Assembly: GCF_010093595.1 (NCBI RefSeq)
Contig: NW_022985446.1
Coordinates: forward strand, 1,225,269-1,289,268
DNA length: 64,000 bases
Reading direction: 5' to 3'
DNA from: Mytilinidion resinicola
Lineage: Eukaryota > Ascomycota > Dothideomycetes > Mytilinidiales > Mytilinidiaceae
This document shows, in pieces, positions 1 to 64,000 of this stretch. A program made the translations under genes and the position numbers. A model generated the notes under the pieces. It saw only the letters and a list, made by a program, of their open reading frames with translations. It searched no databases and was not told the origin of the DNA. Numbering within the stretch: position 1 is the stretch's first letter; every line of letters begins with the position of its first letter.

Positions 1-397
1 AAGCCGCCTGGAGTGCGTTGCCGTATCTTCCACCCTGCGCGTTGACGTCGGCGCCCTTGTCAAGCAGCAGCTTCACCACCTGCTCGTGGCTTCCTTCTGA
101 AGCCGCCTGGAGTGCGTTGCCGTATTCTCCACCCTGCGCGTTAACGTCGGCGCCTTTGTCAAGCAGCAGCTTCACCACCTGCTCGTGGCCTCTAGATAAA
201 GCCGCCTGGAGTGCGTGGCCGCATACTCCACCCTGCGCGTTAACGTCGGCGCCCTTGTCAAGCAGCAGCTTCACCACCTGCTCGTGGCCTCCAGATGAAG
301 CCGCCTGGAGTGCGTTGCCGTATACTCCACCCTGCGCGTTGACGTCGGCGCCCTTGTCAAGCAGCAGCTTCACTATTCTTTGATGTCCATGTTCCGC
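1..397 (-). repeat. Tandem 99-bp repeats encoding near-identical ankyrin repeats
   Basis: Units begin at 1, 100, 199 and 298, exactly 99 bp (33 codons) apart, and the array continues off the left edge. Read on the minus strand each unit gives GHEQVVKLLLDKGADVNAQG followed by a short variable stretch and NALQAAS. Most differences fall at the start of the helix and just after the NAQGG turn. The high nucleotide identity points to recent unequal exchange or gene conversion. Confidence 0.9.
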
Positions 398-2597
398 CGC
401 AAGATATAGGAGAGTCTGGCCGTTGCTATCTCTTCGTTCTAACACGAGTGCTGTCTCTCTTACTTGGTTTTGGAGAAGTTCCTCCAATACAATTGGTAAT
501 CCGAATCGTGCTGTAAGATGCCATCCCGTGCTGTCCTTGGGGTAGCCCTGGCTATACTTCTGATACGTGTATTTTGGACGTAAGAGTACCTGCGCAGCGC
601 ACGAAACCAATTCTTTGTGGGAAAGAAATGAGCAGGCTAGCTCATATATCTGATCTTCCACTGTTACCGCATGCTGTCCCCAGTGCTTGGCAGCATAGTC
701 TAAGAATTGGCTTTCCTTCAGCCTCTCTTCAAATTCTTTGTTAGAGGAGCAGCTCCCAGTTTTAAATATGCTGAATGACAAGTAGGTGAGGCATGTAAAG
801 GCAATGTGTAGTTGAGCGCCTGGATCCTATGCATCTCGAATACGTTCGAAGTATTCTTGGGTGGTGTAATGCACAAGACGGATGACAGCACTTTCCTGAT
901 CAACAACGACCAGTCCAGCACACACGGATAATAGATCCTCGACATCAGGTATGTTCTCAGGATCGAGCTTTGTCTCGTCCGGTTCTACTGCCAGAGCACA
1001 GCACATCTCCGTCGTGGTAAGCGGTCTTTTCGCATACGTGATCCACGACAGTACTTTTTTGGCCAGTACGTAATCTCCGCTTAACTGTCCTTGTATGCGT
1101 TGGATAGCTTCCTTGTATGCGTCGTCGAGTGCGGCTGAGCTTTTAGAGAGCTTAGCTAGCGTTAACTTTACGTCCTTTGCTGTTCTCTTGTCTAGCAGCG
1201 AATCGGTGTGGAGGCGAGCAAGGAGAAACCTAAGAACGTGTAAGTCTGCGTTATATTACAAGTTGGCTAGGAAGAGCATACATGCCGTCTACCGCCTCCA
1301 CGATCTTTTCCTGGACAATCTCCTGCAGCGCAGGGTCATGCTGAATACATCTTGGCAGTCGGTATGATTGGCCAGCCACGAATCGCTTCACATCCTCTCT
1401 GCTTGCCTGCACCTCCAGCCTCAGCGCCTCGTTAAACCCGTCCGTAATCTCTGGAATAAATCGCGAGGTGGCCATAAGGCGAACGTCCCGTACCGCCTGG
1501 AGATCGCGGAGTTTGGCCAGAAATTGGCACCGAGTGCCGTCACTGTCTTGACATTCATCTAGAGCATCGACCACAATATGGATAGTAGAGTAATGTGCAA
1601 GTACATCTTGGAGTGCGCTGAAGACCTCATCAGGCGATGGCCTGGTTCCTCTGTTAGCATGCTGTTTGTGCAACCGTTCCACAGGCCCCACTAGCGATGG
1701 TCGAGCCTGAACCAGCTGCTTGAGGATAGCTGCCAACATCCTAGAAACATCCTGCTCCTCCCGAGCCTTGTAGTTGCAGTACACATAAGCAACTCCATGT
1801 GAGCTGCTGTGCACTAATGTCAACAGATGGTCAATCGCGATGGCCGCTACCATAGTTTTTCCGGCTCCCGGAATTCCTGGGCAGAAGAGTGTTGCCTGGG
1901 GTACACTAAGCCACGTGGTCACCTGAGGCGCATCTAGAAACCACTGGCCTGTTCCCTCCTGTCTGCGCTTTATAATGTCGGATTGTTGGGCGGGATAGTC
2001 GGTAGGCGATATCCATTCTAGAAGCCGGCGGTGCTCTACGTTGTCTCCGTGTGTCCGAACGGAGTTGAGGTCGTATTTAATAGCGTGAGTGTCGTCTTTT
2101 ATAGTTTAAGTGTCGTCTTTTATGGCTTAAGAGAGCTTGCTTGTACACACAAGTAGTGCTGTTCTATAGTCCTGGCATAAAGCTTACAAGTGGTCTCTCT
2201 GTAAAGCGATCTCAACTAGCGTCTTCAACCGCTCGATTTGGCCTAATATGCTGGCTATCTCCTCTTTCTTAAACTTCCACACGAGCATATCGCCAGCCTT
2301 CTTTATTCGACCTCTACCTATCATCTTAGTCTGCAGCATTTCCAGCGCTTGCTTGAACTGGTCGAGCGGCCCGTTTTCGACTGCGAGGGCTCGGACGGCG
2401 GTGTGCCACGGCGTGTTGGCGTTTCCTTCCTCCAGGTGGAACCTTAGATTAAGAAGGAGACTGTGCAAGTTCGAGACCTCAACAGCGCACGTTGCGCGCT
2501 CTCTTGAGGCATCTTTGACGTCGGTCAGATATCCGACAATCTTGTTTGAGAGCTGAAGGATAGCGATAATGCTAGCTGTAACACTAAGAGGGTCCAT
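1..2597 (-). pseudogene. NLR-type STAND protein (N-terminal fungal STAND domain, NACHT, ankyrin repeats), decayed and cut by the window edge
   Basis: The frame starts at ATG 2597 with the typical MDPLSVTAS opening of the fungal N-terminal STAND/HeLo-like domain. Exon 1 is 2597-2188, intron 1 about 2187-2143, exon 2 to 1282, intron 2 1281-1230, and exon 3 runs from 1229 off the left edge. The NACHT domain shows Walker A (GIPGAGKT, near 1870) and Walker B (VVDALDEC, near 1565), then a helical linker and ankyrin repeats. Such proteins act in fungal non-self recognition and programmed cell death; this is family knowledge. Three in-frame stops interrupt it: TAA 2127-2129, TAA 2106-2108 and TAG 827-829, where the family has Gln, Gln and Trp. 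The frame is otherwise continuous on both sides of each. I therefore call it a pseudogene. Less likely, unusual splicing removes the stops. Confidence 0.75.
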
Positions 2598-2859
2598 GTA
2601 GGAAGACGGCGACAAAAATAGCAGATGCTTCTGAAGGAGCAGTGAAGTGAGAGGACGGCGACATTGTGTAGGCAGAGAAGCTGAAGGGACAGCGTCAGGC
2701 TGAGCGGATGCAGCCGCAGCAAGGCTGAACAGGTGCATGCGGTCTGGATTCTGCTGCCCCACACCTTATCGATAAGGCTGATTGTGGTGTCCTCAGCGTT
2801 TGTCCACTGGTGAGGTCGTGATAGCTTCTTGGGCTGATGCATTTCCATTATCTATGGGA

Positions 2860-5077
2860 TGATTTGTCGTGATAATCATCTGTCCATCAGTGAGATCGAT
2901 GATGCGGCGGTGGCTACCTACAATTCCTCTTCATCTATCTATCTCTCTATCTATGCATCGACTCTATACCTTTGCCACTACTAAACGCTATAGAGAAAAC
3001 TATTTGCATTTAAGCGTAATACAAAAATGTTAGGTAATATTATAGAAGCGTTAGAGGAGGTTTAACAAGCGCTTTATAATGCTATATATAAATATATATA
3101 CAAGTCCGCCGCTATTAATATAGAATATAACTTAAACAAGATAAATTATTTCTATCTATCTATCTACCTACCTACCTATCTATCTATCTACATATTAACT
3201 TTAGACCTTTAATAATAAGTTAGATGTAAAGATAAATTAAATAACCCTAATCTACTTCTATATAAACCCTAAATGCTCTCTCTATATTCACTAATAAAGA
3301 GAGTTGCTATATTCTTATTTATAGCTGTATAAATTACTTTAAATATTAGCTACAGCAGCACGGCTCTAATAAACTCGCTATTGGAATTCAATACCTTAAA
3401 ACTAGTGGAAGCTTTTTTTATATACCTCTTTATTTTCATTTTCCTATATTTTTTTTCCATAAGTACAGTATAGAAATAGTACTAGAGCAGAAGGCACCTA
3501 GTCCCCACTATTATATTAATTCTTACCTCTTAAGTATCTATTAGTATAAAAGCAAGTAGAATTAATATATATAAACTAAAGCTTTCATATTATACCTATA
3601 CTTTTATGCAGCTAGCTTATCTAATACATATAAACGAAGCCGCTTATATTAATATCTAATTGCGTCCTATCTAACTAGAATGCTTGGAAAATATATATAG
3701 TAAGATAGAAAAGGACCAGGTCTTTAAATAGCTTAATATATATGTAAAGGTTGTATAGGAAGGATCAACAGATAGAGCGGTAGCAGGATAGAAGTTAAAT
3801 TGATTGAATTAGATATCGTTCCATCTTATAGAGGTTGGGCCTCTATATACTCGAATATATAAGTACTAGAAGTTTTTCTATGCTTATTAAAAGCATAGTT
3901 TGTAATGCTTATATAAACTAGCATATTCTAGATACTTCCATGTATTACAAATACAGTTTAATTTATAAGAGAATCTTCCACAAGATTCCATCTGGTTCCA
4001 TCTAATTCTAGATAGTTCTAGAAGCTTAGAAATATAGCGCTTACTATATTCTAACAATATATATCTAAGTCTTTAATATAAGTTAAATAGATTCTGTGCT
4101 TTAAGAAAAATTGCTAAGGTTACATTTAAAGGTATAGAATCTAGTAAATCTATTTTAAAAATGTATATTAACTTTAAGCGCAGATATAGGTAGTGTATTA
4201 AGTTAATTATCTTAAACATGCTTGTTTTATATAACACAGCTTAGCATTTTACATTCCAATACTAAAAGTTCTAAGCTTAGCTAGGGTATACTTACTTTTT
4301 ATATTCTCTTACAACTATATAAGCGACTAGACAATCCCTTATAATATATAGTATATAAGATTAAAGAGTTATTAAAAGAATCTAGATAAACTAAGATAGA
4401 TAGATAGTTATCCTGCGATTAATGTTTACTTTTTTTTAAAAAGAAGTAATATAATAAATTATAATATATTTAACTCTACTACGCGTTCTTCTTATATATT
4501 TATTCTTAACCTATATTTTATACAAAAGTTTTAGTAGCATTAACTTCTCTAGATTGTATTTTATCTAGTTTAATATCATTTCTTTAATACTTAGGCCTAG
4601 TACGCTGGGTACTACCTTATAGACGGCAGTTGTTGTATCTCTACTAATGTGGCCTTTTATCTCTTCTTAAAGGGTAGATATTTTATTAGTAGTATAATAG
4701 ATTTTTAGGAGCAAGATATCTCTTTGCTAAATATACTGAATCCAACCTAATTTTAAATATTATTATTCTGCTGCTGCTTGTACACCTCCTTTTAGACGTT
4801 ACAATATTTGTCCCTTAATTATGCTTTCTTTATTCAAGTACATTAAGAAAGAGGAACTCCGCAAGCTTGCGAAATCCTAGGAAGATAAGAGGGGTTTCCT
4901 ATTAATGCCTTTCCATCTTTATACTTTGGCTTATTCTTGTACTTTCGTTTCGTTGTTATTATTGTTGTTATAATAGTTAATAGCCTAAAGCGATTAATTG
5001 TATTAGATCTAAACTACAAATACACGCTGCCTATATACCTTGTTATCAAGAGAGTAATATAGTTATTTCTCCCTCTG
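2860..5077. repeat. AT-rich, gene-free block, probably a RIP-degraded transposable element
   Basis: From about 2.9 kb the sequence becomes strongly AT-rich, full of TA dinucleotides and stop codons in all frames, with very few CpG. No frame longer than about 60 codons is seen. This is the usual look of repeat DNA mutated by RIP in ascomycetes. The parent element cannot be named from what is left. It lies directly upstream of the NLR gene, whose own stops are of the same mutation type. Confidence 0.7.
3151..3192. repeat. TCTA/CCTA microsatellite
   Basis: About ten tetranucleotide units of TCTA with three CCTA variants lie within the AT-rich block. A shorter related run is at 2932-2955. Confidence 0.9.
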
Positions 5078-5372
5078 CTTGTCTTGTGCCATGCGGCATC
5101 ATCATACTACATCATCGTGCTGAGTGATATAGGAGACTCCGTAGAAGGCTTTACAAATTGGAAAGGATGCACGGCCAATCAAGTAGCTGTTCAAGCAGCT
5201 AGGTTATAAGAAAGCATCATTGGTGTACGGCTTGATGAATCGGATAGAATGGAATGGCCTAGCCAATTCTAGTAATAAAGTCAAGTTTAGAACAAGAACT
5301 AATTCTTAGAATAAGAACTGATTTGTAATTATACTTGTAAAGTAGAACCTGGTTCTATACTAGGTTCGTAAC
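5078..5372. mobile_element. Possible solo LTR or retroelement fragment
   Basis: A stretch of mixed composition follows the AT-rich block. It contains short internal direct repeats (GAACAAGAACTAATTCTTAG, then AATAAGAACTGATT, then AGAACCTGGTTCTA) and ends in GTAACA, as LTRs of fungal retroelements often do. The 5' border and a target-site duplication are not clear, so the call is tentative. Confidence 0.3.
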
Positions 5373-5732
5373 ACAGGTAGCCTGCACAAGTCAGATAGGT
5401 TATACGAATCGGCATGGTAAATCGGACAGGGTGCGTTTGTTCGAATTGATGTGAAGAACGAGCCGAGCATTATAAGGTAGTTAATAAGAAGATATGTATA
5501 CCTAGGGCGGGGCCCGTGGCAGTTGTATTTGTATTCTTCCGGTAGCCAGAGCCCTGTAGACGTCATTACAGCACTTGTTAATATATATGTGTCTCGTACA
5601 CATAGATCGTCTTTTCCACTGCCTTACAGGCTCTGTTAAACATAAATAAAGCAGTAATCCACAATTCCCTTGTTCTAATTGAGATCTAACCATCCTTAGG
5701 TACTATATACACTTTTCTTATGCTTGTATACA

Positions 5733-5870
5733 ATTGCCCAGCACCTCTTAAGACCCTACGGTATATCTTAAACAGCTATAAAATCTTAGTTGTGGCAACC
5801 CTAATAGCTCTCCGGGCCACTTCAGACGGTGTTGGGTTGCCTGGTTCCCACTTAATATTCAACGGTGCCT
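5733..5870 (+). repeat. Dispersed repeat family 1, copy A
   Basis: Shares a diagnostic core (TAGCTCTCCGGGCCAC) and flanking blocks (GCCCAGCACC upstream; CCCACTTAATATTCAACGG downstream) with copies at 45178-45310, 57260-57390 and, inverted, 13744-13878. The copies are diverged and carry no coding frame. Confidence 0.65.
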
Positions 5871-5953
5871 TCCTCTCATTACTTTACTACAGTTTTTACT
5901 TGATTTCTTACGTTTACTCAGATCTTTCTGTTTATGGGGCTACGATTTAGTTA

Positions 5954-5995
5954 TAACGACTTAGCCCCCCGCTCGACCGGGGGGCTAAGACGTTA
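5954..5995. repeat. Inverted repeat, 18-bp arms, 6-base loop
   Basis: The arms are TAACGACTTAGCCCCCCG (5954-5971) and CGGGGGGCTAAGACGTTA (5978-5995). They pair except for one mismatch and leave CTCGAC as loop. The block of six C/G pairs is striking inside AT-rich DNA. It may be a transposon end, a foldback element or a stable RNA hairpin. Confidence 0.8.
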
Positions 5996-6469
5996 GTTTT
6001 CAATTAGATGGTACTCAGCCCACTAGATGTGCTTTGTCTAATCGACAGACAAGAATCTAACTATATATTCTCTGCTCTTATATACAAGTGACATGCGCTG
6101 TGTAGCGCTTCTTTCCGTGCACCAAGTAGGCCACGAAGGCTGAGACAACGACGGCAGCCTGCACTAATAATGCTCAACTGGCGGTGACTAGGACAGCTAC
6201 CGGGAAGCACGCAAATACAATACCATCAATTGAGGTTCACTATGTCATAGATACGACGATGTAATAATTAAAGAGAGGTGTGCATATGACCCGTGTTTTT
6301 CTACACACCATACCAGAGCTGCCCATAGGCGTTCGAAAAAGAGCCTATAGAGAGAAACCCCAAGAAATAGACGCCAGTGCTCAAAGATGCCAATAGAGAG
6401 CCCATTATATCCCATTTTGAATGCTGGAGAGACATGAACAAAGGAGTTTCATCTACCGTATTGCAAGTC

Positions 6470-7637
<1,168 letters not shown>

Positions 7638-8742
7638 GTTGGCAGTAGGGAGTCGCAGGGCTGGAGGTGCGCAGTCAAATATTATCCTGCGGGCGGATTC
7701 TTTCACCTGAAGCCGAGCAGAGGCCCGGGAAATATCTTGCCCGGAGGGGTCATCGCCCTCGGCCGTCCAGCCAATCACGGCCCGCTAGAATCAAAGCGGC
7801 CGAGAATCCCTTCAGGCATAGTGCCCTTTGAATCTCAACGACATTCGATGCTGCTGACCTCCATCACGACGATACCGCCGTCTGAGGCGGCCCCGCAAGC
7901 CTTCCACACTGTTCAAAACGGTTCATTTAATCTTCCGAAAATGGCTGAAGCAGGTCAGACAGCGCCAAACCAGTGTACCTATACAGATAAGTACGGCATT
8001 ACAGTGCCTCGTCGTTGATTCATGTACACTCTTCTGCCACTGCTTATGTTGCTCCAACATGTTTATCGAAATCTGGAGCGACAAATAGCACAGTCAGCTA
8101 TGTGCATTCATCAACCTCTGCCTGAGGTGGCCCTGTAAGCTTACTGGTTGTTCCAATTAACAAAGTTTGGGATTTCGAAAGTATATTGAGGAGCTTCAAG
8201 TAGCGGCAGACAAGTGTACACGGATCTGTGACGAGCTATTGTAGACTATTGGTATACGTGGGGTTTGACGCGTATATGACACGCCATGGGAGCTCCCCAG
8301 CGAGGTTCGCAGTTTCGAGACTCCCCCTGTATTTTGATATTGCTTCAGAGCACTTTAAGCAGGGGCACAGAGTGTCAACAGGTTGGTTTGCTGCCGTACT
8401 AGAGCATATCCAGAAGCTTCATTGCCAGTAAGTGCCAGCGTAAGTCATAGCATGGCAGGAAAACGACTTCTCCGAAATGGGGCCAAAGCAATTTCATGGT
8501 TATCAGAGCCATCCTCTCGTGTGAAAGCTGGTGTGTTTGGTGCTGCAATGCTTGATAGTAGAGGTGAACCGACGCGTAAGGCACGATACTCCGACAGTGA
8601 CCTTCGAGGTAGGAAGGCGCCAAATGCCTCCGCACCGCGTAGGTATCTCATAGTCTCTACCCTCTCATCCCGTCTCCATCTTCTCATTACAACTCGAGTT
8701 CCGCAGTCCCTGATCCCATCTCTGTGCTTTGCGTGCTTCGCC
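7638..8742. other. Intergenic region between hemB and the 8743 gene, with a MITE-like element
   Basis: This is the divergent upstream region of hemB and of the gene at 8743. It contains the inverted-repeat element at 8023-8220. Short frames in it (for example 8383-9045) have no domain and mix with the 5' part of the next gene. No RNA gene was seen. Confidence 0.6.
8023..8220. mobile_element. MITE-like element, family 2, copy 1
   Basis: The left end TGTACACTCTTCTGCCACTG is matched in reverse by the right end, which reads as CGTGTACACTTGTCTGCCGC on the opposite strand. Further inside, GAAATC/GATTTC pairing continues. The same ends occur at 50142-50271. Size about 200 bp, no coding capacity. 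Homology on the right may run on to about 8250. Confidence 0.6.
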
Positions 8743-11395
8743 ATGACGGCTCCGAAGAAAACCCGCCGCTTTTTCCCGCGCTTCCTCGCGTCTAACGAGA
8801 ACCGTGACAGTAGGTTCACCAAATCCACCTTCACCTCTGCCTTCAAGCAGCTCTCTAACCTTCACCTCCACCTCGTTTGCAGCTCGATTACTCCCCGTGA
8901 CGTCGCTCTCCGCTCGCACCTCTTTAGAGAGCCGGCGGCCGCCTCCTCTCTCTTCCTCCACCAACCGCCGAAGGTCGAACACTCACGCTGCTGCTTTCAC
9001 CCACAGCACGAGGGCAGACAACCAGGCGCTCTTCCAGCAAGCTAGCAGCATGGGCGACGACAAAGACCCTCCGCGTGTTAAGGGCCGAGCCGACCCTGCT
9101 ACTGATTCACCGAAAGCACGCGAGGATGTACGACCATTACGCAAAAAGCGCTCGTGGTTTCAGCGAAGAACAGGAGAAGGTTCTAACATTCTCCAGACGG
9201 CGCCGCCGATCCCTCCGATTCCTGCCATGTACACCATGCCGTCAAACATCGGATCGTCTACTAGCGAGCCTCCCCAGCGCAAGCCGCCCGCGATCGAGGC
9301 CCTATCAGACAAGGCTTTACCGAGCATTCCACCCATCGAGTCTGATGAGCGATTTCAGCCGGATCGACCTGTTCCTCCAACGCCGGACCGTCTGCGGAAG
9401 CCCTCAATCGCGTCGTCTGCTACAAGCGACGATGCCCATCGTAAGAGTGGTCGCCAGCGACACAATACTAGCTTTGTTGACCCAAACATAGCGTACGAAC
9501 AGTTTTCAGGCTCTGATTGTGCCGCAAATGAGAAATTGTTGTCGGACAGACAAGGCCTCAAGCAGACGCTCTCCAACCTCGACGTACCGCCGCCACAGCA
9601 GCGCAATGCATCAGCCCCATCCTCGAACTATCTCGCAGTCCCCCGAAGTTTATTCCCAAGCCACTCCTCAAACATGCTCGCGCGTCCACTTCAGACTGGC
9701 AATGGCTTCGATCCCCCGGACAATCGCATTACAGCCATGCCACGCGCATCCTCTACTGCAAACCTCTCGCGCAGTCTCATAGCTGGAATGAAGAATCTGC
9801 TCACAGGAACCAAGGACAAGGATAAGAGGAAGACAATGGCCATACCAGCAATCACTTCTCCCATGCCACCCCAGACGAGCCCTAAAGCTCAGCAGTTCTT
9901 CCATGGAACTCAGCCAAACCGTGTCAAGCATCTACCGTCTGAGTTTTCCGACGACGAAGACGATGAGGACTACCACAACATGGCATCGTCGCAGAAAAAT
10001 CGAAGGTCGGTCTCCACTAACGACCTACCGGGTACCATCTTCAAGCAGCGAAACAAGGACAAGGCGATTCGGAGAATTTCACCAGATGCAGAAGCGTTGG
10101 ACCTCGCCGGTACCTCTTATGGCCACGCCACTCTCGCGGACGTCGGCGGCAGCGGTCGTCTGCTTCAACGTAATCTCAGTCTTGGACATGGAAATGGCAA
10201 GGCTCATCTACCGCCTCCAGAATTCAATATCAACGTGCCTTCGTCGGATCCCTCCAAGAAAGGTTTCCGCGACTCTACCATGCTAGACATCACATCTGGT
10301 CCTTCTTCAGACTCATTTCAACTGAACGCGCGTGATCCAACCATAGCTGAAATGGTTGCTGGCTCTTCAAGCCAGCCAAAGATGCGAGGCTCAACGAACC
10401 GCAAATTCAAGATGAGCACCTCACCAGATCCAGCTCGACCCCGCACTCGCGATCCTACCGCGCCTGATATCGTTGTGGGCCCATCGCCGTATTCCACGCC
10501 GCATCCCACTCGACCAATGATGGGGATGCTTAATCCCACCCGACCGCATATGCGCGACCCTACCGCGCCCGACATCATTGTGGGTTCTTCGCCGTATCCG
10601 GACGTGGCAATGCTTAATGCAGCTCTGGGCAATCTTGGTTTCGGGGCACCCCCTACTTGCATTCCAGGCCCTCGCCCTGCATTTAGGCATCCAGGAGCGC
10701 GTGCTCCACTGGACACCCCGAAGCCACAAGGAATTGGCATGAGGCCTCTTGCGGGGCTGAATATGCTGCCAAACGTTATGGAATTCGCTGAGCCTCCCCA
10801 GTGGTATCTCGACAGTCGTAAGGAGGCCGTAGACACCCCAAAGCCCCCGCCAGAATCTAGAATGACTTCGCCTGAATCAGGAGTGACCGCTACCGAGGAA
10901 GCGGAAGACAGGTATGTTCACCCTTGAAAACAGTACTTGCAAAAGGACGTTGACTAACTCACCTGCAGCGGTAACGACTACGAAGCAGCCTCTAATTCAA
11001 GCACCCTGAGCGAGCTCCCTGGAACGCAGTCGACTCCTCGAAGCGCCTACGACATGTCAAGGCGGCGCGGATTCATGGCCAACCAGCGCCCGATGTCGAC
11101 GGTTGAGGAAGAGCAGAAGCGCAACTCAGACTCGACCAGACGGAGCTCCGTCGACTTGGCGTCGCTGGTGGCAAAAGCAGAGCACAAGCGCGTCAAATCA
11201 GAGCCCATGACGACGTCGCCGCTGCAGGAGACTACAGATGAGGACGAGGACGAGGACGATTTGGAGGAGGGGGAGGAGAGTTGTGCCTACCCAGACCGGT
11301 TTGACGACCCGCCACTGTCAGCCTACCACTTCTTCGATTCAGAGGGTGAGGTTGTTGCTGTTGAGGAGAGGGCCCTAGATCGGGAGGAGGATTAG
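8743..11395 (+). CDS. Ser/Pro-rich low-complexity protein, unknown function
   Basis: I do not recognise a family. The preferred model is exons 8743-8809, 9018-10911 and 10969-11395. The last intron is clear (GTATGT, branch CTAAC, CTGCAG). The first exon starts in good context (GCCATGA) with a basic MTAPKKTRRFFPRFL and joins in frame through CAG at 9017. If that intron is not used, translation would start at ATG 9050 (762 residues). The protein is rich in Ser, Pro and Arg/Lys, with PPIPPIP-type segments that could bind SH3 domains, and an acidic stretch near the C-terminus. A short repeat built on RDPTAPDIVVG occurs about four times near genomic 10280-10600. No membrane segment is seen. It looks disordered and scaffold-like. 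Confidence 0.75.
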
Positions 11396-11739
11396 GGGGA
11401 TTTGGGGGCGGTGGTGGGGAGGTTGAGGGGTTTGTGTGCTGTTCTTTTACTGGCATTGCAGTAGCAGTATCGGTCTGATTTTGGCCCTCGAGAAACATGC
11501 TCGAGAGAAGTGGCCGAAACTGGGGCGATTAGTGAGTGGGTTCGGGAGTACGTTTGGAGAGTTGAAGTAGCCTAGTAGCTTTTAGCCCCCAAAAAAATAG
11601 ACTAACAGTATACTTAATTTATGGTGCCCTTTAGGCATGTGAGACTTCGGGGTGGATACAAGGTGGATGGACAGTTACTTTTGATACTCCAATACCGCTG
11701 TCAGTGGTGTCTTAGCGTACTATGAACATAAACGGCAGG

Positions 11740-12045
11740 ATGTAAAAATTTCGACCTCGTGAACCTGCTTAGTGTGTATATGCACCTTTATAACGCTGTC
11801 GGAGGCGCCCTAAAATGCTATGAAAAATCAAAAGGGGATGTAAAGTTTTCCACCTCGTGAAATAGCTTGGGGTATACGTAGTCCTTCACGACGCCGTCGG
11901 GAATGCCCTTACCCCAAAACGATGAGAGTAAAATGTAGAGTTTATTACAGCGCGATTTAGATCACATCCACTCATTGTTTTGCGCTCCTATGCAGCCTAT
12001 CGGGCCACCTCAAGCCTATCCTACAAGTTCCATGCACGATGTAAA
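11740..12045 (+). repeat. Degenerate tandem repeat, about 97-bp units
   Basis: Units begin with GATGTAAAAATTTCGACCTCG (near 11740), GATGTAAAGTTTTCCACCTCG (near 11837) and a weaker AATGTAGAG start (near 11934). They share GTGAA, GCTTAG/GG, CGCTGTCGG/CGCCGTCGG and GCCCT blocks. The GATGTAAA start recurs near 12039 and 12519. No coding frame. Confidence 0.6.
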
Positions 12046-12094
12046 AGGCGCGAGGGCGGAGATCTCACACCATACAGAAATCATTATCCGCAAT

Positions 12095-12548
12095 GTCCAA
12101 TCTGCGCTCTTACAACCTTTACATCCTCGTCGAAAGAATTCGGTTAGGATGAGGTGGCCTAATAGACTACGTAGGTGCCTAACGCGATAACTAAACTGAA
12201 GTAAGGTGGCCTGCAACACAGTGCACAAGCGCTCGAGATAGCAATATTAATAGCGCCTAATTTACATTCCCACAATCTGTACATCTCGCTCTGGGTTTTA
12301 TGCATAGGTGTGAGGTGGTCTGGAAGGCCGTCCGGGTCCCCAAAACTACTGATTGGCTTGAGTGGATTGAGTTGCGGTGCAATTCATATACCAAGGCTAT
12401 AACCAATCTACCGGCTTGTAAACCGCACAGCGCAATTCGTATTGAGTTGATTCGTAGTTTTAGACACGTGAATAGCCTAGTGACAAACTTCCAGCCCAGG
12501 CGAAAGGAATCGGCGGAGATGTAAAGGTTGTGAGAGTGCAGATTGGAC
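12095..12548. mobile_element. Inverted-repeat element, 31-bp terminal arms
   Basis: The left arm starts GTCCAATCTGCGCTCTTACA at 12095. The reverse complement of 12518-12548 starts GTCCAATCTGCACTCTCACA; both then read ACCTTTACATC. Two mismatches in 31. The roughly 390-bp interior has no convincing gene. A target duplication is not obvious. This fits a non-autonomous DNA transposon or foldback remnant. Confidence 0.6.
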
Positions 12549-12891
12549 TTTTGATTGCCAGAATTGATATAGAATGTCCGTACTCATCTGAGGGGGCTTC
12601 CATTGACCTATGCAACTACATATGCAGCATCTATAATGCCAGTCTACCTCTCCGTGAGTCTTGAAGAAACAAATGCTGCCTGCGCCAACGCTGTCGTGCC
12701 TCCAATGTGCACGAAAAGCCGACGATGACGTAATAAGTCCGTCATATTGGCCGGTGAGTGAACGCCCTAACGCCATGCTATGAAATTAAAGACTTTATAT
12801 TCAACCTTTTGAGTGTCTTGGTCGCTGTCCGAGCTCGTTGTCGTTACATCGTATCGTAGCAACCACCCATGACTGATGGTCAGACGTCCGT

Positions 12892-13442
12892 CTATCGCTT
12901 CTTAGGAGCCTTCTCATAGGCGTTCGGGGCGCGCTTGCGGGACGGAGCCTGGGAACGCTTAGGTGGGTTCCCTGAGGAGCCTTCGCCGTCGTGATCGTGG
13001 TCGTGGTGATGGTCGTGTGGCTTGCGACCCTGTGGCCGCCCTCCTCCGCGACGACCGCCTACCGGGCGAGCGGTGCTGTTGTCTGGCTCGCTGTCTGAGT
13101 CTGAGTCGGAGGAGTCGGAGGACGATTCATCTGAAGACTCGTCGTAGGGACGGGGCTTATGATACTGGCAGCAGACTGTATTGTGTTAGTTTTAGATAGA
13201 TCACGCGAGCTGCTTTTCCATAATAGCGTCATAAGAAATATACCTTTAGAAGACTTCTTGCCCATGCCCTCGTTGTCGATGACATCTTCGGCCCACTGGA
13301 TATGGCGCTCCTCCGCTGGCTCAGCTCGTAGACGAAGGGTTCCTGCGGGCAGGCGGAGGCGGAGGACAGGATCTGGGCGCGTTTGCACGGTGCTGCTAGC
13401 CGGAGTGCCAGTATTCTGGGCGGGTGCCATGGAGGTTGCCAT
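12892..13442 (-). CDS. ypi1: Type 1 protein phosphatase inhibitor Ypi1 (PPP1R11 family)
   Basis: Small regulator that binds the PP1 catalytic subunit Glc7 in the nucleus. Exons are 13442-13244 and 13175-12892, joined in frame through GTATAT..ACAG; product 160 residues. The conserved core reads [20 protein letters not shown] followed, after the intron, by [13 protein letters not shown], the family signature with its two cysteines. After it come an acidic SDSDSDSE stretch, an [10 protein letters not shown] histidine cluster and a basic C-terminus ([13 protein letters not shown]), probably nuclear targeting. The stop is TAG, which shows that TAG is a normal terminator in this genome. Confidence 0.93.
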
Positions 13443-15925
13443 TATGGAAGAGTAGGTGGTAGGATGGTGGAGGACCGTGGTTTGGATGGGGAGAGGTTGA
13501 TGGCTGGTATCGAAAGTTCGTGAAAGTGGGACGGCGGGGAGGCAAGCGGGCTTTAATGGCGTGTGTAGATGTGGGTCGCTGCACGGTGAAGCTTTTGCGT
13601 GGCGTGTGAGGGATTACATTCAGTAGAAAAATGAAGTATCGACGCTGGATTTGCTGCCTTGATGTACGGCTTTGTGGTGTCTGGTGATTGATGGAGGGAG
13701 CCCGCCGGCCAGACACGCTAGCGATTTTGCGGGATGCTGTTAAAGGCGCCACTGGCAGGCTTCGTCGAACATAAAGTGGCAGTCTATTCTGAGGTGGCCC
13801 GAAGAGCTATCCGACGTCTCAGAATCGTCGTTTTCCGATTCACAGTGACATACCGGGAGGCCTGGAGTGGTGCTAGACAAGTCTACCATATTCTAAACCT
13901 AAAGTGGTGGGTGTATCTCTAAAATATTAAAAATGAGAAATATCATCACAGATTCCCAGACTGCCACTTTCTGAGCAGACTCTGCGCAGTGCTGCAGGTC
14001 GCCCTCTTCGCATCCCGCGCTGTGGGGGATGCATGCTGCACGAGACAAAATCTTTTCTACGCACCCGCTTGGTCGCCGCTTTCCTTTGTACCGGACCGTG
14101 GCCTGTGAACGTCATTCCGTGGTTTGGGGCCCTTCACGCTTCCATCCGATCTAGGCCCACAAACACGATCCAATCTCCCTCGAAGCGGCTATTTGCATTA
14201 GGCGCTGCTGAAATCGGGACGACGAGAAAGCCGGCGACATGCGGGGTGCGGAGAGATGCATGGATACGGTATCTCTAGGCATGTACCCGAGGTCTCTACC
14301 CCGTGTTATCCCTCACCTCCATGAATTTCGGAAGCAGGCTACAGGTGGTAGCTATCGTGGATTCCTTGATTCGGCATAGCACGTCGGGGTTTCGACGATG
14401 TCACTCTGTAGGTCTCTCACCGTGAAAGACTCCCGCGCTCACCTCCAGAAACAGTGGAGCTTTTGCTTCTTCATCACTTTGATCCTCTATAGAGATTCGC
14501 GGATTTTTCTGCTCAAACGTCAGGAAAGATCACATGTCAGAGCAAATCAAAGTCCACTTCTGAACGCAGGGTATCACCAATGAGGGCTAACACACGCTCG
14601 TGGAGGGATTGTTTGCGCAGCTGAGGTGTGGTCACGGAAGCCTTCTCGAAGTCCTCGATCTATCCCCTTGGGGCGCGAAGAAGCCCGGTGTTTTGTCTAA
14701 TTTGATCAGCCGTAAATCCGAGGCTCTCTTCAGCCGGACATGCACGTGGTGAGATATACGATAAGCTGCCTTCCTCGATCTGTCCTGTATCAACCAGCAG
14801 CGGAAGCAAAACCAGAAAATCTGTCACTGAATTTGTGACTCTCAATCTAAAAGACCCTTCAAAAGACCTTCTTTCCTAGATGAACCCAATATTCTTCTTG
14901 AGCACCCGCAAACGAGGAGTCTGCGAAATCCTTTGAGCGCTGTTTCATATTCATATCTAAAATGCCGCGGGCTCGTATCGTTGGTATACTTCAGGGAAAG
15001 TTGTGGCTCAACTTTCAGAAGAGATGTAACTTTAGTATGGGCAAGAATGTAGGTGGCTCTGAATGTGCAGGATGGGCGGGCCAGACGCTCGGAGATTTTC
15101 TAAGATGGGTACTATGATGAAGGCCCCAGGTAAGAGTACATGTTTGTATATGGACTCTCATATAGGTATTTGCTTGGTATAATTGAGATGGGACGAGAGG
15201 TTTAGAACGAACACTACAAACGCAATCAATGCCATCAGATGCAAGAAGTGATCCAATACTTACAGCATATCATCACGTCCGGTGACCTAGTGCGGAAACC
15301 GAGTCGATCCCAGTAAATCACCTTTTCCGGGCTAATGTTGAACTAGCTTGAAGATTGATTGGCTAGGAGGCTGTTCTTCCGCCTTAAAGGTGTCCGCAAA
15401 CGCTACCTTACACGGTAATTCTGTGGCTTAATTTTAGCGCTGGGTCACCGGCCGTGATTATATGCTGTAGTGCATCCTAATCACTGATTAGGATCCTTCT
15501 GTGGAGGAAAACAGGCATCTAACAGGCAGAATATCTCGGTGCCTGTTTAGGGCCTAGCGCTATATTTCTTGGCGTGCAGTGTTGGAAGACATCCACCGGC
15601 GTGTTGATTGCACCCCCAACAACACCACAGCCTCCACGCCTGTTCCTCACGCGTTTCGCAGAGTACAGGTCCGAGAGCACCTCTTCCTGCGCTTTCTCCC
15701 CGTGTTGCTCCTCGCTTCTGCGCTGCCCGCCTTTCACTTCCATCCGCGCTGCCCCACCACGTCGCCAGTTGAAGTCCTCCACGAGCCCCGACACCGCCAT
15801 CGTCGTCCATACAAACTACGTCTACGGTTGCATGAGCACACCCTGAGGCTCTAGAGGGTGTGACAGCATCAATATCGAGGCTGTCTGGGCTCTGATCCCG
15901 CCGTCCATTCCGTCCCGCCATCAAT
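13443..15925. other. Long intergenic region between ypi1 and crm1
   Basis: About 2.5 kb without a supportable gene. It holds the inverted copy D of repeat family 1 (13744-13878). Frames such as 13927-14278 or 15547-15957 have no domain, no splice support and overlap each other on opposite strands. The last 400 bp should contain the crm1 promoter and 5' leader. Confidence 0.55.
13744..13878 (-). repeat. Dispersed repeat family 1, copy D (inverted)
   Basis: On the minus strand it reads CTAGCACC, then GGAAAACGACG, GATAGCTCTTCGGGCCACC, TAGACTGCCACTTTATG and GAAGCCTGCCAG, in the same order as copies B and C. Confidence 0.7.
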
Positions 15926-18900
15926 ATGTCGATGTCAATCGCGGAGTTGGACGCCACGGTGCGCGTCTTCTATGAAGGCAGGGGCGAGGCTGTGAGTCTA
16001 TCCTCCATATCATCCTCAAATACAGAGCGCTAACATATCCTTCCTCCCCCAGCAAAAGCAGGCCCAGGCGACACTGAATCAGGTAGGCCTCCCCGCCGCC
16101 CACCCCCACCTCGCTCACCATCTAACACCTCGAATAGTTCAAAGAGAATCCCGATGCGTGGCTGTTGGTCGACAAAATACTACAGGATGCACAATACCCA
16201 CAGACAAAATGTAAGGGGACTCCGAAGCAGGATTTGCGACGAGAAGGCTAACATCTGGCAGACTTGGGCTTGCAAGTTCTGGATAATGTTATCATGACAC
16301 GATGGAAGGTCTTGCCTAGAGATCAGTGCCAAGGTATACACTAATATCCTGAGATCTGTTGACTTTTACTAATCACAGCTCTCGGCAGGCATTCGCAACT
16401 TCGTCGTCAACTTCATCATCCAGCTCTCCGGCACCGAAGAGGGCTTGCGCAACGAGCGTACACTTCTGAACAAGCTGAACCTCGTCCTCGTCTCCATTCT
16501 CAAGCAGGAGTGGCCCCATAACTGGCCGACCTTCATCAACGAAATCATATCCTCGTGCCACAGCAGCCTGCCTATCTGCGAGAATAACATGGCAATCCTT
16601 CGATTACTCTCGGAAGAAGTGTTTGACTATTCGGCCGACCAGCTGACCTCTTCGAAGACGAAGGAACTCAAACAGGGCATGAGCAATGAGTTCACGGCTA
16701 TCTATCAGTTGTGCTCGGAAGTCCTTCGAACTGCGACGCAAGCCAGTCTGATCAAGGCAACTCTGGAGACACTGTTGCGCTTCCTCAACTGGATTCCATT
16801 GGGATACATCTTTGAGACACCACCTACCGGCATGAGTCTCATCGAGACACTGCGAAGTCGCTTCCTCGAGGTCCCGGACTTCCGCAACATCACGCTGAAG
16901 TGCCTGACAGAGATTGCCAGTCTTCATACTTCTCCCTCATATAACGAGAAGCTTGTTCAGATGTTCACAGAGACGCTGACTGCAATTTCCAAGATTATAC
17001 CCCTTTCCATGGATTTGAAATCCACATACTCCTCTAGCAACAGTAGAGATCAGGAATTCGTTCAGAATCTCGCTCTGTTCCTGTGCAACTTCTTCACAAT
17101 GCATCTAAATGTCATTGAGACTCTTCCCAATCGCGACTTCCTTACTCACGGCCACTTCTATCTCATTCGCATTAGCCAGATCGACGATAGAGAGATTTTT
17201 AAGATCTGCTTAGAGTACTGGACCAAGCTTGTCTCGGAACTTTATGATGAGATGCAGCAATTGCCAATCCAGGACATGAACCCGCTTCTCAACATGGGTA
17301 TCGTTTCCAATGGTGGAGCCCGGGACCCTAGCATCCTTGCGAATTATCCCCTTCGCAAGCACAAGTACAACGAAGTCCTCACGAACTTGCGCCAAGTCAT
17401 GATCGAAAAAATGGTGCGACCAGAGGAAGTCTTGATTGTGGAGAATGACGAAGGGGAGATCGTCCGGGAGTTTGTCAAAGAGAGTGACACCATCCAGCTC
17501 TACAAATCGACTCGAGAATGTCTGGTTTTCTTGACGCATCTGGACGTGAACGATACCGAGCAGATCATGTCCGAGAAACTGTCGAGGCAGGTCGATGGCA
17601 CCGAGTGGTCATGGGCGAACTGCAACACTCTGTGCTGGGCCATTGGTTCAATTTCTGGTGCTATGAACGAGGAAACCGAAAAGAGATTCCTCGTCACAGT
17701 GATCAAGGACCTCCTCGGGCTTACCGAGATGAAGCGAGGAAAAGACAACAAGGCTGTTGTTGCCAGTAATATCATGTACATCGTTGGCCAGTACCCGCGT
17801 TTCCTCAAGGCCCACTGGAAATTTCTCAAGACCGTCGTCAACAAGCTTTTCGAGTTCATGCACGAGACGCACGAGGGTGTTCAGGATATGGCCTGCGACA
17901 CATTCATCAAGATCGCCAACAAGTGCCGAAGACATTTCGTGGCCTTGCAACCAGGGGAGACCGAGCCGTTCATCGATGAGATAGTTCGGAACTTGACCAA
18001 GATCACTTGCGATCTGTCCCCGCAGCAGGTCCACACTTTCTACGAAGCCTGTGGCTTCATGATCAGCGCACAGGGCCAAAAGGGCATCCAAGAGCGATTG
18101 ATCTCCGACCTAATGGCATTCCCGAACCGAGCTGTAAGTATTCCACCAGCTTTGTGCTTTAGTAGCATTACTAACGAATCCTATAGTGGGATAATATCAT
18201 CGGTCAAGCCAATCAAGATCCGACCATCCTCCATGATGGCGAGATCATCAAAGTCATCGGAAACATCATGAAGACAAACGTGGCCGCCTGTAGCTCGATA
18301 GGCAGCTACTTCTATCCACAGATTGGCCGTATCTACCTGGACATGCTGACCATGTATCGCGCTAGCAGCAGTCTGATTGACGAGGCCGTTCAGCGGGAAG
18401 GTTTGTGTATACCAGAATCAATAGGAGATATAACAAATTTGGCTAACGAAGGACAGGAAATATTGCCACCAAGATGCCCAAAGTCCGCGGGCTACGGACT
18501 ATCAAGAAAGAAATCTTGAAGCTCATCAACGTCTATGTCGAAAAGGCCGACGATCTGGAGATGGTGCACAACACTCTTGTGCCCAAGCTCTTGGAGGCTG
18601 TGCTACTCGACTATAAGCGAAATGTCCCCGATGCCCGCGAGGCTGAGGTCCTGAACGTTATGACTACCATCATCAACAAGTTACATGTACGTTGGAGACC
18701 CAATCTCAGCAAGCATATGGCCAAGCATATGGTTTGGCTCGCTTGAAAGTTATATAATGGAGATGCTAACATAGATACAGAGCCTCATGGAAGATCAGAT
18801 CATGAACATCATGGACTGCGTCTTTGAGTGTACATTGGACATGATAAACAAGGACTTCTCGGAGTATCCGGAACACCGCGTCGAATTCTTCAAACTGTTG

Positions 18901-19622
18901 AGGACTATCAATTTGCGATGCTTCCCAGCTCTCTTGAGACTCGATGCGCGGTCTTTCAAATTCGTCATCGATTCTTGCATGTGGGCCAGCAAACATGACA
19001 ACCGAGAGGTTGAGGGCGCTGGACTGAGCATGTGCTTCGAACTGATCACCAACATGTCGGAGACGGACCCCCAAACCTGCAACACATTCTTCCAGAACTT
19101 CTACACGACCATTCTCCAGGATGTATTCTTCGTGCTCACGGACAGTGACCACAAGGCTGGCTTTAAGTCGCAATCAATGCTGCTGGCCAAAATGTTCTGG
19201 CTAGTGGACTCTGGGAAGTTGCAGGGACCGATCTATACCGAAAACATGGCACCGGCTGGGACGCCGAACAAGGAGTTCTTGAAAAACTTCGTTGGCAACC
19301 TGCTTGCCAATGCATTCCCAAATCTACAAGCGTAAGTCAATCTTAATGCCTGATCGATGAAACAGACTGACATGATCTTAGGGCGCAAATCGCTACCTTC
19401 ATCGATGCGCTGTTCGACTCTAACAACGACATCAACAAGTTCAAGCTCGTGCTTCGAGACTTCTTGATCTCGCTGAAGGAATTCTCTGGCGACAACGCCG
19501 AGTTGTTCTCCGAGGAACGAGAGCAAGCGCTCAACAAAGCGAAGGAGGAGGAGCGAGAACGAGCGATGAAGGTTGGCGGTCTGCTGAAGCCGTCGGAGAT
19601 GGAGGACGACGACGAGTTGTGA
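15926..19622 (+). CDS. crm1: Exportin-1 (Crm1), nuclear export receptor
   Basis: Karyopherin that carries leucine-rich NES cargo with Ran-GTP through nuclear pores. Nine exons: 15926-15991, 16053-16082, 16138-16210, 16262-16333, 16389-18133, 18187-18400, 18457-18686, 18781-19331 and 19382-19622. All junctions keep frame; the product is 1073 residues, the usual size. The N-terminus [18 protein letters not shown], the importin-beta-N region, the HEAT repeats of the Xpo1 domain and the CRM1 C-terminal domain are all recognisable. The NES-groove region reads [18 protein letters not shown], with Thr526 at the place of the leptomycin-reactive cysteine. The C-terminus is a charged helix ending EDDDEL. 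Very sure. Confidence 0.97.
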
Positions 19623-20789
19623 CTGAATGAGGAGCTGAACACGGAGGCTGCACTGCGCACACCGTGGGACAAAACAAATCATTACCCCGAGTCGGCCACA
19701 GAAGGAGCTAGCAATAAAACGGATCCAGGGGACATCGATGGATGGTATGGCCTCTGAAGAGGCACACTTTTGACTCAGACCATTGTCAGTCTCGTGCTTT
19801 CATTGGACCATATGGTGCATTGGCGAGGGATTTGGGCTTGGCGGGTTGCTAGCATAGTCTCTGTTGAAAAGCGTCGTGTGGGAGATGCTCGATATCCTGT
19901 GTAGTAGCGAGACTTTGGTCGGTGAATAGAATAGCCTGAAATACAAACAATGCTTCATATGCACTGCGATTCAGATACCCGGGCTTAGAATCAGTGAATG
20001 TGGTTTTGGCTACGGCGCGGTCCGTAGTGCTCCGCATCGAAGGATTTGGCACGCCACATCTGCTGAAGAGGGTGTGAGGCTGAATTCCGGGATGGAGAGA
20101 GGTTGAGATAAGGTAGACCCATGGATCAAAAAGCGACTACGACATGATCACGTGCCACATTCTGAGGCGAGAACTGAGTAAAAGCGCGGATGGCTCTACT
20201 GCATCTCTCCCGACGGCTGCCGCTGCGAGGAGCGCGCCGCCGCAATATCCAGGCATTCCGGTGCCGTAATTGCCCGTCACAGCCAGGTGGGTGTCTCCCC
20301 AATGCCCGCTGAAGCTGAAGCGGCAGATCCACGTGTTTTTTGCTCTGCTGCAATTGGCTGCCGGCATAGCAAAAACCACCACTATCATGCCAGGCTCACA
20401 GCCCTCTCTTGCAGAACAAGCATCCCCGAAGCGGCAGACTCTATCGTCGACCTTGCCCGAGGTCGCTCTGCCCCTCATCGGTCACCTATCCGACGCCTGC
20501 AACGATAGATATTGGCCGCTGCACGACCAGACGGAATTCCATTAGTTCTACCACTTTATATCCATCGACTTTCGTCCCAGCACTCTGTCATTGCCGCCGC
20601 CATCCCGCCCTGTCCCATCTCTCGCCTCACCGATCGTGCTGATCGTCCTATAGGCGTCTTCCCAGGCCCACATTGCGCGCCCTCCTACGTCGTATGGTCG
20701 AGGTGCATGCCTCCGCTTCTGCACTCCTCGCTTGTCCCACTTGTATGTAGGGGCTCTTCTGGAGCGCTGTCCGCTCGTTTCCTTGCACT
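19623..20789. other. Intergenic region upstream of pho81
   Basis: About 1.1 kb, no supportable gene. It should hold the crm1 3' end and the pho81 promoter and leader. Antisense and sense frames at 20126-20642 are short, overlapping and domain-free. Confidence 0.5.
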
Positions 20790-23700
20790 ATGTAAGTCTG
20801 CTCTTATGGACTCTCCGAGAGTCCCCGTTGCCGGTTTACGCAAGACCTTGTCGTCGACTAGTCTCGGGTCCAAGTCTGACAAGACTGACGAGCCCCGATT
20901 TCACAGGAAGTTTGGCAAGCATATTCAAAAGCGGCAGCTCGAGATCCCCGAATATGCCGCTAGCTTCGTCGACTACAAGGCTCTAAAAAAGGTACTGTTT
21001 GCATTTTGCTCACCTTTAGATGCTTCTACTAATGCTTTAACCAGCTTATCAAGAAGTTGAGCGCAACCCCGGTTCTTCCTGCACAGAATGATAGCAATCG
21101 TTTGGGAGATGGCCTTGACCCTCAGGCCGCATTACAAGCCAACAAGGCCACGTTCTTCTTTCGAGTGGTATGTGGGACTTTTGGCATGACTCGGCACCCC
21201 CTAATATGGATCATAGGAGCGAGAGCTCGAGAAAGTCAACATTTTCTACCTACAAAAGGAGGCAGAGGTATTCACAATTCGAAAGCCCGTCTGATCCGTA
21301 CTGATAGCCTATACAGCTGCGGCTGCGATTGGCAACGTTGCTAGACAAGAAGCGAAACATGCAAGCTCATCCCTCAACAGTGTCCAAAGTGTCCTCGAAA
21401 TACATAGCACTCGAAGAGGGCTTGAAGCAGTTCAGCATGGATCTGAATAAGCTCCAGGTGATTCTGATCATCATCATCATCATCAACGCGTAAGCACTGA
21501 CGGTAGCAGCAATTTGTCGAGGTCAACGCTACGGCCTTCTCGAAGATATTGAAAAAGGTCCGCTCAATGCCTGCTACTATCGTCTTAAGATTGCTAACAC
21601 TCTTTAGTGGGACAAAACATCCAAGGTCGGCCATCACTCTCTTTGGACGCAACTCCGGCTGACCCCAATGCCAGTCGCGCGAGAAGCAACTCTATCTATC
21701 GCGTGCTGTTGAGGTGCAGCCTTGTTTCAATCGCGACGTTATCAGCAGCCTATCCGATCAAGCGACCCAAGCTCTGTTGGACTTCTCAGGATGGGCAGAA
21801 GGCGACAAGATGCAATACCCAACGTCGATAACCCAGCCACCAGCCGACACATCTCAGGATGGCGATATGGAGCTAGATAATCAGATGACCCAAGCGATCA
21901 CCACTGCTAACACGGCGAAAATAGAAGAGTGTTTGGCCAGGATCTTCTCCTTGGTTGACGCGCAGGAACGGATATCCAGAGCTTTCTTGAGCACCATCGA
22001 AGATGCCCCTGAAAATGCCTTGCAACTCATGCTGGACACCAATCGTGTGAACCTCAACCAAGAAGACGAAATCAACGAAAGGAATTGTCTCCACAAAGCA
22101 GCCATCTGCGGGCGAGGCGCGGTCCTCCGGATCGGATTGTCCGCACATGTCAATGTCAAGGCATTAGATGTCTACGGGAGAATACCGTTGCACTATGCTT
22201 GCATGCATGGTCATGTTGAGTTGGTCCAGGAACTAATCAATGCAGCTCCTGACACCGTCAATTTCAAGGATCAGGACAATTTTACGCCTTTGATTCATGC
22301 GATCGTCCACTCTCAACTCGATTGCGTTCAGACCCTTCTTTCTAATGGGGCACAGATCAAACAGCTGGGTCCATCGGAGCACATACCCTTGAATCTTGCA
22401 TGCCAACATGGCTCCATACCCATTGTCGAGCTCCTTCTTCAAGCACATGCTGAGATGCTTCCCGATGCTGAAGGCCTCTATCCTCAACATCTAGTCGCGA
22501 GATCTGGGAAGGACCCCGAGATGCTTCTACTGCTGCAAAAGTACGGTGCAGATCTCGACCAACCCGATAAGCTATACCAGTGGACGCCTCTCTTTCATGC
22601 CGCCAGCGAAGGTCATGTCGAATGTCTCAGAGTACTCTTAGTATGTGGGGTTAGCGTGGATATTGTGGACGAGAAGGGCTTGTCTGCGATGTACTACGCC
22701 ACGTGGGAAGGCCACTTTGAGTGCATGAAAATGCTTGCCTCTGTTGGAAGAGGAGTTGGCCTTGCTACACCGAAGCAGGTGTCACCGCAGATTCTAACTA
22801 CAGGCCAATCCACCACTGGTCCAGGTCCTATGGATCTCGGAGAAGGAGAAGGTATTCCGGAATTCATTCTTCCACCACCTATAATCCCACTGAGACGTTA
22901 TGGCCACAATTTCCTGGATACCAAGACCTTTGTGGTGATAAGCTTTGAGAATCTGGGCGCGGATGCCCTTCAGTTCTACGACGACCATAAATATCCGGCC
23001 GCTCGCCTCACCATTTCCTCGAAATCCTCAGACCTCATCCCACGAAACATTATGTTACCAATCCAAGACGAGTTCAAGGTCATTTCGTTCCAGATTGAGA
23101 ACCTCGATACCTTTGCCATTGACTTCGATGTATACCCAACCTTCGGCTCCAAGGTCATTGCGCGCAGCGTCGCCTCCTCGAAGATATTCACAAACGAATC
23201 AAGCAGCTCAGGGCAATGGCATCTTGAGCTTTTCGACCCTCGGCTCCGTGCTATTGGGCGACTAAGTTTCGACTTCCAGGTCGTAAAACCCTTCCACGGC
23301 ATACCCCTCGAAATCACACACTTTGCAACCTACTGGAAAGCAACCAGTCAATCCGACTCCCATCCAACAGCCCTCATCACTGGATCGAGCTTATCAGGCG
23401 AATATGCTCGCCTATTCGTTCAGTTGACGAGTGATGGCGTTCCAGTACTTTATCCGCAATGGAAGATTACGTACCAAGGTCTCGATGTCCCTGTCAATAT
23501 TCTCACCTACGATCAATTCGCCAACATTGGAGCTTCACAGAACGCTTCTAGCTCCATGGCAGCATCGACCCTACAGAACACTCATGGAGCCAATGTCTCT
23601 CAAATTCATCAAATCCTAGCTACGTCGTTCATGACGCTCCGTGAAGCTCTCGCCATACTTCCTGCACATATCCATGTCGAGCTGCATGTCCTGTACCCAA

Positions 23701-24354
23701 GCCGGAGGGAGGAGGAAAGCTTGCGATTAGGTCCAACGCCTAATATCAACGACTTTGCGGATGCGCTGCTATCGATCGTGTTCGAGCACGCGAGGCATCT
23801 AAGGGGCCAGAAAAACGGATTTCTGAGGTCGATTGTGTTCTCGAGCTTCAATCAGGACATCTGCACGGCACTGAATTGGAAGCAACCGAACTGTAAGTCA
23901 GCCCCTCATGTGATCTCGTGAAAGCGGAGCTAATGCTCGACAGACCCCGTTCTCCTCTGTAACGAACTTGGTGCCGACGCGCCTAGCTCGACTAGCGATC
24001 CCTATAAAGTAAGGAGCAGCGGTCGCACCACGATCTCGGTTAAAGAGGCCGTGCAGATTGCGAGAGACAATAATTTCATGGGCTTGATCTGTAGCTCGAG
24101 ATTACTGGTAGGCCATCACTCCGCCACACTTCCCATACAAAACCGTTAACACAGCGTAGGACCTTGCTCCCGCCCTGATCGAATCAATCAAAACCGCCGG
24201 CCTCGTTCTTATCACCGACATCTCGGATGCGAACACGCGCCAGCGCGGCTCCCTCGCCGTCGCCGCGCCGTCGTCATATCAGGTGCCCCAGGGCGTGGAT
24301 GGGTTCTTGAAGGGGAATGGCGTGCTGAGGTTCAATGAAACAATTGATATGTAA
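20790..24354 (+). CDS. pho81: Pho81/NUC-2-type phosphate sensor (SPX, ankyrin, GDPD-like)
   Basis: Regulator of the Pho80-Pho85 cyclin kinase in phosphate starvation signalling. Ten exons: 20790-20791, 20907-20991, 21045-21167, 21217-21267, 21317-21457, 21510-21557, 21608-21625, 21675-23892, 23944-24107, 24160-24354; 1014 residues. The start codon is split: AT at 20790-20791 and G at 20907, giving MKFGKHIQKRQLEIPEYAAS, the standard family N-terminus. A later ATG at 20806 would give a longer non-conserved leader. The SPX domain spans about residues 1-200, ankyrin repeats about 300-560, and a degenerate GDPD-like domain fills the C-terminus (for example SSLSGEYARLFVQLTSDGVP). Exon 7 is only 18 nt. 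The SPX part should bind inositol pyrophosphates, by family knowledge. Confidence 0.94.
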
Positions 24355-24964
24355 GGTTTGAGATGCGAGAGTGGGATAAAAGTATATGAATGGTGGCGCA
24401 TGATCATCCTGGTTTCGAATAAAAAGTGAATTTGGTCGCGCTAGATCTGGAATAGAATGGGCTGTGCAGGATATCAGAATATGTATGGCTGCGTGGGTGG
24501 TCATCTGACTATAGTGTGCTGCAGTATTTCCCATAGGGGCGAATGGGTTTACAGCATATCAATCTCAGCAACGTCTGATCCTTATGTGGGGAAGGATGAG
24601 CTAGCCGTCGAGGTGTTCGCAATCAAGTCCTTGTAAGTACGGACACCACATAGACCTGATGCCCGGCCGACTCGAAGAAACAGTTGTAGCGCTCGACGAT
24701 GACACCACCGATAGAACGCCTTGGCTTGGTCCTCGCTACTTTTGCTCAGCCAACCCTCTCGCGTCTCCAAGACTTTATTGTGGATATACTGTTTGCGCAT
24801 GGTCAGATACATACATACGAAGAATATACGTGTTTATCTTTCGAAGTATGGCGATTGCACCCATATTGCTTGCGACCTTCTTTCTATCTAGTTGGTCGTG
24901 GAAGGGGCAATAAGAATGGCCGCAATCTTTGAAGAAAAGCCCAATATATTCGCTACCTCCCTGT
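24355..24964. other. Intergenic region between convergent pho81 and the Cys-repeat gene
   Basis: Convergent 3' ends; about 600 bp. Nothing beyond short chance frames is seen. Confidence 0.5.
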
Positions 24965-25969
24965 TCACAAAGCACCTATAATGGCGTTGGCGGCGGCAAA
25001 AATCATCGCTAATGCACCTACGAGCGCACCATCAATCGCTGACCCAACCCCAATCAGAGCCTCCTCCACAGAGCGCGAGAGAGATTGTCCACAGTATCCG
25101 CAATTGGCTTTGTGAGGTTGTGCTTGTTCATACCCAGAAAAGTAATGAGTATTCTTGCAATTGGTACCTTGAACGCTACGCAGATTTCTGGAATGCTCAG
25201 CCAGCAATTGCTCTTTGACGGAGGGTCCAAGATGTTTCTTACAGGATGCGCAAACAGCCAGGTGAGGCTGTCGTCGTTCGTACAAGGGCACGTAGGGAAG
25301 CTCGTCGCAGTTGAGACATCTCACATAGTGCAGCTCTATGGATCGCGGGAGGTGGTTTCCACAGGACCGGCGTAGACTCTTACGAGGATCTGTTCGTTCG
25401 CGTGGCTGTAGATAATGAGCCGCTCCGCATTTGAGGCATGCAGTCACGATCTCGAGAACAGAAGAGGCGAGAGAGCTTGAACAGTATGCGCAGATAGCTT
25501 TGTGAGGCTGTGACCGTTCGTAATATTGCATGGAGTGAGTTCCACCGCAATTGACGCAGACGACCTGGTCGGGCTCTACAAATTGTAACTCAGCGCGAAC
25601 ATATATAGCTTGGTAATACTGGAGGACGTCAGCTTATTTCTCGCGCGACGAGAAAAATAGACCGCATTATAATAGTACCTTTGCAGTGGAGGAACCCATC
25701 ATAATCAAGCGTACTTCTTTTAGACTGCGGGTCGCGCCTGTTGAGGGTGAGTAGCACAAAAACGGGCCAGTGAAGCTTGGCTGCAGCGATGGGATAGCTT
25801 GATTGATGATGATGAACTGGATGAGATCCCCGTGGTCAGAACTGAGTAGATAAGGCCTCTCATCGGGCGGTCTGGAGGATACGAGGTTGCCGATTGGGCA
25901 ACCAGTTGCCTTAATCGGGCTCATCTGCAGAGCCAGCTGAGCGGTTCCCGTCTCCCGCACCCTCCCCAT
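24965..25969 (-). CDS. Cys-repeat (CxxC) protein with C-terminal hydrophobic segment, unknown
   Basis: I do not recognise a named family. The model is exons 25969-25679 and 25618-24965, 314 residues; the intron (GTACTA..CCTCCAG) is needed to keep the first CxxC repeat in frame. From about residue 115 there are four repeats of about 43 residues, each with a CxxC pair near its start, a YERxQPHxAxC centre and a second CxxC, ending in L-x-x-S-V. Repeats two and four have lost some cysteines. This looks like a set of small zinc ribbons. The C-terminus is a glycine/alanine-rich hydrophobic stretch (about 25 residues) with a small-residue pattern reminiscent of membrane-active or prion-like tails. 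It sits next to the gasdermin-like gene. The start may be internal, since the first 90 residues are not recognisable. Confidence 0.65.
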
Positions 25970-26051
25970 ACAATATTGTAGGCCTGCCAGGCCGAACCAA
26001 GCCCAAACTTCGCTCTCCTAGAACACATCATAGAGCACCTGCACCACGTAG

Positions 26052-26720
26052 ATGTGGTATGTAGTTGCACCCGCGATGAAGGCCGCGGCGAGTTTCAGGA
26101 TTTCAGATCTTGGTATCTTGTACTTGCAGTTTTTCAACAAGCTGGAGACATCCTTCATGAAAGGCGACTGGAAACTCGCGGAATATGTCAAAGCTAGCAT
26201 ACTTCAGCCTACGGTCAAACAGTACTTCGAGGCCAACCCAAAGAAGACGCCGTACATGATCATTGGGTTCAAAGTCGCTAGAGGCGCCGAAAATATCAGG
26301 AAGAAACTGCGCGAAGGTGGTGCAGACGCATCTGTTGGAATTGATGGAACCATGGTTGGCATTCCGGTCTCAGGAGGTCCCAAAGCTGGTTTCAGCAACA
26401 CCAATTCCAATTCAGTGGGATTTGGCGGGTCTTCGGACTTCGTATTTGCGCATCGTGTGCGGAAAATAAAGATCAACTGGAAGACCATGGATATTGAAAG
26501 TGAAGATTACATTCGTGGAGCAGCATATCATGAAGGAGTAGAAACGTAGTCTACCTTGGACGAGGAGACTGCTCCGGCGGAGATCGAGTCGGCAGAGCTA
26601 GATGAAGCCGACTTTGGTATTGCCATGAATGTAGATAGCATCCCCTTGGATTGGGCCGTGGCCACGGTCAGAGACGAGCTGGACGATGGCTATTGCTTGG
26701 TAGTAAAGATTGAAACTTAG
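26052..26720 (+). pseudogene. Gasdermin-like pore-forming protein gene with an in-frame stop
   Basis: Residues 1-165 before the stop resemble fungal gasdermin-like proteins (RCD-1, HET-Q1): FRISDLGI near the start, PYMIIGFKVARG (67-78), GTMVGIPVSGGP (99-110) and SSDFVFAHRVRKI (127-139). Family members form plasma-membrane pores in regulated cell death after a protease removes a short C-terminal tail. A TAG at 26547-26549 ends the frame, but the same frame stays open for 56 further codons of acidic sequence to TAG 26718-26720, where it meets the stop of the convergent subtilase gene. I read the post-stop part as the former C-terminal tail. The first 10-15 residues of the family may be missing or lie in an unseen exon. 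The family call is from memory of motifs and neighbour context, so moderate. Confidence 0.6.
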
Positions 26721-29203
26721 TCGCCCGTCGCCGAACCCGGAATCATCTCTGAAACCACCGACCAGGAGTATATCTGTCTCAATTTCATGGAGAACACTCC
26801 AGAGATCGCAGTTTTTACGTCTGGGTCCAAAAGGGTTTCGGGAAGAATGTACTGATATACATCTTTAAGATCGCGGTCAATCATGCTGATGAGCATCTGT
26901 CTCATGCCTCCAAAATTCTCTAACATCTTGTAATTTCGGAATTGAGTGCGGTGAATTCTTTTCCAATATATGAGTTGGGCCACGACTGCCGCTGCCACAG
27001 GTGTTGCAACTGATGTTCCCGATGCTCTCTTCTACGGTGCACCTTCTTCTACTATGAGATCCAATTCGTCTTGCTTCGCGTCTCCTTTCGCGTCTTTTGA
27101 CCAAGTTGATTTCACTTCTTCTCCAAGAATTGAGAAATTGTCTTTACTGGATGTTGCAGGTGGGTTGAATTCGTGTGGAGTGCCAGCATAGTTCGCAGCA
27201 TTGACACAGATGACCAGACCAAGATGGCTGGCAGGATAGGTCACGTTCCCGATTTTGGAATTGCCATTGTTTGAGGCTGCAGCTACTAGAATACGGTCTT
27301 TGGAATAAGCATAGATGATAGCTTCCTTTACATCTGTGGGGATGCTGGAGAAGCCAAGGGACATGGAAATGACATCCACTCCCCAAACGTCCACGGCATA
27401 ACGAATTGCCTTAAAGGTGATTAGACTGTATATGTACATTTGAGGGATAATTGCTGACATACCTCTGCAATCCTAGCGGTACATTCGGGGTCAGTTCTTT
27501 TGTCGAAGGTCCTGTCAAGGGACACTCGACCAACGTGAAGCTCAGCGTTCGGAGCAAGTTGAAGAACAATCCCGGCAACATGAGTTCCATGACCGCATGT
27601 GTCTGTCCCATTCTTGGTAAGAGGAGGGTCGGCCGTGAAATCCATGTATCCATCATCAGTAAGTTTACGGGGAAGCCCGTTCTCCCCTCGAGCACCCCAC
27701 TTAGGGCGAATCCAATGTTCCTTGATGAAGGGGTGCGAAGAATCGATCCCGCTGTCTAGGACGGCAACCTTGACCTTCCTGATGTCCTCAGGTGCGTTCC
27801 TGAAAAGCTTTTGATATCTTGCGTGGAAGTCATTGATGAAATTGTCAGTGGCTAGGTTTCTTTTTCGATTAGCAAAAGATTTTACGGATGCAAGATACAG
27901 GAAAACATACTCTTTTTGATCAGACCGTACAGTTGGTTCGTCAAAAAGAGCGCCTTCAAATGGCTCGGCACCACTTGACAGTGCGCTCTTTATGGATTCT
28001 GTTTTGAGGGACGGAGATTTTGCCTGCGATTCTGCCTCGAAAGTATCTGAAATTGTCTCGCTTGGAATGGCCAGTGGATCGACCGAGCCGGAGATTGAAT
28101 CCCCACGTGCTCCCTCAGCCCCGTGTGGATTACTAGATGCGAGTGAGTTTGCGCAAGCAATTAGACTGGCCGCAGTCTCTGAGTTAGTAAGGTAGTGCCG
28201 TGTAAGTGATAGAAGCCTCTCGAATGCAACTGGAGTCCACTCGTGCTGGTACGTGGTGGAGGCAAATTCGGTAGGCAGCGTAAACCGGGAGTATAGAAAC
28301 CCGGCAGCTCTAGAAAACCTGAAAAGCTCTGTTGCTGTATGCTCTGGATCGGTGATCATGTGAGTTGTAACTCTCACCAAGCCCATCGTTGCTTTGGGCG
28401 AAGGATAGCCCAGCCATCGTGGGCGCCCTCCTGCGAAAGCACTATCTCTCAGCTCTCGTATTCCTGAACTAATGCTGACAAAAGAATAGACTTTCGAAGA
28501 GCTCCAGATCGATGCTGTTTCATCCAAGGCCTCTAACGCCGGGTTGCTAAACCCTGATATAGCTGCGCTGACACATAGCATTGAGTCTATGCGTACACCC
28601 CGAGTACGCATCGGGGTAGCGATGGAAGCCAAAGCCGCTTGCAAGATGGTGCATCCACTAACGATCGCCTTTCCGTTGGTTTTGGAGGTATAGCTACGGA
28701 GCCTCTCTGGAGTTCCCAAGTTCTCAAGATCAGTGACTAGTATGACGGTATGGCACACATGGTCCTGATCAAGTTGCGCCTCATATAGAGGTTTCCTCTG
28801 CAAAACAAATAGTGCTTTCAAGGCCTTCTCGCATCGGTAGGACGTAGAGAAATCGCGAGACTCTCAAAACTATGGCGTGTAGCGGAACGCATTTTGTTGA
28901 AACCAAAGTATGCATTCGTTGATCGTCTGGTTGCAGCATGGTGAGTAGAGCAACGTCAAATGATAAAGGCAAAGAGTCTACCATTCTCAACCTGCCAAGC
29001 ATCAGAGCGATGATAGCCCCCCATTCCGTCCCACATATTAGATCAAAGTGATAGTAAGGCCTAGAGTCTACTAAGGGATGCTCCTGGTGATCCCATTTGA
29101 TGTGTTGAATAAGCTCTTCTAGAATCACCAAGGCGGACAGACACCGTGCACTTCCCCCGTCAAGCGATAGCACCCGTATTGATGGAGTGAGCATAACAGA
29201 CAT
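26717..29203 (-). pseudogene. Patatin-like/subtilase (peptidase S8) fusion protein, interrupted
   Basis: Model: exons 29203-28982, 28926-27463 and 27409-26717. The N-terminus RVLSLDGGSARCLSALVILE and FDLICGTEWGAIIALMLGRL is a patatin fold, but the nucleophile motif GTSTG is GTEWG here, so lipase activity is unlikely. The C-terminal half is a subtilase with Asp in VAVLDSGID, His in CGHGTHVAG and Ser in SGTSVATP. A TAG at 27032-27034 lies 5 codons before the catalytic serine motif; in my model a TAG (28870-28872) and a TGA (28864-28866) also lie just after the first intron, although a different splice could avoid those two. The gene is tail-to-tail with the gasdermin-like gene. HET-Q2 of Podospora is a subtilisin-like protease that activates the gasdermin-like HET-Q1; I infer an analogous role before decay. 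Confidence 0.7.
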
Positions 29204-29783
29204 TTCTGTTGACGAGACCCTTGACTAGGCCTATAAGCTTCCAGAGCCTACCAATGGTAGCCGCGGGGCACTTACGTCGATTCGACGAATGGTAGAAGTC
29301 ATTCCTACAACGACAAGAAGCCGACGGGTGATTGCTGATTCTGTAACAGGATGGGATGCCCCACGCTATATGAGCCAGAAAGGAGTATGATACTTGCATG
29401 ATGGAAAGAGGTTCGTGGAGACGACCAGGCTGAAAAGTGCCCATCTCGTGAGGCTGAGCGGGGGAAAAGCAGCGCCTTGCAAAACGGCCCTATTCGTCCC
29501 CCTTCAGAAACGCAGACATCGTTAGAACAGAGCCATGTGGGCATGTACACGCCCCTGAGACAGGAGGCGTTCTACACATTAAACCGTCCGAAGTCAACGT
29601 ACTCGGAAGATAGCTTGAATACAACGGATAGACGTCTCTCTATATATTATAAAACATGTCCTGTGGTTGGCTACAGCTTCCAGGCTTCCCTGGCTAGCCT
29701 TCCTGCCGACATCGCACCCGAGAACTTTTTGTGGATAGCCTCACCTCCGCTGCCTCACACGACCTCCGCCAACCTTCCTAACG
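29204..29783. other. Divergent intergenic region between the subtilase gene and aco2
   Basis: Upstream sequence of both genes. Frames 29160-29550 (minus) and 29477-29821 (plus) have no domain; the latter overlaps the first aco2 exon in another frame. Confidence 0.5.
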
Positions 29784-32452
29784 ATGCGGGTGCAGGCTCT
29801 CCAGGCAGGGCGGCCCCTTAATTTCGGGGTGAGTGACCTCTCCGCTCTGCACTGGTGCTCATATCAAGCGCGTCGGGCTTTCGTCGAAGCAAGCCTCAGA
29901 TGATTCAATCGAACCACATTCTCCATTAACAGATGGAACCTCTCTCTGTGAACCATATCTGATCTTACTAATAGGTCTGCCAACGCGCCTTTACACGACC
30001 CTCCAAGATCTTGAGCAGGCGACATCTGGCCACCGCCCACTCTGGCATACCCCACCCCCACATAGACATTGCCTCCCGAACACCTCTATACCAAAAGCTC
30101 GTCAAGAAGCTACACGAAGTCCGAAAGGTGCTTGGGCACAGCAGGCAATTGACCCTCGCCGAGAAGATTCTGTACTCGCATCTGGATAATCCTGAAGAGT
30201 CACTCCTCACGAACACCCAGAATGGCGCGAACATTAGGGGCACGGCAAATCTCAAGCTCAAGCCAGACCGAGTGGCTATGCAGGATGCATCGGCTCAGAT
30301 GGCATTACTACAGTTCATGTCCTGTGGACTACCTTCGACAGCAGTCCCTGCAAGCATACATTGCGATCACATGATTGTTGGAGAAAAGGGTGCAGATACA
30401 GATTTGCCGGCTTCGATTAAGGGAAACAAGGAAGTCTTTGACTTTCTGGAGTCCGCGGCAAAGAAATATGGGATCGAGTTCTGGCCTCCTGGAGCGGGTA
30501 TCATCCATCAGAGTGTGTTGGAAAACTACTCGGCCCCTGGATTGATGATGCTAGGAACGGATAGCCATACTCCCAATGCAGGTGGTCTGGGTGCAATTGC
30601 CATCGGTGTTGGTGGAGCTGATGCTGTAGATGCGCTCGTGGATGCCCCATGGGAATTGAAGGCTCCCAAGATACTAGGCGTTGAGCTTGTTGGAGAACTC
30701 AGCGGATGGTCGTCACCTAAGGATGTGATCATGTACCTAGCTGGCCAACTAACCGTGAGAGTAAGTATTACGTCAATTGCAGCGCTGAAGTAACTTCTAA
30801 TGGTGATTTAGGGTGGCACTGGATACGTGATCGAATACTTCGGACCTGGCGTCGAAACGCTCAGCTGCACCGGAATGGCCACAATATGTAACATGGGCGC
30901 TGAAGTTGGCGCAACAACCTCTCTGTTCCCGTTTTCCGCGCAACACGTGCCCTACTTGGTGGCTACTCATCGCGAACCCATTGCTAGAGCGGCACAAGCC
31001 ATTGCATCAGCACCTTCTGTCCAGAACCTTCTGCGTGCTGACCCTGATGCTCAATACGACAAGGTCATCGCAATTGATCTCTCAACGCTCGAACCGCACA
31101 TCAATGGTCCCATGACACCCGACCTCTCAACTCCCCTGTCCAAATTCGCATCAGTAGTTGAGGAATACAACTGGCCAAGAACGTTTGGTGCGGGTCTCAT
31201 AGGCAGCTGCACAAACAGCTCGTATCAAGACATGACCCGAGCTGAAGATCTTGTTAAACAAGCATCAGCAGCGGGTCTCTCTCCCAAGGCTGACTTCTTC
31301 ATAACGCCAGGTAGTGAGCAGATCCGTGCAACTCTGGATCGAGATGATACCCTTTCGACTTTTTCTTCTGCAGGTGGAACTATTCTCGCTAATGCGTGTG
31401 GCCCTTGCATTGGACAATGGAAGCGGACTGACGGCGTGAAGAAAGGCGAATCAAATGCTATCTTCACCTCGTATAACCGCAACTTCCGAGGTCGCAATGA
31501 CGGTAATCCGTTGACGATGAATTTCCTCGCGTCTCCTGAGCTCGTCACTGCCATGTCTTACGCGGGCTCAACTACATTCAATCCAATCACGGACACTCTC
31601 CCCACACCATCAGGCACACCGTTCCGTTTCTCCCCTCCCAAAGGCTCTGATCTTCCAGCGGCAGGTTTCGCAGAAGGGAACCCGGAGTTCTTCGCTACGC
31701 CGGGCGTACCAACTCCCTCCGAGGAAGTTAAGGTGGACCCCTCCTCAACCCGCCTTGCGCTTCTAGACCCATTCCCGCCGTTCCCTAATTCCGAACTCGC
31801 CGGCCTTCGTGTTCTTTACAAGGTGAAGGGCCAATGCACAACAGATACCATCTCAGCCGCAGGTCCATGGCTCAAGTACAAAGGCCATCTCCCCAACATA
31901 TCGGAAAATACCCTTATTGGGGCCATCAATGCTGCCACCGACGAAGTCAACACGGCCTACGACGTGGACGGCACTACATCCGGCATTCCAGATCTCGCAA
32001 AGCGCTGGCGCGACGCTGGAATTGAATGGCTAGTCGTCGCTGAGCACAACTACGGCGAGGGTAGTGCACGTGAACACGCCGCGCTGCAACCGCGCTACCT
32101 AGGCGGTCGCGTTATTCTCGCGAAGTCGTTTGCACGCATCCATGAGACGAATCTGAAGAAGCAGGGTGTGGTGCCCCTTATTTTTGTCAATGAGACAGAC
32201 TACGATCTCATCGACGCATGCGATGATGTTACCACAGTGGGCTTGCTAGATGTGCTGAAGAGCGGCGGGAAGGGCAGTGTGGAGCTACTTGTTAAGAAGA
32301 AGGGGGGTAGCGAGGTGAGGGTGCAGACCAAGCACACACTGAGTGGCGATCAATGTGGGTTTATTATTGCAGGGAGCGCGCTGAACCTGCTAGCTATGAA
32401 AGGCAAGGAGGGGAGAGAAGAGGTCACAAGAGAGAATGAATTGACCGATTAG
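29784..32452 (+). CDS. aco2: Aconitate hydratase, mitochondrial, Aco2 type
   Basis: Iron-sulfur hydratase of the citrate cycle family; in fungi the second aconitase is linked to lysine synthesis (homocitrate dehydration). Exons 29784-29828, 29975-30760 and 30812-32452; 823 residues. The first intron ends just after a CTTACTAATAG branch/acceptor. Splicing there gives MRVQALQAGRPLNFG joined to an arginine-rich stretch ending RRHLATAHSG, a good mitochondrial presequence. Cluster cysteines are in IGSCTNSSYQD and NACGPCIGQW; other signatures are GTDSHTPNAGG and the C-terminal swivel domain with YGEGSAREHAALQPR. Cytosolic isopropylmalate isomerase or Lys4 homoaconitase are less likely given the length and motif order. 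The exact split between aconitase and homoaconitase activity cannot be read here. Confidence 0.93.
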
Positions 32453-32460
32453 ATACCTGG

Positions 32461-32895
32461 CTCCTAATTTACGAGGTTGTAAACGTTACATTCTGTCTTG
32501 AATTAAATAAGTAGGCTGGAGGACTTCAGACGGCGCTATTACACCGGCAAAGTGCCTAAGCACAGCACCTGATTCTATCGTGCTAGCAGTATGTATAGAT
32601 ATCAGGCTGTAGATCTCACCATTGAGTCCTTCAGATAATAGTCGTTGATGAGAGGCTTCAACAGTACAAAAATAACTCCTCGCGGGCCTATCTAATTCCA
32701 GAGGTCGTAAACATTACACCCTATCCTGAATGAAAGCAATAGGCTGGAGAACCTCTAACGGTAGCATCGCACCGGCAAAGCGCCTAGTTCTATGAGGTCA
32801 GCAGGACGAATAGCTCTGAAGCTCTAAATACGGTACACCGAGCTCTTGCATTGCAGCCCTTCATAAGGAGTTGAAGCGCTTCAGCACCGTATCCA
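32461..32895 (+). repeat. Tandem duplication, about 228-bp period, diverged
   Basis: The block GAGGTTGTAAACGTTACATT (32473) recurs as GAGGTCGTAAACATTACACC at 32701. Shared downstream blocks are AGGCTGGAG, CACCGGCAAAG and CCTTCA. Most differences are transitions. It lies immediately 3' of the aco2 stop and has no coding frame. Confidence 0.7.
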
Positions 32896-33132
32896 CGGTC
32901 GCAGTTCGAAGATACACACCTCACGATTTGAAGAGAAAAATATGATGTTCAAGTGTACAATTCGATCTATATGGCCTATCCAGAAGGCCGAGTCATGGGC
33001 TGCTAATCAGCCGGGGGTATAGCAGACTTTTTTACGAGTGCAAAGCACTCCCAGAGGTGCTCCAAATCATGCCCTACTACGCCAAAAGTGAAACAAGAAC
33101 CAAAAGAATTAGATTGCTACTCGGACTACCAT

Positions 33133-35558
33133 CTACATCATGTTCTGCACGTTACGTGCATGCTTCGCCTCCGCCTCCCCCCTCTCCTTCTCCAACTTCT
33201 CCAACAAGTACGACCACGACTGGGTCGTGGGGGCCTTTGCGATGTTTAGGGACTTCTTGTAACTTGGGCAAAGAACCAGAACTTCTGGGGCCATTGGGGG
33301 GACCATTTCCCCCGCCCGGAGGGAAAATTCCTCCTTTCGCTCCTTCTTCAACCGTGCGTTCTCGTCACGGACCCTCCGTGCCTCCTCCTTCTCGAACTTC
33401 TCCACCTTCAAGGCAAACTCTTCCCTCTCTGCGGCCAACTTCTGCTTCTCCTTGAAGTACAGCTTCTTCTCGTCCACCGAGGCGGTGTTGAGGTCCGGGA
33501 ACGTGGCCAAGAAGGCCTCAATGGCATTTTTTAGCTCCGTGACGTGGTAGATGCTGGTCGTGAAGCGCTCCGTGGCTGGCCCGGCCTTGGTATAGTTCTT
33601 CCAAGAGTCCCTAGTTCCGGATGTGACGCACTTCAGAAGTTCGAGTGCAAGGGCGACGTGTGCTGCTCCTAGCCTCTCCTTGATAGTATTGAGGGCGTCC
33701 TGGTGCTATAAGACGAATTAGTATCATTTTTAGCTACTCAGAGCCGAAGAAACATACCATAACGAGTTCTGTGCTCATGTGAGCCTGGCACAAACGCTTA
33801 CAAAAGGCCCAGTAGGTCTTCCTCGCGAGCTTGTCTCCACACCCTGCAACCTGGCAGCCCGTACGATTGCTGAGGAGGTTGGCATACTCTTCTTCAGTGA
33901 GACCCGGAAGAGGGTCTGGAATCTCGTTGCCGTACGTGTTGACTCGGCTATCTCGCCACACTACGGTGTGGTTGACTAGCAGCGGCCGAAAGTACTGCAT
34001 ATCGCGACAGGTAAGCAGCGTATTGGGATGACTCCATCCAAAGACGTTGTTCCATATGCACGGCGGCACTCTGGTCCTGACAGGGTTGCTAACACGGAGC
34101 TTAGTCGGTCGGGGGTTGGCGTCTTGCGTGTCTTTCGGCTCGGAGCGCTTGCGCTTCTTCGAGGCGGCCACTTTGGGTGCCTTGTGCTGGATATTGCTGA
34201 AGGATTGTAGAGGATCAACAGTTTGAGTGGGCTGAGGAGGGAGAGTCGGTTCGGCGGACTGGGTCGCGGTGACAGGGTAAACGGGCTGAACTTGCTGGGA
34301 GATGGAGTCGGGGACAGGCTGGCGGGTCGGGTCAGAATGCTGTTGAGCGGAAGTAGTGGCTTGGTCGGCAGAGTCGGATGAGCGTGAGGACCAGGATGGG
34401 ACGGAAAGTGGACGTGCAGGAGGGATGGGCTGGTGTGTCTGGCCAAAGTGCTGCTGAGCAGGAGGAGAGGGCTGGCGGGTAGAGTTGAGAGACTGGCGGA
34501 TTGGGCCGAGGGACTGTTGCACGTTCTGAAACGGCGGGCGTGTCTGGCCAAATTGCTGCTGAGCAGGAGGGGTGGGTCGATGCAAAGAGTCGGGAGACTG
34601 TCGTATCGGATTGAGGGACAGTTGGGCTGCTTGAAAGGGTTGGTGTGTCTGGCCAAATTGGTGCTGCCCAGGAGGGATGGGTCGATGCAAAGAGTCGGGA
34701 GACTGTCGTATCGGATNNNNNNNNNNNNNNNNNNNNNNNNNNNNNNNNNNNNNNNNGCTGCCCAGGAGGGATGGGTCGATGCAAAGAGTCGGGAGACTGT
34801 CGTATCGGATGGACGGACTGTTGAGCTACTTGGAATAGCTGGTGTTTCTGGCCAAAGCACTGCTGAGCAGGAGGGAGGGGTTGATGGGAACATTCAGGAG
34901 ACAGTCGGGTCGTGTCGATGGACTGTTGAGCTGCTTGGAATCCGTGCAACGGCTGGCGTGTCTGGCCAACGTGCTGCTGAAAAAGAGGGATGGGCTGGTG
35001 GGCGGCGCCGAGCGGTTTGGGCATGAAATGCAGAGTCGGCTGGAGAGGCTGTGGGGCCTGACCGAACCGCTGATGGGCAGGATGGATGTGTAGGCGGTCA
35101 TCGTCGAGGGGTTGTCGGACTGACCGCTGAGACGTCTGGAGGGGCGCGTAGATCTGGCCGAAGCGCTGCTGGGACGGTTGGGGGACCTGGCCGAGCGACT
35201 GAGGAGCCTCGTAGCGCTGCCGAGTCGACTGTTCGCATCGACGAGCATGGTTGAGAGGGTGCAGGATTGCATCATGCTGTTGCTGAGCGGATCGCATGTG
35301 TTGGTCTGGCGGGCCGAGAGCATGCAGCCGAGCAGCCTGGAAGGCATGATGGCGGAACTCTGGAATCGGGGGCCAGTCGAGGTGCTGCGGAGCAGATTGC
35401 CATGGTTGTTGGATAGCGTCGAGCGGCTCATGGGCTTGCTGGACTGTCTGCGCTTGCTGCGAATTGCGGAAATGGCGACGCCAGTTCATAGTGTCTTCGA
35501 TGCCAAACAGAGACCGAGTAGCCTCGTACGGATCGACGCGGAAGCTCATGTCTCCCAT
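33133..35558 (-). CDS. Gln/Pro tandem-repeat protein with C-terminal cysteine and coiled-coil regions, unknown
   Basis: Starts at ATG 35558 (MGDMSFRVDPYEATRSLFG). The repeat region is built from about 22-residue Gln/Pro units around QQxFGQTxQPFQ and PIRQSPDSLHRP. A 40-base N gap (34717-34756) falls inside this array. Reading frames on both sides encode the same repeat type but are out of register across the gap, so its true length is unknown. After the repeats comes a basic nuclear-like SKKRKRSEPK motif, then a conserved-looking domain (WNNVFGWSHPNTLLTC, TGCQVAGCGDKL, CKRLCQAH) with several cysteines. One intron (33757-33706) leads to a last exon 33705-33133 coding a charged coiled coil (EKFEKEEARRVRDENARLKK). 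Possibly a nuclear or DNA-binding protein; no family recognised. Confidence 0.75.
34717..34756. other. Assembly gap (40 N)
   Basis: Placeholder bases inside the tandem-repeat array of the Gln/Pro-repeat gene. Sequence on both sides of the gap is nearly identical (GGGATGGGTCGATGCAAAGA on either side), which explains the collapse. Confidence 1.
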
Positions 35559-36537
35559 GGTGACGGCCGGAGGCGTGTAGAGATGTCGCAGTGGTGATGC
35601 AGATGCAGATGCAAGAAGCTGAAAGGCGATCAGAGCGCGAGCCGACGAGGTCAGCGGGCTGGCGAAAGCAGAAGGAGAAAGAGAGCTGAAGGAGAAGAAA
35701 TGTGCCGGTGGATGGTGCAAGGAAAGGTGTTGAGTGAGCTGGCGCAGAAAAAATAGCGGCAAGCGAAGCCGTCCATTATTGTGCGGGCGAACAATAGAAG
35801 GTGCAGCGTTTGACTCTGGTGAACTTCGCACAGGCGCCCGGCGCCAATTCCACGTGCCTTATATAACAGTCCAGCGGATTACCTTGGGACGGATGATTCA
35901 CTGGGGCCAGAAGAGGCACTGTAACCTCCGGAGCGCTCGAATTACTTTGCTGGCGAGCGCTCTGATGTTGGCGATGACGATCACCGGTGGTTGATGCCGC
36001 TGTGGCGGACTCCGCGTCACGTGATCTTCTCGCACACCCGCCACATCGAAAAGCTTGGCCTGTGGTTGGAGGCTGGCTCAGGGGCATTCTAGAAACTCCA
36101 CGAGCAGTTAGCTATGCTCCGGATGCCAGGTTTATGTTCTGAAGAGCTTGCATGAGGCTCATCGCCGCATTGATCCTCGACCTCTGGATAGGTTTTCATT
36201 CGAGCAGTCATCGCACGGGCGAGCAGAGAGTAATTCGGGTATTGAGCATAATGTCGTAGGTACTTCATGGCGTTGTTATTTGACCCTTTTATGCCTAAGA
36301 CAGCAGAGCTTAGGCCTAAGTCTCTATCTGTGTTACCTCAAGACCGGCCGTCATGCTTGTTACCATTCACGATTACAGAATTTAACATGCCAGTAGCAAA
36401 ATATGACAGGTTTCGGTTGCTAATATGGTGGGATATCGACAATCGCCATGTTGTGAGCAATGACGACTACACGGGATGCATATGAAACCACCGCTGCCCC
36501 CATCCCGACGCTGACACCGCAGAATACAAAATCCGAC
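35559..36537. other. Divergent intergenic region
   Basis: Upstream of the Gln/Pro-repeat gene and of the dehydrogenase/deacetylase gene. An in-frame ATG at 36460 could extend the latter by 26 residues. Nothing else is supported. Confidence 0.5.
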
Positions 36538-38568
36538 ATGTCCTTCTTGCAGCTCGAAGGCCTCCATGTCTTTGTGACGGGGGCGGCGGGAGGGATTGGG
36601 TCAAGCATAGTAACCGAATTCCTGGGTAAAGATCACGGAATCTATTGCGTAGATGGTGGAATTCTCATGCTGACCGGACTGCAGCGCAAGGATGCAGTGT
36701 AACTGGCCATGATCTGAGACAGAACACGGCTTTGGCGCCGTCGCCTCGACTTCATGTTGTACAAGGCGACATCTCTGACGAGAGCTCGATCGAGAAATGC
36801 ATGACTGATGCCCGCGAACGCTTCGGCCCAATCCACATACTGGCGGCAAATGCTGGAATTACCGACGAGTCAAATGAGTATCCTATATGGGAGATGCCGG
36901 CAGAGCTCTGGGATAGGACCTACGCCGTAAATGTTCGTGGTACATTTCTCACTATCAAGCATTTCCTTAGGTCCGCAGATATCTGCCAGAAGGAGGCAAA
37001 GGCTGAGCTACCAAATCTAGCTATTGTGGTAACGTTGGTGGCCTTCTGCCTACCATGCTCTAATCTAAGCTGATGTTTATGGGCCAGCGGGAGCGAATGT
37101 GGTAAGTTTGGGCAAGCTGGTCATGTAGAGTATGCATCCGGAAAGGTAGTACTCTTCGTAGCCCCGAGGCCAGGGCGTCACTCACGCTGTACAGGCTGGA
37201 CTACAGTACGGACTGGTCCGTAGCGTCAAGAACGAGATCGTAAGACTCAATTCGGCCGCAAGAATCAATGCTGTGGCTCCAGGTTGGGTTGACACGCCCT
37301 TGATTGAAGGGCGCTTGGATGACCCTAAAGAGATGTATCGAGAGGCCCAAGCAACGTAAGACCCTCTCAAAAACTTCAGATTCAGTATTGATAGGTAAAG
37401 TGTGCCACTCCAGAAGATTGCAAAGCCAACAGATGTGGCCCGCACAGTAGCTTTTTTGGCGTCTCATAGAGCAGCAGGCCACATAAGTGGCCAGTGCATA
37501 TCCGTGGACGGAGGCATGGAAGGAAGAATCGTCTGGTCTGAATCTGAGATTGGCCAGAGAACGGAAGACGTGCAATTAGCACGGCCGATTATCACCGAAG
37601 CTACATCGAGCATTCCCATACCGCTAGTGTCGGCGCAGAAATCTAGGCCATCGATTAAAATTGCCGTATCAATCGACTTCGATGCGGTTTCTGGATGGCT
37701 TGGCACCGGCACTTCTCTTGAGAACAATCTCTCGGACTATAGCTCAGGCTTTTTCTCAGCTCTCGTAGGAGTTCCAAGGCTGCTGAAACTGTTTAAACGA
37801 CTGGGAATAGCCGATAAGACTACCTGGTTCGTTCCCATGCATTCTGCAGAGAGCTTTCCAGAGCAGTTTAAAGCAATCCTGGATTCTGGATGTGAATTAG
37901 GATTACACGGATATTGCCACGAGGGAGCTCCGCAACTGACGCCAGACCAAGAGCGCGATGTTCTCGAGCACTGCATCGCTATCGCCACAAAACTCTCGGG
38001 AAGGAAACCACGCGGCTACCGCGCACCACTGTATCAGCTTCGAGAGACCACCATTGACTTACTTGAAGAGCACGGCTTTTTGTACGACTCCTCGCTCTCG
38101 CATCACGATAGCAAGCCTTACCATATACCGCGCCTGCCACCCATAACGCAACCCAGCTTCACGCCAGAAGCCAGTGCCAGAGAGTGGATGCATCCACTGT
38201 CTCAACCCGAGTCACCAACATCCACGACGTTGGTAGAGGTTCCAGGATCGTGGTACGTGGAGGACATGACGCCGCTGCAATTCTGGCCCCACACGCCTAA
38301 TTCTCAGGGCTATGTGGATGTTCGATTAATCGAGCGTATGTGGATGGATCGCTTTGAATTCCTGCGTGGCGAGCTAGCAGAACAAGATGGAGATGAGTTG
38401 ATAGTGTTCCCGCTCGTTTTGCACCCAGATACGAGTGGTATGGCCCATGTAATCGGTATGATTGAACGAATATTGAATTGGCTACAAGGATGGGAAGATG
38501 AGGTGGAGTTCATGACCTTCGAGACAATTGCAGAGATTTGGAAGAAGGGCGAAAGAAATAAGATATAG
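36538..38568 (+). CDS. Fusion of short-chain dehydrogenase/reductase with polysaccharide deacetylase
   Basis: Exons 36538-36625, 36685-37033, 37088-37145, 37195-37355 and 37401-38568; 607 residues, one uninterrupted frame after splicing. Residues 1 to about 265 are a classical SDR: cofactor loop TGAAGGIG (14-21), ANAGI, catalytic Ser in TGSECGKFG, YxxxK in EYASGK, and APGWVDTP. Residues about 300-600 are a NodB-type deacetylase: metal Asp in SIDFDAVSG, HGYCHEG (His-x3-His) and RGYRAPLYQL, closest in feel to PuuE/peptidoglycan-deacetylase-like enzymes. The 35-residue linker is polar. The two activities suggest linked steps on one substrate, perhaps oxidation and hydrolysis of an amide or N-acyl compound; the substrate is unknown. 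Fusion by missed gene border is possible but the last exon covers both parts. Confidence 0.88.
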
Positions 38569-38755
38569 CCAGGACATGAGCTATCCAGCTGCTGCCGTAT
38601 TTTGCTTTCTCGGTGAGTTGTGTTGGCGAACACCTTCTCCTGTATGTGGATTGTTCTGGAATAAGAATGACTCCCATCGTGAGTTTCATCGTCTTGACTG
38701 GCTTGCACACCTCACTCCGTCAATCTCACTTTCCGAATAGCAATCCTCCTGTACT

Positions 38756-39325
38756 CTAGCAATCAGGCAATGGGTTCGTGCCTTCTGATAATCCATGCTC
38801 GTCACGGCGACGCTTCGTTCGGTCATCCCAGAGACTGAAGACTGTATCGCATAGGCCGCACTGTATTGACGGTTTACATGAGCGGCCAGCTCTATTGATG
38901 CGTCAGAGTCAACTTACAGTGAAAGGCGCAATTAATTCTTCTGGTATGCCCAAAAAAAAGTCCTCCTCGTTGTGCACAATATACCATGAGACGTCCGAGT
39001 CAGCCTGAAGCGACTTGCGTACGGCTTCAAAAGAGGCCGGCACTGGATTTGGCAACATATATGGCTTGACTTTTCTCGCGCTGTGCATATAGAGCCACTT
39101 GCAGCAGACGAATAGATACGTCGTGAGGCTGTATCCCTCCCTTTGTGGCACGAAAACTCGGACTTCGCAGTCGACGCCTTTAGTTGTAAAGAGATCCGCT
39201 GTGGCTGCCATGTCGCGTGGGAAGAGCCGATATCTACAACTCGGGGGAACATTGCCTGCGATGAGAAAGTCGTCAAGTTTGGTGACACAGAGTTTGAAGC
39301 CTTGAACGAGGGCGATCACGGGCAT
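38756..39325 (-). CDS. Small protein of unknown function with C-terminal CxxC
   Basis: Exons 39325-38918 and 38860-38756, 170 residues. The intron (GTAAGT..ACAG) is clean and keeps frame. Exon 2 encodes CGLCDTVFSLWDDRTKRRRD and ends ..LPDC, so it may bind a metal with cysteines of exon 1 (for example FVCCKW). No family recognised. The start at 39325 is the first ATG of the frame; the true start could lie upstream. It is convergent with the dehydrogenase/deacetylase gene and 187 bp from it. Confidence 0.55.
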
Positions 39326-40371
39326 GGTGAATAGGATCCTGTTTCTCTACCCGCGCAAGGCGCAACCGAGGAAAAGGCATTGGGGAAGGTGATGACTCGA
39401 GGTCTCTTTGACGACCTCGCAAGAAAATAAAGCCTTGGCTGTTATGTGGCTGGTGCTTTGGAGGTAGCAACAAAGTCGCCCGTGGCCAATGTAATCAATG
39501 ATATAGTGCGAATCAAGATTTGATAACCGTATTCCAGCTCCAGAGGATAGCTAAGGGAAAGGACGTGAAAAGGAGTGAAATATGTTGCTGCCGTACTTGA
39601 TTGGGCTTCCGCCTAGAACAAGACAGGCAAAGACAAACTCTCTCAGAGCTATTGAGGATTTCGCTCCCAGAGGGTAGGAGAGCTACTTCAAGGTATACAA
39701 CTTTCATTGCGGTCTTCGTGGTAACCTGGGACAATACTTCGTGCGGCGAGCATTAGTCGAGATGGACGGCCCAAGGAGAAAACGAAAGACGGTGGTTTGA
39801 ATGTGAAAGGAGTATGGTATGGAGCTCTGTATCTTCCTACAAAGGTATGCAACGTGGCTGGGGCCCATGAAGAGCGGGTCTGCATATAAGAAATTCACCT
39901 TTTTGGTCTTTACCTCGCCAATTGACTTTCTGCTACCCTGATGACGCTGGTGAAAGTCCCTTGGCGTACCATGGACGATACCTTTGTAGGAAGTCAATAT
40001 TGACATCACGTGTAAACTCACGGACCTCGGGAGAGCCGTCGTCATTGCTTATTGCTCTGCTGAGCAAAGAGGCCTCTTCCGACCACTGGAGCACTCCGCA
40101 TATTCTGCCTTTCAACCACCGCTTTCTGCGCCTGCGCTCGTGGCTCATCAGGCCCCCGGCCAGCTCAAGGTTCTCCAGAGGTGCCACGGGTTGTGACCGT
40201 TCCGCGCCTGTCCTCCCAACCCTTCCGAACTCCGCGCGCCGCCGTAAATCTCACCCAGAGCGCGCCTCGACAAGCGCAGAGTCTCGTATCCAAATCCAGG
40301 CGCATCGCCCTCTCATCTCCGTAGAAGCGCTTGGAGGTCGTCATTCACTCGTTCATGGCTTGCCTCGGAGC
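39326..40371. other. Intergenic region and 5' leader of nem1
   Basis: About 1 kb. The nem1 frame is open upstream to about 39922, but this part has no conserved features and probably is leader. Minus-strand frames 39513-40045 show no domain. Confidence 0.5.
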
Positions 40372-42064
40372 ATGAACTCTCTGAACATCCTTTCCGCCAT
40401 CGGCTCAACTCCCCCTCCGAGCCCTCCACGGTCACGCGCAGGATCAGAAACCAGCATTCCCAGAGCGGAGCCTCGGCCTACATACACAGAACAACACGAG
40501 AACGATGAGGGTCTCTCTGGCATAGAAGCTGTGAATGAGAAAGGCGACATGGTTGCTCCTAAAGCGGAGGCTCTTGTCTCCAACGAAGACGACGCCTTTG
40601 CAGCCCAATTCGACGAGAAGTCCCCCCTGCTCGGCGATTCACGGGACGGGTCATTTCCAGAGCCCAATTGGTCGAGGACATGGCTCATACCAAAGCGCGT
40701 CTCACATGCTGTCGTGGGGACGCTCAAGGTTCTGATCACGGCTATAGTGGCACCTGGAACATATGTCATTGCGTGTTTCTATGATGACGAAGGCCATTTC
40801 TCTATCCTCTCTCCAGTATACAAAATAGCGCGTCCATTCTCTCGCAAGCGGCGGGGTCCTGTAACAGACACATTGAAGAGCCAGGAGAGTTCAGAGACTA
40901 AGGAGAAGGACGAGCGCGAAGCCCGGAGGGTCAGCACAGGGAAGCCGCGTCTCAAGAGACCTACCAGGCGGTCTCCATCCATCGCGTCAACATCGACAGC
41001 AATAACGTCAGACTCCGAGATCGAGAGTGAAAGACCTCCCACTCGGGACGAGGACAATGATACACCCTCGCGCCACACACGGTCGAAGTCGATAGCATCA
41101 ACCTCGGCCGAAGAAATTGCACCGGCCAAGCGATCAATTCGCATCAAGCTTCACAACGAAGACGCATTGAGACACCGCAAGGCAAAGAAGGGACAGGCTC
41201 AAAGAGGGGCATCCGGCTCGACAGAGCAGGTTTCGGCAGAAGCAGCAGCTGCCTTGAAGTCACCCACCAGTCCCGCTTCGTCCGCGAAGCTCACCAAGTT
41301 TCCTCGAGCCCCACAGCCACCACGGCCTTTGGTGCCGAGAAGGCAGCCCTCATACACCACGTCCGGGGTGTCAGCAGTCGGTCCACACCAGAAAACGCTC
41401 ATAATTGATCTAGATGAGACGTTAATACACAGCATGGCCAAAGGCGGTAGATATACCACTGGCCACATGGTGGAAGTCAAGCTTCAGCAGCCTGTCGGCG
41501 CAGGAGGCACGATGATCGGCCCCCAGGTCCCAATTCTGTATTACGTGCACAAGCGACCACATTGCGACGAGTTTTTGCGCAAGGTTTGTAGTCATCGAGC
41601 TTATTGACGGCCGCAGCTAACATGTCGGCATCAGGTTTGTAAATGGTACAATTTGATTGTTTTCACTGCATCCGTCCAGGAGTACGCCGATCCGGTCATC
41701 GATTGGCTTGAGGTGGAGCGGAAATACTTCGCGGGACGATACTACCGCCAGCATTGCACGTTCCGGAACGGGGCCTACATCAAGGACCTCGCGCAAGTTG
41801 AGCCGGACCTAAGCAAAGTCATGATTGTGGACAACAGTCCCATGAGCTACATTTTTAACGAAGGTACGTTTGCTTCCGGCCCGAAGGTACGGTCACAGCA
41901 CGCTGACCTGATCTCCAGACAATGCCATACCAATTGAAGGTTGGATAAGCGACCCAACGGACAATGATCTGCTCCATCTCATCCCACTGCTGGAGGGCCT
42001 GCAGTACGTGACGGACGTACGAGCATTGTTGGCGCTGCGCTTGGGCGAGCCGCAGACGGCGTAA
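40372..42064 (+). CDS. nem1: Nem1-type CTD-like protein phosphatase (nuclear envelope/ER)
   Basis: Catalytic subunit of Nem1-Spo7, which dephosphorylates the lipin Pah1 and so controls triglyceride synthesis and nuclear membrane growth. Exons 40372-41583, 41635-41863 and 41919-42064; 528 residues. The intron at 41584-41634 is flanked by GTTTGTA on both sides, but only one choice keeps frame (RKVCKWYNL). A hydrophobic segment at about 113-136 anchors the protein. A long Ser/Arg-rich linker follows. The FCP1/NIF domain begins near 340 with LIIDLDETLIHS (catalytic Asp346 and Asp348), and includes YVHKRPHCDEFL, FTASVQEYADPV and IVDNSPMSY. Start at MNSLNILSAIG was chosen since it is the first ATG with fungal-typical sequence after it. 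Confidence 0.93.
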
Positions 42065-42579
42065 GCCTGGTATCTCAGAGCGGGTTGGAGCATTATTCAG
42101 GAGACAGCGTTTTGTCTGTATTGTACTATAGAGCCGGCTGGAGGAGCTGCGCGGTTGGTGGTTGGAGATACCCTGAGCAGACATTACCTACTATATCTGA
42201 GCGCGCCAAGAGCTGCTTTTTCTCATTACCAAATGTCACCACGGCGCCGGATTGGGACGCGCAGCGGACCGGTGCATATGCTGCCCGCTGGCCACCCGCA
42301 GTGTCTCCACCTGTGTGAATCCGGATCACCTGGCAGCATTGGCGTGGGGTGGTGCCCGCGGCGGACGCCTGCGGAGCTCCCGTCCCCCACGACGGATTCG
42401 GCGTCGATGACTACTGAATTGCTTCTGCAAGGTACGACCCGCGCTCGCAATCGTTCAGCCTCCAGTGTGGGAGCTGCCCGTTTGCACGATGGATCGCTCT
42501 GCGCCCTCTGCTAAAGACTCTGCATCGCGCGCGCCATCTGCTTCCCCATGTCTGCGACAACTCCTCTCCAGCTCAGGGA

Positions 42580-44820
42580 ATGGCTGCGCTCAATCCAGAC
42601 CAGCTGGATGAAAACCGAATTGCCGAAGAACTTATAAGACAGCGCAGATCTGCCGGTCCGATGCCCCTCCAATTGCGCAATCAGCACTGACAAGAAGCAG
42701 CACAGCAAGTCGAGCGCATCCGGGCATGGTTGTCGGCCCCGGATTGGAAAACCTCCTACGAGCAGACGGTCCGCCGGCGATGTGAGTGCACGGGACGGTG
42801 GTTCCTCGCGGACCGCAGGTATCAAGCCTGGCGGACTGCTCAGCTTCGAGGTAAGGAGCCAATCAGTGTGCGCGGCATCCTCGCCGTCGAAGGTGTGTGT
42901 CCGCGAGCAATAGAAGCCCTGGCGATTTTTTGATGTTGATTGATTGATTGATTGATTGAAGCGAAACCCGGCTTTGGCAAGACTTTTCTCACTGGCATCA
43001 TTGTCGATGACTTGAAAGCTCCCGATGGGCCCCTACACCACGTACGGCCAGAGAAGCACGCTGTCGCCTTCTTCCATTTCGTTGCTAGAAATCCGGACAC
43101 GCACAGGAGTTCGATGCAGGCCTTCCGTGCGGTTGCGACCCAGTTGCTCGAAACCCATCAAAATGACCGAGACGCTATGCATCAATTGGCCTTCTGGATT
43201 GAGAAAGAGTCCAGTGGCCAGCAGCAGCCATCGTTCGACGACGTCGTTTGTGTCGTCCGGATCCTTGTGCGACATTGCCCGACCTTCTTAGTCTTTGACG
43301 GAATCGACGAATGTTATGACAACGAGGTGTTTCTTGCAGCCGTCTATGATTTGTGCAGCTCCGAAGAGTGCAAAATACTCCTTCTGGGGCGACCTTCAAT
43401 AAGCTTTCCACAGGAGTATCAGAACTGCGGCTCCCCTTCGAACTGGCGGGTGTCACTAAGCGACCACGAGAATTTCGAGGATATTGGAGGATTTCTTCAT
43501 TCGAGGATAGAATCAATGGCGTCCAGAGGTCTTTTCGGGGATCAAATCGTCGACCCAACAGTCATAGAGGAAGTCACTCGCCGAGCAGACGGAGTTTTCC
43601 TGTGGGCAACTCTCTTTGAGCAGTTCCTGACCTCAGCCGCCCTGGCTCCTCAAGAAAGATATGACACACTGCACAGACAGAACCATCTGAGAGGACTTGG
43701 TGCGCTCTACAACGGTATACTACATACGCTCACTCGAAGGAACGAGAGAGAGAAAACCATAACCGCGGACATATTCAGATGGCTTGCCCATCCCATCAAA
43801 CCGCTCAGCATCGAGGCCCTCCACACTGCGCTCGCTGTGATCCCAGGACAGCCAACCACCGAAGCGCAATATCTGCCCAACTTCCCGAAATGTGTTTCAG
43901 AAATTACATGTGGCCTGGCTGGTTTGGACTCCTACGGAACCCCGGTCTTCACTCATCGATCCGTGAAGGACCACTTGCAGTCGAATCAGTGCGTTGTTTT
44001 TGATTTCTCTCTGTTCGATGAAAGCGCTATGCACGCTCATCTCGCTTCGCGCTGTATCTCGTATCTGGCGCATGATATCCCGAAACAACCACTAGAGGCC
44101 TCTGAGCTCCAGCAACTTCGAGGACCTTCGACTAGCTCCGGAGCTTCGCTCCGGACCGTTCAAACTGAGAGGTCTGGAGATAGTGGCTTTTACAGCCAAT
44201 CTTCGGACGAGGACGTCCCTATGGAAATCATCACCGACAAAAAAGACTTCGAAACCGCATTTCCTCTACTACGTTACGCGGTGCTCTGCTGGCCAGTCCA
44301 CCTTAGTCGAAGTCTGACTCTATCCCCAGCAACAGCACAAAATAGCCAGTCTTCTCAATATGCAGCCCATCAACCACACAATACATTCTCCACGTTTACG
44401 ATTACCGAATTCCACCTTGGGTGGGTCTCTGTACTGTCTCAATTCTTACTCGATCGACTAGCTGTGACGGCTTGGGTGGAATCATCGTGGAGTGAGTTCT
44501 ACAGTTATTGGATTTTGCAAAGTCAGCTCTAACGTTTGCTAGGGTATCGTCTCCCACCGAACCTCTCTCGGTTGGTCCCGCTCATGGAACGCCTACATAC
44601 GTCTATTGCGTCGCAGAAGAATGAAGCCCGTGAGCTCGGTTGGGTGATACTCGGCGTGAAGGAGCTCCGTGATGCGCTCAATGAGCTCCGATCAAATCAT
44701 CTGGCTTCTCTAACAGCTAAGCCATCACTGATATGGCAAAGAGGTACACAATCGAAAGGGTCTCAGAGCTATTGGCCACTTTGGAATCCCCATACAAATG
44801 GCCAAGTGGGCTCTAGGTGA
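42580..44820 (+). CDS. NACHT-domain STAND protein, compact, no C-terminal repeats
   Basis: Model: exons 42580-42655, 42701-42892, 42962-44491 and 44543-44820; 691 residues. Without the first intron (donor GTCCG) a TGA interrupts the frame; the removed piece is 45 nt. The third intron start contains an (ATTG)n microsatellite. Features: WLSAPDWK and TGRWFL pre-NACHT motifs, Walker A AKPGFGKT (90-97), Walker B FLVFDGIDEC (about 198-207), LLLGRPS sensor and winged-helix-like RWLAHPIKPLSIEAL. The C-terminal half is helical and Ser-rich, with no ankyrin, WD or TPR repeats and no known effector domain at the short N-terminus. The role is probably in non-self response or signalling, by family. The first exon is the least certain part. 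Confidence 0.8.
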
Positions 44821-45544
44821 CGATACGGCTGATATTTCCGACTTCTTTTCTTATAAGACGACTTTAAGCTCTTTTCCACTCTTCTAGATGGTGTTTTTCT
44901 TTGAATGATGGAATCGTATGCATTGCATTTGCTGGATTTGGTTGGGAAAAGGAGTACACAGGACTCACATTGCGAGGGAAGATGGCATTGGAGGAGTAAC
45001 AACATGGCATTCATAGATGCTGGGAATCAGGCGAATTTCTTCTATCTAACGACTAGACCATAACCAAATATCCTAGAATTTAAGATCTCACTCCCTCCCG
45101 TGATGGCAGGCTCCCTTGAACAAAAAGTGGCAGATAGTCTACGAATCTGGGATTCAATTGCAAAGCTTCTCAACCGTGCCTAGCACCGCTGGAGGTCTCC
45201 CGCGATACGTGGTTAAGAATTGGAAAACGACATTCCAACAAGCCTAATAGCCCCTCAAACGGAGTTAGAACAGACTTCCACTTTATAGTCAACGGAGCCT
45301 GGCTGGCGCAATACCCTCCCTGCAAAGCTAAAAATGACTTGCTGGGGGTCCCCCCGGTGACACATGATTGGCCAGAGCTTGACGACCACTTCTTCACAAC
45401 TGAACACGTCTATCAAACTTCCAACTCACAATTCCTACACCTGATCTAAAGCCTATCACCAATTCAGCTGCGAGTCCCCTCTCCAGCCTCTCCGCAACCA
45501 AGACCATGCCGACGCCTTGAACAATCCGTCCGATCTACACCACC
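44821..45544. other. Intergenic region with repeat copy B
   Basis: Contains copy B of repeat family 1 (45178-45310). The rest should be the 3' end of the NACHT gene and the alg14 promoter; no other feature seen. Confidence 0.55.
45178..45310 (+). repeat. Dispersed repeat family 1, copy B
   Basis: Reads CCTAGCACCGCTGGAGGTC, TTGGAAAACGACATTCC, AAGCCTAATAGCCCC, then CTTCCACTTTATAGTCAACG and AGCCTGGCTGGCG, in the block order of copies C and D. Confidence 0.7.
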
Positions 45545-46318
45545 ATGCCACCCTCCCCCCTCACCCTCCTCGCCTCCCCCACCTTCCTCCTCACCACCGC
45601 CTTCGCCCTCCTGCTCGCACTCACCCTCCGCCTCCTCGCCATCCTCCCACCGCGCCCCCGCCGCACCGCTCCGCGCCGCATCGGCGACCCAACCCGCCTC
45701 CTCGTCGTCCTCGGCAGCGGCGGCCACACCGCTGAAATGCTCTCCGCGCTGCGCCAGCTGGACACCCAGAAATACACGCGCAGAACATACGTGGTTAGTT
45801 CTGGCGACGCCTTCAGCGCCAGAAAAGCCGATGAGTTCGAGCGCGGGCTAGAAACGCGTGGAGGTGGAGACGGAAAAGGGAAGGGGAACACAGGCGCAGG
45901 GGCGTATGATATAGCAGTTGTGCCGCGCGCGCGGCGGGTGCATCAGTCGCTGCTGACGGCGCCGTGGAGCGCGGGGAGGTGTTTGTGGGCGTGTTTTGGG
46001 GTGCTGCGTGTGTCGGGGAAGAATGGGGATGTGGTGGGCCAGGAGTACGACTATCCGGATCTGATTCTCACAAATGGGCCGGCGACGGCAGTGATTGTCA
46101 TTCTGGCGGCGTATATTTTGAGATTTTTTGATGTCGGGGGCGCGAATTCGAGGGGGAAGATGCGGACGATCTATATGGAGAGCTGGGCCAGGGTGACGAC
46201 ACTGAGTTTGAGCGGGAAGTTGCTGCTCTGGGTGTTGAAGGCGGATAGGATGCTGGTGCAGTGGGAGCAGCTAAAGGGGATGGGAGGACGGGCGGAATTT
46301 CTAGGGGTGCTGGTTTGA
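45545..46318 (+). CDS. alg14: UDP-GlcNAc transferase membrane subunit Alg14
   Basis: Anchors Alg13 at the ER and with it adds the second GlcNAc to the dolichol-linked oligosaccharide in N-glycan synthesis. Single exon, 257 residues. An N-terminal hydrophobic anchor (about 8-33, Leu/Ala-rich) is followed by LLVVLGSGGHTAEML, the family G-S-G-G-H-T motif, then YPDLILTNGPATAV and the C-terminal VQWEQLK..AEFLGVLV, which normally packs against Alg13. The first 45 codons are extremely C-rich, unlike the rest. Very likely correct. Confidence 0.95.
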   Translation: MPPSPLTLLASPTFLLTTAFALLLALTLRLLAILPPRPRRTAPRRIGDPTRLLVVLGSGGHTAEMLSALRQLDTQKYTRRTYVVSSGDAFSARKADEFERGLETRGGGDGKGKGNTGAGAYDIAVVPRARRVHQSLLTAPWSAGRCLWACFGVLRVSGKNGDVVGQEYDYPDLILTNGPATAVIVILAAYILRFFDVGGANSRGKMRTIYMESWARVTTLSLSGKLLLWVLKADRMLVQWEQLKGMGGRAEFLGVLV

Positions 46319-46497
46319 AGTTCTGGGAGTATCTGTCCGCATTTGAGTGCGTTCAAGCGTTGGCGTTGGACAGAGAAAAGTACTTGATGGATGGTATGAT
46401 ATGGGTTCCGCGAAAGAATCTGCTGATCTACACTAATACGGTATCTACATATTGTACAAGAAATCCATACTCCACTGATGTTGCTGTGCATGTCTGG

Positions 46498-47605
46498 CTA
46501 CGAAGTTTGTGCTGTTTTAGTTTCTTGGGCTGCCCGGTTCGCTGCCATAAGCTCTCCAATCCTTGCCAGCATGTCCTCGGTGAGCTGCGGTTCTCCCCTG
46601 GCCGCCTTGTCTGCTCGTTGCTTTTCATGGAGAAGCTGTATGGGCATACGCATAGTGGACGCCCAGTTGTTCTTCGCGTTCTCCTGTTGCTCCTTCTCGA
46701 CCTGCCTGGCTATGTAGTCTTCGTCATGCCGTGTCCTGTACTTGCTGTACTTCCCCCTCAGCTCATCGATGACTGACGGTGGCATTGGCGGGGTTAGCAG
46801 AGTCGGAACAAACGTCGGCTTGTCGACTGTGAGTCGAAGTGTATCATCGTGGTGATCTTCGAGGTCGGGCTCGTCGTCGTATGGCCATTCGATTTCGGAA
46901 TCTGTGCCAGGGACGAATCTCACCCATGTCTTCTCTCCCGTATTCTTATTGATCCGAATACGCCGCACCTCGACCTCGTCGACAATGACGTCGCGTCGGG
47001 TTCCGGTCCTCGGGTCTTCCATCGTGTGGATGAGACGGACGTCTTCGTATTTGACTGCGACTTCCACGGGTGAAATCCTGCTGGTGTCGCCGTCGAGCTT
47101 CCGGAAGAGCTCTGGTTTTTTTTGATACGCCTGGCCGAAGCAATCAGTATTCATTTTGGAATTAATGAGCAGAAAAGCCGATACGTACCATATTGAGCTG
47201 ATTGACGATTAGATGGTTCGTCTCCCTCAGCAGCTGCTTCACTATGCCAATCTGGCCCTTGTCCAACCCTCGAAGCAGGACAACCCTGTCTCCTTCAACA
47301 ATATTCCAGTCCTTTATTTGCATAGCTTCTGGGAGCGGGAAAGGGGTGACGGCATCGCGGTCTACTCCGCCAAACGTCTCCCCGTCCTTTCCATAATTCC
47401 GATTCGGCGCAAGAGATCCCAGTCTCCAGTCTTGCCGCTGGGCATTGCGCGCGAATTTGAGTTGTTCGACTTGTAGTGCCCGTTGCTGTTTCGTTTGCCT
47501 TCGCATCTGGAGACGCTCAGCTACGAATTCCGTCCTTTTGTTCGCAGCAATCTTGCGAGCTTCCTGCTGGTGAAGCGTCGCGGCGCGCTTGAGTATCCGC
47601 TGCAT
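46498..47605 (-). CDS. mrpl40: Mitochondrial large-subunit ribosomal protein Mrpl40 (uL24m)
   Basis: Component of the mitochondrial 54S ribosomal subunit. Exons 47605-47189 and 47130-46498, 349 residues. The N-terminus is basic and fits a mitochondrial presequence. The KOW motif is seen at about 100-125 (EGDRVVLLRGLDKGQIGIVK), as in uL24. The long C-terminal extension (VEVAVKYEDVRLIHTMEDP, PPMPPSVIDELR) is typical of the fungal mitochondrial protein. It is divergently arranged with ima1. Confidence 0.93.
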
Positions 47606-47958
47606 CGTGGCCGGAGGTGTATCGTCAATTAGATGGAGGGGATGGGTGCGCGGCGATGCGCAGTCGCTGCAGTGGGTGGCGGTGCGGTGAATCGGGAGTC
47701 TTCACCAGGCACTTGGGCCACGCCAAGACATAAAAGTGAGGAGTAAGGTGGTGGTGAATAGAGAACAATAGAACAGACGACAATAGCTCTCAATAGAGCT
47801 GGCGAGTGAATCTCACATGATGGATCTTTTATAAATCCCCTCGAAGCCCCTGGAGGGTCGGAGATTCACTCATCTCTCCTCCTCACTCGCTCCCAAAAAT
47901 CATCGCGCTGCCGCTTCCCCGGCCGCTTAGAGAGTACTGCTCGCCGAGTCACGTCAAC
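47606..47958. promoter_or_regulatory. Shared upstream region of mrpl40 and ima1
   Basis: Only 353 bp separate the two divergent start codons, so it must hold both promoters. A CT-rich stretch (47865-47890) precedes ima1, as in many fungal promoters. No individual factor site is claimed. Confidence 0.55.
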
Positions 47959-49889
47959 ATGTTCAGAAACATTCTCAACACCAACAACATGCCACGGCTA
48001 TTACGGCGCAACCTCACCTGCTTTTACTGCGGCGGCAGGAGCCCGAATTCGCAGACAGGCCAGGTACGACAATGGCACTGCCAGAAATGCGACGCTGTCA
48101 ATCATCTAGACGAGGTATGTCTTCTGCCCAGAACGCCTACCTACATACACTGCTAACATGTCGAAAGAATGGCCAAATCACCGATCCGCCTGCCTCCGAA
48201 CCCCAAAACAACGTACAATACGCTCATGTCCCTCCTCGCTCGACATCCCCGGAGCTGGCCTCCGCTGACCGCGAGCTGTTCTGCAATACCTGTCAGAAGA
48301 ATCAGTACCTTCTCACCGAATCCCTCGCCAACTATCTCCCCTCCCAAGAGGACCCGAACTACGCCAAATATGAGGCCGCAGCTACCCAATACAGGAAGAG
48401 CTTGGAAGATCGCTACCCCCAGGTATGCGAGAACTGTGTCCACAAGGTGCGCGACCGCATCAAGCTCGCGTCGTACGCTGCAAAGACAGACAATATGAGG
48501 CGCGCATTGCAGCAGACGAGGCAAAACGGCGTCTTCGACACGGCTTCTTGGGGCTGGAAGAATATCGTCGTGTTCGCAGGCGGCCAGGCCTACATCCTCA
48601 ACCTTGTTCTCTGCCTCCTTTGGCATACCTTCGGAGCGCTATTGACTGCGGAACCTGAGGATGGAATGAGCCCCGTGGATACTCCTAGCTACCAGATGTG
48701 TTTCACCCAGGCAGCGACTCAATACGGCGTTGAACCAGCTTGTTTCTCATTAGTGCTGCCATTGGCCAAGTATGCCTTCATTCTAGCCATTTGCTCCGTC
48801 TGGTGGAACAGCGCGTTGCAGAACTGGGTGCGCCGATCAAGAGGACGAATGGTCGGCTTGGGTGATCATCTGAAACTTCAGTTGATCGTTCTCGCTGTCA
48901 GAGCTGCCAGTCTCTGGTACCTCCAAGAAGTCGGAGTCATGGCGATGGCACTGCATGTCTTCAAGGCCGGCCATACCTTTATGATCATATTCATTCTGCT
49001 CACGAGCATCATCTCCACTTGCATGGTCCGAATCGACAGGAAACCGAAATTCACTTTCAACGATTCTATCGACCATCTTCTGCCGACTGCACCTCAGAAT
49101 CTCAACATGAACGGCGCATACACACACCCTGGATCTAGTCTTGATTCTATGGCATCGTCTCTTGGTTCCTCTTTTCCTATTAGTTCACTAGCGCCTCCTT
49201 CACCTCCCACATTTCAATACCCTGCTTCTCCCACCATTCCATCATCTGCGTCAGTCCGTTCTGAGACTGAGACTACTTGGACAACCGCCACCGAGAAGGA
49301 AAATCGCATGGACTGGACACCCACGCCTCCGTCTCCTTTCCGACCCCGGCGCCCGATGCAGCCAATTAGGCGAGTTGAGCCGGTTCAGCCACAACAGGAA
49401 CAACCTGCTGTGCGATCTCCTTTCTACGGAGCCATTCCACCCGCGCCAAAGACGCACGCCCAGAAGGTCGCGAATCCCTGGCCTCAGCCTGTTTTCCAGC
49501 GGGCTTCGGCTACCTCTCAGAGCGACTTCTTTTCAAAGCTGAGATTGGAGACTGCGGGTGCTGGATCTGGAGGCCAGATCGGTAACGGGATGTTCACTCG
49601 TGCCCCTCGGGAGGAGTTCCAGCTTCGTGAAGCACAATTCCAGTTCAAAGAAGATCCGGTTGACACTGGTCTCGAGGCGATGTTTGGGACCGTCTTCTCA
49701 ATCGGAGACGAACCTGCGGAAGTCCGGGCGGCACAGGCGCAAGGACGAGGTCACGGCAACGAAGATCCCACTAGATTCTGGCCCAAGCTTCTGCTTGGAT
49801 GTCTACCCATCGGCATCTGCGCAGCTCTGGCAATTTGCTCGGGCAAGTACGACATTCCATGGACAAGCCTGAGCGCCATTATGAGATGA
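47959..49889 (+). CDS. ima1: Inner nuclear membrane protein Ima1 (Samp1/NET5 family)
   Basis: Nuclear envelope protein linked to chromatin and nuclear shape. Exons 47959-48114 and 48168-49889; 625 residues. The Ima1 N-terminal domain is clear: RNLTCFYCGGRS and WHCQKCDAVNHLDENG form one zinc site, LFCNTCQKNQ and VCENCVHKVRDRI a second. Transmembrane segments follow at about 190-210, 245-265, 290-330, and one at the extreme C-terminus (LLLGCLPIGICAALAICSG). Between them is a Ser/Pro-rich nucleoplasmic-type loop (about 355-540). The intron ends in AAG, a less usual acceptor, but it alone keeps the zinc motif in frame. Confidence 0.92.
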
Positions 49890-51489
49890 AGACTATCTGT
49901 ACGCCGACGTTACCTTGTATAACGAATCTCCTTTGTTGGAGGGTCATTTGGTTTTGAAAGCATGGCGATTGAGTTTGCATTTACGGCACGGCAGGATACC
50001 CTCACATCGTATGGTGTTGGAATAGTGCTTTTTACAGCTTCGGGAAGCTGATCATTGTTCTAGAGAGCCTGTGCTCTGAGTTAACAAGATTGTATTAAAT
50101 ATCATAAACATCATGATTACTGTGCCTTGCCATATATCCTAGTGCACTTTCCTGCCACTGCTTGTGGTGCTTCAACGCATTTTCAAAAATATAAACGAGA
50201 TAGAAGCTCTTGACTTTGGGCTATGTGGAAACTTGTTGAAGCACTTCAAGCAGTGGCAGACAGGTACACACGACTGCACGAGAGAATGCTTGCTTAGCCT
50301 CGCGAGCTTACTATAGTTGTCCAAAATGACGAACTTTTCTCTTGCTCGTAATGCTGAAAATATCATAAAGCTCCTCACGCAGCGGTAAACGAGTGTACTG
50401 ATTTCTATGACGAAGCATTGTAGCGTTTTCCAAAATGAGAGCAATTCAATGGCCAAGCCAAGCGAACCTAGTTACAGCGTCAAGGCGCATCCGGTGAACT
50501 AGCGCAGATTTGAAGCCACAGGTGGAATAAGTAGGGTTAGAGCGGAGGAAGCCATTTTCTGGATATATTCTTACCCTTGTACCGAAGCTGGGCTAAACCT
50601 GCTAAAAGCTCGCTACCATGAAGCGTTATTTTCTAGATTATCCCTCTTTTGCGGCTGACTTTCGTGGCTTGATATCCGCGCTAATTCATCGGACGCGCCT
50701 TAACGCTGTACTTGCAGAACGCCCGTAACGCCACAGGAATGCTTGTCTGTAGGTAGTGCTTACATGCTATTCTACCATGCGCTCACCTACGAGCCAGACC
50801 CTCCCTCATATTATAATAAAGTCCTACCACAACATGCAATAGCGGCTTGCGATATCTTCTTCTTTTGGCCCACCTCTAATACTTAGGGAGGTAAGCTGCA
50901 GATCATCATTTGATCCCAAGGGCCACGGGATGAGCCGCCCATGGATACTCTCTGGCTCGCCACCAGAGCTGCCTACCGTGGTACGCCTTCTTAGAGAAGT
51001 TACTGCCCAAGACCCCACTGTCGCCCGCCCGGTGTCCCGCAAGTCCGAGGCAGCCGAAGGAGGTAGGCCTCATTACTCTGATTGGGCGGTGCCGCATTCC
51101 CCTTCACGAAGAGATCTGCGGCGTGCGGAGAGCAACAGCCCAAGGCGCGCTAGGCAGCGGAGCCTTACCCATTGCTGCCAGCTGTGCTACCATAGTAGAC
51201 CAATTGACCAGTAGGAGAAGCGGGGCGAGGGAGGGATCTAACAGTGCACCCCCGGCCGACTTCGGTCCGGGTTTCTTTAAAGACGGCACGGTGCCTTGGA
51301 GCTGGGTCGTGACGCGAACCTACTGCTTTTTGAACACTGTGCTTTTCAGCCTTGCTGCCGGTTGGTGAACACTTCGTCTGTATTATCAATTGTAACAAGT
51401 GTACGAAATGTTTTTCCGGAGTAGTGAGAGTAGGTCCTCCTTTTTATATTACTTCTTGCGAGACTTATATCGCGGAGCGCTAAAATTAC
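49890..51489. other. Intergenic region with MITE-like element
   Basis: About 1.6 kb without a supported gene. It holds the second copy of the MITE-like family (50142-50271) and a further degenerate arm near 50375-50425. Frames at 50906-51368 are overlapping on both strands and domain-free. Confidence 0.5.
50142..50271. mobile_element. MITE-like element, family 2, copy 2
   Basis: The inner arms TGCCACTGCTTGTGGTGCTT and, from the other end, TGCCACTGCTTGAAGTGCTT pair with two mismatches over 24 bases. The outer ends (GTGCACTTTCCTGCC and GTGTACCTGTCTGCC) match those of the copy at 8023. Length about 130 bp. Confidence 0.65.
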
Positions 51490-53241
51490 ATGACAGAAGC
51501 AGAAAAGGTGCACGGCGCCGACTCGCCACCGCAGTATCCTTACGGCACCGATGAGACTGGCATCGAGTACGACGATGACCTCGGTGCTGTTTGCCCACCG
51601 CATACAACCGAGAGGCGGCTGGTCAACAAGATTGACTGGCATGTTCTTCCGTTCTTGTGCATCATGTATCTTTTGGCCTTTCTCGACAGGTGAGTCATTT
51701 TCCATTTGAGCTTTTTGGAGTAGCATATTGACACAAGAGACAGAGTGAATATATCGAATGTAGGCGCGTCTTGACCGTTTGAGTCTGCCCGTTGCTCACC
51801 AACTTCCCATAGGCAAACGTATTTGGTCTCTCTGAAGACTTGGGAATTGTCGAAGATAACAAATACAACAACGCCCTTGTCATCTTCTTTGTGCCCTACA
51901 TTCTCTTCGAGATTCCGTCCAACATGCTTCTCAAGAAATTGAAGCCGCATATCTGGTGTAAGTCGAGCTTCGTGCCGTGGCCCCTCTGAGTCGTATTTAA
52001 GAATCATAGTATCGGCATGCATGTTTCTATTCGGTCTCACCACTGTATGTCAAGGCCTGGTCCAGAATTACTCCGGCCTGCTTGCAACTCGTGAGTAATG
52101 CGGAACCGCTTCTGATAGCCGCTCCTAATACGTAAACAGGATTCTTCCTGGGATTGTTCGAGACGGGCATGTTTCCAGGATGTAAGATGGCCTCCCATTT
52201 TAACTATCAGAGCAAGCAAATAACCGGGTTTAAGGTTTCTATCTGATCGGCATGTGGTATCGCCGGCACGAAGCCCAGCGTCGATACAGCTTCTTCTTCA
52301 GCAGCACAACTCTCGCAGGAGCATTCGGCGGACTTCTTGCTAGCGCCATTGGAAAGATGGATGGTATGCGAGGATATGGGGGCTGGAGATGGATCTTCAT
52401 CCTTGAAGGCACCCTAACCTGCGTCGTTTCACTTTCTTTCTTCTTTTTAATTCCCAGTTTTCCCGAGGAAGCAAAATGGCTCCAATCCTCCGAGCGCGAA
52501 TACATCGCCGCCCGTCTCCGTCTCGACCAAGGTCGCTCAGCTGTAGAACGCAAAATCACGTTCCAAGACGTCAAGAACGTCTTCAAAGACCCCAAGATCG
52601 TCGTTGGCGGCTTCATGTACTTGGGCCTCATCGTCCCCGCGTATGGCTACGCGTACTTCTCACCCGCCATCATCAACTCCTATGGCTACTCGCCCATTCA
52701 GACACAGCTGCATAGTGTACCTCCTTGGGCAGCAGCTTTCGCTTTCGCCATGATCATCGCGTATGCCAGCGATAAATCACGGCATCGATTCCTCTTCGCC
52801 ATCTTCCCTATCTGCGTCTGCATCGCCGGCTTCGCGATCCTCCTCGCCGTGCACGACAACACGCATGTACAGTATGCAGCGCTCTTCCTCGTTGCCATGG
52901 GCGCGTACGCAGCGATGCCAGTCATCGTGTGCTTCTTCAACATGAATCTAGGCGGCCATCATCGGCGCGCTGTGGGCACCGCGTGGCAAGTTGGATTTGG
53001 AAACATCGGCGGTATCATTGCTGTTTATGCCTTCTTGAAGAAGGATGCGCCAAAGTATATTCCTGGGTATAGCATCAGTATCGCTTTTGTGTGTTTGAGC
53101 ATGCTAGCCACAACACTGTACTTCCTCATGTGCTTGAGGCAGAATCGGAACAGGGATAAGGCTGGACGAGATCTTAGTCTTTCGGAGTCAGAGAAGACGG
53201 AGATGGGCGATATGAGTCCGGATTATCGATATATGTTGTAG
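51490..53241 (+). CDS. MFS transporter, anion:cation symporter (Dal5/Tna1-like) family
   Basis: Plasma-membrane permease for a small organic anion (allantoate, nicotinate or a carboxylate are typical; the substrate is not readable). Exons 51490-51689, 51744-51759, 51813-51957, 52010-52090, 52140-52181 and 52235-53241; 496 residues. Exon 2 is only 16 nt yet restores the family motif DRVNISNANVFGL. Other signatures: WHVLPFLCIMYLLAFLDR (helix 1), RFFLGLFETGMFPG, WYRRHEAQRR and GWRWIFILEGTLT. Twelve helices can be placed. It is flanked by long gene-poor stretches and no partner enzyme adjoins it. Confidence 0.92.
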
Positions 53242-53843
53242 GGAGGGCTACGAAGGAGCGGCGGGTACTTTTAAGAATGACAGGGTTGGAAATTGGTATA
53301 TAGCAAACTACCATCAAGCATTGAATCCAGAGCTTACTTTGTAACTCCTGATTATGGCTTTAGGAACATGTAACGAATACGAGCTACTTAGATTCCCTAA
53401 CTCGATGCCAGATCTGGCAAGTACTAGCGCCGATCTCTTCCGCGGGCGTGGCGGGCGTGGCGGGGTCTCACAGCTACCACAAAGCTTATCCACCGAGCTC
53501 AACCTCTACTCGGCCCCTCACCGGTTCTTCGAAATTCGCTTCGCGAATGCCCGTATCCGAAAAAGAGGGCCGGAATGCAGCACCTACACAGCTACACCAC
53601 AGGGTTGATTTGACCACAACGCAACCCCAATACTGAAGCTTTTTCCTGTAGCTAAGCTTAGTTGTCTATCTTGGAGCTTCGTGTCAAACACTGGTAAAGG
53701 CCTATTGGAAAATTAGTTGAAGTGTGGGTCTGATTGTGTTGCGTTGCAGGTGCTTTTATTCCGGCCCCGAATTTCGGCTACGTAGAGTCAACTCCATCGC
53801 CAGTCTCTTTTCTCCCCTCGCCCTCCACAACCACCCTTCCATA
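53242..53843. other. Intergenic region
   Basis: About 600 bp, nothing seen beyond a duplicated GCGGGCGTGG (53441-53460). The frame of the next gene is open upstream to 53724 but lacks conserved features there. Confidence 0.5.
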
Positions 53844-54764
53844 ATGGCATCCTCGCATCCAAACACCAATAATTCTCCACTAACAAAAACAACCTCGAAC
53901 CGCCTCCCCGCCCCATCCCTCTTCGTTGGACCCCCCTCGCGCAATGCGTCGAATACTTCTCTTCTCCCAACAACCACCAACACAACGACCCCCCGCATCC
54001 CACTAATCCGCCAACGCTCCCTCCTCGACCCAAAACGACCCACACCCACCTCCAACCCGCACGATCCCACCGCCTCTTCCGCCAATGTCAACGCCAATGG
54101 CCCGGGGCCTTTCCAGCCTCCCTCCTCCATCCAAGACCCCACCGTCCCACCGACCCCGACAACCGGCGCCACCGCGCCCAGCAACCCCAACAATGCGGGC
54201 TTCTCGCGCCGCCAGCACGCGCAGGCGGCCGCCGCGGAAGCGCAGTCCGCCGAGCGCACCGACGCCATCTGGGCCGAGATGCAGAACACGCTCGAGGAAG
54301 TGGAGCTGAGCGCGGAAGGGCCGCACGGGGCCGACGGCGGCGTCTTCGGCGTGCGGCACGAGCGGGCGCTGGCCGGGCTCCGCGAAGCGCAGATCGCACT
54401 GGCGGAGGCGTGGGGCCGCAGCGAGGGGGAGGTGGAGGTGGAGGGGGAGAGCACGAAGGAGGAGGACGGGCGGCAGGCGGGCGAGGAGCAGGTGCTGGCG
54501 GATGTGAAGGGGCGGATGGCGCCGGCGGAGAGGGTTGGGGAGAGCGGGAAGAGCGCGCTGGAGGAGGAGACGATGAGGGATGTGGAGGCGAGTCGGCGGC
54601 GGCGGGAGGCGAATGAGCGGTATTTTCGGAGGGTGAATGCCGGGGTGTTGGAAGTGGTGGAGAAGTTGGAGGTTGTGGCAAGGATGATGAAGGGGGTAGA
54701 ATTGGAGAGTAAGGAGATTTGGAGGGATACGGAGAGTGTGGAGACGGGGAGTACGGTTTCGTGA
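53844..54764 (+). CDS. Protein with disordered N-terminus and C-terminal coiled coil, unknown
   Basis: Single exon, 306 residues, from MASSHPNTNNSP. The first half is Pro/Thr/Asn-rich and probably unstructured. From about residue 150 (DAIWAEMQNTLEEVELSA) to the end there are long amphipathic helices (ALAGLREAQIALAEAWGR; RRREANERYFRRVNAGVLEV). Family not recognised; an adaptor or complex subunit is a guess. Codon use in the second half is G-rich at third positions, so a long but spurious minus-strand frame exists opposite it. The alternative upstream start at 53724 is less likely. Confidence 0.75.
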   Translation: MASSHPNTNNSPLTKTTSNRLPAPSLFVGPPSRNASNTSLLPTTTNTTTPRIPLIRQRSLLDPKRPTPTSNPHDPTASSANVNANGPGPFQPPSSIQDPTVPPTPTTGATAPSNPNNAGFSRRQHAQAAAAEAQSAERTDAIWAEMQNTLEEVELSAEGPHGADGGVFGVRHERALAGLREAQIALAEAWGRSEGEVEVEGESTKEEDGRQAGEEQVLADVKGRMAPAERVGESGKSALEEETMRDVEASRRRREANERYFRRVNAGVLEVVEKLEVVARMMKGVELESKEIWRDTESVETGSTVS

Positions 54765-55849
54765 AGGCTGGATATCTTCTCATTACGGGAGCAGGAAACA
54801 GCATCATTATTTGGGTTCACAGGCTTTCTCGAAGGCGTCTAGGTGTCTGACCCAGGAGATAGCATTCGGAGTTGTCAGGAGATCAAGATACCCCTAGAGT
54901 GCTTCAATGCTCTAATGTACAATTCATTCTACGACACCAATTTTCGCAAGCTCCAGAAAAGCCTTCATCCCATAATGATTTCAGCCGTTGTCTATCGCTG
55001 CGTTGCGAACAGGCCCCTGATTCATTCTCTACTCCCTACGAGCAATCCCCATGCACAGCAGCTCGCTGAACTTCTCACCGCTACGTCAAATCACACAAAG
55101 CCCTACTAATGCACGTGACAATCGGTCTCCGACTAAGTATAAAAGATTCGTATTCTACCACCAATTTCAAGAACCAAAGGTGGGAGTAGAGTTTACAGCA
55201 CAATCTGTTGAATTATGAAAATCACCTACAGCAATCAATGCTAGTAGCAAACAGGGCGCTTCCATGTACATAATGTCGCGTTCTATCAATGTTCAGATGC
55301 TACGGCCTGCAAACCAACACAATCAGCCAACAACCCCATATATGGGACTCTCAAACTAGCCGTCGAACGGGAGCATGGAGAGACGTGGCCGGCGGTCCAG
55401 CTTCAACACAACGAATATTCTCTCATTATGGAGAAGTTCAAAAACTGTATCTGCCTTCTCGTGGTGAAGGTTGTGCTCGTGGGAGCAAAAAGTCTGGGTG
55501 ATTCGTTACATGGACTGGCGGCGGAGTGAGACTACTACCATCAGTGATGATGCTAAGCGTCACGAGTAGCCGATATACCTTCGTCGACAGGCAGTAAAGA
55601 TGGGTATCATAGAAACACAGTGGTAATGGGCTCCGTCAAAGTGTAAGGACGATTCGGATAGCCAACATGGGTAGATGGAGATCAACACCGAACCTCAGGC
55701 TTCTTGCTCGACGATTCACGGCTGTGGCAGCCGGATTCTCAGGCCAAACCGGATTCTGATTCCCTTCAAGCGCAGGGAAATTCAAACGAGGGTCACTTTG
55801 CGGGTGAGCAGAGCTGACCGCTGCGCAGCGTCAACGCCCAGTACGGCGA
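54765..55849. other. Intergenic region
   Basis: About 1.1 kb. Small frames (54843-55109, 55289-55501, 55675-55887) have no domain or splice support. Nothing else seen. Confidence 0.45.
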
Positions 55850-56290
55850 TCCCTCGAAGACTCTGCTTTTGTGCGTCCATAGCTTGATTATTTCCTCATT
55901 GTGCGGGTAACCCCAGACCGGTTTTCTGCTGTCTACTTTGTGGCCTGGATAGTAGCGTGTGTGTTGGCTTTTATCGTGACTTGTGCGCTGGTCCCGATGG
56001 TGGGTGGCGTGTAGAATGGCGGGGCATAGGCTGTGGCTTCAATAGCGAGGAGAAGGCTTGCTTCGATAGCTTGTATGCTGTCGATTCTATGGTCGGGCAT
56101 CGGAGGTACAGGTAGGATGGATACGGCGAAGGCATAGCGGGCGAGCCAGGCGGCGTTGCTTGAGGAGGATCAGGCGGAGGTAGGGTTCGCTGAGGACATG
56201 GCACCTCCGGCATCTGAAGCCAAAGAGCGTGTACGGTGGGCTTTTGGAAATCTGCATAAGGAGCGTTGAATCAAGCTGCTCTGAGGTTTG
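55850..56290 (+). pseudogene. Decayed ORF with a membrane segment, four in-frame TAG stops
   Basis: One plus-strand frame reads as plausible protein (for example DYFLIVRVTPDRFSAVYFVA, then a hydrophobic ACVLAFIVTCALVPM) but is broken by TAG at 55880, 56012, 56027 and 56135, with no TAA or TGA among them. A charged helical stretch (SQAALLEEDQAEVGFAEDM) follows. The parent family is unknown. Chance is possible, so confidence is low. Confidence 0.35.
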
Positions 56291-56782
56291 GCTCCGGGCC
56301 TGTCCGGTGGGGTGAGGGAATGGGCTACATCGCCCGCGGAAGCTCAGGTGCAGCGACATAACGAAGACGCCGGTGAACGAAGCATGGCCGGAGCAAGGAA
56401 TTCACCTTGAGATGAAATGAATGGGCCCTCAGGCTCGTCGCTCCCAGTCGCGGGAGTTTCTAGTGAGGCGGAGGCGTTGAGACGGTAGCAACACCAGTCC
56501 TCATCGGAGGCTATCGTGAGTTGCTAAGATTGCTCGTCAGCGGAATTCACAAACGATGAAGGGCTTCATGAGGTACTCTAGCTATGCCCCGCCGACAGAC
56601 GTTGACCCAGGCCATCGCACAAAGCAGTCATGGGTGTCAAAATTGCGTCCACTCTGCCCGCCAGCCCACGATCGCAGCCAGCACCAACACCACGACTCCA
56701 AGTCGATTGCAGGAGTTGCAGAGATGCAGTTTCTTCTTCGAAGTCCCAGACCAGCTGAGAAGTTCAATGAAAAAAGTTCGCG

Positions 56783-56967
56783 TCGGCCCGAGGCAGTGCA
56801 ATACGAGCGACACTGTGCTCCTGGACATAGGCAAGCCCAGCGGCCCAGGAGCGGTTTCCAAAGACTGGATTAATCTTGAGAGATCCCGTAGGATCGTTTC
56901 AGAGATTAAACTGAAAAGAACAGATACTACACTTGATCTAAGCCAAAAGGCACTAGAAGAAAAACGT
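56783..56967 (-). ncRNA. U2: U2 spliceosomal snRNA
   Basis: On the minus strand the sequence runs CTTCTAGTGCCTTTTGGC, TTAGATCAAGTGTAGTATCT and GTTCTTTTCAGTTTAATCTC, the universally conserved 5' third of U2, including the branch-point-binding GTAGTA. Stem IIa/b (TCTGAAACGATCC, GGGATCTC) follows, then an Sm-like AGTCTTTGG and two 3' stems, one with CAGTG..CACTG around TCGCTCGTATTG. U2 pairs with the intron branch site in the spliceosome. Ends are approximate (5' near 56967, 3' near 56783). Confidence 0.93.
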
Positions 56968-57259
56968 TAGCAAAAGCGTCTAAATTTTGGGGTGATTTGA
57001 AAACATACAAGAGAGCTGATTTCCAAGTGTGGGCGAGGACGGGGTCTTGTAGTAGAAAATCCAGCAGAGTCTTGGCGCTTACTCATCAACGCTAGCACTT
57101 TTAATCGACTCCTCTGGGACATTTTAATCGACTCTCGCACGCCTGGGCCGTCAGGCCTCACCGCTAGGTTCTGCCTAGGCCACCAGGCCACGCTCCTCGG
57201 ACAAAACTTGGCAGTTTGCGCCTGGAGTTCTATTCTGGAACTTCACAGGCCGGTGTCAG

Positions 57260-57390
57260 TTGCCTAGCACCATTTGAGGTCCCTTCGCACGTTAGTGAGG
57301 ACTGGAAAACAATAAGTTTGACAAGCCTGATAGCTCTCCGGGCCACCTCAGGTTAGACTGCCAATTTGTGCTCTACAAAGCCTCACCACA
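57260..57390 (+). repeat. Dispersed repeat family 1, copy C
   Basis: Reads TTGCCTAGCACCATTTGAGG, GACTGGAAAACAATAAG, AAGCCTGATAGCTCTCCGG and GCCACCTCAGGTTAGACTGC. It lies between the U2 gene and the inverted U2 fragment. Confidence 0.7.
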
Positions 57391-57460
57391 CTTCCTTCAA
57401 ATACCTTTCCAGCAACTCTTCCTGTACGCAATCGATAGGAGCTATACATGACATGACAAC

Positions 57461-57525
57461 TTACACTTCTCTTCTAGTGCCTTTCGGCTTAGGTCAAGTG
57501 TAGCGTTAGTGCTCTCCTCTCCTCG
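57461..57525 (+). pseudogene. Truncated, inverted U2 snRNA copy
   Basis: Begins TTACACTTCTCTTCTAGTGC and continues CTTTCGGCTTAGGTCAAGTG, matching the U2 5' end, then loses similarity. The branch-binding sequence GTAGTAT has become GTAGCGT, so it cannot replace U2. About 65 bases, opposite in orientation to the intact gene. Confidence 0.8.
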
Positions 57526-57679
57526 TTCAAAACGACATTCTTGACGAGGCAAAATCCACAATTGCTTCTTCTTCTCACACTTGTTTGACGCTGTTGGGGT
57601 CCTTCCACAGAATTCAGAATATTCAGCATATCTCACAGTCACCGACCTGTGGAATCAATCAACACACCAAGATATCAGG

Positions 57680-59146
57680 ATGAAGCCGCTACTGGACCTT
57701 CCGCCCGAGCTCCTCGATTGGATAGTTTCCTCGCTCGACCCGCTCCAGGACAGACGAGCCCTCTACAACCTCTGCCTTACCTCCTAAACCCTCCGTCTAA
57801 TAGCCTAGCCTGTAATGTTCTCCGTCTTCGCCTACGTCGGCGAGCGGCCGGAGAAACGTCACAAGGGTGAGACAATAGGCTCTGCGCCCGAGTTGCCACT
57901 GTTTCAATTCGCGCGCACTCTTATTCTTCGTCCAGACCTGGCGCTCAAAGTCAAGACTTTGGACACCAGCACCTTCTACTACGACGAGATCGATTACAGT
58001 GACGAAGTAACCGACGAGGATCTCGACATCTTGACCCAAGCTGTCGTTCAGCTTGGAATGCCCGACGCGGAAACCTGGCAAGAATCTCCAATGAATTTCG
58101 AACGAACTGCCGGCATCGCACTCCTGAATTGTCTCCTCCCTAACGTGCAAGCCTTCCACTTTACCATCACCGAAGAGTCGCTTTCGTATCTGGAGTCATG
58201 GGCCAGCTTTGCAAGCAATCAGAGAGCTCCTCGTCCTGCCCCTTTTTCTTCCCTGAAGAGCCTCCATATCACTGGATTTTTCGACGTTTTCGACAATCTC
58301 AACGGATTCCACCTGAACCAGATCGGCCCAATCCTCTCCTTACCTACACTAGAGATCTTTGCAGTAGAAAACTGCTTTTGGGACTTTGACTTTGACAGCG
58401 GTACTGTCGATACCTTTCAATGCCCAGCCGGATCACTGAAAATCTCTACTATAGCTTTGACGACGGGCGTCGTCAGCACAGCATGTATGAAGACATTGGT
58501 CGCGGGGTGTCGGTCGCTGGAAAAGTTCGAAGAAACTCGAAGCATGCAGGACCTCGAATATTTCGGATATGACGTAACATCGTGCGGCGTGAATGGCATA
58601 TGCTCTGCGCTTCATTCCCATGCCGCCTCGCTCCGGGAGGTCCGACTGAGCATATGCGAAACTGGGGAATATATTCTGGATCTGGAGTCATGCCAGCGCC
58701 TAAAGACACTGGGCCTCTGGGTAATTAGAGATGTAGCTGTAAGCGACCAGCGATTACCCTCATCACTCGAATAGCTATGGCTCAGGGGAAATTGCCGTCA
58801 AGTGGAAGTCATGATAATAAAACTTGACATTCGATCGCAGAAGAGGATGACTCCTTCATTCGCCTCAATCGTAGTCGACACCGCGGAATTTCGTAGTCCA
58901 ATCTCGGATTACTCTTCCGATTCGGCTCCCCCCACTGAAGAAGAAACACTGAAGCTATACTACACGTGGAAGGAAGACTGGTTGAACGGAACGGATATAG
59001 AGCTCGTCTTCCTCAACAACTCACTTTTTCCGGATTTTGACAACTCGTACGTTCCGTCACCTGAAGGCCTCAAGGTACTTCAAAAGATACAGGACGAAGG
59101 TGTGACCGTAACACCAACCCCGAACGAGGGCATGAACGCATCCTAG
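57680..59146 (+). pseudogene. F-box protein gene with three in-frame stops
   Basis: The frame opens with MKPLLDLPPELLDWIVSSLD, a typical F-box, and ends at 59146 after about 488 codons. The middle is a leucine-rich, non-repetitive fungal F-box C-terminal region. F-box proteins recruit substrates to SCF ubiquitin ligases. Three stops interrupt one continuous frame: TAA 57785-57787, TAG 57806-57808 and TAG 58772-58774; sequence on both sides stays protein-like. The first two are close after the F-box. Two separate shorter genes are less likely, since no new start context or promoter spacing is seen. Confidence 0.7.
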
Positions 59147-60725
59147 ACACTCGCCGACCCGTGCAACAAAACCGCCACACTTGACACGCCTCGAGGCAGC
59201 AGCCACGAAGTATTCGCAAGTCCTAGTCACGGCCCTGCATACCCCCTCCGCCAAACCCCCCCTCTACTTCTCTCGTCTCACCCGCCACCCAAACTCTACA
59301 CAGTAAATCTTGCATCACAGACCCATTCATTAATCGCTCTTACTCAGCCACACCCCTCCCCATATCTACATACGTAGCTGTCTTTCAGCTCAGCCCGCCC
59401 ACACACTGCAGCCCCCCCTTCAGCTCGCCTACTCCTTCCCCCTCGGAGCGGTTCACGAGAGCTGCCCTAGTAAGCTTGGCTGGTGGCCTTATCTGACAAG
59501 GGAATTTGGGGGCGAGATGTAGGGGGGGTGGTGAGCTGGCCGTTTTGGGGGCTATTTGGGGTCTATTTCTAGAAGCATGCGAAACAAGCGCGGTGCGTGG
59601 CGGGGTGGGAGGAGGAGGAGGGGATTGGTAGGGCATTGTATGCGGGTGAGGTGGCGATGAAGAGGGGGAGTCTTGCTGGTGTGGTGTGGAGCTGGGGTCT
59701 GGGTGGGGTGTCTTGAACGACGACGGAAGAGGAGCAGGGTCATTGGGGTTGCTGGTGGCTGGAGGCGCGTGCACGGGTGAGGTGGCGGCGAGATTGTGGA
59801 TTCGGGTTAACTCTTGATGTAGGAGGCATCATGCGGTTTGACTACTTCACGTCGTTCGACACATTCTAGGCAATCTATACGAAAATAGAAGTTGACTACC
59901 GTTCGATAACTTGATCATTCGGTGACCTCGTAAGAGCGCATCTACATGATACTAGTAGATGATATCGTCTGAGGTCGCGTGGCGAGCTCACAGGGTGTCC
60001 AAAACGGTTCGGTTTCACCTTGTTCAGGTTCATGAAAATGGGTCGAGGGACTTTAGACGGTGGCACCCAAGTGTACGCTGACTCGTGTATTAGTAAGGCA
60101 GATACTGAAGTCGAATGAGAAACTAAAATAGCTCGTCTATTCATCTAATGAATCTCGTTTATTCCTAAGCCCCGTGCCCAGAAATTAAACAAGAAAACGC
60201 CTGGGTAGTATCCTTATCACACACACACACACACACCAAGACAAATCTCTCCATAGCCGTAACTGGGGATTCTTAAGAAGTCCCGTCATCAACCGTAAGC
60301 CTGGCCTGCGCAAGGCATCTAACCCCAGTGCTAGAAAAAACGCAGTGTTGGAGAAAAGTGGTATCCAGGCAAAGTGAAAATCAAAAACAAATGAGTGCCA
60401 GAAGCAAGAAACGAAAGTCATGAAAATTCATACAAGCCTAAAACGTAAAATGCGCCTTAAACAAGCGCAATGCTCGAAGGTGAAGAGATATAAAAAAATT
60501 GGAGTTAATAGAAGGTTCCGCAACGCGAAGAAAAAGTCAATGATGACAGTCGATTCGATCAAAGTGTCCAACGACTCCTCCGGCCAGTGTGACCATAAAC
60601 CACAATGGAGGGAGAACCGCGAGTATGTCGGATTTATTGTCGTCCCCAACACGGGCTAGCGTCTTATAAGACGTCTGTATTGGAGCGTATGGGAACGAGT
60701 GGTGGTGCATGTGGACAGGCATGCG
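59147..60725. other. Intergenic region between F-box pseudogene and crz1
   Basis: About 1.6 kb. It contains a (CA)n run at 60219-60237. A 129-codon Pro/Ser-rich minus-strand frame at 59385-59774 is a weak candidate and more likely compositional. The right part is the 3' region of crz1. Confidence 0.5.
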
Positions 60726-63035
60726 CTACCTGTTACCTTCATAGTCACTTGCCCATCCACCTGCTGTGTACACGCCCGATGGATTGGGTTGCCCGTAGCT
60801 CTCGTCTTCCTCTTCGTAGTACTCGCCGCCGCTGCTGGCGTCGAAGCTGCTCCGGCCGCTGATCTCGCCTTCGATGTCGTCAGGGCCGCCTGCTGGGAGC
60901 TGGTCCCATTGGATTCCGGCGAGTGCCGGGTACTGTGCAAGCAAAGCTGCCGGTAGGCCGTATTGCTGAGGAGCAGGTAGACCAGATTGGTCCATTCCAC
61001 CAGATGCTGAGGGGTAGCCCTGGTAGCCCTGTTGTTGCGGAGGCACCATGCCGTAACCCGAAGGTTGCATGTTGTTCCCAAACGCGTTGCCGTTGTCCAT
61101 CGCTTGCTGGCTCTGCGGGTCCCAGGATCCGCCCTTTTCTTGCGCCTCTTCTTCTAGTAGAGGCCGTATGCAGACGCGACCAGCCTCAGAGCGGAAATGA
61201 CGTCCAAGGGCGTCGGCACGAGCAAACCGCCTTCCGCAGCCCCAGCTTCCATTATCCTTTAGCACACCACGACACACAAACTTCTTCTCTCCCGAATGAA
61301 GCCCTTCGTGACGTTTTCGATCGTGCTGGCGAGCAAATGCTTTACCACAGACGCTGCAGACGAAAGGACGCTCATCGGTGTGGGTGCGGAGGTGGGATCG
61401 AAGATTGTACGCACGAGTAAATCGTTTCGGGCACAAGTTGCACTGGAAGGTTGCTGGATGTTTTTGGGTGCGCTTCGCATTGGATCCGGGGCCTTCAGCG
61501 GGTCCTCCCGCTGAGGTCGGCCTCGAAGGATCCGCCAAGTCCAAGATGTAATCCCGGTGAGGAATGCTAGATGTTGAGGATCGGCGAGAGGACTTTGTAG
61601 ACGGTGAAGGAGAGCGCGATGATGACACCTTGGCGGCAGCAGGAGAAAGCGATCGGCTGGGATCTGAGTGCCCGCTCGCTGGTGTGGAGGCGCGAGTGCT
61701 TGCGCCACTGAAAGGGTCCGACTTGGCACGCATACGATTGCGGCTTCGTGCTAAACACAGCTGTTAGATATGGTTGATACAGAAAGCTCGAGTCTACTTA
61801 CATCGATCCGGCGGGCTGAGCGCATCGGCCTGCGTTTCCGGTCTCGCAGGTTCGAAGCTCGCTTGCCGCGAAGGAGGCGCAAAGTCAATATTGATCTCCG
61901 GGGGAGACATGGTATCAGCTTGGCCAAAATCTCCGCCCTGGTTTATTGTAGGGAATGGCTCGTGGCCTTGTCCCTGGTACATTTCCAGTCCTTGCTGTCC
62001 ACCGTACTGGTTGTTCATGGCCTGGAGACCATAGCCGTTGCTTGAGGTAAAGGGAGGTAGCGATTGTTGCTGCGGCATGAGACGAGGCGAGATGTGTGGG
62101 CTGTGGCCGGGGCTGATATGCGACTGGTTTTCGGAGAGAGTGAACTGTCCAAACTGCATCACCTCTTGGAACATGGCGGGGTCTTGCTGGGCGGCCAGCA
62201 GCGGTGATGGGTTGTCGTTCGGCTCGAAGTCGCTGTTGCCAAGGTACGGCGAGGGCTGTGCGGAGGACGAGACATCAGAGTATGTATCCGACGGTGCCCT
62301 CCGGTGGCCGTGGAAGCCCATGCCACCCCACTCCGGGCCCTGAGGTTGTCCGTATGCTGCGCTAGGGTCTAGTGACGCATGCCGGGAGTGGTTCGGCGAG
62401 GGGAATGCGCCTTGGTTCATGTTCGGGGAGGCATGCGGGCTGCCGTTCGGGCGGTTCATGTTGGGCTGGAGGAGATGGGGAGGAGTCGGAGAGTGCGCCT
62501 GCGTGGTCGCCATCTGGTTCATGAGGTTGGAGGGGTCTACCGAGTGGTCCTGCGGCTTCGCGTCGAGCAGATGCGGATCCAAGGTCCCGAGAAAGGAGGG
62601 ATCGATCGACTGCTCTTGATTGATGTTGTTGCCTTGGTAGAACTGGCTGAACTCGTCGTTGTTGCCACCTTGGTTGTTGATATCAAGGAGCTCAGGCGCA
62701 AAAAGGCTGCCTTGCGGCCCGAATTGCGGACTGGGCGAGTGCTGGTGGGAGAGGCTGCCCTGAGCCTGAAGGAAAGACTGGTCGGCGGCGCTGTGCTGGG
62801 GGAACTGCTGGCTCTGGCTGGCGGCCAGGTACTGCGATGAACTGTCGAAGTTCTGGCCGGAGAGGTTGTTGTTGTTGTAGGGGTTGTTGGCGTATGGGTC
62901 AGGCGAGAGCGATTGATCGAGGCCCAATCCAGATACGGTAGTGTGGTAAGGCGCGTGAGGGGACGGGGAGGGCGAGTGTCTTATATTCTGATGCTGGCCT
63001 TGCGAGGGCGACCTGCCCCGCTGGTGGGGATCCAT
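60726..63035 (-). CDS. crz1: Calcineurin-responsive zinc finger transcription factor Crz1 (CrzA)
   Basis: Moves to the nucleus after dephosphorylation by calcineurin and activates calcium and stress genes. Exons 63035-61802 and 61750-60726; 752 residues. The N-terminal half is Gln/Asn/Pro/Ser-rich. PEINID at about 379-384 fits the PxIxIT-type calcineurin docking motif. A Ser-rich SR/SP segment follows. Zinc fingers: [12 protein letters not shown] (about 513-535), [12 protein letters not shown] (541-563), and a third atypical unit ([10 protein letters not shown], then [16 protein letters not shown]). An alternative acceptor inside CTGTGTTTAG is excluded by frame. Confidence 0.95.
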
Positions 63036-64000
63036 CGTGCTCGAGTCGTGTTGCTTTTCTTGGAGACAGGACGGGCCGCTTTGACCATGGATCGCCGCTT
63101 AGAGGCGACGCGGAGGCACTGGGCTGGGCAGACGTGAGCGCTGGGCGGGGTCGGGGTGCGGTGAGTGGTGAGCGGACAGTCGAGCCGGGCTGTGAGGCTC
63201 GTGAGGTCACGATAGAGGAGGATCAGGACGGTGGTGGAGGGGCTGTGCTTGCGCCGTCGGCAAGAGGGTTGAGGTAGGGCCGTGCTGGGGCGCTGGCTGG
63301 GCGTGTGCCGCAAATAGACTGCGATGCGCGCGGGGAGGTCGGCACCAACTCCTGCGCTCCAAATCGTGAGAGCTGTTTCAGCGCGTCCGCATGAAACAGA
63401 GGGCCGCTGCGGGCTGCGGCGGTGCGCGGCGAGCTCGAGCAGGCGTCAGGACCGCGCAGGAGAAGGCAGATCTGGCGGCGTGCTGGTGGCCGAAACGTCG
63501 TCTGTCGGAGCAGGAGCGCGACTATCACGGCCGCACAAGAGGTCGCGGGCGGCGTGGATGCGGTGGGAGACGTTGTCGAGGCGTCGGTGTGCTGCGGATG
63601 GGAAGGTGGTGGATGACAATGAGCACAAACTCGTGCGGATGCTCTAGAGACAGGTACAGGCAGGTCTAAGCCTCGCGCGAGGTACAGAGACCTTTAAGCA
63701 GTTCACGCAGCTGTACGGTCGCCGGAAGATTAAGGTATGCGCAAGGCCTTAGCGACCGCCCTCGACTGGGCGTTTAGGCAGGGCATGGGCGGCGAGTGTG
63801 ATGCTCCAGCAGTGCGGCCAAGCACGTAAAGCCGTCAGCGCCAGCACCACGGCATCACGGCGCTGCAAATCAGAGCCGCGCGCCGGCCGACTGTCTCGAA
63901 GAATCTATTTTCACCGCATCAACAGCTCTCCGTGTCGAATCACGACGAGCGGTGGTGCGAATTGAGCAATCCGTCGTCGTCGGACGACGCCAAACGCCTG
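63036..64000. other. Upstream region of crz1
   Basis: GC-rich sequence that should hold the crz1 promoter and leader. Overlapping frames on both strands (63223-63669) look compositional. No gene is supported to the right edge. Confidence 0.5.

Follow-up and report, generated by a model that had tools for sequence, protein, structure and literature searches.

Analysis of a 64,000-nt stretch of Mytilinidion resinicola DNA (the window) showed a gasdermin-like gene adjoining a gene for an S8 protease, which together are probably a decayed copy of the fungal gasdermin/HET-Q2-like S8 protease pair. We observe homology to both partners, their tail-to-tail arrangement, interruptions in both genes, and complete gasdermin frames next to S8 genes at other places of this genome. 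An earlier sequence-only reading had proposed a two-gene incompatibility or defence module; its homology and pairing hold up, but not its working state as the sequence reads. A large N-terminal part is missing from the gasdermin, which also carries a premature stop, and the protease ends short of its catalytic serine, so that the window copy would not be a working two-gene module. With both genes interrupted, the locus thus resembles a damaged duplicate of a system surviving elsewhere in the genome.

The gasdermin-like frame (26052-26720, plus strand) consists of the following parts:

26052..26546, plus strand: gasdermin-like open frame of 165 codons, corresponding to the second half of the pore-forming domain (matches to RCD-1 and the C2 paralogue, LETxF position)
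26057..26129, plus strand: possible 73-nt intron, GTATGT...TTGCAG, spanning the ORF start (good GT-AG pair; unproved)
26547..26549, plus strand: in-frame TAG interrupting the gasdermin-like frame (read from the sequence)
26550..26720, plus strand: continuation of the same frame, with C-terminal tail and final TAG (shuffle test against the C18 tail)

The 26052 ORF matches RCD-1 (PDB 8jyz) with an E-value of 0.006 (query residues 44-139, RCD-1 residues 133-236) and the C2 paralogue from its own genome with 1.5e-14. The gasdermin-like protein previously placed at 26052-26720 is therefore supported by homology, but its frame is broken by the TAG at 26547-26549 and a large N-terminal part is missing; the similarity to fungal gasdermins (RCD-1/HET-Q1) covers the second half of the pore-forming domain only. 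Profile comparison, suggested earlier as a check, did yield a bGSDM match, but at E 0.034 only, with no Pfam match above cut-off, and single-sequence AlphaFold2 returned an unusable model of this piece (mean pLDDT 37.3). These values and the unusable fold model would be compatible with the ORF being no gasdermin and the likeness arising by chance, an explanation to which we give next to no credence in view of the C2 match, the expected S8 neighbour, and a chain of matches to HET-Q1 via the C18 paralogue, which in turn matches the solved structure of the HET-Q1 pore (chain 9uv9, E 8e-6, residues 7-209).

The LETxF motif lies at residue 31 of the ORF, compared with residues 100-115 at the equivalent place in four paralogues, and the ORF is about 70 residues too short ahead of the first shared motif, leaving the pore-forming domain incomplete. 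No gasdermin N-terminal sequence was detected in 24300-26200 by a search that a very divergent one could escape (with C18 as query, it found C6 at 3.5e-9 and C2 at 1e-4 and missed C35), and none of the three plus-strand frames contains a stop-free run of more than 45 codons in 25500-26051. By eye, the 26 residues that open the ORF look plausible as the true gasdermin N-terminus; this was rejected by a shuffle test, in which 1348, 698, 2137 and 2101 of 5000 shuffles reached their scores against the N-termini of C18, C2, C6 and C35, respectively. At the other end, the tail scores 71 against the C18 tail (shuffles 26.4 +/- 5.0; 0/5000 as high), and its score against the C2 tail is not significant (reached by 2588/5000 shuffles). 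This C18-like tail sits behind the TAG, not in the same open frame as expected of a short C-terminal inhibitory tail, and none of the 24 in-frame GT-AG spans over the TAG has a canonical donor.

The protease gene is encoded on the minus strand:

26717..27031, minus strand: 3' part of the S8 gene with the catalytic-serine motif SGTSVATP (PF00082 at E 0.0094 and alignment)
27032..27034, minus strand: in-frame TAG just ahead of the serine motif (read from the sequence)
27035..27409, minus strand: middle exon part of the S8 gene (PF00082, E 1.2e-7)
27410..27462, minus strand: 53-nt intron, GTATGT...AAG (C18 S8 intron at matching codons)
27463..28863, minus strand: patatin-like domain (C-terminal half), followed by a linker and by the Asp and His motifs of S8 (PF00082 at E 2e-10; alignment with a patatin of the same genome)
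28781..29203, minus strand: patatin-like domain (N-terminal half) in a separate frame, with GTEWG as its nucleophile motif (PF01734 at E 1.7e-6 and CapV alignment)

The last stops of the two convergent genes overlap (S8, 26717-26719; gasdermin frame, 26718-26720), confirming the orientation described before and placing the S8 gene, like those of Q2-L proteases, directly beside a gasdermin gene. The Peptidase_S8 domain is spread over three pieces, with PF00082 matching the Asp/His part (frame 27424-28863) and the middle part (frame 27032-27472) at the E-values given above and the Ser part under its curated cut-off. Thus, the Asp, His and Ser motifs noted earlier are all present in the DNA but not in one open frame, since the TAG precedes the Ser motif. 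In the C18 S8 gene, a GTAAGA...TAG intron is located directly before the same Ala-Ile codons as the 27410-27462 intron. All eight in-frame GT-AG spans over the TAG at 27032-27034 are devoid of a canonical donor.

The patatin-like domain described as joined to the protease is found as a patatin-like piece, but in a separate frame: the gene shows an unexplained frame change near 28870, and among the GT-AG spans listed as joining the patatin and S8 frames, none has a canonical donor. Its C-terminal half (within 27463-28863) aligns with a patatin of the same genome (E 2e-5) and has no Pfam patatin match. By alignment, both catalytic residues are missing, with GTEWG in the window versus GTSIG in CapV at the nucleophile site (Ser of GxSxG) and VSAAISG versus VDGATG in the patatin of the same genome at the DGA/G site (Asp).

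Both genes could be intact and oddly spliced, with unannotated exons or weak-site introns removing the stops and supplying the gasdermin N-terminus, so that the pair works like HET-Q1/HET-Q2. The good GT-AG pair at 26057-26129 fits such splicing, and weak-site introns skipping each stop, as well as a 43-nt intron bridging the patatin frames, exist on paper and count against decay. We consider this unlikely, however, because the searched upstream region shows neither a gasdermin N-terminus nor a longer open run, canonical donors are absent from the spans over either stop, and such an event would be needed in both genes. Moreover, many of the spans would delete residues common to the paralogues; the S8 donor GTAAAG at 27147 is fair, yet its intron would delete conserved sequence.

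Our survey covered the window's own genome, with six gasdermin-like places and about 13 S8 genes. An S8 gene lies within 10 kb of four of the six places, for which the chance is ~1.4e-8; as C18 had been found by reading around an S8 match, it was left out of a second figure (three of five, chance 1.7e-6). Protease-family genes occur within 10 kb at 5/6 places, and the counter-case named earlier, homologues never near proteases, therefore fails. Gasdermin and S8 genes stand together at C18, C35 and C2 (C2:521k) too, which upholds the proposed pairing of the HET-Q1/HET-Q2 kind and agrees with the published rule that about 80% of gasdermin genes in fungi have a protease gene next door and about 63% have an S8 one (PMC10197012). 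The pairing is already well known for this family.

At C18 and C35, complete gasdermin frames adjoin S8 genes with all three motifs, and the two genes converge as in the window, with gaps of 169 and 165 nt. DUF7580 frames are found upstream of the C35 S8 gene, where the window has the patatin-like part instead, and a TPR frame upstream of that at C2. In contrast to the convergent window pair, the C2 genes are divergent and separated by a possible 215-aa ORF. One TAG interrupts each of the C2 gasdermin, the C2 S8 gene and the C6 gasdermin, and an AT-rich gasdermin relic contains 8 TAG and 6 TAA in 900 nt. No canonical donor was found for an intron spanning the C2 S8 TAG; the same listing gave one for the C18 S8 stop, which was taken as an intron end.

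All five in-frame stops without a canonical intron (window and C2 gasdermin and S8 genes, C6 gasdermin) are TAG, with one per partner in the window and at C2. This would fit a UAG that is rarely translated in these genes and so guards a toxic pathway against accidental activation, which we regard as highly improbable: the pattern was spotted post hoc, other parts are missing too from the window and C6 gasdermins, and the relic is not TAG-only. RIP-like C-to-T changes at CpA favour TAG as well, and only the C2 gasdermin stop (next codon CAA) has what we take to be a partial likeness to a leaky context. The aconitase gene in the window (Pfam E 3.7e-75) ends in TAG, indicating that TAG is a working stop in this genome; TAG as a general sense codon was rejected on this ground. 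The locus has ordinary RIP indices, and RIP is therefore unproved as what broke it.

In Podospora anserina, HET-Q1 (278 aa) and HET-Q2 (388 aa; PMC10989679) likewise combine an S8 protease with a gasdermin-like protein whose C-terminal tail is short. In a working ancestor of the window pair, an S8 sensor protease with a patatin-like N-terminal part devoid of catalytic residues would, as in that system, clip the tail off the gasdermin, and the remainder would form plasma-membrane pores and lead to cell death. In the sequenced genome, neither clipping nor pore formation should work. Compared with HET-Q1, the window gasdermin is interrupted and without a large N-terminal part; compared with HET-Q2, the protease is interrupted and has a patatin-like part. 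Its apparent multidomain architecture with a C-terminal S8 domain resembles Q2-L proteases. The abundant architectures named for these in PMC10197012 carry TPR, ANK or WD40 repeats, and no patatin-like part was seen among those named. RCD-1 of Neurospora crassa shares sequence similarity with the window gasdermin but is itself activated by a second allelic variant and not by a protease (PMC12881547). Our literature search turned up no fungal gasdermin gene described as a pseudogene or with a premature stop, nor any with a calpain or a patatin-S8 fusion; this does not prove their absence. Should a working relative turn out to carry a dead patatin part on its S8 sensor protease, this would suggest that enzymes of this sort can be retained as sensors.

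Next to the pair, a further minus-strand gene was recognized:

24965..25633, minus strand: open ORF encoding Cys-containing repeats (repeat and hydropathy tests)
25619-25678, minus strand: possible 60-nt intron of this gene (placed by eye)
25679..25702, minus strand: possible first exon, starting MMGSSTAK (placed by eye)

This ORF, noticed earlier as a Cys-repeat gene, encodes four repeats, each about 40 residues long and bearing CxxC pairs, some of them degenerate, and all six repeat pairs outscore all 2,000 shuffles. A hydrophobic segment of about 30 residues forms its C-terminus. The best Pfam match, Jiv90 (E 1.1e-4), is under its cut-off, the best solved structure (E 0.92) is not convincing, and the AlphaFold2 model (pLDDT 40.7) is unusable. 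Tblastn revealed no relative among candidates from a scan of bacterial and archaeal contigs. The suggestion that the gene is the third member of a three-gene locus is unsupported, with no second copy in its own genome and none in the stretches around the other gasdermin loci there.

The pair could also represent, as a compatible special case of decay, the null haplotype at an incompatibility locus kept polymorphic by balancing selection, where other strains have a whole gasdermin, protease or both and the sequenced strain carries the silent form. Frames open over long stretches and the C18-like tail weigh against decay, which must be recent or not total; an apparently recent decay is in line with such a haplotype, and Aspergillus fumigatus hetB and hetE are known examples of het loci with null or absence alleles (PMC11138114). 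With one strain only, a null allele and a fixed pseudogene fit alike, and we hold the null haplotype to be possible but somewhat doubtful. More speculative still is a version in which the working form elsewhere would be a gasdermin activated by an S8 sensor protease whose sensing part is a dead patatin domain, perhaps with the hydrophobic-tailed Cys-repeat protein as third component.

Motif reading alone can pass off a broken locus as a working one. A single genome here holds one cell-death gene family in several states, from complete through singly interrupted and truncated copies to an AT-rich relic, a mix predicted by birth-and-death evolution of fungal immune loci, which has been published for the fungal gasdermin family (PMC10197012).

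The window (G000:C10:1225269-1289268, in a genome of 47.1 Mb and 44 contigs) holds a gasdermin-like gene tail to tail with a subtilase (Peptidase_S8) gene, and the sequence-only reading had proposed a related two-gene module of the HET-Q1/HET-Q2 kind. In its genes, its introns and its AT-rich island the window has a fungal appearance. The families were recognised correctly, but both genes are broken in the window: what it holds is a broken representative of a known gasdermin-protease kind, and perhaps a null allele.

Features of the locus (positions in the window)
24965-25633, minus strand, with a likely but unproved first exon (25679-25702) to 25702: Cys-repeat gene with four CxxC-type repeats, open
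26052-26546, plus strand: gasdermin-like frame, 165 codons
26547-26549, plus strand: in-frame TAG of the gasdermin-like frame
27032-27034, minus strand: in-frame TAG of the S8 gene, upstream of SGTSVATP
27410-27462, minus strand: standard intron of 53 nt in the S8 gene; the S8 gene of locus C18 also has an intron at that place

Neurospora RCD-1 (8jyz) matched the frame 26052-26546 with E 0.006 (residues 44-139), and a paralogue on contig C2 of the same genome matched it with E 1.5e-14, which upholds the gasdermin-like family call. Profile searches, suggested earlier as a check, gave E 0.034 with the bacterial-gasdermin profile and nothing over the cut-off in Pfam. Among these sequence comparisons, the own-genome support is stronger than the RCD-1, Pfam and bacterial-gasdermin profile results.

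Own-genome searches placed gasdermin-like matches at six or more sites including the window, named here by contig. Among solved structures, the C18 gasdermin (292 aa) hits the HET-Q1 pore chain 9uv9 (residues 7-209, E 8.2e-6). The C35 gasdermin hits no gasdermin in the PDB but does match the bacterial-gasdermin profile (4.8e-4). Both frames are complete and convergent with S8 genes that carry the three motifs, interrupted by presumed introns, and DUF7580 frames lie upstream of the C35 S8 gene. At C2:521k, a gasdermin gene with one TAG and an S8 gene are divergent, and between them there is a possible 215-aa ORF. A TPR frame lies upstream of this S8 gene, which has a TAG ahead of its His motif for which there is no canonical intron. 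HET-domain frames (PF06985; L006 1172-1477, E 6.6e-23; L009 8078-8962, E 1.1e-23) are also found near the gasdermin-S8 loci at C2 and C18, at distances of up to about 10 kb. The C6 gasdermin also has one TAG, a search for its C-terminal part found none, and it has a calpain-like neighbour:

L041 (G000:C6:780000-789999) 6681-8417, minus strand: calpain-like gene, PF00648, E 3e-15, beside the interrupted gasdermin

This neighbour reads GNSW at what we take, from the calpain motif, to be the catalytic-Cys position, and its product may be a pseudo-protease. The weakest match, C2:1241937-1242287 (L013, L031; E 2.3e-4, single query), has three TAG in the matched stretch and lies in several kb of DNA of about 28% GC; 900 nt of its frame hold 8 TAG, 6 TAA and no TGA, and this relic looks RIP-degraded.

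The proposed pairing with proteases is borne out, with an S8 gene within 10 kb at four of the six places and the calpain-like gene at C6. Given at least 16 Peptidase_S8 matches, folded into 13 genes, the chance of four in six is about 1.4e-8, and that of three in five 1.7e-6 when C18, which came to light in the surroundings of an S8 match, is left out. Nine S8 genes have no known gasdermin neighbour; tblastn with three gasdermin queries found no gasdermin around the five of them whose surroundings were searched. PMC10197012 describes a birth-and-death family whose fungal members mostly adjoin protease genes, S8 in about 63%.

The window gasdermin is incomplete at its start. Its LETxF motif or equivalent lies at residue 31, versus 100 in C18, 103 in C2, 100 in C6 and 115 in C35. 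Sensitive tblastn with these four N-termini gave no more than chance-level matches in 24300-26200 (the best, with E 0.01 over 18 residues, lies opposite the Cys-repeat gene), and 25500-26051 contains no plus-strand stop-free run of more than 45 codons. With the C18 N-terminus as control query, the matches listed included C6 (3.5e-9) and C2 (1e-4) and missed C35; the search could therefore overlook an N-terminus that has diverged very far. Residues 1-26 of the ORF show no significant similarity to the four N-termini, and this region may be an intron (GTATGT...TTGCAG, 26057-26129, plus strand).

Beyond the TAG at 26547-26549 the same frame continues for 56 codons as a tail resembling that of C18 (score 71 against 26.4 +/- 5.0 for shuffles, reached by 0 of 5000) and not, beyond shuffles, that of C2 (2588 of 5000 reach the score). 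The TAG sits 27 residues past the end of the RVRKI motif. The cleavage residue of HET-Q1 given in PMC10989679, F238, is 27 past 9uv9 residue 211, provided that chain and protein numbering agree, and residue 211 aligns with the RVRKI motif end in C18, although the linkers align poorly. Because of this matching spacing, and if the numberings agree, the TAG would yield roughly the protease-activated form; we infer that such a stop can be tolerated solely because parts of the pore-forming half are missing in any case.

The subtilase had been credited with all three catalytic motifs and a joined patatin-like domain. All three motifs are present in the DNA: Pfam detects Peptidase_S8 as three minus-strand pieces, 27463-28863 holds VLDSGID (Asp) and HGTHVAG (His), but the TAG at 27032-27034 precedes SGTSVATP. 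The patatin-like half is found upstream (E 1.7e-6), but in a different frame, and since candidate introns at the junction lack a canonical donor, the junction is either a frameshift or a weak intron, perhaps of 43 nt. The nucleophile motif of the patatin-like half reads GTEWG versus GTSIG in CapV, and its Asp motif VSAAISG versus VDGATG in an own-genome patatin.

In-frame GT-AG spans of 40-160 nt cover each window stop, and none has a canonical donor (0/24 for the gasdermin, 0/8 for the S8 gene); one does occur (GTAAGA, 66 nt) at the S8 stop of C18, which we read as the end of an intron. Many candidate spans would also remove residues common to the paralogues. The donor search speaks against splicing rescue, though it falls short of proof. 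In the genes of the gasdermin loci, each of the five in-frame stops that lack a canonical intron is TAG (window gasdermin 26547 and S8 27032, C2 gasdermin in L006 and S8 in L007 at 3525, C6 gasdermin in L041), a pattern spotted after the fact; own-genome patatin-family matches contain 11 TGA, 11 TAG and 11 TAA, which we take to lie mostly in introns. Read-through of UAG in these genes is very improbable, if slightly less so given that the C2 S8 stop lacks a canonical intron: the window aconitase gene terminates in TAG, which is therefore a genuine stop here. RIP-type C-to-T mutation at CpA would favour TAG, but the RIP indices of the window locus are ordinary. An AT-rich island at 3001-6000 of the window (GC 0.27-0.41 per kb; 0.46-0.65 in the remaining 1-kb bins) has RIP-like dinucleotide indices.

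In Podospora, HET-Q2 cuts the tail off HET-Q1, and what is left of HET-Q1 kills the cell, according to PMC10989679 and PMC12881547. A working ancestor of the window pair would have used the same chemistry, its S8 protease removing the gasdermin tail and the patatin-like part acting as a non-catalytic sensor. From the present sequence as read, neither a complete executioner nor a complete protease could be made.

The Cys-repeat gene had been pointed out as a third, novel gene next to the pair; position is its sole tie to the two. We found no second copy in the genome, no relatives among the bacteria and archaea whose genomes were scanned and no convincingly related solved structure. Its four repeats are related (6/6 pairs score above all 2,000 shuffles), its C-terminal segment is hydrophobic and alanine- and glycine-rich, and the gene may be functional.
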